DNA of 64,000 bases from Apostichopus japonicus (Eukaryota; Echinodermata; Holothuroidea; Aspidochirotida; Stichopodidae), in the NCBI RefSeq assembly GCF_037975245.1, contig NC_092567.1, positions 22,837,376 to 22,901,375 on the forward strand, given 5' to 3'. Positions 1 to 64,000 of the stretch are shown one piece after another; position 1 is the stretch's first letter; every line of letters starts with the position of its first letter. The position numbers and the translations under genes are program-made. The notes under the pieces are model-generated. The model saw only the letters and a program-made list of their open reading frames with translations. It was not told the origin of the DNA and searched no databases.

Positions 1-1765
1 CGACCAGAAGGCGAATGATTGTAAGTGTACGGTGTACCTCTGAACTATCCATTTTGGGACGGCTTTCATACTTAAAAAAACAAAAATCTCCACCGTTGAA
101 AAATGATCACTTGAACATACTACCATCAGGTTGGTGTAAAAATGAAGCATGCAAAAAAGGATGTTTTGCTGCATTTTATCAAATTGATATGATCCATAAG
201 GGCTCATTAATTTGCTGTGAAGTGTTCCATTTATGAATGGAATTCAGCAATTGTTCCACAAATTATGGAAAATTGGAAAAATGTAAATATCAACAGAAAG
301 ATCATATTAATTTGACAGCATTCTTTATGTTTGCATGAGAAAATAAGAACCCAAAGTAAATTATGCTGTTTCCTTTTTTTGGGCGCAATTTTCATACAAT
401 GCCTTGCTCATTTATATGCTTGTTTGAACCGGCAGTCGAGCAAAAAATTGATGGACGAGTAGATGTGTCTTTTATATCTCAAAACACTTTTATTCTTTGA
501 GAAAAGTATGTCAACAATGACAGTTTTATTACCAATTTATAAGCGTAACTGAATTTAAATAATTATTGTACCTTTCTTTTATCCTTTTTTTTTTTGGGGG
601 GGGGTCCCTTTTAAAGTCGAGAGAATTAATCATCCAGTTTCCCAGTATCATAAATGAGATAAACTTGAAAGCATTCAAACTTGAACACTAAATTGATACC
701 TGCTCGGAGAAGTTCCAATGAAGTACCAATGATTTTTTTTCTTTCAATTATGGATATTTCTTTTTGTGAAGTAACCATCATTCTGCTTCCTCAGAATCAA
801 CCGATATTTCCAACAAGGAAAATCAAAATCAAATCATGTTACTGTTTTAGTACAGACACAAATTATACGGGTTACACTGAGGTTATATGCTATCATGCAG
901 GAGAAACTAAAATAAAAACTAGTCATGCATGCAACCTTCAAAATCTGAAACGTAAAAGAGAAATTTAACAATTATATCCTGCAGCAAATTTTTCATGCGA
1001 TGATTGCTTGAAGCAGAGCAGGTGCATATTCATTAAGCGTATTCATTTATATGAGCGTCACATGGGTTATGAAAAAAAGATGTAATAATGAACAGAAAAC
1101 TCAAATATTTAATCATGCTGACTGGCTGCTTTGGGGATATGGAGGGAAAGTGGTGGTGGGGGGGGGGGGGAGTGAAGGTGGTTGGTCTTCATGCCAGCTA
1201 TTTGCTCTGGGAAGACGGAGGGTCAAAAGGGGGGTGGGGTTGGGTGTAGCATATCAGCATATGTACACAAGGCATTTTTAATAGCTGAGTACATTTTATG
1301 TGAGTACAAGCTCATGCTTTGGAAAATAGGGAAAATATTTGGAAAAAAGGTGACAGGGAGCAAAAAATGACTGACCAGTTCCTATATTTTTTACTTACAT
1401 GCTATATCATCTGTTTGCAAAGTCAAAACCCGCTACCAAACGGGCGGTTAGTTTAGAACTAACCCGCTACCTAGCTCATTGTCTATGATCAGAATAAAAT
1501 GAATCATTTAAATAAACCGATACATTATCTCTCTAATGCCACAAACCATTAAATGCAAAATCAAAAACCAACCAATATCTAAAAGAAAAAACCTCAGAAT
1601 ATAAACCAAAGAATGAAGAATGATCAGAAAACCAAATGTTTGTGGCCTTAAAAGAACTACTATCAGTGGACGGAGAAATCAAACTAAGTCTACTAAAAAG
1701 ATGAACCCCCCAAAAAAAAATTTAACCCAAAAATTCACAAAATTTCTCACTCTGTCTTGTTTTTA
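1..1765. other. 3' flank of the CHST15-like gene, no other gene seen
   Basis: This stretch lies downstream of the stop codon of the minus-strand sulfotransferase gene and probably includes its 3' UTR. Candidate minus-strand AATAAA signals (TTTATT on the plus strand) occur at 525-530 and 489-494, which would give a 3' UTR of about 1.2 kb; this is a guess from motif position only. Short homopolymers (poly-G near 594-603 and 1159-1170) are present. Open frames here are short and resemble nothing I recognise. Confidence 0.4.
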
Positions 1766-1944
1766 TCAACTATACGGTGGGTAGACTGTACTGTTTAATA
1801 ACTGGCATAACCTAGCATTGTAAGGTGCATAGAATTTTTCCAACATTTGTCTGGTATTTGATTGCATGGGTCCAATATATTTTTTGGCTTGGTTCCGAGT
1901 ACGACGTATGCATAGCCTTTCTATTGAAGATCTCTTCTGCGGTG
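1766..1944 (-). CDS. CHST15: CHST15-like exon 8 (C-terminus and stop)
   Basis: 179 bp of coding sequence after the acceptor TCTCTTTACAG, ending at TGA. It encodes KKYIGPMQSNTRQMLEKFY and APYNARLCQLL, the conserved C-terminal GPM..I...L..FY.PFNARLA block of CHST15. Its termination after PPYS gives a short tail. This exon is 3.7 kb from exon 7 and is recognised by protein similarity plus phase agreement. Confidence 0.9.
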
Positions 1945-4900
1945 CTGTAAAGAGAATCGTTTATAGGTGATTTGTACGATCAGATATGAAAATACGTACC
2001 ACCCTAGCTTCAGTATATAGCAAGCAGTGTTGGGTCATATACCCCCTTATATGTTTTTTTTGTTCATTTATTGAAATTTGAATATACAGACAGGATTAAA
2101 GTTTACCAGGCCATATTGAGCCCTGACAGACCACTTTTTAAAATAAAAAATAAAAATAAAATAAAAACCCTGTTCCTTTAATCCTCCCTTTGTCCCTCCA
2201 CTGTTTATCTCCTACCTCTCCTCTTCCCCTGTTGCTTTCTTCTCTCCATCTGTTGTCTACTAATCCCCTTACATGTATCTCATTGTGTTCACCATGCTCA
2301 TTAACCTGTCTGTATTCTGTGGGTGTTTTTGTCCCTTCTGTTACTGTTACTTGTCATTTAGCCTTTGAAGAAGATCCTGCTAGGATCGAAACGTCATGCC
2401 AACTTACTTTTACACAGACCACTTTCTAGTTTGCAGTTGCACTAACATATTTTTACAAACTAATGAAAACCTATTTTTCATGTGATAATGCAAACTTCTT
2501 GGGCATTCCTACACTGGCACACTTATATTTTACCATCCTGGGGGCATAATTATTATTTCAGCCTCAGTGTTTACTTGTTTTTTCTAAACTATGTTTTCCC
2601 CTTTTCCACACATCAGATCTGACTCTGTTCACATTTCCGTTCCGTCACTTGCAATTCTTGACCCTCCACTGTCCCCAGGGTTTTTCAACGATGATTTAAT
2701 TTAATTCAAAACTGACTGTGTAGGGCCCCCCAAGGCCCGCTTTCATAATATTGACAAAAGCTTGATCTGATGTGGTTCATCATTTCTGCTACATGGTTTA
2801 TTACTATTCAGTCACCAGCCACTGCAACACTATGCTTATATCTATATACGTATTACATTAACCTGTCCCGAGTCACTGACATGTAAATCAAATTAGCCTT
2901 GAGCCAGTATGCACATGAAGGACATCTTGACAACTTTCTCTTTGCCTCACATTTCCTCAAAAGCTACGCTACCCCCTTGACTTGCCCCTATCTGTACATA
3001 ATTTAAATAACAAAGACGAAGATGTCAGGATTGAATACCAGGAACAAGAAATAGCGGTCTCGCTTTTCGATGTCTTTCAGGTAAGGTTTTCGAAACCCTG
3101 CGATTTATTTGATCATAAAAATAAACTTTCTAGCCTAACAAGGTTTTGTCACAGACACTTATCAATAATCCTTTTAAATATATCACACACAAAATGGGGT
3201 GTTAAAGGAGAGGTGTTTGATGTCAACAGAAATGTTGTCAGTTTTGTTCTCCTGTTTTAAAAATGACTTTGACAAGTTTAGCAATTGGACTACTTCAATT
3301 ATTGGTGGGTTTTAAAGAATGTAAGCAATACATGACTACCATCATGTTCTTACAGCTTCACTTTTCAAGGATAACTATCGTCTTTGGTGGTTCGTGTGAT
3401 GCATAGTTCTTGTTTGTCAAATGCTCTGAGATCCTTCAAATTTAGGCAAAGCATAACCACCGCCTCTTTACATTCTTTAGTTTATAAGAAAGAAAAACCA
3501 AACTCCAGAATATGTCAGCTTATAAATGAAAGTTTTTACAAGATTCCAAAAGTGCTCTTCAAGATATTATCACATATTTCACAAAGAGTTTTGTGTATGA
3601 GGATCATCACAAGAATAACGCTCTCATCACCGATGTCCAACAAGTGATGTTTAGTTCTTGTTTTGTCAAATGCTCTGAGATCCTTCAAATTTATGCAAAG
3701 CATATTCCACTGCCTCTTTACATTATTCAGTTTATAAGAAAGAAAACCAAACTCCAGAATATGTCGGCTTATAATCGAAAGTTTTTACAAGATGCCAAAA
3801 GTGCTCTTCAAGATATTAAAACATATTTCTCAAAGAGTTTTTCATCACCGATGTCACTTGACGAAAAAACTTCTATAGGAGATCGCCAAAGTTTGCACTC
3901 ACGGTTGATAAGGGTGTAGCACCTTGTAATAGAATATGTCAAGTAAGTAATTAAATTTGGCTGTATTTCATATTGGTGCTCCCTGCTATGCTGCCCTGAA
4001 AATGTATGTAAAGATAATCTGGAAGCTTTTGAGTTAGGACTTTAAAGTGATAATCAAATGAACAGATTTAGATCAGTAAAGAGACACAAAACCAACTTTT
4101 ATCTTTGGCTAATATATGATAGAGAATTTTGTGATGGACGAATCCTCCACACAGTTAAAACGCGTCTCAATCCAGTTGGGCGATACGCAATAGTTAATTT
4201 GTCTGTCATTTTGTAAAAACTGTGATGTGTTATTGCCGCTAGGATCTGTAAAACCTTTTAATTTCAAGGCAGAATTTGTTGGCATGCGGTCTTAACATTG
4301 ACCATCATTAAGCTTCACTAGTTTAGATTCAACATTTACAAAATCCATCTTCCATTACAGAAAATGCAAAAAAAATTAATCAGTAAACAATAGGAAATTG
4401 AAGAATACTTCCCCTGATGATGTCATAGTTTGATGATGTCATATGATGATGTCATAGTTTGATGATGTCATATGATGATGTCATAGTCTATGGTGTCTAT
4501 GATGATGTCATAGACTTGTTCAAGTCTTTGTGTGATGGAACCTGAAATCTTGGACATCTCCCAACTGGCATTAGATATTTCTTAGCTGTTTTTGGAAGTT
4601 GTTGATAACAGTTACCTCTATCACAAATATCATAAGGATGGGTGGGTTTGTGTCTCCTTTTTAAACATTATTTACCTTTACCAGCCTGTTAGGATAGTCT
4701 TCTGAATGTTACTAACTCTCTATACTGTCCTGCCATATCATGTTTCAAAGCACTCGTAATGACAGTACGAACAGTTCCTAACCTTTATCTGATTCTAATG
4801 CTAACACCACTCTATACTGTTATCTTGTACGATGCTTTAAAGCACTCATACTGACAGTACAAACAGTTCCTAACCTTTATCTGATTCTAATGCTGATACC

Positions 4901-7900
4901 ACTCTATACTGTCCTGTCATATCATGCTTCAAAGCACTCGTACTGACAGTATGAACAGTTCCTAACCTTTATCTGATTCTAATGCTAATACCACTCTATA
5001 CTGTCCTGTCATATTATGCTTCAAAGCACTTGTACTGACAGTATGAACAGTTCCTAACCTTTATCTGATTCTAATGCTAATACCACTCTATACTGTTATC
5101 TTGTACAATGCTTTAAAGCACTCATACTGACAGTACAAACAGTTCCTAACCTTTATCTGATTCTAATGCTAATACCACTCTATACTGTCCTGTCATATTA
5201 TGCTTCAAAGCACTCGTACTGACAGTATGAACAGTTCCTAACCGTTATCTGATTCTAATGCTAATACCACTCTATACTGTCCTGTCATATCATGCTTCAA
5301 AGCACTCGCACTGACAGTATGAACAGTTCCTAACCTTTATCTGACAGAAACATGATATTTCATACTGCTCATACTGTCAATACTAGTGCTTTGAAGCAGG
5401 ACATGAATGTACAGTATAGCAAAAAATTGTCACAACTGGGTGCCTTTTTTCCATATTTACAGACCATTTCAGATGGTTAATAACTATATTGGTTATTTCC
5501 TCATGAAAGAGTGCTTGTAAGTGATGAAGACGTCTCTTGTATATAAAGTTTTTATGTGCTAACACAACATTTATATCAAACATATTTGCCAAAATATCGA
5601 TTCAAATATTTGGTATCTTCAGAGTTAAGAGACTTACCTAATTCTAAGAATTCAAAGATTTTTGGTAGTATTTCCAAGCAGCCATCTTTCCAATCCTCTA
5701 ATCTTATTATCTTGACTTGGTCAGAACCGAATCCATCTAACCAGGTCCTGATAAAAGGTTCGTAGATTCCCGTCTTCAGCCTCTGTGGTGAGAAGAGAGA
5801 AAAAAATCAGAGGTTCCATTATTTACTGTCATTTGAACCTTAAAACAGTTAATGAGTCAAGTATAAGGACATATTATTATTCCTCTCATGTAATATTGCA
5901 AGAAGTTTTGTGTTCAGTGATGCTGTAAGGCTTATAAAATGCCATTCTTAAGGCCACTTGAGAAGAAAAAAAAACAAGGCTATCATAGTTTTACATTTAT
6001 TTCCATAATTGTTGTCATGGTTACAAGACCATTCTTTCAGATGATACAGCCGATATTGTCTAGTTTACATTTATTTCCATAATTACTGTCATGGTTACAA
6101 GACCATTCTTTCAGATGATACAGCCGATATTGTCTAGTTTTACATTTATTTCCATAATTATTGTCATGGTTACAAGACCATGCTTTCAGATGATACAGCC
6201 GATATTTGTCTAGACCTTGCGTAGTGACTTTGTATGCTGAAGGATACTGTATGTTAAGATTGCAATGCGTTTGTTACAGTCTGATGGTGCTGTAAATGGT
6301 TCTTGGAAGTTTGCCTTCCAGAGAGTGAACTTCACTGAATTAAAAATACTGCTTTATAGAAGCTAAGAGTATATTCTTGTGTAAGATAATCTTATAATTG
6401 GGTTGGTGTGTGGGTGGATATAAGTGTTACTGTTTTCTTGTATTGTTCTCTCTATTTACTTATGGGAGTGCTCTACTAGACAAGCCCTCTGGATTTTTGG
6501 AGTGCTTCCTTTCACAATTTTCCCTGTTGTTGATATGTTATGTCACTTAGTTAACTTCTCTGTACTTATATTGTGAAGAAACAAATAAATGAAATGAAAT
6601 AATGTGTTAGCCTAAGGTGAGCAGACTTGTACTATCACTGATCATTCCAAAATTTGTCGAAAGGTCCAGAATACTTGACCACAAAAAAAGGCCTGTTTCT
6701 AGAGAATGTATAACAGAAACTTGCACATATGACCATCATTTTGAAACAAAGCATACACTAAACAGTACTGAGATCTCAAATCCCACCCCTCCCTTACAAT
6801 GCATAGTATAGATGGTACCCTTAATGTCAACAAGGCGGGGGGGGGTCAAATTCAATATCATGTCCCTGGAATCTCTGAGAAAAATATGAAATATTAGCCC
6901 GTTACTGTAATTACTAATTCTGAATAAAACCGTGAGTGCTGATTTTAAGGAGCTTAGAATACATTAATATTTGATACGTACAATATTAAATATTCCTGTT
7001 AGTATGACTTTGTGCTGAGTGCTGCTTTAAAGGGGCTTTCCTCATCCCAAATGTAACCTTTAAAGCTGCACTGAAAATGAAATTGAACTACTCTGGTGAC
7101 ACCATACACTATACTAAATCATCAAACAAATGCAGCTGAAAATATCAAAATCCCAATTTGTTCTTTCGTTTAACAAATTGACACCAGAAATTAAATTATA
7201 ATTAATAGTAATGATAAGTGTAATTAAACTTCAAAACAGTTTGCAAATAACAATGAGAGGGAGAATATAATCACAATATTTCAACCTATTTGAAGCAATT
7301 TTTCAGAAATGGATTTAGTATTTAACTAGGAGCATCCAGACCCAAGCATTAATTAATTAATTAACAGTTCTTATATAACGCAACTTACAATAAAATCTCG
7401 CCGCGCTGTACTTAACCCTGGTCATTGGTAACTTGTCACACCTACACACCAAAGTGTGCACAATTCAAACAATCTCTCCTGGGGCACCACTGTGCACCAC
7501 AGCCATGTGTCCCCTGGGGGACTTCCCATAGGGTGCAGCCACAAACCGGCGCACGCAACTATATTTACAAGTCACCTCGCAAGTCCCAATTTATACACCT
7601 GGGTGAAGAGAGGCAATGGAGATAAAGTGCCTTGCCTAAGGACACAACGCAATGATCTGGCCAGGACTCGAACCTGTAATCCTTAGATCACAAGTCCACT
7701 GCCTTAACCACTTGACCACAACACCCTCCTAGCATAACAACTACATCCATCAAACTGCACGAGTAGAACCTTCTACTAGTCAAAATCACCCAGAGTTCAT
7801 CCAGCGTGTTTGCATGCTGGTGAGGGCTTTCAGGTGATCATGTTTATTTGATTCACAGATGGATAAGCAGCACAGGTGACACACATTAAGACCGATATTA

Positions 7901-10900
7901 CAGCGCCCTCTATTGGAGAGGCCCCCCTCACCCCATTATAAGTGAATATTATTCCCCCTCACCCAATTATATGTGAATATTATCCCCCCTCACCCCATTA
8001 TATGTGAATATTATCCCCCCTCACCCCATTATATGTGAATATTATCCCCCCCTCACCCCATTATATGTGAATATTAAATGGCTTGTATGGCAGAAAGCCA
8101 CAAACTTTCACGCCTTTGGAAACCACAACATTTATGGCGTTTACTGTTTGCTGTTTGCAGTTCGCTTCAACTCATGTATTTCTATTTCTGATCACACCTG
8201 AGAGGCATACTCAAGTCACCTCTTTTCAAAATTATCACAAAAGAATCGACCTGTACTTGAAAAGTCCTTCACACTTTGATATTTTGAACCAGTTCATAAA
8301 GAAAAGTTTTGAATTGGCAAATTTTTAGAATAACAGACTATCTAGAAGTTTGCCTCCAAGACTTTCTTCACACAAGCAATCAGACTTCAATATTCAGGCT
8401 ATTATTGGCTCAACAATATAAACAACAGTAGAATTAACAGAGTCAAACTGTTGTTTGCTGTAACTCATGAAAAAGCCAGTGGATATGCAATTTTAACAAG
8501 AAGACAATTGTTCAAAAGCACTTGCTGACTTAAACTGTGAAATTCTAGGCCTGATACCCATCCCCCTCCCACCCCCCCCCCCCAAAAAAATAACTTAAAT
8601 CAAATGCTTAATATTCTAATGAAAACATTTAAAAAACAAATATTCCAGAAGTTATCTATATGCTTTTCAAGAGCACACAATATCAATCACCTACAAATTA
8701 GCCTCTTGCTAACAATCAATCAATTAACCAGCCAATTAGTCAGTATTAACTCTCCATAAAAGCTTGCTACTTGGAAACTTTGCAACTTTCTTTATTCTTC
8801 ATATCAACCGTTTCGTATTCTGATACCAACCTGCGCTCTCCCATCCTCTTTTTTTTTCTCAAAGATGCACTGGAGTTGCGAGTCATGCTGCTGACACCTC
8901 TTATAGGCTGCTAAATAATCTAGCACCTCTTGATGAAAGCCCTCTACGGAACGACGTTGTTTCATAGGGTGGTACAAATAGCCCGAATACAACCTGAGAG
9001 GGTAAAGCATACCAGGGCTGTCATGATCAAAGAGCGGTCGAACAACGATTTTAATTATAAACAAATATGATGATCATAATAATAATATAATAATAATCGG
9101 CATTTCATTTTTACGACGCTTGGGCGGCAACAAATGCAGGAGAAACCCGCTAGGGCTTATGGATTACAACTTACACGTCGGGTGGCTTCCAATTCAACAT
9201 TTCAACTCAAATTTGGAAATGTTTTCAATTTAGAAAGTCATTTCAGATGGGTAAACCGTAGATTGCTCTCGGATGGAAAAAAACACCTTACTATGACCTG
9301 GCCGGGTTTCGAGCCCGAAACCTCCCGATTGCTAAGCCTCATAGCTTCAAATGTAGGGTTGGGCGATATTTGCTTTTTAATGTCACGATAAATAGTTCAA
9401 AAATTATCGCGATATTTCGATAATTACGATAATTTTTTCTTGTTGTTTTTAGTGTGTTCGCGAACACACTAAAAACAACTGCCGATTTCCCTCCGGTGTT
9501 TTCGCGCAGCAAACACACCAAGCATAATGGCATGAGGTTCAGGGCCCGCCTTAGAGCCCTGTTGGAGTCAAGGGGTGGAACCCCTTGTGGGGGTCCAGGG
9601 GCGATGGCCCCAGGAAAAGTTAAGTATTTTTGCGTGTCTGGCGATAAAAAATCGCAATTGAGGATTCAAAATACTGACTAACTTTATGAATTTAAATTGT
9701 CACAAAACTGATGAAAGCTTTAAAATGACAAGTTAGAGTAGCTATATTATGTGATAAAATGAAAAGAGATGTAATCTGTCTAACAATCTTTATAAAGTTT
9801 AACTTACAAAACTGTCGATATTATGAAACAAACTACGTTCGGCAAAGCCCCGTTTCTAGACTGCCTAACAATCAGTTTACAACTGCAGTGTTTAACCGTA
9901 CTTAAATATCATGGTAGGCTACAATGTGCTTCAAATTTTCCCAGGTTCCTTGCAAAACAACCCCCCTGTCTAACACCTGTTTGTTAACATTTTTGGCACG
10001 TTTCCAAAAAACTTTTTATGGAGTAAACTTTTTTGGCTCCACTCTAGAATTAATTAGGTCAGTCAGTAAAGGATCCGTAAAGTTATGCGAAATATTATCT
10101 AAGACGTTCAAGGAAAGTAGGTAAATATCCCAGTAACATTAAGATAAGTAAAACACACCTCAAGCCAACCGACTCCTCCGCATGAACAAAACAATCTATT
10201 CCCCATGACACACGAGGCACAGTCTATACCATACAGACATAGCACGATATCAAGGCCCCAATAGCTACAGTATGGCCATCTTTATGAAAGTAAACCTTGT
10301 AATTCCATGTTTTAGGCCACCAGGCGTGATTAACTTAATGCTAAATATTGTTTCCATGTCCTTGTAGAAATCGTCAACTTCGCAAAATACAATTAGTTGT
10401 GTTTTTGTTGTTACGTGAGATCCGTAACCGACGAAGTGGTTAGGCTATTTACTATACACTTAACTATGGTAGGATATTATTATTATTTTTTGTTGTTGGA
10501 AATTCTAGAAAATACTTTCTTTCCCCCGCTTTACACCAGATGTGGTCTTCTGGTTTATTCATAAATGGGTGTACTAGAGCCTTGTTTACATGACACTTGT
10601 TGCATTTAGCACGATATGCCAGTTTCGCGTGAATTTTTCGAAAGTATTTTGCTCGATCTTTCGTAAAATTAGAAAGGTGTACCAACTTACTTTTCGTACA
10701 CAATTGGTAATTTCTCTACTGATTTTCAGAGTTTTGTTCTCTATACAGTCAATGTTGTAAAGAACAGGTTTTTACGAAGTTCAAAAGTCAGTAAATGAAG
10801 TTGATAAAATATTTCTTTTCAACTTTCTTAACCATGGAATGATAGAATAACATTTACACATAAAACGGAGAATTTTTTTTCTACATCTATTTCAAATTTC

Positions 10901-13900
10901 TTTCACAAGAAATTATCGTCATTTGTTCAATCCTCAAAAAATATCGTCTTGAAAAAAAATTATCACGATAATAATAATTTTCGATATATCGCCCAACCCT
11001 ATTCAAATGCCACTGCCTTTTATCCACTCAGCCACAGCACCGGTTATGGGGGACACAAAATTATTTACTAAGCACTTTGCATTTGCATTTTTCACCTTAG
11101 TGCAGACCATATGATCCCTTCTAATTCCTACAAAATTAAATGTCTATTCGATCTGAAAAACTAAACTCATCTTGTACCGTTCAGCAGGTTCTCGTATCGC
11201 TATGATCATCTTGGCAGCAGGCGTTATTTCTTTGATGATGTCGACAGAGGTGTACATACCAGCCGTCACGTTAGGGAAAAACGGCACATAGCGGGCATGG
11301 GAAATGACCGTAGTGGCTGATCCATCACCTAGCAACAGAATAATTAAAGACAGTATTAAGGGTGAGAGCAGATTCCGTGATGTGAGAATACCATACATAA
11401 ATAAGAACCAAATCCAATCAATTCATAAATGTATATAGAAATCTCTCTCTCCTTTAGGGAAGGATAAATTGCTCAAATCAGCCTGTCATAATCCTAGTTA
11501 TTTTACAGAATGTAGAAAGAATCCTAGATTGGCTTTTTTAAGCGATATTCCAGTGGCTGACGATGTGGCAGGGGAATAAAATTATTTTATATTATATATC
11601 AACATGATAGTACACAGTGCTATTAGGGTCTGGTTTTGACCTACATATGCAGACAATTCCCAGCAACTAAACAATTTACTTCAGTCACTGAAATATCCCT
11701 ATCAAAGATGAGTAAGGGAGTTATGCACTTATATAAACCCAATCGACAGTAAAACAAGAATAAAACGGCTTAACACAAGACATTAAACTTCAAGCACATT
11801 GGCGAATTCTGGATACTGTTAAAAGTAATATATATGCCATGATCATGTTCACCTAATATGTCTGAAATTTAGTGACAGCTTTAACATTTGTAACTTTCTG
11901 AACAAAAGAACCATTCCCTAGATACTGTTTATCACCATTTATTTTGGATTCTTGAAACAAGGATGTGTAAATCAGTGCTGATTCGCTATAACAATATTTA
12001 CATGCAAAAGACCAGGACTTTCTTCAAATCCGCCTGAAATCCCTGTTTTTAAAGTATCTTGTTATATTGACTTAAGGCACTAACGTCTAATACAGGTATA
12101 TACTCAAAATATATCAAAACAAACTTTATCATCTTTGTTTGGCCCACGCACAGTTTTACTTTCATAATAAAAACAATGAAAATTTCATTCCAATTGTTCA
12201 CAGTTTGTGAACATATCTTGTATTATTCTTTGGAGTGTCTTTCTCCCATACTTGTTTCCTTCCATTTAAGGGTGTGAAGACTCGCGCAAAAAGGAACGTC
12301 AAGCAGTAAACTTCACTTGCAAGCAACGGAAAGTTAACTTTTTCAGAGCGCGGCACTCGGTTTGGAGTCTTCAATGCCTTTAACATGCTTCTCAACCGTA
12401 TAAGCCAACTTCCCAGTCAATACTAGTCATCTCACATATAGTATACATGTTCTTCATTGATATTACACTATATCTTTTGTGGTGAGATTTGGAACCAATT
12501 TCCCTTATCCTTGCTATTTTAAACTTCCATTTGATCATCACAATCCCCCCCCCCCTCTCCCCCACATCTGAAGGACTAATTCTACAATTAATCATTAATG
12601 CAAACATAATCACAACATAGATCGATAACCTCAGAAGCTGGTTCATTTTAGGTAAAACAGGACAACCAAGTAGGTGAGCTCTTAATGCATTTCCAGGGGT
12701 GATTTAAGGAGAGTTCTTATTCCCCATCTCAGGAGAGGAAGAGGAGTTGGTGGTTTGTTTGTGGGGGGGGGGGAGGGAGAAAATTATTGGGTTTGCAAAC
12801 TGGACTCTTTTATTATTACCTTGCAGGTACTTCATTTGTTTGAGTCTCCAAAAGATAAATAGAATAAACTCACCAAAAACACAATCTGTTTCTCCATTCT
12901 GAAGGCGATTATTTAGAAACAAAGCGTTGGACATATATGAAAGAAATCCAGATGCGCTACCAATTCTACGATCTGCAAAAAAGGACCAGAAAGCCAAAAA
13001 GACTTGATTCCTTATCATAGGAGAAAAATTGGTACAACATTTGAACATTTGAATAATAACTGTGTTTACATTTAGGTACCAAAATATTCAAGATCTATGG
13101 CCATGAAGGACCTTTTACCAACCACAGACCCACAGTATGAGCCCAAGGATACTACATATAACAGATAGTACTTTGGTTTATTACGCTGTGTACTTTCTGT
13201 TGGTCATGTCGAAAGCTGGATTTTTTCAGAACTTGGTTACATAATTGATTGTTGTGTAACTATGTCTCAGCAGACAAATTGCAACAGTTTACATGGCTTT
13301 CACAGTTTGACCTCTGGTGACCTCAAGTGACCTCTCACCTCCAACATTTTCACTACGGTTTTTGTGCTACCGAAGGGATCTACATTCCCGAGTATGAGCT
13401 CTTTGCAAGGTTACACTTCTAGAGATAAAGTGTTTACGAGGTTTCACAATTTGACCTATAGTAACCTAAAATGACCATTGACCACCCATTTTCAATAGAG
13501 TTCTTGTACTCACCGGGCGCATTCTAGATATCGTCTGTTGGATTCAAATGACCTTTGACCTCCATGGTCACTAATAGTGACAATCTACATACCAAGTTCA
13601 ACAAACTTTACTTTTTGAGTTATCACATATACACGTGTACACACACAGTATCACATACACACCCACATATCACCATTGCATAGATTACTTCAGCCTTTGG
13701 CAAGTAATCAAAAAATGCAGGTAGGCTGTTTGTCAAATCATAGTTGCAGTTGTATTAGTTTAGCTTCTTCTATGAAGATAATCTACCTTGTACTGTAGTC
13801 GTTGTCATGGTAATATCCTTTTGCAAGGAAATTAAAGCGGGTTACAAGGTGAACTACTTTTTTTTGGTGGCACAGTTTCCTTCGGCATCGGATATCCTTG

Positions 13901-16900
13901 TGTTGACATACAGAACTTTTACATTACAGTTTGTTACATTAATGCTACAACAGATGCTGAAAGCCGTACAAATGTGTTCAGTTAAATCACGCCCATCAAC
14001 ATAAAACCTACTGCATGCTGATAGCAGCTGTTCCTAGCCTAGCCTCTAGCCTATTTCCCATATTAGAATCTGGGCTGAAGCAGTCATTTTCATGATTTGA
14101 TGTGGACAACTACTGGTTCGTTTTGAGTTCAGGTGGCAAGATGACGTACATTCCAAATTTCTTGGAACCCATTGCACTGGTTATTTCAGTGAATTCTGAG
14201 AGAATGGAAAAATAATAACTGAAACTGCAAACAACTCCACAAATGACCAAACCCTCTAAGCAAATAACAGCGATGGCCTACGCCGGTACAGGTGATACGG
14301 TCAAAGTTCAGTTGTTTGCATTGCCTAATACAAAATAAAACATATTCTATGACACTGAAACAACATGAAATATTTATTGCTGATTGTCCACCTGAAATCT
14401 AAATGTGAAGAAAAAAAAAAAAAAATATTTGCCAAATTTCTAGTTTTATGGTCAGCTGTAACATTTCCACGAATCATCCTGATTGGTTGGTTTTGCTTCC
14501 TGCCCTGTTTAGTGTATATATGTAAACATTACCGAGGTAGCTAGTATGTGACCAGACCTTGACGTTAAGTAGGAACGACCATATCACCAATATAACTTCT
14601 TATCTAGATGAAAGGTACCTTCAACTTATCAGATATCGTCTAGATTATGAGCAATGTGGCTGATCGATTGACTTACGCAGAGAGCATTAGAAGCCCTCAG
14701 GAACGCTCAGGAAATAAGTCACTGAAAAAGATCTTACAACTTATCCATCTTTCACCAAACTTTGTCCAACATTTTGCACAAAATGGCCTTTTAACCAAGT
14801 GTGACAGAGGAGAAACAACTAAACTATTCTCTTTCAACTTCCAAACCCCCAAATCATCACTATCCTCTCACCCCCTTACACTCCTATATCTTCTCTCACC
14901 CCTAGCATTTCTCAACCCCATCACTCCATCCAAAGTCAAAATTAGATCATTTAACTAACCCCTCCAGAAATGAGTCTCTTTCTTCCTGGTCCGTGACACC
15001 TTAGGATGGTTGTTGACTTTGTCCCAAAGGTCTGTTGTTCCAGCCTTTGGAAAGCCAAGGATGTAAAAATAAGGAAGGCAAAGCAACTGTTTATGACTGC
15101 TGTACCAACATGGATTCTTGAACTGAGGTAGGAAATCCCTTGGGACTGTATCGAAAATCTGAAGAGAAAATAAAAACCAGAATGCAAAAATGCATTTTGG
15201 TTTCGATCATGTAGCATGAGCAGTTTTCCTTATGAATCTGACGTAATGCATAGTAAGGTTGTACATGTTTACAAGGGTTTAACGATTTGAACTTTGATGA
15301 CCCCAAATGACCTTTGACCTCCACCGAAAGCAATAAGCTTCTTTAAATCAAATGTGGTACTTCTAAACACTAAATTAGAGGTCGGCCAAAGCTTCAGTAT
15401 TGAGATATCGTGATTACAAGGTTTTCACAATTTGACCCCTGGTGACCCCAAATGACCTTCACCCTCCACCAAAAACAATAGGCTTCTTTTACAGAAAGTG
15501 TTACTCCTACACACCACATATGAGGTCTGCCCATGATTCCCTTCTTGAGATATCATGTTTACGAGGTTTTCACAATTTGACCCCTGGTGACCCCAAATGA
15601 CCTTTGACCTCCAACAAAAACCATAGAATTCCTTGTACTCAATGTGGTACTTCTACACACCAAATATGAAATTGGTCTGACCTTCCCTTCTTGAGATATT
15701 GTGTTTACAAGCTGGGCGTCGCAAATGCACACACACATACCCACCGTATGATGATTAATCACTGTACGTACCACTGGAGCCAAGTTATACAATTTCGCTG
15801 GTAAATTTCTCCAGTTTCTGGGACCGTGAGTTTGTAAACGGGAAGACATGGAATATCGACCTTGTATGTGCGCCATCTGTGCAGAAAGTATTTGCGGAGG
15901 GATACTCTTTCTCTTCTTATATATTTCCCCTAGTTGCCGTTGTACTTCTTTCTGGTCAGTAAGTGGTCCCGGCGGCAAATGTTCATTTCTGTTGACCACA
16001 TACTCCTTGACGTGAAATTCTTCATGAGACTTTGAAACCGTAGAGTTAGTCTGGGCATGGTGACCGTTCTTAAAAGTCACATGATCGGGTGAAGCGGACG
16101 AGTCATTTTGACTCGACCGTTTTTCGCCGTCGACGGGATCTTTGTCATCACCCAAGACTCGTTGTACAAGTGTTGTTATCGTGCCTGCCTCATCGAGTTG
16201 AACTGCATATCTTTCGTCGTGCTTCTTCACATTATTATGCTGGAGTTGCCCGAGTCCCCGTATGACACCGTCGGTATCTCTGTCACGGTGAGGGATATCA
16301 TAATCAGAATCAGAAATACCCTGGGTTACACCACTGCTCACCACTATAGCACGGTCACTCATGAAGGAAGCGACGTAAGATGTTTTCGCGGAATGGCTCT
16401 CGATGTAAAAGCCGAAGACGAATATAAATAGGAGACATACTGTTATAGCAACCACTGGCGTTCCCTGGGAAAGAAAGAAAGTAGTGCGTACATATTAACT
16501 GTGCTCTATTGGAATAGCCAACACCCGTGTACTGTTCACAGATGTAGTATACAAAGGTACACGAATGTTAAACTACAGCAAACGTACGAAAAACAAGGCT
16601 TGTTGTAGTAAATAAAAAAGAAACAATAATTTTGTTCAAGTGTTAAAAGTCACGGGTTAATCCAGTTTGGTTGCTCTCTTTAATTGTAAACCTAGAGTAA
16701 AGGTATATATATCACCAAAACAGAACTAGTATTGTTCGATAAAGGTGACAAACGCCTACAGTGGAATAACGACCTTCCGAACCGGTTTCGAACCTCTGGA
16801 CATACAATCAGCGTCCATAGCCTAGTGGTTAAGGGTGTCCACATATAAAGCTGGAGGCCCGGGTTCGAATCCCGGTGGGAGGCTAGAAGTTTTTTTACTG

Positions 16901-19900
16901 TTCTGGATTTTCCAACTCACTACTATTTCAATTATATATATATATATATATTAAATTGGCTAATATATTTCATATTTCCACAATTCATATTGCCTACATT
17001 TTTTGTCTTTAGTGTGGCACTGACACCCTCCAGCCATGCCCCATGTTACCCTCCAGCCATGCCCCATGTTACCCTCCAGCCATGCCCCATGTTACCCTCC
17101 AGCCATGCCCCATGTTACCCTCCAGCCATGCCCCTTGTTACCCTCCAGCCCTGCCCCATGTTACCCTCCAGCCCTGCCCCATGTTACCCTCCAGCCCTGC
17201 CCCATGTTACCCTCCAGCCCTGCCCCATGTTACCCTCCAGCCCTGCCCAATGTTACCCTCCAGCCCTGCCCAATGTTACCCTCCAGCCCTGCCCCATATT
17301 ACCCTCCAGCCCTGCCCCATGTAACCCGCCACCCCTGCCCCATGTTACCCTCCACTCCTGCCCCATGTTACCCTCCACCCCTGCCCCACATTACCCTCCA
17401 CCCCTGCCCCATATTACCCTCCCTTTCCTGGCATATTACCCTCTTTCTAATCTTCCACGTTGGCTAGAACGTTGTGTCTATCTTGTAGTACAGTTTCTAT
17501 GTGCGGAGTCACAGTAGATCACAGTAGAGCCCTCGGAGAAAATTTGTTAAAGCTGGCAGTGTGAATAGTTGAATAAATCCTGGTTATATCATAAAAACGT
17601 TTTAATTTTCCGCTCCGTTAATTGTCTGAGTGTGCGTCCAGCTGTATCTTCGTAATCATAATATATTTCTTTTCGAGATATAACGGACCACTAACAACTA
17701 TAAATATATACTTGACCCCCCAAATCTAATAATTGTAACACTGCCTGTGGACGGACGTACGGACGAACGGACAACCGGATATCCTATATAGGCTAGTGCT
17801 ATACATACACACGTTTCCATATACACAACGTACATAAACCCAGCAAGAACTGAACGAAAAAATGGTGTGTTGTGAACAAGGTCAGCAATGAAAAAGACGG
17901 AATGCACGTAGTTCATATAAAAAAATATGCAAGACGCGTAGGATTGCAACTGGAATTTTCACGATAAGTTTCTATTTGTAATGGTATACTCTACATTAAG
18001 GTGACCATATTTTCCTGACTGAAATCGGGGACATTTATTGCGTGACTGATATGGGGGAGGGGTTTAAGGGGAGGGGGTGGTCCCCTCCCCTTTGGAAAAT
18101 TTTCAAGTGCCTAAGGTGCTTAGATGTAAAATGGTGATACTTAGAAGCACTTTTTAAGTCAATTTTATTTTCAAAAATGTAGCTTTTCCTTAAATGAAAT
18201 TCACTTACTTTACGTGGTTCTTTGAGAGCTTGTGATTTGCTCATTCTCACACTATAAGTGTCGTTGTGTCGCCGTAGTTGCCAATTATACAGTCGAAAGA
18301 GTGCTAGGCTAGATCGATCTAGCATATTTTTAACAGTGTTTCCACTTTACACTGGCCCACCTGAAATACTGGTTATAAGTTCCGTTCTGCGACTGCACAC
18401 TTGACTAAATTTTTTTATAGAATTATTTTACTAATAATGTGTGATATTTTCGAAATTCCTGAACATTTTGACGAATCGGGGACATTTTCGGGGACACTTG
18501 TTCATCGGGGACAGCACACTGTAATCGGGGACTGTCCCCGAAAATCGGGGACGTCTATGGCAAGCCATATGGGACAAACACTGCATAATATATCCGCGTA
18601 TTAATTGGAATTTATACGCGCATTAATTGGAATATATACGCGTATATATTATGAGCCAATCATATGGCTTAAATATATCCGCGTATTAATTCGAATATAT
18701 CCACGTATTAATTCGAATATATACACGTATTAATTCGAAAATATACACGTATTAATTCGAAAATATACACGTATTAAATAGAATACATATGGAGATTAAA
18801 TCCAATATATGCACGGATTAATTAGAATATACACGAAAATACAATTCCGCTCTTGCTGTGTACATATACCAACGATAAATGTTTTGGCGGGTTCGCGAGA
18901 TCGCTTTAAAAAGCGAAACTTTACACATGTACAATTAATACGCGTATATATTCGAATTAATACGCGGATATATTATGCGGTGTTTGTCCCACATGGCTTA
19001 CCATAGACGTCTGGTCACCTTACTCTACATGCATGTGTAGGCCTATTTACTAAATAGATGTGTCAATGCTATAAGTACCCGCGTTTCGGCAACATTCTGA
19101 AAGGCCAACTGATATCTGACGATAGATCTTGCGGTATAAGAAGATGGAAATCATATGGAATGACTATACAGGGAGTTTCCATGACAACCACCTCCATAAC
19201 AACTCCCTGGTATGAATATGTTCTGTCGTAGAGGAATTGAAGCCCATCCTACACTAAACCTCAGACTAGTATTGAGTCCACATTCGTGTTATCAGATTTT
19301 AATTTGATTGCGATTTTACCTCACAAAATGTATACTATGCTAAGTATCCCGTTTACGTTCACTCATATCAACACATTACTAGACCTACATCGGATATCCT
19401 ATTAACAATATAACATATACAATGAAATAAATGCAAACTAAGGGGGGAAGGGAGGGAAAGCGGCAAAAGATATCATATTTAAAATTTGTTCGTCGCGTAT
19501 GGTAATATATTATGTCGCTGTCTGAATCCAGGGTTCATATCAGCTGTATACTGTGTATAGGTTGTAGTATCATAATAACAGACTGTTGTGATTATAACGT
19601 CTGTGCATGATAGGCTTTTACGTACACGGGATGACGAGTCTTGTGGTTTTCCTGTACGTTTTATATAGATACCGGTATATATCGAATGGGTAGCAGCTAT
19701 ATCATTGGGGTTGTTATTGAACGTGCTCAGCGAACTGCAATGTTAGGTAATCCTGTGCGGACCAGGGACAGCCAACTCAATTTTCTGGCGGATAACAGTT
19801 GAAGAATACCGTATATGTATACTTCAAGAGCCACCTTTTTAAGGGACATGCCTTTGTCAACCTACCCCACCCCCCTCCCACGCATGCGACCCTCCAGCGA

Positions 19901-22634
19901 CTATAGTTCACTGACACTAACTCGTAAATCATTATTTCACCGAGCTGCGAGATGTTCCCAATAATGTATATACCTGTCGATACGCAGGCTAAATACTTCA
20001 ACGGTTTTATAGGGGTCATGAGCAGACAGTAATTGCTAGGTGAAATATATATATATATATGACCTTTTCATATCACACCCTACCGAAGAATTGACAGTGT
20101 CTGAAATGGTGCTGGAAAAAGCAATTCTCAGAAATTGCTATATTTCACCCGTTCTTGCTGCCGCCCCAGCCCCCTTGCGCAAGTCATTGGTATCCATTAT
20201 GAAAAGCAAATGGCTGTTAATTCTTGTTAATTACGCGCTTTATCAACGTAATATAACCGGTAGTAATATTTGTCTTACCACTATTATAGGCCTAGTAATA
20301 GTTTCGGTCTCGCGGGCCCTAGTAAGAGTTTCGGTCTCGCGGACCTCGGTCTCAAAGACCTTCGGTGTCGCGGACCTTTTTTAATTTCGGTCTCGTGGAC
20401 CTTCGGTCTCGTGGCCTGTAACCCTCCCACCTTCCCCTTTACTCCGTACTCTAACAACCGGGGTGACGATGTTATCCAAGATTGCGACGGAAATAAATAT
20501 GAACAGGAGACATGTTCATAACCTTCAGGAAAGTTATTTAAACCTCTCTGGGTTTCTTCTTCTTATTTCTCCATTTCCCTTTCATATAATGATTCATTTC
20601 GATAAAGGTCGGAACAAAAAAATTACTGAAACTAATATATGCTGTCGGTTTGAGAGAATTTTCTTTTTTAAGTTTGATAAAACGTGACAACAGTAGTAGG
20701 TCCGAATAATTATATGTAAATATACAAACCATTACAACATATAGCCAAATTGATTCTATGCATGCTTATATATAGTAAATAAGCACGAAAGATATACCGG
20801 TATATGCATTTTCCTTCTCCTCAAATTAAAAGCACGGTCGTAAAACTTGTTTGGTATACTCAACTTACCAGCACACATACAGTACAATGTATAGGCCTAT
20901 ATACTCTTGCTACAGGAGTGTGTGTCAGGCTAACGCATATATGTAACGTAATATTGTTGCTATAAATTGGCGGAAATTATTGCTTCACGTCACCCCAAAA
21001 ATATAAGTGAACACAATTTATATTTTAATGTTTGGTTTCAGACGGAGTAAAAATAGCTAATCGTTTTTCGACGCAACGTTTAATTGGCGCGTGCATGTAG
21101 GTCATAATCATATAGTTCAGGAAAACATCAATTAGCCTACATTTTATGTCGTAACCGAAGCCATGAGACTTACAAAACTGAAATTGTCAGTTTGTACCAA
21201 ACAAATATACAAAGAGAAAATTTGAACCAGACCATAAATATTCGTATGTTTTGGTATATGGGTAGGCTAAACACCAACGGTACATTATAGTGCAGTGTAA
21301 AGTTCGATTTCTCAATATTCTCTGCTCATGGAAGAAGTTTCTCTGGACTTTTAATGGAACCAGGTTCCCAAATATTTGTCCCTCCATCCTTTCTGTTTGC
21401 TGGACATCCTACTACGGCGACCACCTCGTCCCTACAGTATAGGCCTACCCATTCCCATCATGATACACTAAAATGTATGATGTTATTCATGTATACGCGT
21501 CTAGGCAATAGCAACTGTGACATTCGACATATCTGTACGATTTCCTCTTCCTTACTTCTTCTCGGAAAATTACTGCTTCGACTCAATGTATATTGCACAT
21601 GCCAGTAACTGTGTTAGTAAAGCAGGCCTATGGAATTGATACGGGTAATAGTATACACCTCCATCTCACAATACTTGGGAATTACACGAGATTGTATAAT
21701 CAAGATCAAGCCGCATAATCGATCAAGCCATATAATCTTTAGTTTGTGTGATGTCGGTAGAACCCCTATCAAACTTCAACTCAGGTCTTGTTTAGTTTTC
21801 GGATTATACCTGCTGCTTTTGGCCAAGCAAAAGACATCTTAAGAGAAACGACAGAGGTCGTCTATATATAGAAGAAGTATGCATGCTTTATTGTTACGTA
21901 ATATATAGTTAATAAAGCCAGCTCACCCACCAGTCATTAACTTGATGTTATACCTATAAAATGACATTAACGAATGTCAATTAATTTGTAGACAAAATGG
22001 CACTTTTGAATACCAAAAAATGTACAAGACATTCTTTTAACCGCCAAATAGGCACTTCTCAATTATCAAAAGGGGCACTTTGGGGTTGTTCATTAAACTG
22101 GGGAAATGTTCCCGGTGCGCCCTCAGCACCTTGCCCCCCCCCCTCCCAACCGTTCCGTGTCAATGTTACAAACTTAACGAGGAAATTTGAGAGGAAACAA
22201 AAGAAATTAAGAACAAAGATGTTACAGACTTTATTCCAATAATACCTCTAACCATGGAGGTAAAACAGAACCTCCATGCTCCAACGAAGCAACATTCAGT
22301 AAAAGTAAACAGCGAGAGATCTCGAATATAAACGACAATTATAAACTTCTCCTCACATATTGCAGAATACGCTCAAAATTAACATGTTTCGAAATAACTT
22401 GTCTTAACCAAATAAGTATAACGTGTCTTTTACATCTTGTTTTTCGCCCGCAGTACATTTAATATAACAAATTCACGATAGGATACTGGGTCAGAAATTT
22501 TTCGATTTATGCACGGTAAAGAATCTTTCCGCGTTTTGACCTAATTGATAATGGATGTATACAGTAGGCTCCATGGCCTAAGTAATTATGACTAACGACA
22601 ATGGTTACCATGGGTTACCACTCACCTTATTCAT
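1766..22634 (-). CDS. CHST15: CHST15-like carbohydrate sulfotransferase (whole gene, 8 coding exons)
   Basis: Type II Golgi membrane sulfotransferase of the CHST15 (GalNAc4S-6ST) family, which transfers sulfate from PAPS to the 6-OH of GalNAc-4-sulfate in chondroitin or dermatan sulfate. I assembled eight exons: 22634-22626, 16464-15772, 15158-14960, 12972-12874, 11328-11178, 8993-8831, 5782-5638 and 1944-1766. All junctions are GT..AG, every phase agrees, and the total is 1638 bp, or 545 residues plus stop; human CHST15 is of similar length. Visible features are a short cytoplasmic tail, a membrane anchor at about residues 7-24, a polar stalk to about residue 234, the 5'-phosphosulfate motif PKAGTT at 271-276, the 3'-phosphate motif with R379 and S387 in REPAERLYS, and a C-terminal GPM..FYAPYNARL block typical of the family. 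Substrate specificity is inferred. Introns carry many repeats, but every exon found is intact. Confidence 0.9.
2195..2435 (+). repeat. Probable retroelement 3' fragment with hammerhead-like motif
   Basis: A pyrimidine-rich segment leads into TTTGAAGAAGATCCTGCTAG and GATCGAAACGTC at 2364-2394. GATCCT and AGGATC can form a short stem immediately before GAAAC. This layout (GA-rich core, short hairpin, CGAAAC) is the pattern of degenerate hammerhead motifs seen near the ends of Penelope-like and related retroelements. No reverse transcriptase is visible, so this is at most a fragment. Confidence 0.35.
3405..3845 (+). repeat. Direct duplication of about 187 bp
   Basis: Two closely similar segments, about 3405-3592 and 3654-3843, begin with GTTCTTGTTTTGTCAAATGC-like sequence and end with AAAGAGTTTT. 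They are offset by about 249 bp. Short open frames across them are interrupted and differ between copies, so I do not call a gene. It lies in intron 7 of the CHST15-like gene. Confidence 0.75.
4415..4513 (+). repeat. TGATGATGTCATA minisatellite
   Basis: The words TGATGATGTCATAGTT and TGATGATGTCATA alternate for about 100 bp. GATGATGTCAT is close to the CRE core TGACGTCA, but the array looks like simple tandem expansion in an intron. Confidence 0.8.
4716..5345 (+). repeat. 92-bp tandem array, about 7 copies
   Basis: Monomers begin at CTCTATACTG at 4716, 4810, 4902, 4994, 5086, 5178 and 5270, giving a period of 92 bp after a first unit of 94. Each carries a CAAAGCACTC..CTGACAGTA core and the shared tail CAGTTCCTAACC..TTATCTGATTC. 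Monomers 2 and 5 form a distinct subtype (TTATCTTGTAC, GCTTTAAAGC), so the array has a three-monomer internal rhythm. It lies in intron 7 of the CHST15-like gene. Confidence 0.9.
5357..5416 (-). repeat. Inverted partial monomer of the 92-bp array
   Basis: Reverse-complementing this segment gives CTATACTGTA..GTCCTGCTTCAAAGCACTAG..TTGACAGTATGAGCAGTATG, which lines up with the 92-bp monomer directly upstream. The array therefore ends in a head-to-head inverted copy. Confidence 0.75.
5638..5782 (-). CDS. CHST15: CHST15-like exon 7
   Basis: 145-bp exon with acceptor CTTCTCACCACAG and donor GTAAGT. It encodes RLKTGIYEPFIRTWLDGF and then IIRLEDWKDG and IFEFLELG, matching the RLQVGLY...LRLEDH...FQFLNLG stretch of CHST15. 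It starts in phase 0 and ends in phase 1. Two tandem AGs lie at the acceptor; the upstream one keeps the frame. Confidence 0.92.
5986..6212 (+). repeat. 75-bp tandem repeat, 3 copies
   Basis: Copies start at TAGTTTTACATTTATTTCCA (5986), 6061 and 6135. They share GTCATGGTTACAAGACCAT and GATGATACAGCCGATATTGT. It lies in intron 6 of the CHST15-like gene. Confidence 0.9.
7395..7730 (-). mobile_element. tRNA-derived SINE, family B, near full length
   Basis: Read on the minus strand, the head has a pol III A box (TGGTCAAGTGG) and a perfect B box (GGTTCGAGTCC), followed by CAGATCATTGCGTTGTGTCC and a GC-rich body containing GCCGGTTTGTGGCTGCACCC, ending at TTAACCAGG-type sequence. It shares head and body with 38640-39067 and body with 42158-42325. 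The long conserved body is reminiscent of SINEs with a conserved central domain; a repeat-library search would settle the family. Open frames across it are not genes. Confidence 0.85.
7927..8077 (+). repeat. 31-bp tandem repeat, about 5 copies
   Basis: The unit CTCACCCCATTATATGTGAA plus TATTATCCCCC repeats at 7927, 7958, 7989, 8020 and 8052. It lies in intron 6 of the CHST15-like gene. Confidence 0.9.
8831..8993 (-). CDS. CHST15: CHST15-like exon 6
   Basis: 163-bp exon with acceptor CCCTCTCAG and donor GTTGGT. It completes the 3'-PB motif with LYSGYLYH (S387 being the PAPS 3'-phosphate serine) and continues into a helical segment rich in charged residues with several cysteines. The intron between this exon and exon 5 holds the SINE split by a hAT-like element. 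Confidence 0.92.
9354..11001. mobile_element. hAT-like DNA transposon (1648 bp, non-autonomous) inserted in a SINE
   Basis: The terminal inverted repeats are TAGGGTTGGGCGATAT at the left and its complement ATATCGCCCAACCCTA at the right. The insertion is flanked by an exact 8-bp duplication, TTCAAATG, at 9346-9353 and 11002-11009. An 8-bp duplication with YAGGG ends is typical of hAT elements. Subterminal sequence is rich in TCGATAATTA-type words. No transposase is visible, so it is probably mobilised in trans. Confidence 0.9.
9442..9479. repeat. Perfect 38-bp palindrome without spacer
   Basis: The half GTTGTTTTTAGTGTGTTCG is followed at once by its exact reverse complement. It lies about 90 bp inside the left end of the hAT-like element and would form a hairpin or cruciform. 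Confidence 0.9.
11178..11328 (-). CDS. CHST15: CHST15-like exon 5 (start of 3'-phosphate-binding motif)
   Basis: 151-bp exon with acceptor TGTTGCTAG and donor GTACAAG. It encodes GDGSATT, equivalent to the GEASPAT block of the family, then AAKMIIAIREPAER, the first half of the 3'-PB motif. It ends in phase 2 and the arginine codon is completed by the next exon. Confidence 0.92.
12255..12310 (-). repeat. Fragment of a dispersed repeat
   Basis: On the minus strand it reads TTTTTGCGCGAGTCTTCACA, matching the right part of the repeats at 39145-39335 and 26320-26520. It lies in intron 4 of the CHST15-like gene. Confidence 0.55.
12874..12972 (-). CDS. CHST15: CHST15-like exon 4
   Basis: 99-bp exon, phase 1 at both ends, acceptor TTTTTTGCAG and donor GTGAGT. 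It encodes the DRRIGSASGFLSYMSN segment that bridges the 5'-PSB region and the GDGSATT block. Read alone the exon is too short to identify, but its frame joins both neighbours perfectly and the RRIG..F..Y pattern fits the family. Confidence 0.85.
13275..13709 (+). repeat. Repeat with GACCT-rich units, ending in a hairpin
   Basis: Two diverged units of about 146 bp contain words such as TTTGACCTCTGGTGACCTCA and are followed by CA-rich sequence. The block ends in a hairpin at 13683-13709 whose stem is GATTACTT paired with AAGTAATC, then an A-run. It belongs to the family also seen at 15263-15770, 25750-25920, 26040-26166 and 57285-58569. It lies in intron 3 of the CHST15-like gene. Confidence 0.75.
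14960..15158 (-). CDS. CHST15: CHST15-like exon 3 (PAPS 5'-phosphosulfate motif)
   Basis: 199-bp exon with acceptor TTTTCTCTTCAG and donor GTTAGT. It encodes the start of the sulfotransferase domain, including FKNPCWYS, YILGFPKAGTTDLW (the 5'-PSB loop, K272 being the expected catalytic or PAPS-binding lysine) and KKETHFW, which matches the KEPHWW block that follows the loop in CHST15. It ends in phase 1. Confidence 0.93.
15263..15770 (+). repeat. 145-bp tandem units of the same GACCT-rich family
   Basis: Three units start near 15271, 15416 and 15561. They share ATTTGACCCCTGGTGACCCC and AATGACCTTTGACCTCCA, and are followed by GCGTCGCAAATGCACACACA. The block fills most of the 613-bp intron 2 of the CHST15-like gene, and its right edge touches the exon 2 donor. 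Confidence 0.85.
15772..16464 (-). CDS. CHST15: CHST15-like exon 2 (membrane anchor and stalk)
   Basis: 693-bp exon, phase 0 at both ends, bounded by TTTCCCAG on the acceptor side and GTACGT on the donor side. It encodes residues 4-234: the hydrophobic anchor (VVAITVCLLFIFVFGF), then a long polar stalk with N-glycosylation sequons (NDS, NST) and no recognisable domain, ending in the segment just before the sulfotransferase fold. The stalk is the least conserved part of such enzymes. Antisense open frames over this exon are shadows. Confidence 0.85.
16811..16884 (+). tRNA. tRNA-like sequence or tRNA pseudogene with pol III terminator
   Basis: It has an A box (TAGCCTAGTGG), a perfect B box (GGTTCGAATCC) and a perfect T arm, CCGGG with loop TTCGAAT and CCCGG at 16859-16875. 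A run of seven T follows at 16890-16896. The acceptor stem pairs poorly (GCGTCCA with TGGGAGG, several mismatches) and the anticodon loop seems to be 10 nt, so no anticodon can be assigned. It is better read as a pseudogene or SINE head than as a working tRNA. Confidence 0.55.
16932..16952. repeat. (TA)n microsatellite
   Basis: A simple TA dinucleotide run just downstream of the tRNA-like sequence. Confidence 0.9.
17026..17445 (+). repeat. 23-bp minisatellite, about 18 copies
   Basis: The unit CATGTTACCCTCCAGCCATG plus CCC repeats, with progressive variants (CCATG to CCCTG, CAGCC to CACCC) from left to right. Because 23 is not a multiple of 3, all three plus frames stay open and translate to the same Pro/Cys-rich repeat, so the long open frames here are by-products. 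It lies in intron 1 of the CHST15-like gene. Confidence 0.93.
17997..19022. mobile_element. hAT-like DNA transposon (1026 bp) with an inner insertion
   Basis: The ends are TAAGGTGACCA at the left and TGGTCACCTTA at the right, flanked by an exact 8-bp duplication CTCTACAT at 17989-17996 and 19023-19030. The interior has several copies of ATCGGGGAC and a G-rich/C-rich module near 18050-18100. No transposase frame is visible. It is interrupted by the element at 18556-19005. Confidence 0.9.
18556..19005. mobile_element. MITE-like element with TATGG ends nested in the hAT-like element
   Basis: Terminal inverted repeats of about 50 bp start TATGGCAAGCCATATGGGAC at the left and run inward through GCATAATATATCCGCGTATT. 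The right arm matches with few changes. It is flanked on both sides by GACGTC (18550-18555 and 19006-19011), a likely 6-bp target duplication, although that word is itself palindromic. The interior is a degenerate array of CGTATTAATTCGAATATA words. No coding capacity is visible. Confidence 0.85.
20299..20420 (+). repeat. Short degenerate repeat of TTCGGTCTCGCGGACC
   Basis: Five or so irregularly spaced copies of TTCGGTCTCGYGGACC-like words in about 120 bp. There is no evidence of function. Confidence 0.65.
22626..22634 (-). CDS. CHST15: CHST15-like exon 1 (candidate 3-codon start exon)
   Basis: The next exon opens at a splice acceptor and has no ATG before its membrane anchor, so a start exon is required upstream. 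On the minus strand, ATGAATAAG followed by GTGAGT gives M-N-K and a consensus donor in phase 0, exactly the phase the next exon needs. The joined N-terminus (MNK then GTPVVAITVCLL) makes a normal type II anchor with a very short cytoplasmic tail. A nine-base coding exon cannot be proven by eye; another start exon in the 6.2-kb intron is possible. Confidence 0.5.
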
Positions 22635-23410
22635 AGTAAGTGTTGTTCTCCTTTCTAACTTCCAATCGCAGATGCAGGCGTCTACTTAATGGTTGATTTG
22701 TAGTCAGAGAAATGCTGTCATGATCGTTTTCGCCATGAAAAAAACATCTGCACGCAGGCCTCTCTCCGAACTTGTCTTGCAGCGGAAAACAATTATTTAA
22801 TGAGCCTTCATTCTTAAATGATGAGGATTAAAATCAAGCTATAGAAGAAAAAGTACATAACAATCAAATATATACTGTATATACAGTGATACCTTTAACA
22901 ACGCAGAAATGTAAGAGATGTTCGGGGCCAACGTATAGCGTTATCTCAACTTGAGTCATTTGGAGTTGACTTTGGTTTATATTTGAACGAGACACAGACT
23001 GATCCATGCATAACTAAATGGTCTATGTGAAATGCGGAACTGTCATGAACAAATTAGCCATGTGATCCACGGCAAATTATGAATGAAAAAATTTTACCTA
23101 CTATAAAATAGATCATTCTAAAAATATTAATAACAATGCAGGTTTCGATCGAAGTGCACTATTGGGTGTACCAAGAATATTTTGTATATGATTTAGAAAA
23201 ACAAATACTTCTGGAAATAGCTAAGAAAGAGGTATTTGTGTAAGCAATACTACCTAAACCTTAAATGTTTATTGCCTAATTTTGGAGAAATGATGGGTTT
23301 TATATGTCTTCACAGACAAGGCTGAAGACTTGATCAGCTTGTATAAATATGACATCATCGAACCACATGGGTAAGCTCGCAGACACGACTATTAGACAAG
23401 GATTCCTTGC

Positions 23411-24000
23411 CATATCTAATCAATATGAATATTCAATATAGTTTTGGAACCAGTGTTTGCCATATCTAATCAAATTACTAATGATTATTCAATATAGTTT
23501 TGGAACCAGTGGTTGCCATATATGATCAAATTACTAATGAATATTCAATGTAGTTTTGGAACCAGTTCGTCATATCTAATCACATTACTAATGAATATTC
23601 AATATAGTTTTGGAACCAGTGTTTGCCATATCTAATCAAATTACTAATGATTATTCAATATAGTTTTGGAACCAGTGGTTGCCATATATGATCAAATAAC
23701 TAATGAATATTCAACATAGTTTTGGAACCAGTTCGTCATATCTAATCACATTACTAATGAATATTCAACATAGTTTTGGAACAAGTGTTTGTCATATCTA
23801 ATCACATTACTAATGAATATTCAATAGTTTTGGAACCAGTGTTTGCCACATCTAATCACATTACTAATGAATATTCAATAGTTTTGAAACCAGTGTTTGT
23901 CATATCTTATCACATTACTAATGAATATTCAATATAGTTTTGGAACCAGTGTTTGCCATATATGATCTCATTACTATTCATACATAAATATTCAATCTGG
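23411..24000 (+). repeat. 56-bp tandem array, about 11 copies
   Basis: Units start with CATATCTAATCACATTACTA and continue through ATGAATATTCAATATAGTTT to TGGAACCAGTGTTTGC. Starts are at 23411, 23461, 23517, 23571, 23627, 23683, 23737, 23793, 23847, 23901 and 23957. Block 23461-23626 is repeated almost unchanged as 23627-23792, a 166-bp higher-order unit. Confidence 0.92.
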
Positions 24001-24252
24001 TTTGGACTTTGGATGGAAATAACTTGAAGCACTGGCTAATATCACCTAATTGTATTCTGGTCATTTGATTGGTCAATTGCTCGTTGATTGCATGCAAAAG
24101 CCGCTGTATTCCACTCAGATATGAAATAGAACCATGTGTTATACTTTTTTGGTAGCACTTTTTTCAATGGTAAGAGAGCAGAGAAACCTGTCTGTTCAAA
24201 ACAATCTGTTGCATGAGTGCATTTTACATCCAATTATATCCAAATTTGAAGG

Positions 24253-24441
24253 TGTTGTATAAAACAAATAATGAATGGTTTCCATTCATGCAATAGTGCA
24301 AATATTTCATGAGTTGAAAGATGTAATTTGTTCCATTCAACGAGGCGCCGCCGAGTTGAATGGAACAAATTACATCTTTCAACTCATGAAATATTTGCAC
24401 TATTGCACGAATGGAAACCATTCACTATTTGTATAATATAC
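24253..24441. mobile_element. Palindromic MITE, near-perfect hairpin
   Basis: Two arms of about 73 bp are near-exact inverted copies (inner ends GTTCCATTCAAC and GTTGAATGGAAC) around the loop GAGGCGCCGCCGA. The outer arms continue with more mismatches to about 24253 and 24441. Such snap-back elements are typical of MITEs. Minus-strand open frames across it are not genes. Confidence 0.88.
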
Positions 24442-25749
24442 ACATCTCTAGACTCTAACGGCAGAGGATGTTGTTAAACTTAATGAAACGTATTGCCGGC
24501 TGATACCTACAGGTATCAATTGTTATAGCGGTGCCGTTAGTTCTTTCTTTAGTAAGCCATCGCATAACTCGACACAGCATGGGAATCATACACTAAACCC
24601 TGCTGAGCCAGTGAGATTGTTTCCTCAGACGCGAACGCAACGCATATGACTACACAAACAAATTCGTTTACTTGGAAATTGCAAAACAGATCCCCAACTA
24701 CATGCTGGTATACACAGATACACACTAATGGCTGTTAATGAGCCCAGAAGTTACGCAATTTGCCCATTTTACTCAGCCATGTTCAGACAATTTTGAGGAC
24801 TTTGGTATTGTCTTTTCTTTCATTATTCGCGGAATACATAAACGTTAAGCCTACCATCCTGTCATGTTGATAACTTTGATACTTCATGTTCACACATAAT
24901 TCAAAACAATTTTTAACCAATGACTTGTTGTATCGATGATATATACATATAGGCTATATCACGTTTAGGGTTTGGCAAACAAATGACAAATTCATTTCCC
25001 ACGACCTGCTCTACCCCCCCCCCCCCAAGCCCCACCCAACACCTCATATATATATATTTTTGTTCATTTAGGTCTACAAAAACATAAAGTTACAACGTTG
25101 TGCACTCGCTCACACTGAAATGTAGCGAAGTGTTACAGAGTCATGTTCAACAAGTCGTTGAAATAACCAAAAAAAAGTATATACTGCAGTTTATTCATTT
25201 CAACGGATTAGCAAATCGCACAATAAGCAGGGATGTCATCCATTGACTTCATCGCGAGCCACCAGACACCAATCATCAGAAAAATCAATGCCTTTTATAT
25301 GCATGAGTGTTAGGTTGGATTAAAGACTTGGACAAGGTCGGAAACCACAGTAGATACAATTCCAGCTGTCAGAAAAAAAAAAATCCAATTTTTTTGGCGA
25401 CGTACTTTGGATTCGCGTACCATTGTTTGCAGACAATGGGTCTGCACCACCAAATGAGAATATATTTCCATTAATGACAATTGCCATTATTTAACAGAAT
25501 TGACAATGAAGACAAGGTTTGAATAGGTATTGCTGTGTAGGCGAATGGTTGTGTAAATGACTGTTCTACTTCACTGCCTCAAGGAAAGAACGGTAAGCTT
25601 TTTCAAAACCAGTAGCAAATAAGAGCATTATATTGAACAAAGAAACATATTTTCAAAAGTCAAAAACTAACCATAACCAGAATGAAAACATTTTATTGTT
25701 TCGTTGCTGCTGTTCTGTAGATCCATTCATAGAGAAATTTCAATAGGGT

Positions 25750-25920
25750 TCATCTACTTACTATGGGCCACCCACCCACTAAGTATGGTAATGATCGGTC
25801 ATTCCCTTGTTCAGTTATTGTACACGTTATATACAAGCTAAAGCGTCACACACATACACACACACACACACACCCACGCCAACCTGAATACATAGGTTCC
25901 TTTGCTTTTAGTAAGGAACC
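25750..25920 (+). repeat. Hairpin-ended repeat, copy 3' part
   Basis: It contains TACTATGGGCCACCCACCCA, then AAGCGTCACACACATACACA with a (CA)n run, and ends in the hairpin GGTTCCTT..AAGGAACC at 25895-25920 followed by AAAAA. It aligns with the 3' end of the repeat at 57285-58569. Confidence 0.8.
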
Positions 25921-26039
25921 AAAAACAGTTCTCTTTTGTGATTCCTTACCACATAATTTGCTCAAAAATTTAGGAAATATGGACAAATAGACATAAATTA
26001 TGAGCATTGGACGGACATTTTCTGTTACAAATTTTACAA

Positions 26040-26166
26040 AAGAAAGTCACAGCATGGTAGAACTGAACTAACAGATTAATTGTAGCTTTAATTTTTGAGT
26101 TACAGTGTTTAGATATAAGGAAGTGTCACATACACACACGCAGAGTCCTTCTGCATCCGGCAAGGA
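26040..26166 (+). repeat. Hairpin-ended repeat, second diverged 3' part
   Basis: GTGTCACATACACACACGCA precedes a shorter terminal hairpin, TCCTT paired with AAGGA, at 26146-26166, followed by an A-rich run. The layout is as at 25750-25920 but with a different stem sequence. Confidence 0.6.
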
Positions 26167-26319
26167 ATAAAATAATGTTTATTTGGTATGTCAGCCTGCT
26201 ACACCAGTGCAAAGATGTGTAGAAGCACACACTAGTTAAAAGGCACTGAAGACTTGCCCCAAACCGTGTGCCCCCATCTTTAAACTTTCCGTTGATGTCC
26301 ATTGCTGTATCATTTGTAT

Positions 26320-26520
26320 ACTGTGCTGTGGGTATTGACCGCAGCTGTATGTACTGACTGTACACTTGTGTCTAATTACTGACGGTAGCAAGCTGTACGT
26401 GTGTATTTTCTGGGATCGATGGTGGTGTCTAACACTTCTGTTACAGTACACCTCATTCGAAACTAGGTCAGATTACCGGCATTATACGTTTCTTTGTGTG
26501 CGAGTCTTCAAACTTTTAAA
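26320..26520 (+). repeat. Dispersed repeat, copy 1
   Basis: It shares TTTCTGGGATCGATGGTGGT, CAGATTACCGGCATTA and GCGAGTCTTCA-type words with 39145-39335 along about 200 bp in the same orientation. No terminal repeats are evident and the class is unknown. Confidence 0.8.
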
Positions 26521-29009
26521 GCCTTCAAATCTGCTAAACAAAAACTATATTATTCCCTGTACGTAATTACAAACCTCAGATGATGTACCATTCAAGATAG
26601 GAAAATAAACAAGCTATGAAAGACACCGTGGGGAAATTATTGCCAGAAAGACTTTCGCATTCAAATTGCTTCCTAAGAAAGATAATTTTTCAAAATTGAA
26701 AGATCTACCTAATGACAAATGTTTTCTTGGAAACAAAGACATAAACAGGCAAAAAATAGTTTTATGAAGAAAAATATGAACATGATAAAAATTATAAAAT
26801 GTAGCTCTACTGACAAAACTTGAACAAAATGAGCAAGCATCCTTCTTAATAATGAATATAGAAAGAAAAAAAATTGAGAGAGCATTTTCTCAATGTTTTC
26901 TTCCCATCCAAGGACCCCAGGGACCATCAAGGAAATGGTTATAGACCCTCACACATTACCAATGATCTCAGCCCCTGCTCAATTGAGGCTGGGGTTAAAA
27001 AAAAATGTTTGTGCCCAAGATGGCCCTTCCAGACTTGTACTTCAGACCAAGGAGCTGCCACTGAGGGTGCCCTGTTACGACTGTCTTAACAGCCTGTGTT
27101 ATATAATAGAGTAAAAATTTGTAATGGAGCTGCCCAGCTTTTACCGACCAAATAATAGCATCATAGACTGGTGGGTAGGACATAGTGGAACATAGTAGAA
27201 GTGGTGGGTAGGACATATCAGTTGAAATCCTTTACCACGGTTCTGGCGAACTCGGAATACTGAGAAATTACTGAGATATCATGGCTCAATGGAGAAATAT
27301 AACCATGCAGCATTTTCCACAACCACCGGCAGACCTAATAGAAAGGATCAGTTTTTGCCAGCTTTAAAGAAAAGTCTTCAACACTGCCAAAGTCTTGTAA
27401 GGCAGTGCACCAGTAACCACCATGTATTTCATAGCCAACAGTAATAGATCTATTGTCCCCATAATCTAGTATCCTTCTCACAATCTGAGATGTGTTAAGT
27501 CATCTGAAGATCCTGCAACCTTCATGTAAATACTGTACTTTGAAAACTGTTAGTATGATCAAATGTTAACATTTTATGCTTATTTGTACAGATGCAATAC
27601 TGCCTGAAATATAACAGAGGAATAGCTCTAGGCCTATGTCATCACTTACTTGAAAGTTTATAAGAAAACATATTTTGTAGTTCCTACAGTTGTCTTTCGG
27701 TCACATAAAGCATTGAAATGTCTTTGACAGGAAAATTCGCTATTCCATTGATTATTGAATTATATTTATTGATTGGCCTGCAGATGCTCGAAACTGGGGT
27801 TAACAAGTAACCAGTGTCATTGTGATAGCAAACAAAAGAACTGTTGAATTGGCTTAGTAATGAATTAATTGAAATATATATGGTTTTTCACTCTTTCTAT
27901 AATATTTCAGCTAACAAGACTGTACACAGTGCCCTTGTCATGTGATATAGGCCTAATTTGTTCTTGAAAATTACGTAAGGGCTGGGTGAGGTTCCTACAT
28001 ATTTGTCATACAAACGTAACAGTAAAAGTTGTACAGAGGTTGTGATAGGTAAGTGTGAATACCAACCAATCCGTTACCTTAAGTTAACACCAACGTGTAG
28101 GTGGATACGCTAGCAATGTATAGGACATCCCTTTTGAAAGACACAACATAACATCACTAAACTTAACTAAGTAAAACGTGTCTATCCTACTCAAACGAAA
28201 GTTGAAACTGAAACATTTCAACAGTTGATTCCGACAAGCCAACACTTGATATGTAGACCGTACAACACGCAAACTAAACTTTGCTATGTACTGGTGACAT
28301 TCCTCTGCATATTTATTATAATGATCATTGTGCGTTCACACAGCCTCAGATCAAAAGCACAATTGTCTTACCTATGCATCGCAGTTGTACCCTCCAATTA
28401 CTTGTAAATTCTTATGATGTGTTGTATCCTGAAAGAAATAGTTGAAAATTGACACGTACTGGTAATTTTTACGAACGACAACTAACTCTCCTTTATCCAG
28501 AAGCGGTTGTCATTATGTAATAACCTAATGAAACCGACCCGTGTGTTATGAAGAAACAACGAGATTGTATTACTTTCTCTGTGTGTATCAATCAATGTTC
28601 AACGACAACTACTGAAAATATATGTACAGACAGGCAATAGAGCTCAGGCACAAGCAAGATGCGGTCAGGGTAAATATACCATCATGGCACGCCGAATGTA
28701 CACAGACGATGTGTATAACAAACACCGGACTATCAGTCGATTAAGTTAATGATAAGAATAGCCTCTCACCTACAGTTGTGAAAAGTCAATAGATTTGCAG
28801 AAGAGATGCTTTCGATTGCAAAAAAGAGAGGTGTTCTTGCTGATTGTATTACTTAAAACGGTAAAGTGCTTTGCGATACAACTGGAATATTTTGTCAATT
28901 AATAGCCTTAATTACGTTACGTAGCTTATTTCGAGTGCAGGGCTTAAAAATGTTCTGCTGGGTTAGGGGTAGTCTCGGATTTTACATGCAGGGGTCGCCC
29001 GTGTGAAAA

Positions 29010-29435
29010 GACATTTTAACATTTATTCAATAATTACAGATATCTCTAATTCATTTTCGGATATCTCTAATTCATTTTCAGATATCTCTAATTCATTTCC
29101 AGATATCTCTTATTCATTTTCAGATATCAATAATTGAAACATATTTGAGATCAAAATGAAACAAAACTGTAAGCAAACTACTTAACCACTAAAGAGCCTG
29201 TCTAAGAGAATATGTATAAGTAAGTTGGCCTGACGTTTCTATCCTAGCATAAATTGAATTCGAGATATCAACAATTCTATTAAGAGTTAGCCTATCCAAA
29301 ATTAAATAATATATATCGGAATACAATTAGAGATATCAAAAATTGAATTCAAGACATCAAGTATTCGAATTCGAGATATGATGCGAATTACTGATATCCA
29401 GAATTGAATTAGAGATTCAAAATTCAGTTTCCGAT
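29010..29435. repeat. GATATCTCTAATTC repeat block, copy 1
   Basis: Four consecutive GATATCTCTAATTCATTTTC units at 29037-29130, then the inverted form (GAATTCGAGATATC words) to about 29435. The left boundary TTTTAACATTTATTCAATAA has an inverted counterpart at the far end of the block at 39460-39905, so both look like members of one foldback family. Confidence 0.75.
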
Positions 29436-30650
29436 ACACGTGACTTTCTTCTTAAGGAAAATCGATGCGCAAATGTATATTTCAAAGAACTTCTTGATAT
29501 AAGTGAAATTATGTAAACCTTACGGAAATCAAAAGAATTTCATCAGCTGGAAATGCTAGAAATGTGACTAATATGAAAGAAAATCAAGGACATTTGCTAA
29601 TGCATGGAGCGCAGGGAAACCATTTCAGTGGCGGATCCAGGATTTCGCCGAAGGGGGGGCCCAGATGGGAAATGCCTAATCGTCGTCCTGGGGGAGGGGT
29701 CTAAGGGGAGTGGGTGCCCCCTCCCCTTTGGGAAAATTTCACAAAATATGGAGGTCCTCGGTGCAATCTGGTGCTACTTTTCGTGAAAGTTTGGAGTAAA
29801 ATTTATTTCCAATAAATCATGTATTCATGGTTTGCCGGGCATATATTAATTTGGGAATTTCGAGCAATGAGCTGGGATATACGTCTTTGGGGAGTAGGTG
29901 GTGATGCAAATTACTTTTTACCAGGCTACTCCAGGCCATTTCATCTTGGATGCCCCCTTCCAGATGGAGACTATTGATGCAGTCAGAGTGCCCCTCTCAC
30001 CTTCACTTTTATCAGAATGATGGTGTACTCTTTTTGCAAATTTATTTTACAAAAAATTTCACGCACAGTGGCGTAGCTAGGATTTTTTGAGTGGGGGGGG
30101 GCCATGGGGGGCTGTTCTTTCTTGTGGGGGGGGGGCGGAGTTTACTATCTAAGCGGAGCGCCACCTTGGTTGGCGCGGAGCGTACAGAGAAAATTTGAGA
30201 TTTCAGCACCCCCCAGATCGCAGGAGATGGCACCTGTGAGGCAAAATAGCAACCAAAAAGATGTGCAACTTTGGTGACAGAAATGCAAAAAAAGTTTTTT
30301 CTCTTTCATGCTGACTGGCCTCGCCAACTCAGCCAGACTTTTAACTTGAGGGAAGTTGGCATCATTTGTCGTTTCAAGCTGTCAAGGCCTTTCTCCCAAC
30401 TCAAACCCCTGTGGGCTACCGGTAGATTTGCAGGATATGCCCACATGTGGACTTAAATAGCATTAGAGGAAGGGGGTGGAAGACTAACACGCATCGATGT
30501 TTCGGTAATGGTCCACATTGATGGCTCGGTGCTTATTAGGCCATTTATTGGGTTTCTTGAGGCAGCTGTCATCAGAATCTGGCTTTTTGTGCCAATCGAT
30601 GACCGATAACATGTATTGGTATGTAAATTTCTTCATCATATATCTAGCAA

Positions 30651-30878
30651 CACTCTAAAAACAAATGAGTGGATTTCATTCCATTGGAGTGATCACTCGG
30701 CGCACTTCAAATTAAGAGTAAAATTTAACTCTATTGGAGTTAACCCTCACTCCTAATATGAGTGAATATAACTCTATTAGGAGTTAAGATTTACTCAAAT
30801 GGAGTGGAAATTCACTCTTATACCGGAATGTGCTCAGTGATCACTCCCATGGAGTGAAATTCACCTATGTTTTTATCA
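30651..30878. mobile_element. Hairpin MITE inside element C, copy 1
   Basis: The ends CTCTAAAAACAAATGAGTGG and its imperfect inverted counterpart (CCTATGTTTTTATCAG) enclose multiple GGAGT/ACTCC words and GGAGTGATCACT near each end. The same module sits in C copy 2 at about 34496-34728, so it entered the C lineage before the two copies separated. Confidence 0.75.
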
Positions 30879-32231
30879 GTACAGTACAGTGCATATCATC
30901 ATAGACGTACGTACGTACTACGTACGTTCGTATATCAGACGCACTCGATACCCACGATACGATACGGTCCTGGAGAAACTATTTCCACTCATCATTTTTT
31001 AAGGCGATACAGTAGTGAGTATTGAACAGGCACAGCCGCATGCATTAGGGAAACAGTCCCCTTACAGCGAAGTTGCATTTCCAACCCGACCTCAAGCGGG
31101 GGAGCTCGGGTTGGGCTTATCTCGAGCTTCAGCTCTGCTTACACCACTTATCTTAACCCTATCACACGGACCAACGAACATGCGGTTTGCTCGCGGCATT
31201 AGCTAGTGTGTCAGCTATATGCAAATAATCAACAGATAAACGTTCACAGGCATGCACAGCTATAGCTACAGGCGTACATACAGTACTCGCGACATATGAT
31301 CGTATGAAGCGTATTCCGTGTCTTAGTTCCCTTTAGCTGCCGGTTCGGATTTTCGTGATTTTTATTCACCGGTTCCTGATTTTTCCGCGTCTGGCTTGCC
31401 TTTAATACATAACACCAGACGACCGCTAATTTTCATAACCGACGCTTGGAAATTTCCCAAACGTTACTACATCCAAACCTGAGATTTTCATGTGCCTCGA
31501 ATCCATAGCTATCGCATTAGGCCTAACGCTATGTAGTAACATTGAGAAACCGGCCTCTGAATACGGTCTATATTTTTGTTCAAATTAATGCTGCACAAGT
31601 AAATGCAATTTTTTTTATTAGAAACATCATTGGAGTTGTTTTTAGTTCTTATCATTCCTTTATATCAATCTGGAAACGTTAAACAGTAATCCTACACTAG
31701 TTACGTTGTCACTATTTACTTAGTTTGATTGGCCTAAGCTTAAATTTCTAATTGAGCTTGAATGGAGTTAATAATAGTGACGAACAAGGATGTTAAACAC
31801 TAAGTTCGGCATATTTTTTATTTGTTCATAAACGGAATTATATTGAACATAAGTACAAAATAACGTCGGAGTGTAAGAATTAGGTATTAAAATTAACATT
31901 TTGGTAAAGATTGAAGATGGATGATTTGTTTGAGATACTTTTTGAGATGGAAAGTTTGGGTAACTATTCTTGGCGCTTTACGGGCCATTAACACATCTAG
32001 TAGGTTAGGCCATTCGCTATTCATAAACACATGGTTACTTGGTACGGACAATTGTCATCTTTGGAAAATTTTTTGGGGAAATCCTTTTTCTTTTTCCGCG
32101 AAACTCCTGAGGTGGTTTAGTAGGGGCCTATACATACACAAGGATACATACAAGCCTTTGTTACATGCATGAGAAGAGTTGCATTAAGTACAATGTACCA
32201 ATTTTGAGGGAAGATAGGCTATTTCATTACT

Positions 32232-32400
32232 AGGGTTGTGCGGGATCCCGGTAGTCAAGTGAATACCGGCATCCCGATCCCGGCTTTGACTAACCCCGAT
32301 CACAGTGCAATGTGTAACTACTACCGGTATTGGGAAAACAACTGGTTATTACATTCGTTTCGGTATCATTCCCGGGAATCCAGGACATAATAAAAATATC
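32232..32400. repeat. Single hAT-like terminus remnant
   Basis: TAGGGTTGTGCGGGATCCCG followed by several CCGGTAT and ATCCCGG words resembles one end of a TAGGG-type hAT element. I find no matching opposite terminus nearby. Confidence 0.4.
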
Positions 32401-33850
32401 TACGTGTTACTATTTGAATTAGAGAAAAGAAAACACGTTTATTTCTGGTTCCTGTGTTCTTAGTTTGAATAATATCTTATCAATTTACGCACTGGCCTAG
32501 ACATATTAACGAAGTAATTTGGACCTATAGGCTACACCAAATATCGAACGTTAGTGAACTCAGCATGTTACGAGACCTCAAAGTTATTCAGAAATTTTCG
32601 TTATTTATTCTTCCTTCAAACGATGATTGTGAAGGTTCCCATGTACAAAATCTCACCCTTATGCATTTCACCACATTTTGTGATAATAATTATAACGATT
32701 TAATAATATTTGATCCAAAACCGAAGGGAGCATATCAAATTAAAACCATCTTCGCACGGGACTGTATATTATTATAGCATAGGGTACGGTACTGTTACAC
32801 ACTGCTGTTCGGTACTTGAGAGTTGATGCTGTAATGAAATAGATTCGTTTATTAATGCGGGGGGGGGGGGGTTCCACGATGTCATTTCTAGTTATCTTTC
32901 GCTACTTTTTTTATTTTTAAGAACTTTTGTACGAAGATTGATATTGTACGTATTGAAAGTATATTTTCTGGAGTAAACAACAGCCGATTAACGATATAAA
33001 TAAATCTGTACTATTCTTATATATGTAGTTTATAATCCCGTATTTATGTAGCCCCTAAGTTACATTATTGTTGTCTGAAGTTCCAAACAGGTGGGGACTT
33101 GTTGATAGTTAAAAACCTTTCATTGTGAACTTTTAAACTTAAAGTATTAGTAGTAAGTCGAGTCCTGTCTTTCCGACATGCTTAGTGATTCCCGTTAAAT
33201 TAAATTGAATTTAGGTAAAAATTCATGCAAACTAGGTAGGCATCGGCCGATCCTAATTCTAAGCCTACATCGAAAGTTACGCCGTATACACCTCGCAAGA
33301 AAACCACGATAACCTTGAATGAAAAAACAATATTTTGCACTTGAAGATCTGTCTTCCCCCAAAATGCAATGATAAGGTCTAGACTCAGTACTTCTTGATA
33401 CATTGAGTTTCCAATTACTAGTCAAAAACATTTTCTGGAGAAAAAAAACGTAAGATATTTTTCACAAAAATTGATGATTAGATAAGTGCTTCCTCACAAT
33501 CAACGAGCCGCCCCGAAATTCGCTCCCCTTACGTAAAACTTCTATATATATTACACGTGGAAAAACACGAGTTTTTACACACATAATTCCCATTGACATT
33601 GGTCACGGAACATAAGTAGGTCATCGACATTCGAACTTGGCAACTTGCCCAAGTTCATCGCACCATGGGAACGACCCAACAGATTGAACATTATGTTACA
33701 TTTTCACGCCATCTGGACGCCGATTGTAATTTTTGGTGTAATATGCAAATTATGAATGGTACTGCCCTTGGTTAAAACTTAAAACTATTGCGACACATAC
33801 AAATTTTGGGAAACTGTTGTATAGAAGAAACTTTTGTATCAAATGTAAAG

Positions 33851-35746
33851 CAGGGGCGGATCCAGGGGGGGCCCCGGGGGGCCCGGGCCCCCCCTTTTTG
33901 AAAATCCTGATTTTTTTTTTTTTTTTTAATTTTTTTTTACCGCGTTCGAGGGAAAGTGCCCCATGCGTGATCAGTGGCGTAGCTACGGGGGGCCTGAAAT
34001 TGCAGACATGAGATCCATATTTTCAGGCTAGGTACATGCTGCTTAGAATACTCGGGAAGTGCCGTTTCCGGCCATCTGGGGGGTTTGTAAAGCCAAAAAT
34101 TTTCTTGTACGCTCCGCGCCAACCGATGATGGCGCTCCGCTTAGATAGTCTTACGTTCAGGCGCGGCTGGACCAGTCAGACCCCCCCCCCCCCCTGTCAC
34201 AAATCCTGCATCCGCCCCTGATATGTCATTGAATATTCCACAAAACAACTTTTTATGTCCACGAAACTGCCGAAACATGATTTTCACTACTGGTAGAGAT
34301 ATAAAATATTGGGAATTCTGAATTTCCTGCAAACATGCGGCTGTGCCTGTTCAATACTCACTACTGTATCGCCATAAAAAATGATGAGTGGAAATAGTTT
34401 CTCCAGGACCGTATCGTATCGTGGGTATCGAGTGCGTCTGATATACGAACGTACGTAGTACGTACGTAGGTACGTCTATGATGATATGCACTGTACTGTA
34501 CTGATAAAAACATAGGTGAATTTCACTCCATGGGAGTGATCACTGAGCACATTCCGGTATAAGAGTGAATTTCCACTCCATTGGAGTAAATCTTAACTCC
34601 TAATAGAGTTATATTCACTCATATTAGGAGTGAGGGTTAACTCCAATAGAGTTAAATTTTACTCTTAATTTGAAGTGCGCCGAGTGATCACTCCAATGGA
34701 ATGAAATCCACTCATTTGTTTTTAGAGTGTTGCTAGATATATGAAGAAGAAATTTACATACCAATACATGTTATCGGTCATCGATTGGCACAAAAAGCCA
34801 GATTCTGATGACAGCTGCCTCAAGAAACCCAATAAATGGCCTAATAAGCACCGAGCCATCAATGTGGACCATTACCGAAACATCGATGCATGTTAGTCTT
34901 CCACCCCCTTCCTCTAATGGTATTTAAGTCCACATGTGGGCATATCCTGCAAATCTACCGGTAGCCCACAGGGGTTTGAGTTGGGAGAAAGGCCTTGACA
35001 GCTTGAAACGACAAATGATGCCAACTTCCCTCAAGTTTAAAGTCTGGCTGAGTTGGCAAGGCCAGTCAGCATGAAAGAGAAAAAACTTTTTTTGCATTTC
35101 TGTCACCAAAGTTGCACATCATTTTGGTTGCTATTTTGCCTCACAGGTGCCATCTCCTGCGATCTGGGGGGTGCTGAAATCTCAAATTTTCTCTGTACGC
35201 TCCGCGCCAACCAAGGTGGCGCTCCGCTTAGATAGTAAACTCCGCCCCCCCCCCCACAAGAAAGAACAGCCCCCCATGCCCCCCCACTCAAAAAATCCTA
35301 GCTACGCCACTGTGCGTGTAATTTTTTGTAAAATAAATTTGCAAAAAGAGTACACCATCATTCTGATAAAGTGAAGGTGAGAGGGGCACTCTGACTGCAT
35401 CAATAGTCTCCATCTGGAAGGGGGCATCCAAGATGAAATGGCCTGGAGTAGCCTGGTAAAAAGTAGTTTTCATCACCACCTACTCCCCAAAGACGTAAAT
35501 CCCAGCTCATTGCTCGAAATTGCAAATATATGCCCGGCAAACCATGAATACATGATTTATTGGAAATAAATTTTACTCCAAACTTTCACGAAAAGTAGCA
35601 CCAGATTGCACCGAGGACCTCCATATTTTGTGAAATTTTCCCAAAGGGGAGGGGGAACCCACTCCCCTTAGACCCCTCCCCCAGGACGACGATTAGGCAT
35701 TTCCCATCTGGGCCCCCCCTTCGGCGAAATCCTGGATCCGCCACTG
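33851..35746 (-). mobile_element. TIR element C, copy 2, intact and inverted (1896 bp)
   Basis: It starts CAGGGGCGGATCCAGG and ends CCTGGATCCGCCACTG, with exact 5-bp duplications TAAAG at 33846-33850 and 35747-35751. It is the reverse complement of the two parts of C copy 1 joined, with scattered mismatches and length changes in G or T runs. It sits inside element X. Short frames across it occur in both copies but encode nothing recognisable. Confidence 0.92.
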
Positions 35747-37261
35747 TAAAGTACTGTATGGTAGGCCTACTATAATTTATAAAAGACGGTTTTCCTCAGG
35801 TGATAAGGAAAAGGGATGTTTCGATGAGCTCGATCTCTTTGTATAGTACTTGGATACTTAAAATGACCATGCTGTACATGCAGCTTCTATTTCTCTTTAA
35901 GTAAGCTCTACTTAGCATTGTTATCCGTTGTGGATCTTTATTGGAATAAATAAGAAATGTATTTTTTGACGCCAGTATTTAACGGTAGGCCTAAGCATTT
36001 CTTAAATTGTTGACTGAGCTTCAAAATCCATTTTCAAAAAGTCTGTTTTCATGAAGGTTTTGTAAAATCGACATATAGCTAGGGTAGGAAAATATTAACG
36101 AAAGTTGTTCTATTATACAAATAAAATACATGTTTCTCGTACTGAGATCTGAAGGGAAAAAACGGGCGGCTATCGTTCTTCTTTTCATGCGCTTATACTA
36201 GTTTGGAATATGTGGCAACCTTTACGTGATTTCAGAAATGGCTCTTGTTCTTGGAAAAATGACTCCCAGTCATTATTCATTTTCTTATATTAATGTTCTT
36301 ATTATTATTGTATATTATTATATTTTTCATTTCACTATTGGTTATGATACTTCAGGTCCTCGGGAGAAGTTAGCTTTACGCTAACCGAGTTAAATATACG
36401 GAGATTTGATCACGGGTGCCAATTTGTATCTACGGATCCCCTTAAAATAACATTCAATGCTAACAGCATCCTCCTATTCTTATGAGGCGAATAGCACATA
36501 ATATCAATAGGATGGTCGGAGGGAGGTACCTTAGATTATGAAATTGTGTTGCGGGCGCTGAGCGAGTGTATGGAGGGCCCGAATGCCCGACATTTTTATT
36601 TATTCGCATTTTTATCCAGGGTTGCTTATTCAGCAAAAGCTGATTTCAAATAAGGCCCTGCTTTTTACATTCAACGTTATACATAAAAAGTAAAACATAG
36701 CAATACAAAAACAATTAAATGTACAGATACAAAACAATTAAAGCTGTAAAGTGGAGACAACTACAAAAAAAAAATGGAAATAAAAGAATTATCAAAAATT
36801 GGGCTTGCAAATAATAACTGGAAAGTTTTGGAAACCAACACTATGCTAGTTATTTCAACATGCGCGTTGAAACTTTCGATACCCAAGAGCTGATATAATG
36901 TAATAGCTGAACAAAGCCCAGGAAGCAATATAAAAAAAAAAATATTGTAAAAAACAGCAAATAAGATTCATAATGCAAAAGTTATCATTGTAATCACTCT
37001 TTGGTGAAAGGATTGGTGTGCCTACGACATGAAATTGAAACACAGTAGAAGACTTTCAGTTTATCTCAAATAGTTTTCCATCCAGTTCACATGCATCATG
37101 GACTCGCAATAACATAAAGAATATAATTTTGCCCTTCAGCTATGTATTTGCCAGGCATAAAGCTGACACATCAACCTTTTGTTTAACTGCTTTTATATAA
37201 GCAGATACAAGAAAACGGACTGAGAAAGATTGTATTTTAACAGAGTCGGTGTTGTTTCACA

Positions 37262-37366
37262 AGGGCGTAGGAACCGGGGGGCTGGGGGCGCCAGCCCCCC
37301 CCCGCACCCCCCTGTGAAAGATATGGAGGGGCGGAAGTATCATTCCGCCCCCCTCCCCCCGCTTCG
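37262..37366. repeat. G/C-run element terminus within X
   Basis: AAGGGCGTAGGAACCGGGGG followed by C-rich runs and GAGGGGCGGAAGTATCATTC looks like a degraded terminus of another TIR element. No partner end was found. Confidence 0.35.
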
Positions 37367-38639
37367 CTTTTCTGTCATCCTAAATCTGTGTTATTATTTA
37401 TATATTACATAGAAACATAGTTACAAGATAGTTGAGGTCTTGACATGTACAGAGATGAGTTTTAAATGCAAGTCTTCCACTCAACACAGTACATGTTAAG
37501 AAGTCAATATCATTTCAGCTATACACTCTATACTGTCTTGATTGCTCATTGAAGTGCATATAATCCCTTATGTCCTGTGAAACTGGTTTAATTAAATTAG
37601 TTCGCATAAGCGATCTTGTGGTCATTCTTATCTTGCTCATCTTACAAAACCTGCTCAACCATGTGTGGTATAGCCAGATAAGCAGCCACTTTGCAACAAT
37701 TCAAGTGGAAAATTTTGCACCTTCGGTGTAAGGGGACTGTTTCCCTAATGTTTGCAGGAAATTCAGAATTCCCAATATTTTATATCTCTACCAGTAGTGA
37801 AAATCATGTTTCGACAGTTTCGTGGACATAAAAAGTTGTTTTGTGGAATATTCAATGACATATCAGGGGCGGATGCAGGATTTGTGACAGGGGAGGGGGT
37901 CTGACTGGTCCAGCCGCGCCTGAACGTAAGAATATCTAAGCGGAGCGCCATCATTGGTTGGCGCGGAGCGTACAAGAAAATTTTTGGCTTTACAAACCCC
38001 CCAGATGGCCGGAAACGGCACTTCCCGAGTATTCTAAGCAGCATGTACCTAGCCTGAAAATATGGATCTCATGTCTGCAATTTCAGGCCCCCCGTAGCTA
38101 CGCCACTGATCACGCATGGGGCACTTTCCCTCGAGCGCGGTAAAAAATTTAAAAAAAAAAAAAAAAATTAGGATTTTCAAAAAGGGGGGGCCCGGGCCCC
38201 CCGGGCCCCCCCCCCTGGATCCGCCCCTGCATTTATTTATATGCTTGGCCCATCGGTAGTTTATGTGTAGCTCACAGTGCCATGTTATACGCATTCATAA
38301 CACACTCCGAAACCCGCCTCTGCTGCTATAGAACCTGCATAATATGCCCTTTAAAACACGTTTCATGTGTCTTATTGGCCCTTTCGAGTTTCAGAAAACT
38401 GAAATCTTACAAAATCTAAAGAAATTGTCAGGTCCATCTAAAGAAATGGGATTCTGATTTATGGAAGCACTGAATGTAAGTCCCGCTATGGTGCTAGTCT
38501 GCCAGACGCAGTCGGTTGGTACGTATTTAGTAGAATGGAATCGAAGTACTATTGGAAATACTACTTAAAGGCATTGAAGACTCGTACAACAACGCGTGCA
38601 GGGCTCTGAAATCAAATTAACTTTCCGTTGCTAGCAAAT

Positions 38640-39067
38640 GACGTTTCCTTCTTGTCGCTACAAAGTTAAAGTTAAAGTTGAAGGTTTACAGTCTTGTATG
38701 CGGCTAATGCCTCCTCACACGACTTTACAACTTAACCCCTGGTCATTGGTAACTTGTCACACCCACACACCAAAGTGTGCACAATTCAATCAATCTCTCC
38801 TGGGGCACCACAGTGCACCACAACCACGTGTCCCCCGGGGGCCTTCCCATAGGGTGCAGCCACAAACCGGCGCACGCAACTATATTTACAAGTTACCTCG
38901 CAGGTCCCCATTTATACACCTGGGTGAAGAGAGGCAATGGAGATAAAGCGCCTTGCCCAAGGACACAACGCAATGATCTGGCCAGGGCTCGAACCTGTAA
39001 TCCTTAGAACCTGTAATCCTTAGATCACAAGTCCACTGCCTTAACCACTTGACCACAACGCCCTCCC
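38640..39067 (-). mobile_element. tRNA-derived SINE, family B, full length
   Basis: On the minus strand the head near 39067 has an A box (TGGTCAAGTGG) and a B box (GGTTCGAGCCC), the same body as 7395-7730, and a tail of repeated AACTTT near 38665-38680. A 16-bp stretch of the head (CCTGTAATCCTTAGAA) is duplicated at 38993-39024. It is preserved better than the intronic copies. Confidence 0.88.
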
Positions 39068-39144
39068 GAAATGCAGACAGTAATGAAACGTGATACCTTG
39101 TTATCTTTTATCTAGACCTGAGATGTCCATGCTGCTATGTACAC

Positions 39145-39335
39145 TGTGTTGTGAGTATTGACCATAGCTGTATGTATCGACTGTACACTAGTGTCTAATT
39201 ACCGACGGTAACAAGCTGTGTGTGTACTTTCTGGGATCGATGGTGGTGTCTTACACATCTGTTTCACCTCATTCAAAACTAGGTCAGATTACCGGCATTA
39301 GACGTTTCTTTTTGCGCGAGTCTTCACACCTTAAC
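39145..39335 (+). repeat. Dispersed repeat, copy 2
   Basis: It aligns with 26320-26520 in the same orientation, sharing GACGGTAACAAGCTG and GATCGATGGTGGTGTCT with small indels. Confidence 0.8.
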
Positions 39336-39459
39336 GTTATCCGTAAGGACTAGTAGTAGTAGTAGCCTTAGACCAATCTAGTAGTAGCCACCGAAATTGA
39401 ATATGCCTCGTTTTCCTGCCATGTATTTGCCTAATTAGATATGGCGCTCTTCTTGTTAG

Positions 39460-39905
39460 CGCTTGATATCTCTAATTCAATTTTGGATATCTCTAATTCG
39501 AATTCTTGATATCTACTGTATATATAAGTCAATTTTGGATATCTATAATTCAATTCTTGATATCTCGAATTCTTGAATTAAATTTTGGATACTTCGAATT
39601 CTTGAATTAAATTTTGGATACCTCAAATTCTTTTCTTTATATCTCGAATTAAATTTAGGATATCTCTAATTCAATTCGAGATATCTTAAATAATGTTTCC
39701 CTTTTGACATCTTTAATTTATTTCTTAATATCTTAAAATTAATTTGAGATATCTTATATAAAACTTCAAGATATCGAAAATGCAATTTCTGATATCTCAA
39801 ATAATTACACATCTCTTCAATTTAATTCAAGATATTCTGAAATTAATTGGAGATACCTCGAGTTAAATTGCAGATATCTCTAATTATTGAAATAAATGTT
39901 AACAT
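39460..39905. repeat. GATATCTCGAATTC repeat block, copy 2
   Basis: More than ten diverged GATATCTC and TTGAATTAAATTTTGGATA words in both orientations. The right edge AATTATTGAAATAAATGTTAAC is the inverted form of the left edge of the block at 29010. Confidence 0.75.
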
Positions 39906-39909
39906 GACG

Positions 39910-41900
39910 TTCCATACACCCGTCCCCCCAGATGGGCTAGCGAAATAGAGGCCTTTTCATTGTTCGATTCTACCGGGGAAGAATCTGGTGATGAGTAATG
40001 GTAAGGCTGGATCGGGAGGGGATGATGTGAGGGGGGGGGTTAAACTTCTGCCAATTTGGAAATGAGATGGGTATTAAAGGTAGTAGCAAGGATTATTCAT
40101 ACTTTCTGCCCGTTAGAAGAGCAACATGACCCTCCAACGAGTGATCCGTGAATAGACTCTAGCACCAACACTCCACCCTGCCCGAACACACGCCGGCACG
40201 TGACCCCAACTAAAGAAAACTACGTTGGCTCCAAGTCCTAACTAGGATCCCCTTCCAATTGTAAAAAAAATCGAGTCATGCGCAGTTGCCACTAGCCCCA
40301 GTGCTAAATTACTTTCCCCGCCTTCCCAATGTCGCCTAGCAATAGCGAATTATAAAGAAGTGATTTCTGAATTTAGGGAAAAGGAGTCTAATAGCTGCCA
40401 GAGAGTAAGGTCCGGCTTCTGAGTTCCACTAGGAATTGCGACCACCATAAAGATGCACCCATTTTAATTCCCAACAAATAGTGGCCGTAATTGAATTCTA
40501 TGATTATTTCTGAAGTTTTAATGCGGTTTTAGCGACTTAGTTACACGCCAAATCCATTGTCTGAAGGAAATGAAAGGGTTCATGAATCACAATGTTTCGT
40601 TAATGATGAAATTTTTGATTTAAGTATTGTCTTTGTCAGGTGATTTAATACTACGGATGCCAATATTGTTCATTTAAAAAATTTCATTTTACTACTAATT
40701 TAGCGTTAAAGCATAAATTGCCGCTGGATGTTTGCCAAACATGTTTGATACTTATGAGGGACGTTTTTGTAAGCCAGCCGTATGATTTTGCAATGTAAGT
40801 AATCGGTGTGATGTCAATATAATGTCTCTTCCATTCTTCCGTGAATAGTCAATGGATTTTGGATGCTGCTAGGTAACGGGTAATAGACCAGTTAGTAAAA
40901 ATTTTTTTTTTTTTTTAGTCCAACATATTTTTCAGTAACTTCATTGTTCCTGGTGCAAAACGCATTACAATTTCATGTACTATCTCTTGCCAAACCAGTC
41001 AAACATCCAAGATACTCCGTTTATCTAGGTCTTGAATGTTAAAGTGGGTTACAGTTACTAGCAATTATCAGAAGGGGTCTTATTTGGTTTCAGGAATTTG
41101 CTAGAAACCACTTTTATAAAAAGAAAGAAAAATCAAGTGCATAGTTTTGTTTATTATTGCAAAGATGTGAGCAATACTTGCACAGATATTTATTCCTCAT
41201 AGAAAACATCAGCACATCATTCTATAAGACACATATACAAACAATAGATAAATATGTCTCTTCATCACTCTGTATGTTTCTCTGCTCTTCTGTCTGTCTG
41301 TCTCTTCTACGTGCTTCCTGTTTGTCCGTTCTCCGCAAAAAACACACACAAATGCATTCAATGAATGGTCAAAACTGGCTCCTGTGACAAGTCTACAATA
41401 TTGAAGTGACTTGTTTCAACCTTCTTAAAATAAGGGAAGAAGGAACCGTACAGAGAAATTGATAAAATGACTTAAAAGTCAAATTGACAGTATCAGCTAC
41501 CACAGTGTTTTACCAGTCTTGGGTTAATCATTAGCAATTCTGTTCTAATAACCTGAGAAAAATATCCACGAGGACTTTTTGGTGACAAGTTTCAGGTCAA
41601 CTGAAATAATCCACAGGGCTTACATTTGGAGAATTTACACAAGTTACTGACTACCTTGCTTTGAACTATCAGGCAATAAAATGATATTGAACACATATTA
41701 TTTTTAATAGTAGGTTTTCATTTTTCTTTTTAATTTCATTGAAAGTCTAGCCTCCATGCACATATCATATCCAATCGTTTGCGAATACAATCCTTTCCAT
41801 GAAACATTCAAAACATTTTGTTTTGCTTTACTATAGTTTTGCTGACTGAGCGTCATAAATTCTAAGCATTTTCGGTGATATCCTTTGACTGACACGAGAG
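39910..41900. other. Intergenic and probable NDUFA9 3' flank, nothing else seen
   Basis: AT-rich sequence with poly-G and poly-T runs. A minus-strand AATAAA (TTTATT on plus) near 41188-41194, about 700 bp past the NDUFA9 stop, is a candidate polyadenylation signal. No exon-like frames with recognisable content. Confidence 0.35.
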
Positions 41901-42068
41901 TCACTTGACGGTAGGGGCAGGTTCGATGTCGTCGATTCCCAAATCAAAGAATCGGTCCGCTCTGTGCTTTCGTAAGACTTTGATGGCGCTTTCTTCGATT
42001 GATTCGGGATAGATTCCTAGATCTTCAAACTGTAATGCATTTGGATCCACTACGTCTGTGGTATGTTG
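41901..42068 (-). CDS. NDUFA9: NDUFA9 exon 9 (C-terminus and stop)
   Basis: 168 bp from the acceptor CTCATTCAG to TGA. It encodes [20 protein letters not shown] and the [28 protein letters not shown] tail, matching LEDLGIQ..P.ELKAIEVLRRHRT...AEIEDVKPAKTV. A second AG (CATACCACAG) exists downstream, but the upstream one fits the MHITD-like block. Confidence 0.93.
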   Translation of the reverse strand, partial: QHTTDVVDPNALQFEDLGIYPESIEESAIKVLRKHRADRFFDLGIDDIEPAPTVK

Positions 42069-45000
42069 CTGAATGAGAAGGAAAGGAGGAAAGATATGGT
42101 TACCGGCAGTTATCAGAGGAATGAAACATCTTACAAAAGAAAGGGGGGGGGGGCAAGTAGATGTGGTACACTTTAGTGCCCCAGGAGGTATTGTTTGAAT
42201 TGTGCACACTTTGGTGTGTGGGTGTGACAACAAGTTACCAATGAGCAGGGGTTAAGTTGTAAAATCGTGTGTGTGGGGCCTTGGCCTCAAAGCACGACTG
42301 TAAACCTTCAACTTTAACTTTAATGATCTGGATTGAATTTTCTGGTAAAATAGATTGTTTGGCTCAATTTCAGATTTCAGATAAGACTTGCATGAAAACT
42401 GGGATGCCCCTCTCATGGGATTCTAAGTGATGCCTTTTGACAGTTAGACAGGGAGATGCGTTTGCTAGGTTGATTATATCGGCAGAGGCTGTCCATGTCA
42501 CAGGGATTATGATAGTGGTTCTCAAACTTTTAGGCGACCGCCCCCTTCGACCATCTTGAACTGTCCCAATGCCCTCCCCTTGACCTACCGTTCCTAGTCG
42601 GCCACTCAAGCGAGCAATCAGACTGTCCGAAGATATGCATTTAGGAATTAAAAAATGGCCTACATTCCCAACAAGATGATGAAATCTTTCTCAACAATAG
42701 TTATTTTTTGGTTCCCAGACCCCCTGGATGCCTTAGATCGCTGCAGTGTTGTGTCGTAATTGTTAGGGACCCCCACATCAGTGCCAACGCCCCTACTCCC
42801 CGTGTACCCTGTAGCGCCCCCGGAGACTTCCCAATGCCCCCAGGGAGCGACAGGGATCACTTTGAGAACCACTGGATTAGAATATCAAAGCTATTCGGGA
42901 GGTGACTTAGGATGGTGATCTATTGTCTGAGAAAATTGTATAGTCAGACTTACCAGTTCTAACATATCTGGCGTCATCCAAGGTGTGAAAGGAGATTGCT
43001 TTAGGATACCTGCGATCATCTTGAGGATAGGTCTAGGTACTGGATACCTGATGTATGGTCGTCTGGTCACACGGTATAGAAAATCTACCAATTCTGTGAG
43101 CTTGTAACCATTAGGCCTAAGAATGAGAGAGAGACAGACCAAGCAATCCTTGAGTAGCTTTATTTAGACAAGAATAACTGGAAACATGAAAGATTGCAAA
43201 ACTTACCAGTTGTGGATATTTAAATGTGACAAGCTTACCCATCTCCTGTCTAGAGGGAACTTATAGCCTATTTAGCAACGGGTATACAGTGCAAACGGTT
43301 ACAATTTATTGACATGATAGAACAAGTGTGCTAATGTGGTGAGGAGACAGGTAAACCAGGAAGTGAAACAAATACAAAACTCTTCTTGATTATTCAATCC
43401 ACAATCGACATAAAATTTCCTCTGGTAGACAGGGGAAGACATTTTGGATGTCTCAGATCAAGAAAACAATATGAATGTGCAGGCATTGACAGAGAATTTG
43501 AACCCTTACAAAGAAGATATTACTTTCCCCTGAGGAAAGTACGAAAGACTCATCATAATGTGGCTTCAAATCACAGTTTGGGATGGTAACATGTGAAATT
43601 GGCTTGAGAAATGTTGTGAAACTGAGAAACCAGAGATCGAGAAGCTGTAGAATAAATGTTAGAGACACACGATTCAATAAAGGATCAACTGTGGATTAGG
43701 TGAACATTGTGTTGTCATGTCGTCTGCCAAAAGTGTTGCGAGCGGCAGTTTAACCTTGAAGGTGTAATAAACAATGGTCCACAATGTATAAGTATCATGT
43801 AGCCTGTAAATAATAGTTAAAGCAGATGTTTAACAAAATACACTTTGATGATTCCCCCCCCCCTCAAAAAAAAAAATAGGAAAAAAAAGAGCATCTACGT
43901 TTAAGTTAAAAATTACAAAAGTCTGACCAGTGTCATATGATGGAATGCGCAAGACGGGGGTGTGAGGTGGGCACTTTTTCGTACCAATTTTGCCCCCAAA
44001 AGTGCTCGATAGAGCACGATATCTCACCCCCAATACACTATGTGTAGGGATTGGATAATTAGCTACTGCGTCACATGACCTGAATCTGTCGGACCAGTTT
44101 GCTAACAGTTAGTGGATGTATCCATATTGGGGACTTAAACGTAACAACGCTTACCCGGCTAATTCAATCTTCTTTCCGCCAAGTTCTTTATCTCTGACTG
44201 CACTGACTACTGCCTTGGCAACATCAACAACCTTAGAAACGGGAAAAGAATAATTTACAAGAAAATGATGATGACCCATGGGAGTACTAGTGCTGATAGT
44301 TGACTCTTTCTTTTGTAGTCGATTAATCGCATAGCTCTTCTCGCGATGACACGGTTACAGTTATTGCATCACCACTGTCATTTTTACCTTGCAGAAAAAG
44401 TTTAAAAATTAAACATTCCTAGGACTGAATGTTGCATTGCAGAACAAGCGTATTACTGAAAAGCAAACGCATGAATCTAACTGGGGCAGGTGCTTGCTGA
44501 TTTTTAACACAGCACAGTTTTAGTGTAGCACTGTGAGAACTGAGAACCTGTATACTTTTGCGATATATGCTGACAAACTGCTTTAGTGTTGTTTTTGAAA
44601 GGTTAGGCTATTTTTCAAAAGCAAATTATGTGTATTGCTAGCTTGTAGTAGAGTAAGGGCAACTTAGGTTGTGAGCGCGATTAATCGAACTTCCAAAGTG
44701 CAATCGTGACTACCTGGGATTAATTGATTACGACTATCAGCACTACTATACATATAGGACCAAACATATCATACTAGCTATTTCTTAATATTTATCCACA
44801 TAAAAAGGACAATTGCTTTATTAGAGCTACGGACCATAAGAATTTTTCAATTTTTTATTTTCAAATGTTAGATAGAAAATGCTTTGCAACATAGAAATGG
44901 ATTTTAATTGAATGAATTCTCTTGACCGTAAAGGCATCTAAAGAATTCACAAAACTCAAACGACGTTGAACAATTGCCAATGCAAACCACAAACACAATG

Positions 45001-48000
45001 GTATCATCAAAATGTGTTTGCATCAAGGAAAATTTGCCATTTAATGTCTGGAAGGTCCATCAATGGATGAAAGTGACAAAATTATTTGGTAAGACATCTT
45101 TGGTAGTTGTTAGAACAAAGTAATTTAGTACTTACAAACACTGGTCTCTTGACAACACTACCAGCATCCATGAATAGAGGAACACCACCAAAATACCTTT
45201 GATCTGCAAGAAAAAAGAAACAAAAAACGTGAAAACCTATTCCAGGAAAATGCTATAGCAGCATACTACGGAATATGAAAGATGTGTCCCTTTAGTAGTG
45301 TTGAATATATAAATTATAATATCTATGTAGAAATTATTCAAAGTGTAGTTTAATTAATGGCTTTACATTTAAACATTGAAATAAAAGATAAAACACTAAT
45401 GCGAATACAAAGGAACCATTATACCATTCACTAACATACAGGCTAAAATAAACAAATTTACCATAGAAAGCAAAACTCTGAATTGGTATTTCAGTCCTGC
45501 AATTTTCATTTTCAAAGTCACCGCAAATTATTGAAAAGGCAGCATCAACAAACACCATCGAAATATTTGAAGATGTCAAGTTATGTGAAACACAGATTCA
45601 CCGAGATATGATGTTGAGTATCAAAATAATCTACTCTTTTATTGAATAGAAAGAGAAATCAATTCACATGTTTGTTTCTTTGCAGCATGTGATTTAGAAG
45701 CTACCAGAAATATCCACAGAGCTGCGTTTAAAATATCATGCTTCATGAAGACAAAAACACAAAGGAATTCATGTAGACGGTAAACGTTTTGCTGATCTGA
45801 TGAAACATTCACAAGTTGCTGTAGAGAAAACGGTTACAAAGCTTGACTCACTTGCAAAGTGATTGAAGAACCGGTCCTCTGGTCCGAACATCTGGGATGG
45901 TCGGACGATGACTGCGTCGGGGAATTCTTCTAGGACCACCGATTCACCTGCAGCCTGTGTCAGTGATGGGTGATAAAACAGGATTAGAAGGAGGGCTAAG
46001 CAAAGACTATGTAGAGCAGAAGAAATAAACCAAAGGTATAAAGTAAAGCTAACCATTAAAGAAGATCAATATTTCAATTTTTAAGTAACATTTAAACCTT
46101 TTAACTTATGATGCTACTAATGAGTTAATTTAATTTAGAGTCTTGTAGCTTTCTTCCCAAAAATATTAGCAGCATTACCATGACAATGCCAAACTACCAA
46201 CTCTTCTTGGTCACAAACAAAGAAATCAGTCACCTTTGTCCGTAGAAACTTTGATTTGGATCCCAGATCTGCTCCTAAGGCAGAGAGGTGGATGAATCTC
46301 TCCACGTTTTCTTCTTTACAGATCTTGGCCATGTATCGTGGCAGCTCAATATGAATGTCCTCAAAGCTAAAGTTTCTCGTTTCGTAATCTTGACCGACCA
46401 AGTTGATGACCACATTGCAATGACTTACAATTTCTCTCATTTTGTCTTTGTCCCTGATATGAAAATCCTGTCAAATTGTAAAAAGAACAGCTGCAAATAA
46501 CAAAAACTGGTAAACAGAAATCTTCTCATCTTCTATAAATTCACATTTAGGTTAATATTATGAATTTAGAGGACCAAATATTTGATTTTTGTAAAATTCA
46601 TTGGTCATTTACAGACAAACTACCAAAAAAAAAATTCTTATGGTTGCTGACATACTTAATGAGGTACACAAAACTACCACTTTTCATTTCAAAGCACTTT
46701 GATGGAGGTTTAGTACCGGGAGAAAGTGTTCAAATTCTGTGTACATAGCAGTTTGATGGCTCTAAATTTGGTCTCTTACTGTATATATCATATAACATGT
46801 TTATATCTACAAAACCTGTTATACATCTTTGCACATATATCTATGCAATTTGATCAGTTTGTTTAGATCTATTTCTAAAGTTGTAGTTTGTGTTGGATTG
46901 TGACTTACCATCATAGTAACCAAGTCATATATATTTCACACATTATTTGTAGATTTAATTTCAGGATGGTATAATATATAGTACAAGATGAGTTACTCCT
47001 GCCAGTGTAGACAAAAGCACTTGAAGTACTTGTTTAAGAGTAAACTTGAGAAGGATAAATATTTAGTCAGTTAAGGGAAGCGACAAGTACTACAAGATTG
47101 ATACACATTAAGTGACATGTGTATGTAGAAGAAGTGCGCAATGAACATAGATATTCAGTGTGAGAGATTAAAGTATGTGATCCTATCATGGCTAAACATT
47201 TGAGCTAGATAAGGAACATTCTATTGGCAGACAATGATGCTTCTACTTAAGAGTAAAAATGTTTCACATTGTTAGTAGAAAAATACATTATCCCTATAAT
47301 ACTACATGTGGAATGTATGCTTAAGCTGTTAAGCTGTTAGTGTTCTCATTATTGAGAATTTTATTACAATGCAACAAATTTTTAGAGACATATTTTTTGT
47401 AGAAACATTTTGTTTTTAGAAACAGTTTTCATCTGTAGATAAACGATTGAACTGTCGTAAAGAAAAACTCAGACAATTTTGCCTCACTTGCCTAGACATC
47501 ATTCATCCAACTGTTGCAAGAAGCATTAACAAAATATCATTCATAAATTTTAAAAAGTTCATATGATCATATCTTCATGATACAATATGATAGCAGGATG
47601 TGATTTGTGACTAGTAACAGATGCAAAACTTGTCCAGAAAGTTTGTTATGCAATCATCTTTAACCACCAAAATATCTCTCCAGTACCTGGCTTGCTTTGT
47701 CCTTTATCAATTAACAGTTTTTCATAACTTTCATAACAGAGATTTGGCAATCTAGCTACCCAAATTGGAGCACAGATAGGCATATGTCAGTAGTAACAGT
47801 TCTTCAAACTAATCTGATCACAAAAGGCATATTACAAAATCATGAACTGTTCTCATGTATGATGTAGGTAACCTTTAAAATGATCTGCTTTCAATTATGT
47901 GAACCCTCAACTTCCGCTAGTGTTTCCATAATGAGGCAACGATACACAGGAAACATAGCCAATAAAGACTGACATAATGGTTTTGCCTGTTTATAAAAGA

Positions 48001-51000
48001 ATGATAGCCTCTTGGCAGTATGAGCTCCATTAACTGTAGAAAGGAAACTAGGGTATTAAGGTCAAGTTTAACAAGATCGTAGTCATAGCTACTGTCATGG
48101 ATTTGTTGACTGAATGAGAAATCTTACAGGATGTTCTGTGTGATATGAGGATTAGCCTTCTAGGTTGTATGAAAAAAATGCTGGTTTTCAAGGAAGGGCA
48201 ACATATCTCGGCAAATGTCTTGCAATGATGGTAAATAAACTGCTTATCCTTTGGGTAACCTCATTGTATAGGTTTCGTTCTATGTTTAAAAAATGATTTG
48301 TCATGTCAGGTGATCTTACAATTTAAGCCCTATAAACCATGTTCCCTGGAAGGTAAGACAGGTTGAGACTACAAAGGAAAGCTTTGGCAAAAGCAACTCA
48401 TTTCCATGTTGTTTTGATAAATACAAAAAAAAACAATACCAGGCCAGGGTAACTATTGTACTCCATTCAATCCGTGGAATTTTGATATAAGGAAGGAATA
48501 TGGAAAATATGAAGAAATGGAGGGTTTTTTCTTGAATTTTGGTTTGAGGATAAAATGGACAAATTCTGAAGGAAAAACCAAAACAAAACAAAACAACACA
48601 AACAATATAACAATGAAATGTCTTCCTTGAATAGAAATAGAACAATGGACTGCAAACCATGTGTTCTACCAATTGAACTGTCCAGCTCTGTACATAATCT
48701 AATTAGCATCGATCAGTTTCAACAATTTCACGTTTTCTTTTCTAGAGGTGCAAGTCAAAAAGTCATTGTACCTGGCAATATTATGGGACAGAGGACCTCA
48801 ATCATGCCAGTGTTTTTTTTATTCTGGTATCATTTTTTTCCCCTTCCAAAGGAAGTATTATGATGATAGACTATTTTGAAATTTGGACACTTACCCTATA
48901 CAGTAGTTGTCCTAGGTCTCCCATTACTTTGAAATGGTTTAAATTGTAGGGTTCACACCTGTATGGAATCATCACTTGCGATCCATCACGGCCTGTAAAA
49001 TTAAAGAGAAAACAGGTGAAGTTTCTTTTATGGGTTATCAAACATATATAAATAAGTTATAATGCAATAAATGAGTTTGGTGAGCTACAATTAATCGGTC
49101 AATAGTCTATCCCTCCTTTATCAGAAATAGTCTTCTTCTATTGGAACTAAAACTATTTTGAGATTGTAAAATTTTATGACAATATACTTTATGTGATGTG
49201 TCAATCTCAGTCCTTTCAGGTGTTGATAGAATTGGATGAATGCTGGGAAAATGCTTGGAAGGTTTACAACTTTTAATAGAGCTAGAAATATTTTGAGCTC
49301 TGGAGTTGTAAATAGATAATTAATAAGATTAAAGCAGATACTTCTGAATCTTGATCTATTATGTCTGGTCTCTTTCTACTTTCTGGGATACCTTTCATGT
49401 TACATTGGGTAACCACTACCCCTGGGATATAAGTGAAGTCAGTGAGGGCACTTCATTTTTGGGATTAACAGATCAGTTTAACTCTCAGGTAAATGATGTG
49501 AGGAGGTAAGTTTACTGTTTGAATAAATTCCTGTTGAGCTATAAAGGAAGATATTGTTACTGCATTGACTGTTAGGCCAGGAGTGGGCACGAAATTGATT
49601 TTGCGAGCAAAACCTGAAGGAAGCACTAGTAACTCCCTGTGATTATAGTACGAATGTTACATTATGTGGGAATTAAGAGATCAGACTGTTCTACATGTAC
49701 TCACTGCTCATCTGTTACATAGAAATATTCTACCACAAACTTTTTTCTCTCCTATAGGGTCCTTGATGTGGACTTGAGTGTCCCTCCTGATCCTTTTTTT
49801 TTATCTACTAAACGAAACCAAACAAGCCCTATATTTGGTCATTCAGTGAATCAAGTCGTTGCTTGATGTTAGAAAATAAAAACATTTGCTCCGATATTAC
49901 ATGGTCCAGCAGACCGTATTTATAGGTCTTGAAAACCTAGCAGGCTACTAGAAATTTTCACACAGGTCACACTTTCTTCACCTGTTTAGTATCTTTTTCA
50001 TAGCGTTTTGTCTACTCTATGATGATATCTTGGTATGCTTTAGAAACACAACACAGCTTGTCAAATTGTTCATTCCAAATTTCCAAGCAACTAATAACTG
50101 CTTACCTAGTCTACTGACAACATATCTGCCCAGAAACCCTGTCGCCCCAAAGACAGCTGCTACTACTCCACTGAATGAAGAGCGTCCACCAGTTCCTTTG
50201 GGGACCAGCGCTTCATGGTATGAGCTGGCATGCCTGTTGCTTTGCGATTGGGTCACAAGTGATGCCAGAGGTCTCAGTGTGGAACCTACAGAACAAAGAA
50301 TTAGGAAACAAAAATTATTTTTCCATGTGATTGAAGTTTTCTGGAGTTCTTGTAGTAATATTTCTATATGCCTTTAAGTTGTGCCATAAGTTTCATTAGC
50401 TATAAGATGTTTTATGTAGCACTTGAAGTAGAGTGATTCACTATGTATATTTTAGGGATGCACCGGATCCAAATTTTTGGATCCGGCCGGAACCGGATTT
50501 TGCCGGATAGTACATGAAATCCGGCCGGATAAAATCCGGCCGGAACCGGATTTTTTCATTACACAAAGAAAATCATTAATAAGAAGTAGAAGTATGAAAC
50601 AAGGATAATCTTAGGTGAGGTATACGCATATTATAAAGAAGGTGAAATTAAGACCCCATTTATGAGATTAAATATGACTTGAAGTGGTGTAATCTACATT
50701 CTTTAATAAAATAACTACAATATAATTGTTGACAAGCTTGATACAGTATGTAAATTTGTTTGCTGGAAAAATACTGCATACTACCTATGAAGTTTGTTTT
50801 AAAACCATTTAATAGATTGTTTCACACATAAAAATTCAGAGAAAACATGAATGCCAACAATAATGGGAAAGTAAAGATTCAATGGAACAGTATTTTGACT
50901 GATAAGTATATGAATGGTCTATTTTAACTGCACAATATTAACTGATGAAGGCTGCAAGATATGATTTCACTGCAAACTGCTTTTTTTGTATATAGCTTCA

Positions 51001-52127
51001 TGTTATTACAGTAGTTGTATTATTTTGGTTGATCTTTAGAAACAGTGGGTCAGACCACTGAGAAATTAAATTAAACATGTTAAACCTAATTTTTCTTTAC
51101 TTTGAATGTTTTTATTAATTTTTGAAAATAGTTTACATTGATTTAAGTTAATACCAACACCTTTTTAAGGAATAATTCAGGCCAGATTTTGAAAAAGATC
51201 CGGCCGGAACCGGAACCGGATAATTGCTCACTATCCGGCCGGATTGTCCGGCCGGACCGTATATCCGGTGCATCCCTAGACTATATTTTATACATTTCTA
51301 TACATATTAATCTCATTCTCCCATCAAGTTTGAAAATAAAGGATAATGTAAGCTATTCAGTTTCATTTATTTATTTTGTCATGTTCAGCTCATTATTTCA
51401 CACATACATTCATGCATGTGTGATACGTCAGTGCAAAAACAAGGCAAAACCCTTGGTCAGATAACATACTGATACAGTCAGAACAATCTATACTGTAACT
51501 TAAACAGTTATACTTACAGCTCAAGTGACTTCACTATAGATAAAGTTATAAATTTTACGAGTTATCTGCATAACTGCATGTACTGTACCAAGCATTTTTC
51601 TTACTGCGTAGCCTAGGCGGGTATGACTGTTGATGGGCCCCAACTGTATTTGCTAAGGTAGCATAACAACTAATGTTCAGGCCTAAGACAGGGACCTAGG
51701 CATGTGACATAGGCCTAGTCCTAACAGGAGTGGGGCTGACAGCGACACAAGTTACATGACTTGATAGCACATCAACTTATAAGTCTGGTACGCCTAGACT
51801 AGGATACATAGTAATTAGTATTAGTAAGTAGCCTAACTTAAGCTACGGGGTGAGTAAGTACTTAAACTAGTATTAGTTAATAGTAGCCTAACTAACATTA
51901 CGGGCTAGCCTAACGAGTAACGTTAGTATATTTACTCATTATTGAACGGTACAATATCGTTAAGCCGGTGAGACATTCCGAACGAGTATAAACAAAGTGA
52001 TAATTAAGCCATTACATGCTACAAGCAATAATAAAAAAGCCAGGTAGGGTTGGTTGTTGAAAACATCACCTTGTAGGCCTAATGTTAGATGCTGTTTTGT
52101 CCGGAGGACAGTCTTCAAAGCAGCCAT
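41901..52127 (-). CDS. NDUFA9: NADH dehydrogenase [ubiquinone] 1 alpha subcomplex subunit 9 (whole gene, 9 exons)
   Basis: Accessory subunit of mitochondrial complex I with an atypical short-chain dehydrogenase (NAD(P)-binding) fold, located in the matrix arm near the ubiquinone site. Exons: 52127-52070, 50285-50106, 48992-48895, 46467-46234, 45954-45852, 45203-45136, 44231-44155, 43116-42954 and 42068-41901. All junctions are GT..AG, phases agree, and the total is 1149 bp, or 382 residues (human 377). The N-terminus is Arg/Lys-rich and lacks acids for about 40 residues, as expected of a mitochondrial presequence. GATGFLG at 66-72 is the Rossmann glycine motif; [46 protein letters not shown] and [15 protein letters not shown] are family blocks. 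The active-site YxxxK is not expected to be catalytic in this subunit. Confidence 0.96.
42158..42325 (+). mobile_element. 5'-truncated family B SINE fragment
   Basis: Only the 3' body is present (GTGCCCCAGGAGGTATTGTT onward) through TGCACACTTTGGTGTGTGGG to a tail of AACTTT repeats. The tRNA-like head is missing, as expected of a 5'-truncated retrotransposed copy. It lies in NDUFA9 intron 8. Confidence 0.85.
42513..42874. mobile_element. hAT-like MITE with AGTGGTTCTCAAA ends (362 bp)
   Basis: Left end TAGTGGTTCTCAAACTTTT and right end complementing CAGTGGTTCTCAAAGTGATC. The flanks GATTATGA (42505-42512) and GATTAGAA (42875-42882) look like an 8-bp duplication with two changes. The interior is GC-rich with CCCCC runs. 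It lies in NDUFA9 intron 8. Confidence 0.8.
42954..43116 (-). CDS. NDUFA9: NDUFA9 exon 8
   Basis: 163-bp exon, acceptor CTTAG and donor GTAAGT. It encodes [20 protein letters not shown] and the [15 protein letters not shown] segment, matching the family's SPFEPWITRDKVER. Confidence 0.94.
44155..44231 (-). CDS. NDUFA9: NDUFA9 exon 7
   Basis: 77-bp exon, acceptor CGTTTCTAAG and donor GTAAGC. It encodes [20 protein letters not shown] and KIELAG, equivalent to [24 protein letters not shown]. Confidence 0.93.
44288..44745. mobile_element. TIR element with TAGTGCTGATAGT ends
   Basis: TAGTGCTGATAGTTG at the left is mirrored by CGACTATCAGCACTA at the right, and both ends also carry inward-facing CGATTAATCG words. 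No clear target duplication was found. It lies in NDUFA9 intron 6. Confidence 0.7.
45136..45203 (-). CDS. NDUFA9: NDUFA9 exon 6
   Basis: 68-bp exon, acceptor TTTTTCTTGCAG and donor GTAAGT. It encodes [20 protein letters not shown] and PVF, matching the HRFGPIPL..G..TVKQPVYV segment. Confidence 0.92.
45852..45954 (-). CDS. NDUFA9: NDUFA9 exon 5
   Basis: 103-bp exon, acceptor CTGACACAG and donor GTGAGT. It encodes [20 protein letters not shown] and [14 protein letters not shown]. The alternative CTGCAG acceptor six bases downstream also keeps the frame, but the upstream one restores the K-A-x-G-E pattern of the family. Confidence 0.93.
46234..46467 (-). CDS. NDUFA9: NDUFA9 exon 4
   Basis: 234-bp exon, phase 0 at both ends, acceptor TTTGACAG and donor GTGACT. 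It encodes the central part of the fold including [20 protein letters not shown] and the [11 protein letters not shown] strand, ending at FLRTK. Confidence 0.95.
46468..48894. other. NDUFA9 intron 3, nothing recognised
   Basis: 2.4 kb of AT-rich sequence. I see no exon-like segment, no terminal repeats and no RNA gene. Short plus- and minus-strand frames here have no recognisable content. Confidence 0.4.
48895..48992 (-). CDS. NDUFA9: NDUFA9 exon 3
   Basis: 98-bp exon, acceptor TTTTACAG and donor GTAAGT. It encodes [20 protein letters not shown] and MGDLGQLLY, matching the [25 protein letters not shown] stretch of the family. Confidence 0.95.
50106..50285 (-). CDS. NDUFA9: NDUFA9 exon 2 (Rossmann glycine loop)
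   Basis: 180-bp exon, acceptor TTCTGTAG and donor GTAAGC. It encodes the end of the presequence and [20 protein letters not shown], the NAD(P)-binding first strand and glycine loop. Confidence 0.95.
50453..51278. mobile_element. hAT-like element with TAGGGATGCACCGGAT ends (about 826 bp)
   Basis: The left terminus TAGGGATGCACCGGATCC and right terminus (ATATCCGGTGCATCCCTA) are inverted, and both subterminal regions are packed with CCGGCCGGAACCGGAT words, about ten in all. TATATTTT occurs at 50446-50453 and 51282-51289, a possible 8-bp duplication offset by three bases at the right. The AT-rich centre has no coding sequence. It lies in NDUFA9 intron 1. Confidence 0.85.
52070..52127 (-). CDS. 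NDUFA9: NDUFA9 exon 1
   Basis: 58-bp coding exon starting at ATGGCTGCTTTGAAGACTG and encoding the first 19 residues of the presequence. The donor is GTGATG, weaker than most in this gene. It ends in phase 1, agreeing with exon 2. Confidence 0.88.
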
Positions 52128-53496
52128 TTTGACGAACTAGGTCTCACCGCCACTTAGCAGCAAAAAGTTAGCATATATCTACAATACGGAAGTGGTAACA
52201 TGTAAAAATTATTGGTGCCGATAAAGCGTTTTTCTGTTGATTTGGAACAAATGAACTTCTTTACAACGATCTCACGAAAATTGAATCCATAACTTGTGGT
52301 AATCACTATCTTTCTTTCTTGATTTCCGGTTATAGCTAGCTTAACTGTGGATTAGCCAATGCCTGTCGGTGTTATTCATTACTGTTGTGTTAGTAATGTT
52401 TGCCTGTAGGCAGACTAGGCTACACAGCCTACAGTTAGTCCTACACATGTAGCCTAACCTGAATTAATAGTAGTACAGTACATATACGTAGTACTAACGT
52501 TGTAAGAGTGCTTGTAATAGTAATACTAATATTAACACCAAGGCTAGCACTACTACTACTAGTAACTTTCATGAAATTACTAATACTAGGCTTAACCCAT
52601 TTCACACATTTTTTTGCTGAAATATTGCTTGTAGATTGTTACAGTTTCTCCTTGAGATTTGTATAAAGTGTCTTTAGTCTACCAAGGCCAAAATTATAAC
52701 TGATAGTGATAAGGTAAACTAGTAACACTATTACTTAGTAAAAGTTAGGCTTAGACTTACACTAGGGCCTGATTTCAAGCCCTCTACTTCTAGTTTTAAT
52801 TTTACATACTTACTAGGAGTAATTACCCTTACCTAAACCTTTTTTCTGCAGTAGGTAAATAGTACTTGGATTAATTGCAGAATACCCCGCAACTTTGAAG
52901 CAACACCCATAAGAAAGGTTGGCGACTGCATCGGTAGGCAGTCTAGGCTAGCAATAATATTCAGAGAGAAATGCCAACAAATGTATCAATGTATCATGTG
53001 TTGTGGCTACACTGTAGGTTTATTTATGCATAGGGAAGTTCAATACGAAGAGGGATGCCAAAAAGAATCTTAAGTTCAATGTATTATGCTGTTGTGGCTA
53101 CACCGTCTACACGGTTCCTCTTTTCACCATTCCTTTTAAGAGCGACCCAACACAATTATTACAATGGGACAAAATTAAAATTAAGCATAAGGAAGTTCAT
53201 TATGAGGAGAAATGCCCAAAATAAAAGTTTTAATGCATTATGCTGTTGCTTTTCAATTCGACATGATGTGTAAAATTTAAATTCCTTACTGCCTGAAACA
53301 GCCAAATCACTCAGTTTATAGAATGTGAATTTGAACAAGTTTATTATTATAATTAAACAATGGTTTGTGAGATATGAAAGAGTAATAACAATTATTGTTG
53401 TATGTTCTTTTCTTTCCACAGCGCTTTTCACATTATTACGGCTGCTGTCTGAAACAAAGCAAAATTGTAAGCTAATCGGGACCATCAAAAGTCACC
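52128..53496. promoter_or_regulatory. Divergent intergenic region between NDUFA9 and TXNL4A
   Basis: The two genes are transcribed away from each other with 1.37 kb between start codons, so this region should hold both promoters. A splice-acceptor-like TTTCTTTCCACAG ending at 53421 sits 75 bp before the TXNL4A ATG and suggests a spliced 5' UTR. I see no TATA box at an obvious place. Three diverged copies of a GAGAAATGCCAA..TATTATGCTGTTG segment occur near 52965, 53050 and 53200. Confidence 0.45.
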
Positions 53497-53925
53497 ATGT
53501 CTTACATGCTCCCTCATTTGCAGAATGGATGGCAAGTAGACCAGGCAATTTTATCTGAGGAGGACCGTGTGGTTGTTATACGATTTGGGCATGACTGGGA
53601 TCCTACCTGTATGTCCATGGATGAAATTCTCTTCAAAATTGCGGACAAGTGCAAAAATTACGCGGTATTTTTCTTGGTCGATGTGTCTCAAGTGCCGGAT
53701 TTCAACAAAATGTACGAGTTGTACGATCCTTGCACTGTTATGTTTTTCTACAGAAACAAACACATCATGATTGATTTGGGTACTGGAAACAACAATAAAA
53801 TTAACTGGTCTTTGGAAGATCCTCAAGAGATGGTTGACATTGTTGAAACAGTTTACAGGGGTGCAAGGAAAGGAAGAGGTCTAGTGGTGTCACCTAAAGA
53901 CTATTCAACAAAATATCGATATTAA
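53497..53925 (+). CDS. TXNL4A: Thioredoxin-like protein 4A (DIM1), U5 snRNP component
   Basis: 142-residue frame from ATG (context CACCATGTC) to TAA, the exact length of the family. It encodes a spliceosomal thioredoxin-fold protein of the U5 and U4/U6.U5 snRNPs required for pre-mRNA splicing. Family hallmarks are all present: MSYMLPHLQNGWQVDQAIL, VIRFGHDWDPTCM (no CxxC redox pair, as is normal), VDVSQVPDFNKMYELYDPCT, FFYRNKHIMIDLGTGNNNKI and the C-terminal GLVVSPKDYSTKYRY. The reading frame is uninterrupted, whereas vertebrate orthologues have coding introns. It could be a native intronless gene or a retained retrocopy; lack of any defect and an upstream splice acceptor favour a working gene. 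Confidence 0.97.
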   Translation: MSYMLPHLQNGWQVDQAILSEEDRVVVIRFGHDWDPTCMSMDEILFKIADKCKNYAVFFLVDVSQVPDFNKMYELYDPCTVMFFYRNKHIMIDLGTGNNNKINWSLEDPQEMVDIVETVYRGARKGRGLVVSPKDYSTKYRY

Positions 53926-55856
53926 GAAACTTGTTACAACCTTTTTCTGTTTTCCTTTATTTTATATCTCCTCACTATTTTCCTCCTATTAAATTTTCCT
54001 TTCTGCAACCATCGATATTTGTTTAATTTTCTTGACCTAGTCGCATACAGGGGGTAGGCTCAGTGTATACATAATTGGATGATTTGTGGACTCATTTTGC
54101 TACCTCTACCTGCTTGACACAAAAACTTTTCTTGGTTAATATTTCTTCTAACTAGCAAGCTCACTTTTTCAAATCTTTCAAGCTTTTTGTTCGTTTACAA
54201 CTGTTTCCAGTCTAACAGACTCTCCCCCCAGTACAGAACAGCTTCATGAAATATTTCGCCATACTGCATTAGACGTTTCACATCTCTTACAGATTCTCGC
54301 ATTGTATGGCTAATATTCCATTTCATTTGTAACTTGTAAGCTCTTATAATTTATCACTACGGAATATTTATGAATAGCAGTTCCAAAAAAATTAATATAC
54401 TTTAAAAAATATTTCTTGTGCTTCTAAGGTCTAGTCAGATCAGATGCAGCTGGACTGGGGTTATATGTTTATAGATCAAAGTCATAGGTGGAAGCCTGTA
54501 TAGTCCACATTCACAATATTTTGTTTGATCAAAGTTTTCCTCACATCCAGAATTGTTCTCATTTCCAGACATTATTTAGTTAGAATTAATCATATCATTA
54601 CGTGATCTGTCTTGAGCTTATGTTAAGCATAGTACAATACTTCAGTGTACTAGCTGCTATCCGGGGGATGGTCAGCAAAACCTAGAAATAAGCTTCGATT
54701 GTCTAGTTTTGGGGAATTTCATTTATTTTTACTGCCTACAGTACAGGGAGTAATTCAGTGTTCAATAGTTTGTGTAGCATTTTCAAAGCTCTGGATTTTT
54801 TCTCTCATTGAATGCTATATTTCCTGTGTAGAAACCTGCTATACGTATTAACACTTGTATATCAACTTGACCATTTTGTATAGCAGTTTGCAATGCGATA
54901 CTGGATAAAGTATTCCATGCAGTAGGCTTAGTCTGTGTCTGTTCTTTCAAAAAGCATCAGACCAGGCAGATATGTTTGAGCATGGCAGGTTTGACAGGTA
55001 CTTGATTAATGGTAGATTTGTATTTAAGTACTTCATTGCATTGTATGTGCAGTATGACTATAGCCAACAAATTCACAAATATCATAAAAAAAGTCTTTAA
55101 GTTGTATTGCAATTTGCAACAACTTTTTTTGTCTTTGAGAAAGTTGCCATATCCTGTGTTGTTTTCCTAAGGCTTAATCCGAATGACAAAAGAGGTTATG
55201 CATTTCAAAGTTTCAATATTAATTATTAACCGTTAGTGCTTAAAAGAGGTAATATAAAGGGTGACAGAACATGAGGGGGATGTTGTTCCAATTCAAAGAA
55301 ATCTGTTTCGATGAAATTCATTTGATGTGGCATTTCATTCTATATTGTTTGAGTGGACTGGGAAATTGAAAACAAACTTTAAAATGTCTTTTGTTCTTTT
55401 CAAGTTTATGTTAAGTCTTGGAACTACAGTAGTTAGGTTTTACTTATTTTGTGACTTCTGTGAAAGGATGTCAGCATTTCTGTTACTGTTTTGACTTGAC
55501 ATGTTTTTTGTTGGTAAATGTTTCTTTTCTTATCATGAGAGGGAGGGGATGTACTTTTTAAGTTTTATGTATATTATTAATTTAATGCATACACAAAGGC
55601 ATTTCAAAACCAAAATGCCAACTTCTAAGATAATATTTTGGGGAAGGAAGTTACGTTTGAACAGGATTTAGTGTAAAAACTGAATGTGACATATGTATTC
55701 TCACAACTTGCAAATTACACATTCATGAGCTACCTTATCCATGCTAAATAAAAAGCGGGTAAGATAATCCAGTCGCTGTTTTAGTTCTTTTTGCGTGGAC
55801 GTGTTCAATGATGAGAAAACTCTTTACCTTCCCCCAGACTTGTAGCACAAGTAGTA
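53926..55856. other. TXNL4A 3' flank, nothing recognised
   Basis: Probably includes the TXNL4A 3' UTR: an ATTAAA variant lies near 53989 and an AATAAA near 55746. No other exon, RNA gene or terminal repeat is visible in this AT-rich stretch. Confidence 0.4.
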
Positions 55857-56155
55857 CCGGTGCTGTGGCCGAGTGGATAAAGGTGGTGGCATTTGAGGCA
55901 ATGAGGCTTAGAAATTGAGAGGTTCGGGGTTTGATCTCCGGCAGGGTCATAGTAAGTTGGGTGTTCGTCCAAGAGGAATCTACAGTTTACCATCTGAAAT
56001 GACTTTCTTAAACTGAAAAGATTCCAAATGTGAGTTAAAATGTTTAACTGGAAACCAACCGAAGTGTAAGTTGTAATCCATAAGCCCTTGTGGGCTTCTC
56101 CCACGTCCGTGGTCGCATAAGCGTGGTATAAATAACTGCCTGATGATTAACATAT
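55857..56155 (+). mobile_element. tRNA-derived SINE, family A, uninterrupted copy
   Basis: The head CCGGTGCTGTGGCCGAGTGG has an A box (TGGCCGAGTGG); a diverged B box (GGTTTGATCTC) follows at about 55925. The body includes ATCTGAAATGACTTTCTTAA and AAGTGTAAGTTGTAATCCAT. It matches the split copy at 9062-11043 in the opposite orientation. Confidence 0.87.
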
Positions 56156-56261
56156 AAAAGCTCTAAGTTCCACTGGTGTAAGTATGAGTAGTACAAGGCT
56201 CCAAGGACGAGTACAAGGATATAATTTACGTAAGTCTATATACTTTTTTTAAGGAAAAGAC

Positions 56262-56437
56262 GCCCAGGAAATATCCTGGGCACGAAACCAAACTACCAAA
56301 CGACTGATCCGCTCTCAGCCCCAGTCCCCTTGCATTGGGACTGTGACTGTGTGATCATCGTTGGGTGTGCATCACCATTCCCCTCAAAAGAGAACTGATA
56401 CTACACTTGATCTTAGCCAAAAAGCCGAGACTTCCAA
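56262..56437 (-). ncRNA. U2 snRNA-like sequence (canonical 5' domain, unrelated 3' body)
   Basis: On the minus strand, 56430-56391 matches the first part of U2 snRNA at 38 of 40 positions by my reading, including GGCTAAGATCAAGTGTAGTA with the GUAGUA branch-point recognition sequence. After that the sequence departs from U2: no stem IIa/IIb sequence and no clear Sm site (AUUUUUGG). It does contain two good hairpins: CAGTCCC..GGGGACTG, and CCCAGGATATTTCCTGGG near the 3' end. It may be a diverged U2 variant, a 5'-U2 pseudogene fused to other DNA, or a U2-derived SINE. The start and end are approximate. Confidence 0.6.
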
Positions 56438-56439
56438 AA

Positions 56440-57284
56440 TGCTCGAGTAAGAGCACATCTTGTGAAGGCGAGTACAAATACGACTGACAAGTTTAAATAC
56501 GAGTAACGGGACTCACTTGCTACAGCTCTAGCTGACACGAACCTATTGTAGTGCTATTTTGTTTTCTTGCAACATAGTTTCAAAAGATAGAATTATTAAA
56601 AATAACATTCAAACAATAGGATTTAATAAGATAAAACAATCAGCAGAAAAAAACTTTTTTTTACCATCTACATTGTATTCTACATCCCTTTAATAACTAA
56701 ATATTTTGCATAATACATATAATGTATGGAGTTGAAGATAAACTTGAAAGTGCTACATACAAGAAAATATATTACGGTTTAGAAAGTACTTTTGTAATTT
56801 TTCATAAACAATCAAATAATTCTTTTCTGGTGGTAAATTATGAAAGCTGCTTTTGAGTCTTAAAATATACAATTTTTGGAGTTAAAAAAGAAATTGTTGA
56901 TTTCCACTTGATGAGTACAAATTGCAAAACTTTATAAGAGTACAAAACTTATTACACCTATAACAAGTTACTATCAAGATAGCACAATGATTAATATAGT
57001 TTTCAATGTCTGCTGTTCTGCCGATGACTTTGTTTCATGTCACAGAGACAAAACACGCACTAGACAAGCTAGGGAAAGTAAACTTCCCTCTGTTACCAAA
57101 ACATAAAGGTAAACCACAAGACACACAGCTCCGTTTGGTTAAATATACAAAGCATAATGGCAAATACACAAGATGATGTGAAAAAGAATATATGCAAAAA
57201 GTAGTTCAGCACCAATGAAACGTAAATGCATCACTGGTCAATATTCCCGTGGTGAGAGCTCTACATACTTCTAAACAAGAGCCC
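56440..57284. other. Intergenic, nothing recognised
   Basis: AT-rich sequence with no exon-like frame, terminal repeat or RNA motif that I can identify. GAGTACAAATACGA-type words at 56470-56515 resemble words near 56200-56215 on the other side of the U2-like sequence. Confidence 0.35.
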
Positions 57285-58569
57285 AAGGGCACTGTGGTTC
57301 CTTGCTTGGGGTATATGACAATACACATAATATTATCAAGCAAGATTGGGCTCAAATAGTCCAAGTAATTGTGGTCCTACATGTTCCCATAAAGTAACCA
57401 ACACTATAGCCAACACTTTTGTGATCACAAAATGTGATCGGATTTTTGATCAAAAGGCACTTTTGAGATCTAAATATGGCATCGAAAATGTAAGAAATAT
57501 AAGAGACCTACAAGCGTGTCAACAGATATGATAACATAGGTGACCTCAGATGACATGACCTTTAAGTTCAAAATGTTCCACCACCCCATTCACAACTTGT
57601 CCCAAAATATCAACCATGTCACACCTTGGCATTGAGATTTAATTGCATTAAATGTCTAAAAATTAACTTTGAACTTGTATACATAACTTCACACACAAAG
57701 GTCACCCGGAGGTCAACCAATTGACATTTTTGATCGGTGAGACCTAAATAGAGCATGACTGTAAAAATTCAAACATTTTTTCTTTGCCCATTTTCTCCCC
57801 CCAAAATACTACTTTTTTAACATTAGCTGACATTTGGTGACGTTGGATCACATGACCGCTAAGTTTGAAAATATTCCCCTATAACATTTGCAACTACTCC
57901 AAAAATATCAACCTTGTAACACCTTGGAACTGGGAGTTATTGCATTAAATGTCTGAAAATTATCTTTGACCTCATATAACTTCGCACAAAAAGGTCACAC
58001 GGGGTCAACCTATTGACATTTATGATCAGAAGGTACCTTTGACATCTGAAAATAGCATCAAACCTGTAAAAATCCCCCAAAACGCGTAAAGGTCACCAGA
58101 GGTCAAATTGAGGTCAAGGGTCACCCAGATGCGGGTCGACAATTGGATTACATTGAAGCAACTCCCAGCCCTAACGGACATTTCGTTCTCAAGTTATCGC
58201 AAAAATACTAGTTTTTTTATCATTTTTTGACCTTTGTTGACCGATCACATTACCGTTATGTTTGGAAACAATCCCTTACCCCATTCACAACTACTCCCAA
58301 AATATCAACCATGTCGGACCCTGTCAATGGGAGTTATTGCTGTTTTTAATATATTGGTTTTTTGGCATCTAACTGACCTTTGCAGGCACCAAAAACAATA
58401 GGGATCTTCCTCTTACTATGGGCTATCCATCCACCAAGTTTGATTACGATACATCATTTCCTTATTGAGATATCGTGTACACAAGCCAAGCGTCACATAC
58501 ACACACACACACACACAAACACGCCAAGTTGAACGCATAGGTTCCTTGCTTTGCAAAAAGCAAGGAACC
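57285..58569 (+). repeat. Hairpin-ended repeat, longest copy
   Basis: It begins near GAGCCCAAGGGCACTGTGGT, contains three diverged tandem units near 57551, 57853 and 58249 (each with a CCCAAAATATCAACCATGTC-like word followed by GACCTCA-type sequence), then TACTATGGGCTATCCATCCA, AGCGTCACATACACACACAC, and ends in a 13-bp-stem hairpin (GGTTCCTTGCTTT with its complement) at 58540-58569 followed by AAAAAG. GGTTCCTTGCTT is also present at 57296-57307 near the left end. No protein is encoded. Confidence 0.8.
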
Positions 58570-59946
58570 AAAAAGCAGAATATTAGCACTGACCAACTTT
58601 ACTATAACGATTCTCATCAAGTTCAAGATAATTCTCGTTACTGTTTATTGATCCATGCCACTATACCATTTTATGTATTTATTTTTGTGCGAAAGAAATT
58701 TTTTTTCTTGGCAAGACTGATGAACCTGATGGAGACTGGACAGGGGTCATTAAATATTATAATGCATTGATAACTTAATAACAATAACATAGTTCCTTAG
58801 AGTTAAATAAATCCTGCCTATATTAAGTGCACCCTTTAATGGATTTGACAGTTGCGCTGTCCGTAGTGATTCAATTTTAATCACAGTGATGTATGAAACA
58901 ATGGATAAAATCCCAGGTACAAGTATAACTCTGTACCATGCTCAACTCTGTGTTCAGATGTGCAGATCCCAAGTACCCTACACAATCCATTTAGCATGTG
59001 TGCTTCTTCAGCCAAACAATAAAGACACCTTAATATATCCTTGACAAAAAGGAACATTACCTATGGATATTTGTGAGGAGGGATATGAACGATTGGGTGA
59101 TAAAATTTAAAAAAATGATAGTGTATTTAAAGAGCACCAAAATCTGTCAAAGTTGTTATAATATTGCCAAAGGACACAAGACTGTACAGCTGGTACCTTC
59201 TGCAGTCATTTCAGGGGGTAGGGTGTGCGAATGGTGTTGAACGAGAGATTTAAGAAAAGAACATCTTTGTGTTGACTTGGGTCCAATGTATAGCATAAAA
59301 ATGTTTTCTTCAAATGGATAGTCAGGAGCGAAATTTACTTTTGACACATGGAAAAGGAACAGGTTCTATTGTAAAAATCCCATCTAAATTTGCAGCCAAT
59401 TCCTACACTGGGTTCTTGAGATGTTGAAAATTGAAAATTGTCACAGTTTGTATCATAAGTGAAGTTGAGGCAAACAATTGTGATGTCATAGTTGCACAGT
59501 GACAGCAAAAAGTTTTGTTTTGACCTTGCATTGGACAGGGTTACAACTTTGCCTATGACGATGTGAAGTTAAAAATAAATCAATGATGGCTGTGTAAATA
59601 AATCCTACAGAGATACATCCCAATTTTCAAGTAAAATATTGTACTTTAAGTTTGAAGTAAAACATAAAACAATTTTGTTAGTGTGCTTGTAATCTATAAA
59701 TGTTTGCTTCAAGTCTACTTCTGCTGCAAAATGTGTCAAATTCAAATGTTATCTGGAAAATAGTACATAGGAATTGATGGCAAATTTCAACAGGATGCTT
59801 ACACTGTGTTCCTCTATCATGTGTCAGTTGTAACTTTTCTTCTGGAACTATCATATGAATTTTCATATGTATGTTAAGTGGATTCTTTCCAAATAGAAAT
59901 TCACATTTTAAAGTTGGATACTAAATGCAGTTAAATCTCTCAAAAG
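58570..59946. other. Intergenic and probable PGAP4 3' flank
   Basis: No additional gene is visible. The part nearest 59946 should contain the PGAP4 3' UTR, but I could not pick a convincing polyadenylation signal on the minus strand. Confidence 0.35.
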
Positions 59947-61272
59947 TTACTCTTCAAATAAATATTTTGACGCTTCTCTTTCATTGTATTTTCCTCTTAG
60001 TGCAGAATACATGCCGATGTGTCGGAATATATTGGGCGATATTAGATACTGTCGTAGTCCTCGTTGAAGGCGATAATTTTCCAGGGCGAAATCGAGGGGA
60101 TATTGACTGTTACAGTGTGTATGTTTGAGGAAGCCAATCACATAAGGAGCTTGTCCAGCAGGAAACAGCACTGCTGGAGTACAACACGACGTTCCCGGTC
60201 CAAGGCTGTAAAAATGTTTGGAATAACTCCTGAGATATGTGAAATATGGTCTTTCCAAGATCACCAAACAGGCAAAAACTAAAAGAAAACTAAAAGCAAA
60301 TACTAAGTATAACCAGGAACCGTGGTAACCGCGGTTCTCTTCCACATCATTGCGTAACCTACACTGATATACAATATGAAGTGCGAGGGTGAACGAACCG
60401 GACACAAACAGAGAGAGAGCTACCCACTCTATAGCAAAGTACCAATTTCGCTCAAAGAATGACAAGTTGTCGGGAAAGTTGAGTTTCAACCACAACCATT
60501 CTTCGTCGTTCTCGACCAGTTCTCCTGCCTTTATGGTCGTCTCTAGTTTGGTCCGTAAGACGTGTTCTAATACTTGGTAGAAATCCAAGTGAGGGAGGGC
60601 ATCGTCTTCGACTAAAATCACATACTTTGGCTGAAAGTCCAAGGCTTCTCTGAGACAGAACATGTAATCTAATTTCTCCTTCTCGTGTTTCGCTTCGAAT
60701 ATAAAAGAGCTCCTGATGTACTTTATTCTGTATGGAAATAACGTCGTCAAGGCTTGGAATTCCTTATGAGTCTTGTGATAGGGGTCTACGTTGCACATGA
60801 AGAGAGCCGTCTTCGGTATCGCATCGTTAGCAGTGAGGACTTCATGGAGTCTAGCCATCACCTGTGTCAGGTACATTGGCTTGTCTTTACCCCCCGATGA
60901 ACCTCTTTTCGTTGTTATAACGCCGATGGCAAAACGAGGGCAGCACGTATCTTCATGCTGCTCGTATAAGGCTTTAGTTTTCGCTGGATCTAACGTCTGA
61001 ATAAAGTTTTCTGCATTTTTAGTACGGATGGAGTTGTAATTCAGTGCATTTGAAAAGTCCCCGATTCTATTCCTATAGAGCTTACAGTAAGGCAAATTAG
61101 TACACACAAATGGTAAGAGTAGTAAGAGTACAAATGCATACACTGCAGTGACCACCACTAACGTCCTTCGAATATGCCACAGTCCTCTCAGAGAGTCACA
61201 AACCACCCAACCAAACCAACCTCTTACAGCACAACGAGGGGACATAGGCCTGCTGAAAATAACCTTGCTCAT
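59947..61272 (-). CDS. PGAP4: Post-GPI attachment to proteins factor 4 (GPI-GalNAc transferase)
   Basis: 441-residue intact single-exon frame, starting ATGAGCAAG and ending EASKYLFEE. PGAP4 (TMEM246) is a Golgi glycosyltransferase that adds the GalNAc side chain to the first mannose of GPI anchors. Visible features are an N-terminal membrane segment at about residues 37-57 (LVVVTAVYAFVLLLLLPFVC), a GT-A-like domain with VEDDA around 221-225 (the DXD-type metal/UDP site), and then two more hydrophobic segments at about 280-303 and 322-342 that split the catalytic domain, a hallmark of this protein. The cysteine-containing block GPGTSCCTPAVLFPAGQAPY and the HIGMYSALRGKYN tail also fit. Human PGAP4 has 403 residues and a single coding exon as well. 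Confidence 0.94.
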   Translation of the reverse strand: MSKVIFSRPMSPRCAVRGWFGWVVCDSLRGLWHIRRTLVVVTAVYAFVLLLLLPFVCTNLPYCKLYRNRIGDFSNALNYNSIRTKNAENFIQTLDPAKTKALYEQHEDTCCPRFAIGVITTKRGSSGGKDKPMYLTQVMARLHEVLTANDAIPKTALFMCNVDPYHKTHKEFQALTTLFPYRIKYIRSSFIFEAKHEKEKLDYMFCLREALDFQPKYVILVEDDALPHLDFYQVLEHVLRTKLETTIKAGELVENDEEWLWLKLNFPDNLSFFERNWYFAIEWVALSLFVSGSFTLALHIVYQCRLRNDVEENRGYHGSWLYLVFAFSFLLVFACLVILERPYFTYLRSYSKHFYSLGPGTSCCTPAVLFPAGQAPYVIGFLKHTHCNSQYPLDFALENYRLQRGLRQYLISPNIFRHIGMYSALRGKYNEREASKYLFEE

Positions 61273-62390
61273 CTTCAGATGAATAAGCTACCACTGAATG
61301 GATATGTCCTCACTATAACCTGGGTTGATTTTTGGTGGGCTGCCACTGCATGGAGCATATCCTCAAATATTCTGGCTTTTATTGAACAGCCACTGCCCTG
61401 CATCATTCCTCTCAATAACCTGAGTTTGAAGAACAGAGAATGAAGAAAAATATAAATCCTCCTACATGTGAGTCACATATAGAACTGGAATCATACCATG
61501 GCTGTCATAAAAAAAATTAAAAAAAATCATTCTGATTGTTAATGTTTTGGAAGAATTTTGTGGGCAAGTTTCTTCAGAAAGCTAATTATTTGTAAAATTT
61601 TCCTTCCTTTCATCAGTTTAGAAGGAAAGTAGGAAAAGGATGGGTCTGATGGGATTATACCAAACAAACCTTAACCTTTAATTTCTCAAACCTTTGCACA
61701 GGCATATTAGCTTTGAGGTTGTGAGAACTGGATACAAATAAAGTGGTGATTTGGACGAAAATGCTATCGGTGATTAAAATCATGTCACCCTATTAAGATC
61801 TGACATTAAATTTGAGTAGCAATAGAGGCCACATAATTTAGTTTCCATCCAGTCTCAAATGAACACAGTCAAACCCTTATTTGTTATGCACTGTAAGTCC
61901 CAATATATACTGGAATAAATTAAGCTATTTTGGTACTGGACATAATCCTACTTTGCTTTCATTATTTCATAAATATGCCTGCATAAGTTACCAGTCACGT
62001 TACAGTAGTAAAGATTTGATAGAAAAGGAGATTCTTTCAAGCCTTTGTTTTACCTTCTGAAGCTTTTGGACGGAGGGGAGACGGATGACAGGTTTTGTCA
62101 ACAAATGCGGGGTGTGGTATCTGCTTATACAGTGCTTAGACTAAATAATAGGTACTTTGGTAGTTTGGTATGATCTCACATTATACAGTTAATGCAAAGC
62201 ACTTTGGCTTCTGACTGACATCCTCAGACCCGCTCCCAGTCTCCTCCCCCCTGTGCCCTCTCCCCGGTCCCCCATGAAAGAAAGGGTTTAACAAGTATCA
62301 GCACCAACCAGCGGCTGAGGTAGCTGGTTCCTTTGCACTTCAAGCCAAAAAATTTGTCTTTGATTGTAAGAGTTGCTACAAATGGGTGTT
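61273..62390. other. Upstream flank of PGAP4, nothing else recognised
   Basis: The first ATG of PGAP4 is preceded by ordinary AT-rich sequence that may hold a 5' UTR exon and promoter. Short plus-strand frames at 61174-61443 are shadows or chance. Confidence 0.35.
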
Positions 62391-62394
62391 ATAG

Positions 62395-62419
62395 CATATA
62401 TATATATATATATATATAT
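62395..62419. repeat. (TA)n microsatellite
   Basis: An uninterrupted TA dinucleotide run of about 25 bp. Confidence 0.92.
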
Positions 62420-62944
62420 CTTTTAGTTTTACATATGGATGCATGTCTGAAGTACAAAAGCAAACAAACAATATTCATCAATATTTTACAATGACACACT
62501 ACCAGCTTTGCAGTATGCCTAACGTTAGGAAACGATTGTTACTTATATTATTAGGCCTATGGCTACAGGTATTGCCATATTGGTTTTTAGTTTAAAACTG
62601 CTTGGGTACAGTAGTACAATTAATTGCTTCTTGGATGATGGAGTGAAGATGCTCATATTTATTACACTTCCTATTTCCCAGTATTTCATAATACACAAGC
62701 CCTTAATACTCTGAGCCTGCACACTAAATGTAATACATACTTCACTTGGGATAGTAAGGTCTTATAAGTTATATTGTTGTACCACAAGGCTGCATTACTT
62801 TATTATTTAAATGGTGTATAGCCTAGGTATTTAAATTGTCTGGCTCCATAGTACCTTGTGGACAATGGACATGTTCCGTCACACGAATAATCCACATAAG
62901 CACTCCCTAAGGTCCACCACACAAAATAATTTATTAGTACTAGT

Positions 62945-63710
62945 AGAGAGGACAAACTAAAACGAATGACAGCGAATGACCGAATGACAATTGACTCCAC
63001 ACAGGGTTAATTATCATTCGCAAATGACAGCGAATGACAGCGAATGACAATGAAGGACGGTGGTGAGAAGAGATAGAATGATTAACGGAGTGGAGTAAAT
63101 GCGGTTATTGGTTTTCTTCGCAAAATGATTTGAGGAAAATCGCATGTTACGTGGTTGCAGGGTTTTTGTGTAATTTATGGATAGAAACCACAGGGAAAGT
63201 TTTTGTGTGAGGGAAGCTTCCTCCAGGGGGCGCCCCCCCCTGCCCCCTTCCCTACGCCACTGTTACAGAGTAGCTCCATAACTGGCGCAAATGTTCTCCT
63301 TTTCCAGTCCCTTTTGCCCCCCCCCCTTAAAAATTTTTTTTTTTTTTCATAGAAATGTCCAATATAAGGAATCTTCCTGAAATTTTGAGCCGTTTCAAGA
63401 TGTATTGTTAGTTTCTAACAATTAATATCGGAAAAATGAAGTTAAATTTACTTTTTTAAATCAGACTTACAATTTCGCTTACTCTAGGTGCGTTGGTATC
63501 TTGTCCGTACTTTACTAGATCTGTAAGCCACGCACTTCGCGTCCACTCGGTTTGCGTGGCCACGAAGTCTGAACTGTGATATCCGGTTGAAGCAAATGTC
63601 TGTGCTGTCATTCACTGTCATTTGTGTTAGTCAACGCAATTTTTTAGTGTGCACAACATATTGTCATTCGTTATGTGTAACGCAATTGTCATTCGTTTCA
63701 GTAGCACCCT
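62945..63710. mobile_element. Putative foldback element with GAATGACA subterminal repeats
   Basis: At the left, AACGAATGACAGCGAATGAC and further GAATGACA words run to about 63050. At the right, CTGTCATTCACTGTCATTTG and ATTGTCATTCGTTTCAGTAG carry the inverted words. The two edges are roughly inverted copies. Another element terminus (CCCTTCCCTACGCCACTG) lies inside at 63246-63263. No target duplication was confirmed. Confidence 0.6.
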
Positions 63711-64000
63711 AATCGAGGGTGGTAATACCCAGTATCATTAGATAACATTTTTTATATATGTTGCTGCTAAGCAGTGGAATAAGTTATCAAACTTAAAGGA
63801 GTTTAAGAATGCAAACTCCTTAAATACATTTAAACATTTTATCCAGGACTTGAAACTTATTACTTATGCTCTTATCTTCATTTCATTTATTGTTCCATCT
63901 TGTATTTTATGCCATTGTCAGTTTTCTATGTATTTTCTTTTTCATTGTATTAAATTGTTATTTTTTACATTTGTATTCTATATTAGTTTTACTATTATTA
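63711..64000. other. Right edge, nothing recognised
   Basis: TTGCTGCTAAGCAGTGGAATAAGTTATC near 63760 resembles the kind of sequence (W-N-x-L-P-like) found at the 3' end of some LINE-type reverse transcriptase frames, but the window ends before this could be judged. Confidence 0.25.

Follow-up and report, generated by a model that had tools for sequence, protein, structure and literature searches.

Architecture of the nest

The window, a 64,000-nt stretch of Apostichopus japonicus DNA (NC_092567.1), contains three levels of transposons, in which a first copy of an element termed C (C1) is split by an element termed X, and X in turn holds a complete inverted copy of C (C2). The positions of these elements and of their target duplications are collected in Table 1.

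Table 1. Features of the transposon nest, numbered from the first letter of the window
Feature	Position	Strand	Remarks
CATTT, left 5-bp target duplication of C1	29621..29625	+	exact
C1, left part	29626..31042	+	hAT5-like non-autonomous element; end CAGTGGCGGATCCAGGATTT
D, start	30066..31042	+	older hAT-like element within C; end CAGTGGCGTAGCTAGG, flank TTCACGCA; D ends at 38108; identical ends in other C copies
Imperfect palindrome (hairpin) within C	30659..30874	+	
X including C2	31043..37750	+	putative non-autonomous TIR element in C1; 0-bp duplication
X, left TIR	31043..31066	+	CATTAGGGAAACAGTCCCCTTACA
TAAAG, target duplication of C2	33846..33850	+	
C2	33851..35746	-	complete inverted C copy in X
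TAAAG, second copy of the C2 duplication	35747..35751	+	
X, right TIR	37727..37750	-	
C1, right part	37751..38229	+	D end at 38108, flank ATCACGCA
CATTT, right target duplication of C1	38230..38234	+	

The original prediction had described this arrangement from the letters alone, and its exact CATTT duplications around C1, the inverted tips of X and the exact TAAAG duplications around the oppositely oriented C2 were all recovered as described; the break in C1 at 31042/37751 was right to about one base. The alignment that had been proposed, of C1 freed of X against the reverse complement of C2, gave 98.8% identity (1857 positions same and 22 different in 1879 aligned columns), with 11 gaps of 1-5 bases each. 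One 5-base gap among these is an artefact, C1 having been trimmed to 31041/37755 for the alignment. C2 does supply the empty site of X, and the same site is visible in seven other C copies. The site of C2 is likewise uninterrupted in 30 of the 31 other paired X copies, which keep a single TAAAG (read letter by letter in 13 distinct copies), and C2 is internal to X, as had been proposed. Without C2 and one TAAAG, X would measure 4807 bp.

The nest is real, and chance is excluded as the origin of the C and X repeats, because the left 1.4 kb of C matched 38 further places (among 40 scored of 2008 candidates) and the X-end pattern gave 74 matches with up to 2 mismatches, against 0 in the control. 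An assembly artefact or a local duplication-inversion in place of three insertions is scarcely credible, as a separate duplication or empty site marks every level of the nest, and a tree of 23 C copies does not pair C1 with C2 (C1 groups with L007 and L003; C2 with L101, L104, and L108).

The hairpin expected in both C copies, a putative MITE insertion, was found, with arms at 30659-30758/30775-30874 in C1 and 34506-34605/34622-34721 in C2, and folds at -52.8 kcal/mol, where shuffled sequences average -19.7 (z -11.2). The distance of 4.2 kb that had been given between near arms holds as one value but not as the only one, since the gaps separating matching C arms range from 3.3 to 5.7 kb. The inverted C copies may form the large foldback that had been suggested; no sign of a function was seen for it.

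It had also been claimed that the entry of C into X before that of X into C could be read from the sequence; this did not hold, and the letters give nesting depth only. Counts of private substitutions (1 of 1401 sites in C1, 4 of 1401 in C2) leave the order undecided. Our first divergence set consisted of the C copies closest to C1, which biased the low distance of C1 in that set, and 14 further C copies were added for the private-substitution comparison. It may be that X already lay within C1 when C2 inserted into X; no X copy other than that of the window was found to carry C2, and this favours, if anything, a late insertion in place.

The composite element C

C, a composite element of 1.9 kb, has the ends CAGTGGCGGATCCAGG / CCTGGATCCGCC(A/C)CTG. 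We take its CAG...CTG termini to be hAT-like. Besides C1 and C2, all seven further C copies that were inspected have exact 5-bp duplications. Within C lie the ends of the older hAT-like element D, its 8-bp flanks, TTCACGCA and ATCACGCA, nearly matching; this indicates that C is not a simple element and is itself already a nest. No C copy devoid of D was seen among 40 scored of 559 candidates, where the left part alone aligned and the right part was of low complexity. In its 5-bp duplications and CAG...CTG-type inverted ends C resembles the 5-bp hAT5 group named in the accessible text of PMC12730594, and it differs in having no detectable gene and in holding D.

The X family and its target joints

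We found 32 copies of X with paired ends. The inverted ends are identical over 24 bp and 94% identical over 35 bp, and no internal repeat of the ends beyond this 35-bp TIR appeared when X was compared with itself. Identical terminal octamers were present in 62 of 64 ends, the exceptions being the right ends of the copies at C11:7.80 and C12:22.2; X therefore has the precise inverted ends in dispersed copies that characterize TIR transposons in general. Eight left halves differed by 0.3-0.6% from their majority sequence, and both the C and X families are young. Four loci (L090, L091, L092, and L096) are older relatives of X at 81-88% identity, and L093-L095 showed no match to X beyond the end pattern.

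Insertion of a DNA transposon usually leaves a duplication of fixed length, and this length is the constant diagnostic used for each superfamily. X is set apart by the absence of such a fixed duplication, a feature that the original prediction did not include. Paralogous empty sites, available for 11 copies, gave a duplication of 0 bp in six (the window copy, C21:0.24, C20:1.1, C1:17.2, C9:0.12, and C6:4.03), 1 bp in three (C2:23.1, C11:7.90, and C19:31.5), and 2 bp in two (C2:21.4 and C2:30.89), and at none of the 11 joints was a base lost or otherwise gained. Lengths in the paralogue comparison come mostly from coordinates, the letters having been read in 1-4 paralogues per site and in seven for the window site. 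A single paralogue each stands behind the empty sites of C11:7.90, C2:21.4, and C6:4.03, and two, close together on the same contig, behind that of C2:30.89; at C21:0.24, three less similar paralogues differ by 1-4 bases in length, by coordinates. An apparent 2-bp loss at C9:0.12, taken from coordinates, proved to be a difference in repeat length away from the joint.

The flanks of 12 of the 32 copies were compatible with no duplication of 1-12 bp, and by flanks or empty sites at least 15 of the 32 lack one. The same base flanks both ends in 19 of 31 copies (shuffle mean 8.8, p 5e-5), and short duplications are therefore more frequent than chance. Of the 20 copies compatible with a duplication of 1 or 2 bp, 10 yielded an empty site. 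A fixed 1-bp duplication was rejected because the matching flanking bases at C20:1.1, C1:17.2, and C9:0.12 proved coincidental, the empty sites giving 0 bp. The 1-bp cases at C19:31.5 (an extra base in an A run) and C2:23.1 (a short A run) are of a kind that a change in run length could mimic, and the TT beside TT at C2:21.4 carries a similar ambiguity. At C2:23.1, the interrupted reverse-transcriptase reading frame stays open with a 1-bp joint only, and exactly that length is found in 38 of 40 paralogues. No target motif was detected from -10 to +10 vs. background (32 copies; smallest p 0.08).

Both C and X appear from their sequences to lack coding capacity: in Pfam, no match came near the curated cut-off for 8 of the 15 frames of at least 60 aa from one X copy, together with two from C (best E 0.026). 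Scans with the end pattern found no transposase gene between X-type ends. As candidates for an autonomous partner, the 19-kb interval C2:30886155-30905489 was rejected as a 4.8-kb X split by retrotransposons, and the 19-kb interval C16:30191561-30210738, of which the ends alone were fetched, as a locus where pieces of X are placed. There were ten unpaired X-type ends, plus further degenerate ones; five unpaired loci were rejected as partners, each carrying 73-410 bp of the right end of X beside other DNA.

Integration of X and related systems

We consider it likely that the locus is a nest of young non-autonomous DNA transposons in which X was moved in trans, leaving near-blunt joints of 0-2 bp. 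X probably represents a non-autonomous TIR transposon that depended on a near-blunt transposase; since no transposase was found, this class is provisional. At 4.8 kb and with no detectable genes, it would most likely have been mobilised in trans by such an enzyme. Transfer of its ends to the two strands of the target would then be nearly blunt, with nicks 0, 1, or 2 bp apart, and gap filling would yield duplications of 0, 1, or 2 bp at sites with no detectable motif. We infer that the joints of X are the work of a transposase and not of repair, and the 0-2 bp variation would reflect a variable stagger.

Among the alternatives, membership of X in the Spy/ISL2EU/Harbinger (PHIS) group with a loose choice of target is possible, if rather doubtful. 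Harbinger-related transposons give 0, 2, or 3 bp in the accessible part of PMC12730594, and Spy elements are described as free of duplications in that of PMC4482050, where, however, they strongly prefer AAATTT, and neither AAA|TTT nor AA|TT occurs at any of the 32 X sites. ISL2EU is described, in the text available, as duplicating 5'-AT-3', which was seen at only 1 of the 11 resolved X sites, and no transposase was found by which X could be placed in this group.

The near-blunt, variable joints and the lack of a target motif are also what blunt capture of X fragments at chromosome breaks would be expected to give, with end joining in place of a transposase. End joining usually trims or adds bases, whereas 62 of 64 ends are full-length and 11 of 11 joints show neither deletion nor filler, and we found no way to account for the excision of X with such exact ends; we regard this origin as improbable. 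Still harder to sustain is a reading of X as an element of the Helitron/Helentron or tyrosine-recombinase (Crypton, DIRS) type, which would leave no duplication; of the 11 resolved joints, the six of 0 bp agree with it and the five of 1 or 2 bp do not. Such elements need A|T, T|T, or shared target bases, and the tips of Helitrons and Helentrons have no inverted repeats; X has matching inverted ends without the internal repeat of them mentioned above, and sits at T|T in 5 and at A|T in 3 of 32 sites only.

Nested transposons are commonplace in animal genomes, and the nesting here is ordinary; the 0-2 bp integration of X is unusual. Among the open-access papers listed in our searches, none described such integration, which is weak evidence of novelty. 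Tentatively, X could represent a group of animal DNA transposons not recognised before, whose transposase would cut its target almost bluntly, at a stagger varying from 0 to 2 nt and without sequence preference, outside the constant-stagger rule for TIR transposons. Structure-based annotators that require a duplication would overlook or misclassify a young, precise-ended family of this kind. X would also point to a near-blunt, sequence-neutral transposase, and integration of that kind would be of interest for genome tools.

Near-blunt integration by X can be set beside three known systems. Like Spy, with its AAATTT preference and constant lack of duplication (accessible text of PMC4482050), X is an inverted-repeat DNA transposon with no target duplication in part of its copies; unlike Spy, it does not insert within AAATTT and its duplication varies. 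PlavakaB of the fungal CMCT group, with 2-or-3 bp duplications and termini CATCA..TGATG in the available part of PMC12730594, shares with X a variable duplication length and termini beginning with CAT; X gives 0-2 bp, has the ends CATTAGGG..CCCTAATG and lies in an animal-type genome, and the likeness is one of description alone. The composite-like KolobokP transposons, reported from echinoderms among others with duplications of 3-4 or 4-5 bp (PMC9587614, part of the text), are likewise inverted-repeat elements whose duplication varies, there by one base, whereas X lacks long terminal direct repeats, its 35-bp TIR standing alone, and its duplications are shorter.

Layout of the nest and order of its insertions

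In the A. japonicus genome assembly (671.6 Mb, 35 contigs; window at C7:22837376-22901375) we found the nested elements at the positions originally predicted, with the CATTT and TAAAG duplications visible in the sequence. The nest of three elements is correct as read, and ordinary. With X left out, the copy of the 1.9-kb hAT-like element C that X splits (C1) is identical to the inverted copy inside X (C2) at 1857 of 1879 aligned columns.

Features of the window
Feature	Position	Strand	Remarks
C1	29626-31042 + 37751-38229		CATTT on either side
X	31043-37750		inside C1
C2	33851-35746	opposite to C1	TAAAG on either side
Complete 149-aa frame	53476-53925	+	Pfam DIM1, E 1.2e-66; no introns
446-aa open frame	59947-61287	-	no Pfam match
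Minisatellite array	4718-5344		unit 92 bp
Minisatellite array	17025-17422		unit 23 bp
Minisatellite array	23425-23976		unit 56 bp
272-bp repeat, 95% identity	7416-7687 and 38737-39008		one copy ~0.5 kb right of C1

The DIM1 frame is possibly a retrocopy, and the 446-aa frame presumably resembles PGAP4/TMEM246.

As X sits inside C1, it is the later of the two. The prediction that the whole order could be read was too strong: X after C1 and C2 within X stand, but among 23 aligned C copies (1401 sites) C1 has 1 substitution of its own and C2 has 4, too few to separate an arrival of C2 before the jump of X from one after it. A tree of these 23 copies places C1 and C2 in separate groups; therefore neither arose by local copying of the other.

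Match coordinates show 28 of the 31 complete X copies outside the window to be unbroken across the insertion point of C2 (C11:12.7, named like other copies by contig and Mb, is continuous to within two bases). C7:4.16 and C19:11.0 are unbroken by letters, giving 30 of 31, with C8:29.7 left out. A single TAAAG was read at this site in 13 distinct copies and in a fourteenth, C21:0.24, with one adjoining base changed. C2 is therefore an insertion into the window's X copy, and is confined to it among the X copies examined.

The left 1.4 kb of C has at least 38 further genomic matches (40 of 2008 candidates scored). All seven further copies with both ends in hand carry exact 5-bp duplications and keep the uninterrupted site CCGCATGTTTGCAGG at the point where X splits C1. 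The hAT-like ends within C (30066 and 38108; flanks TTCACGCA and ATCACGCA) mark an older insertion that is present today in the examined C copies; no C without it was seen among the 40 scored out of 559 candidates, for which the left part alone was aligned, the right part being low-complexity.

The X family in the genome

The end sequence of X gave 74 genome matches (control 0), pairing into 32 complete elements, with 10 ends left unpaired. Solo X is ~4.8 kb long, with termini forming a 35-bp inverted repeat (94%). In most copies the two ends share 24 identical bp of this repeat, and 67 of the 74 end-pattern matches had no mismatch. In one X copy, the 8 frames searched out of 15 of at least 60 aa gave no Pfam family near the cut-off. 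The left halves of eight copies (the window's and the best seven among the matches listed) are 0.07-1.3% apart pairwise and 0.32-0.64% from their majority, indicating that X moved recently, while older relatives at 81-88% identity indicate that its lineage has persisted.

A rearranged X-derived element at C18:12859000-12866500 contains a 1.8-kb inverted internal duplication (97.4%); similar pieces lie elsewhere on C18, at three places, and segmental duplication probably spread them. The X copy at C2:30885900-30905700 has grown to 19.3 kb through retrotransposons whose long open frames measure 1250, 977 and 496 aa and appear to be of Ty3/gypsy type.

Joints between X and its targets

The bases touching both X ends are equal in 19 of 31 copies (shuffle mean 8.8, p 5e-5). 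In the flanks of these 31, a duplication of at least 3 bp fits none and one of 2 bp fits three; 12 of 32 copies are compatible with no duplication length from 1 to 12. Eleven copies were decided by empty sites, i.e. paralogous sequences lacking X, using joints read in letters together with paralogue tables.

Target duplication at X copies with empty sites
X copy	Duplication	Paralogues
Window	0 bp	7
C21:0.24	0 bp	18, 100% identity; 3 less similar ones differ 1-4 bases in length (known by length alone)
C20:1.1	0 bp	17
C1:17.2	0 bp	6
C9:0.12	0 bp	7; two bases longer from CA repeat away from joint
C6:4.03	0 bp	1, nearby repeat unit with G-run difference
C2:23.1	1 bp	38 of 40 of expected length
C19:31.5	1 bp	30
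C11:7.90	1 bp	1
C2:21.4	2 bp	1
C2:30.89	2 bp	2

The target of C2:23.1 is a reverse-transcriptase frame that is open only with one base duplicated, and the cleanest duplications outside runs are those of C11:7.90 (G) and C2:30.89 (AT). No base composition departing from background was found at any position up to 10 bases from the joint.

The PHD-finger-like repeat targeted at C1:17.2 is split at nearly the same place at C3:7209157-7212044 by a different ~2.7-kb insert, with a query overlap of 8 bases, as expected of an 8-bp duplication. Separately, target-site paralogues recur together near contig ends at 168-227 kb spacing (C19:31.26-32.38 Mb and C20:0.25-1.39 Mb; also C4, C11, C14 and C21), with marker offsets that stay constant (10.72 kb; mostly 72.8 kb). 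This spacing and these offsets suggest that several chromosome ends share a giant tandem array whose units measure roughly 170-230 kb; the target sequence of C21:0.24, C20:1.1 and C19:31.5 belongs to this putative array.

Mechanism of X integration

Exact ends, dispersed young copies and outcomes of 0-2 bp occur within one young X family. End joining could have captured X, but such capture should leave bases trimmed or added at the joints, and neither deletion nor filler was observed in any of the 11 copies with empty sites. The model with most support makes X a TIR transposon mobilised in trans, whose transposase would attack the two strands of the target at points 0-2 bp apart; we infer both this enzyme and the stagger of its cuts. 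An end-pattern search tolerating up to 2 or 3 mismatches brought up copies and fragments of X, older relatives and some chance matches, but no coding partner among the loci fetched; the ends of such a partner may diverge further, or it may be absent from this assembly or lost altogether.

The variable, near-blunt integration of X deserves specialist attention, and presenting it as new first needs orthologous empty sites and the transposase. The nearest published case is the integration of Spy, a TIR group without target duplication, from which X differs in not sharing the AAATTT target preference described for that group.
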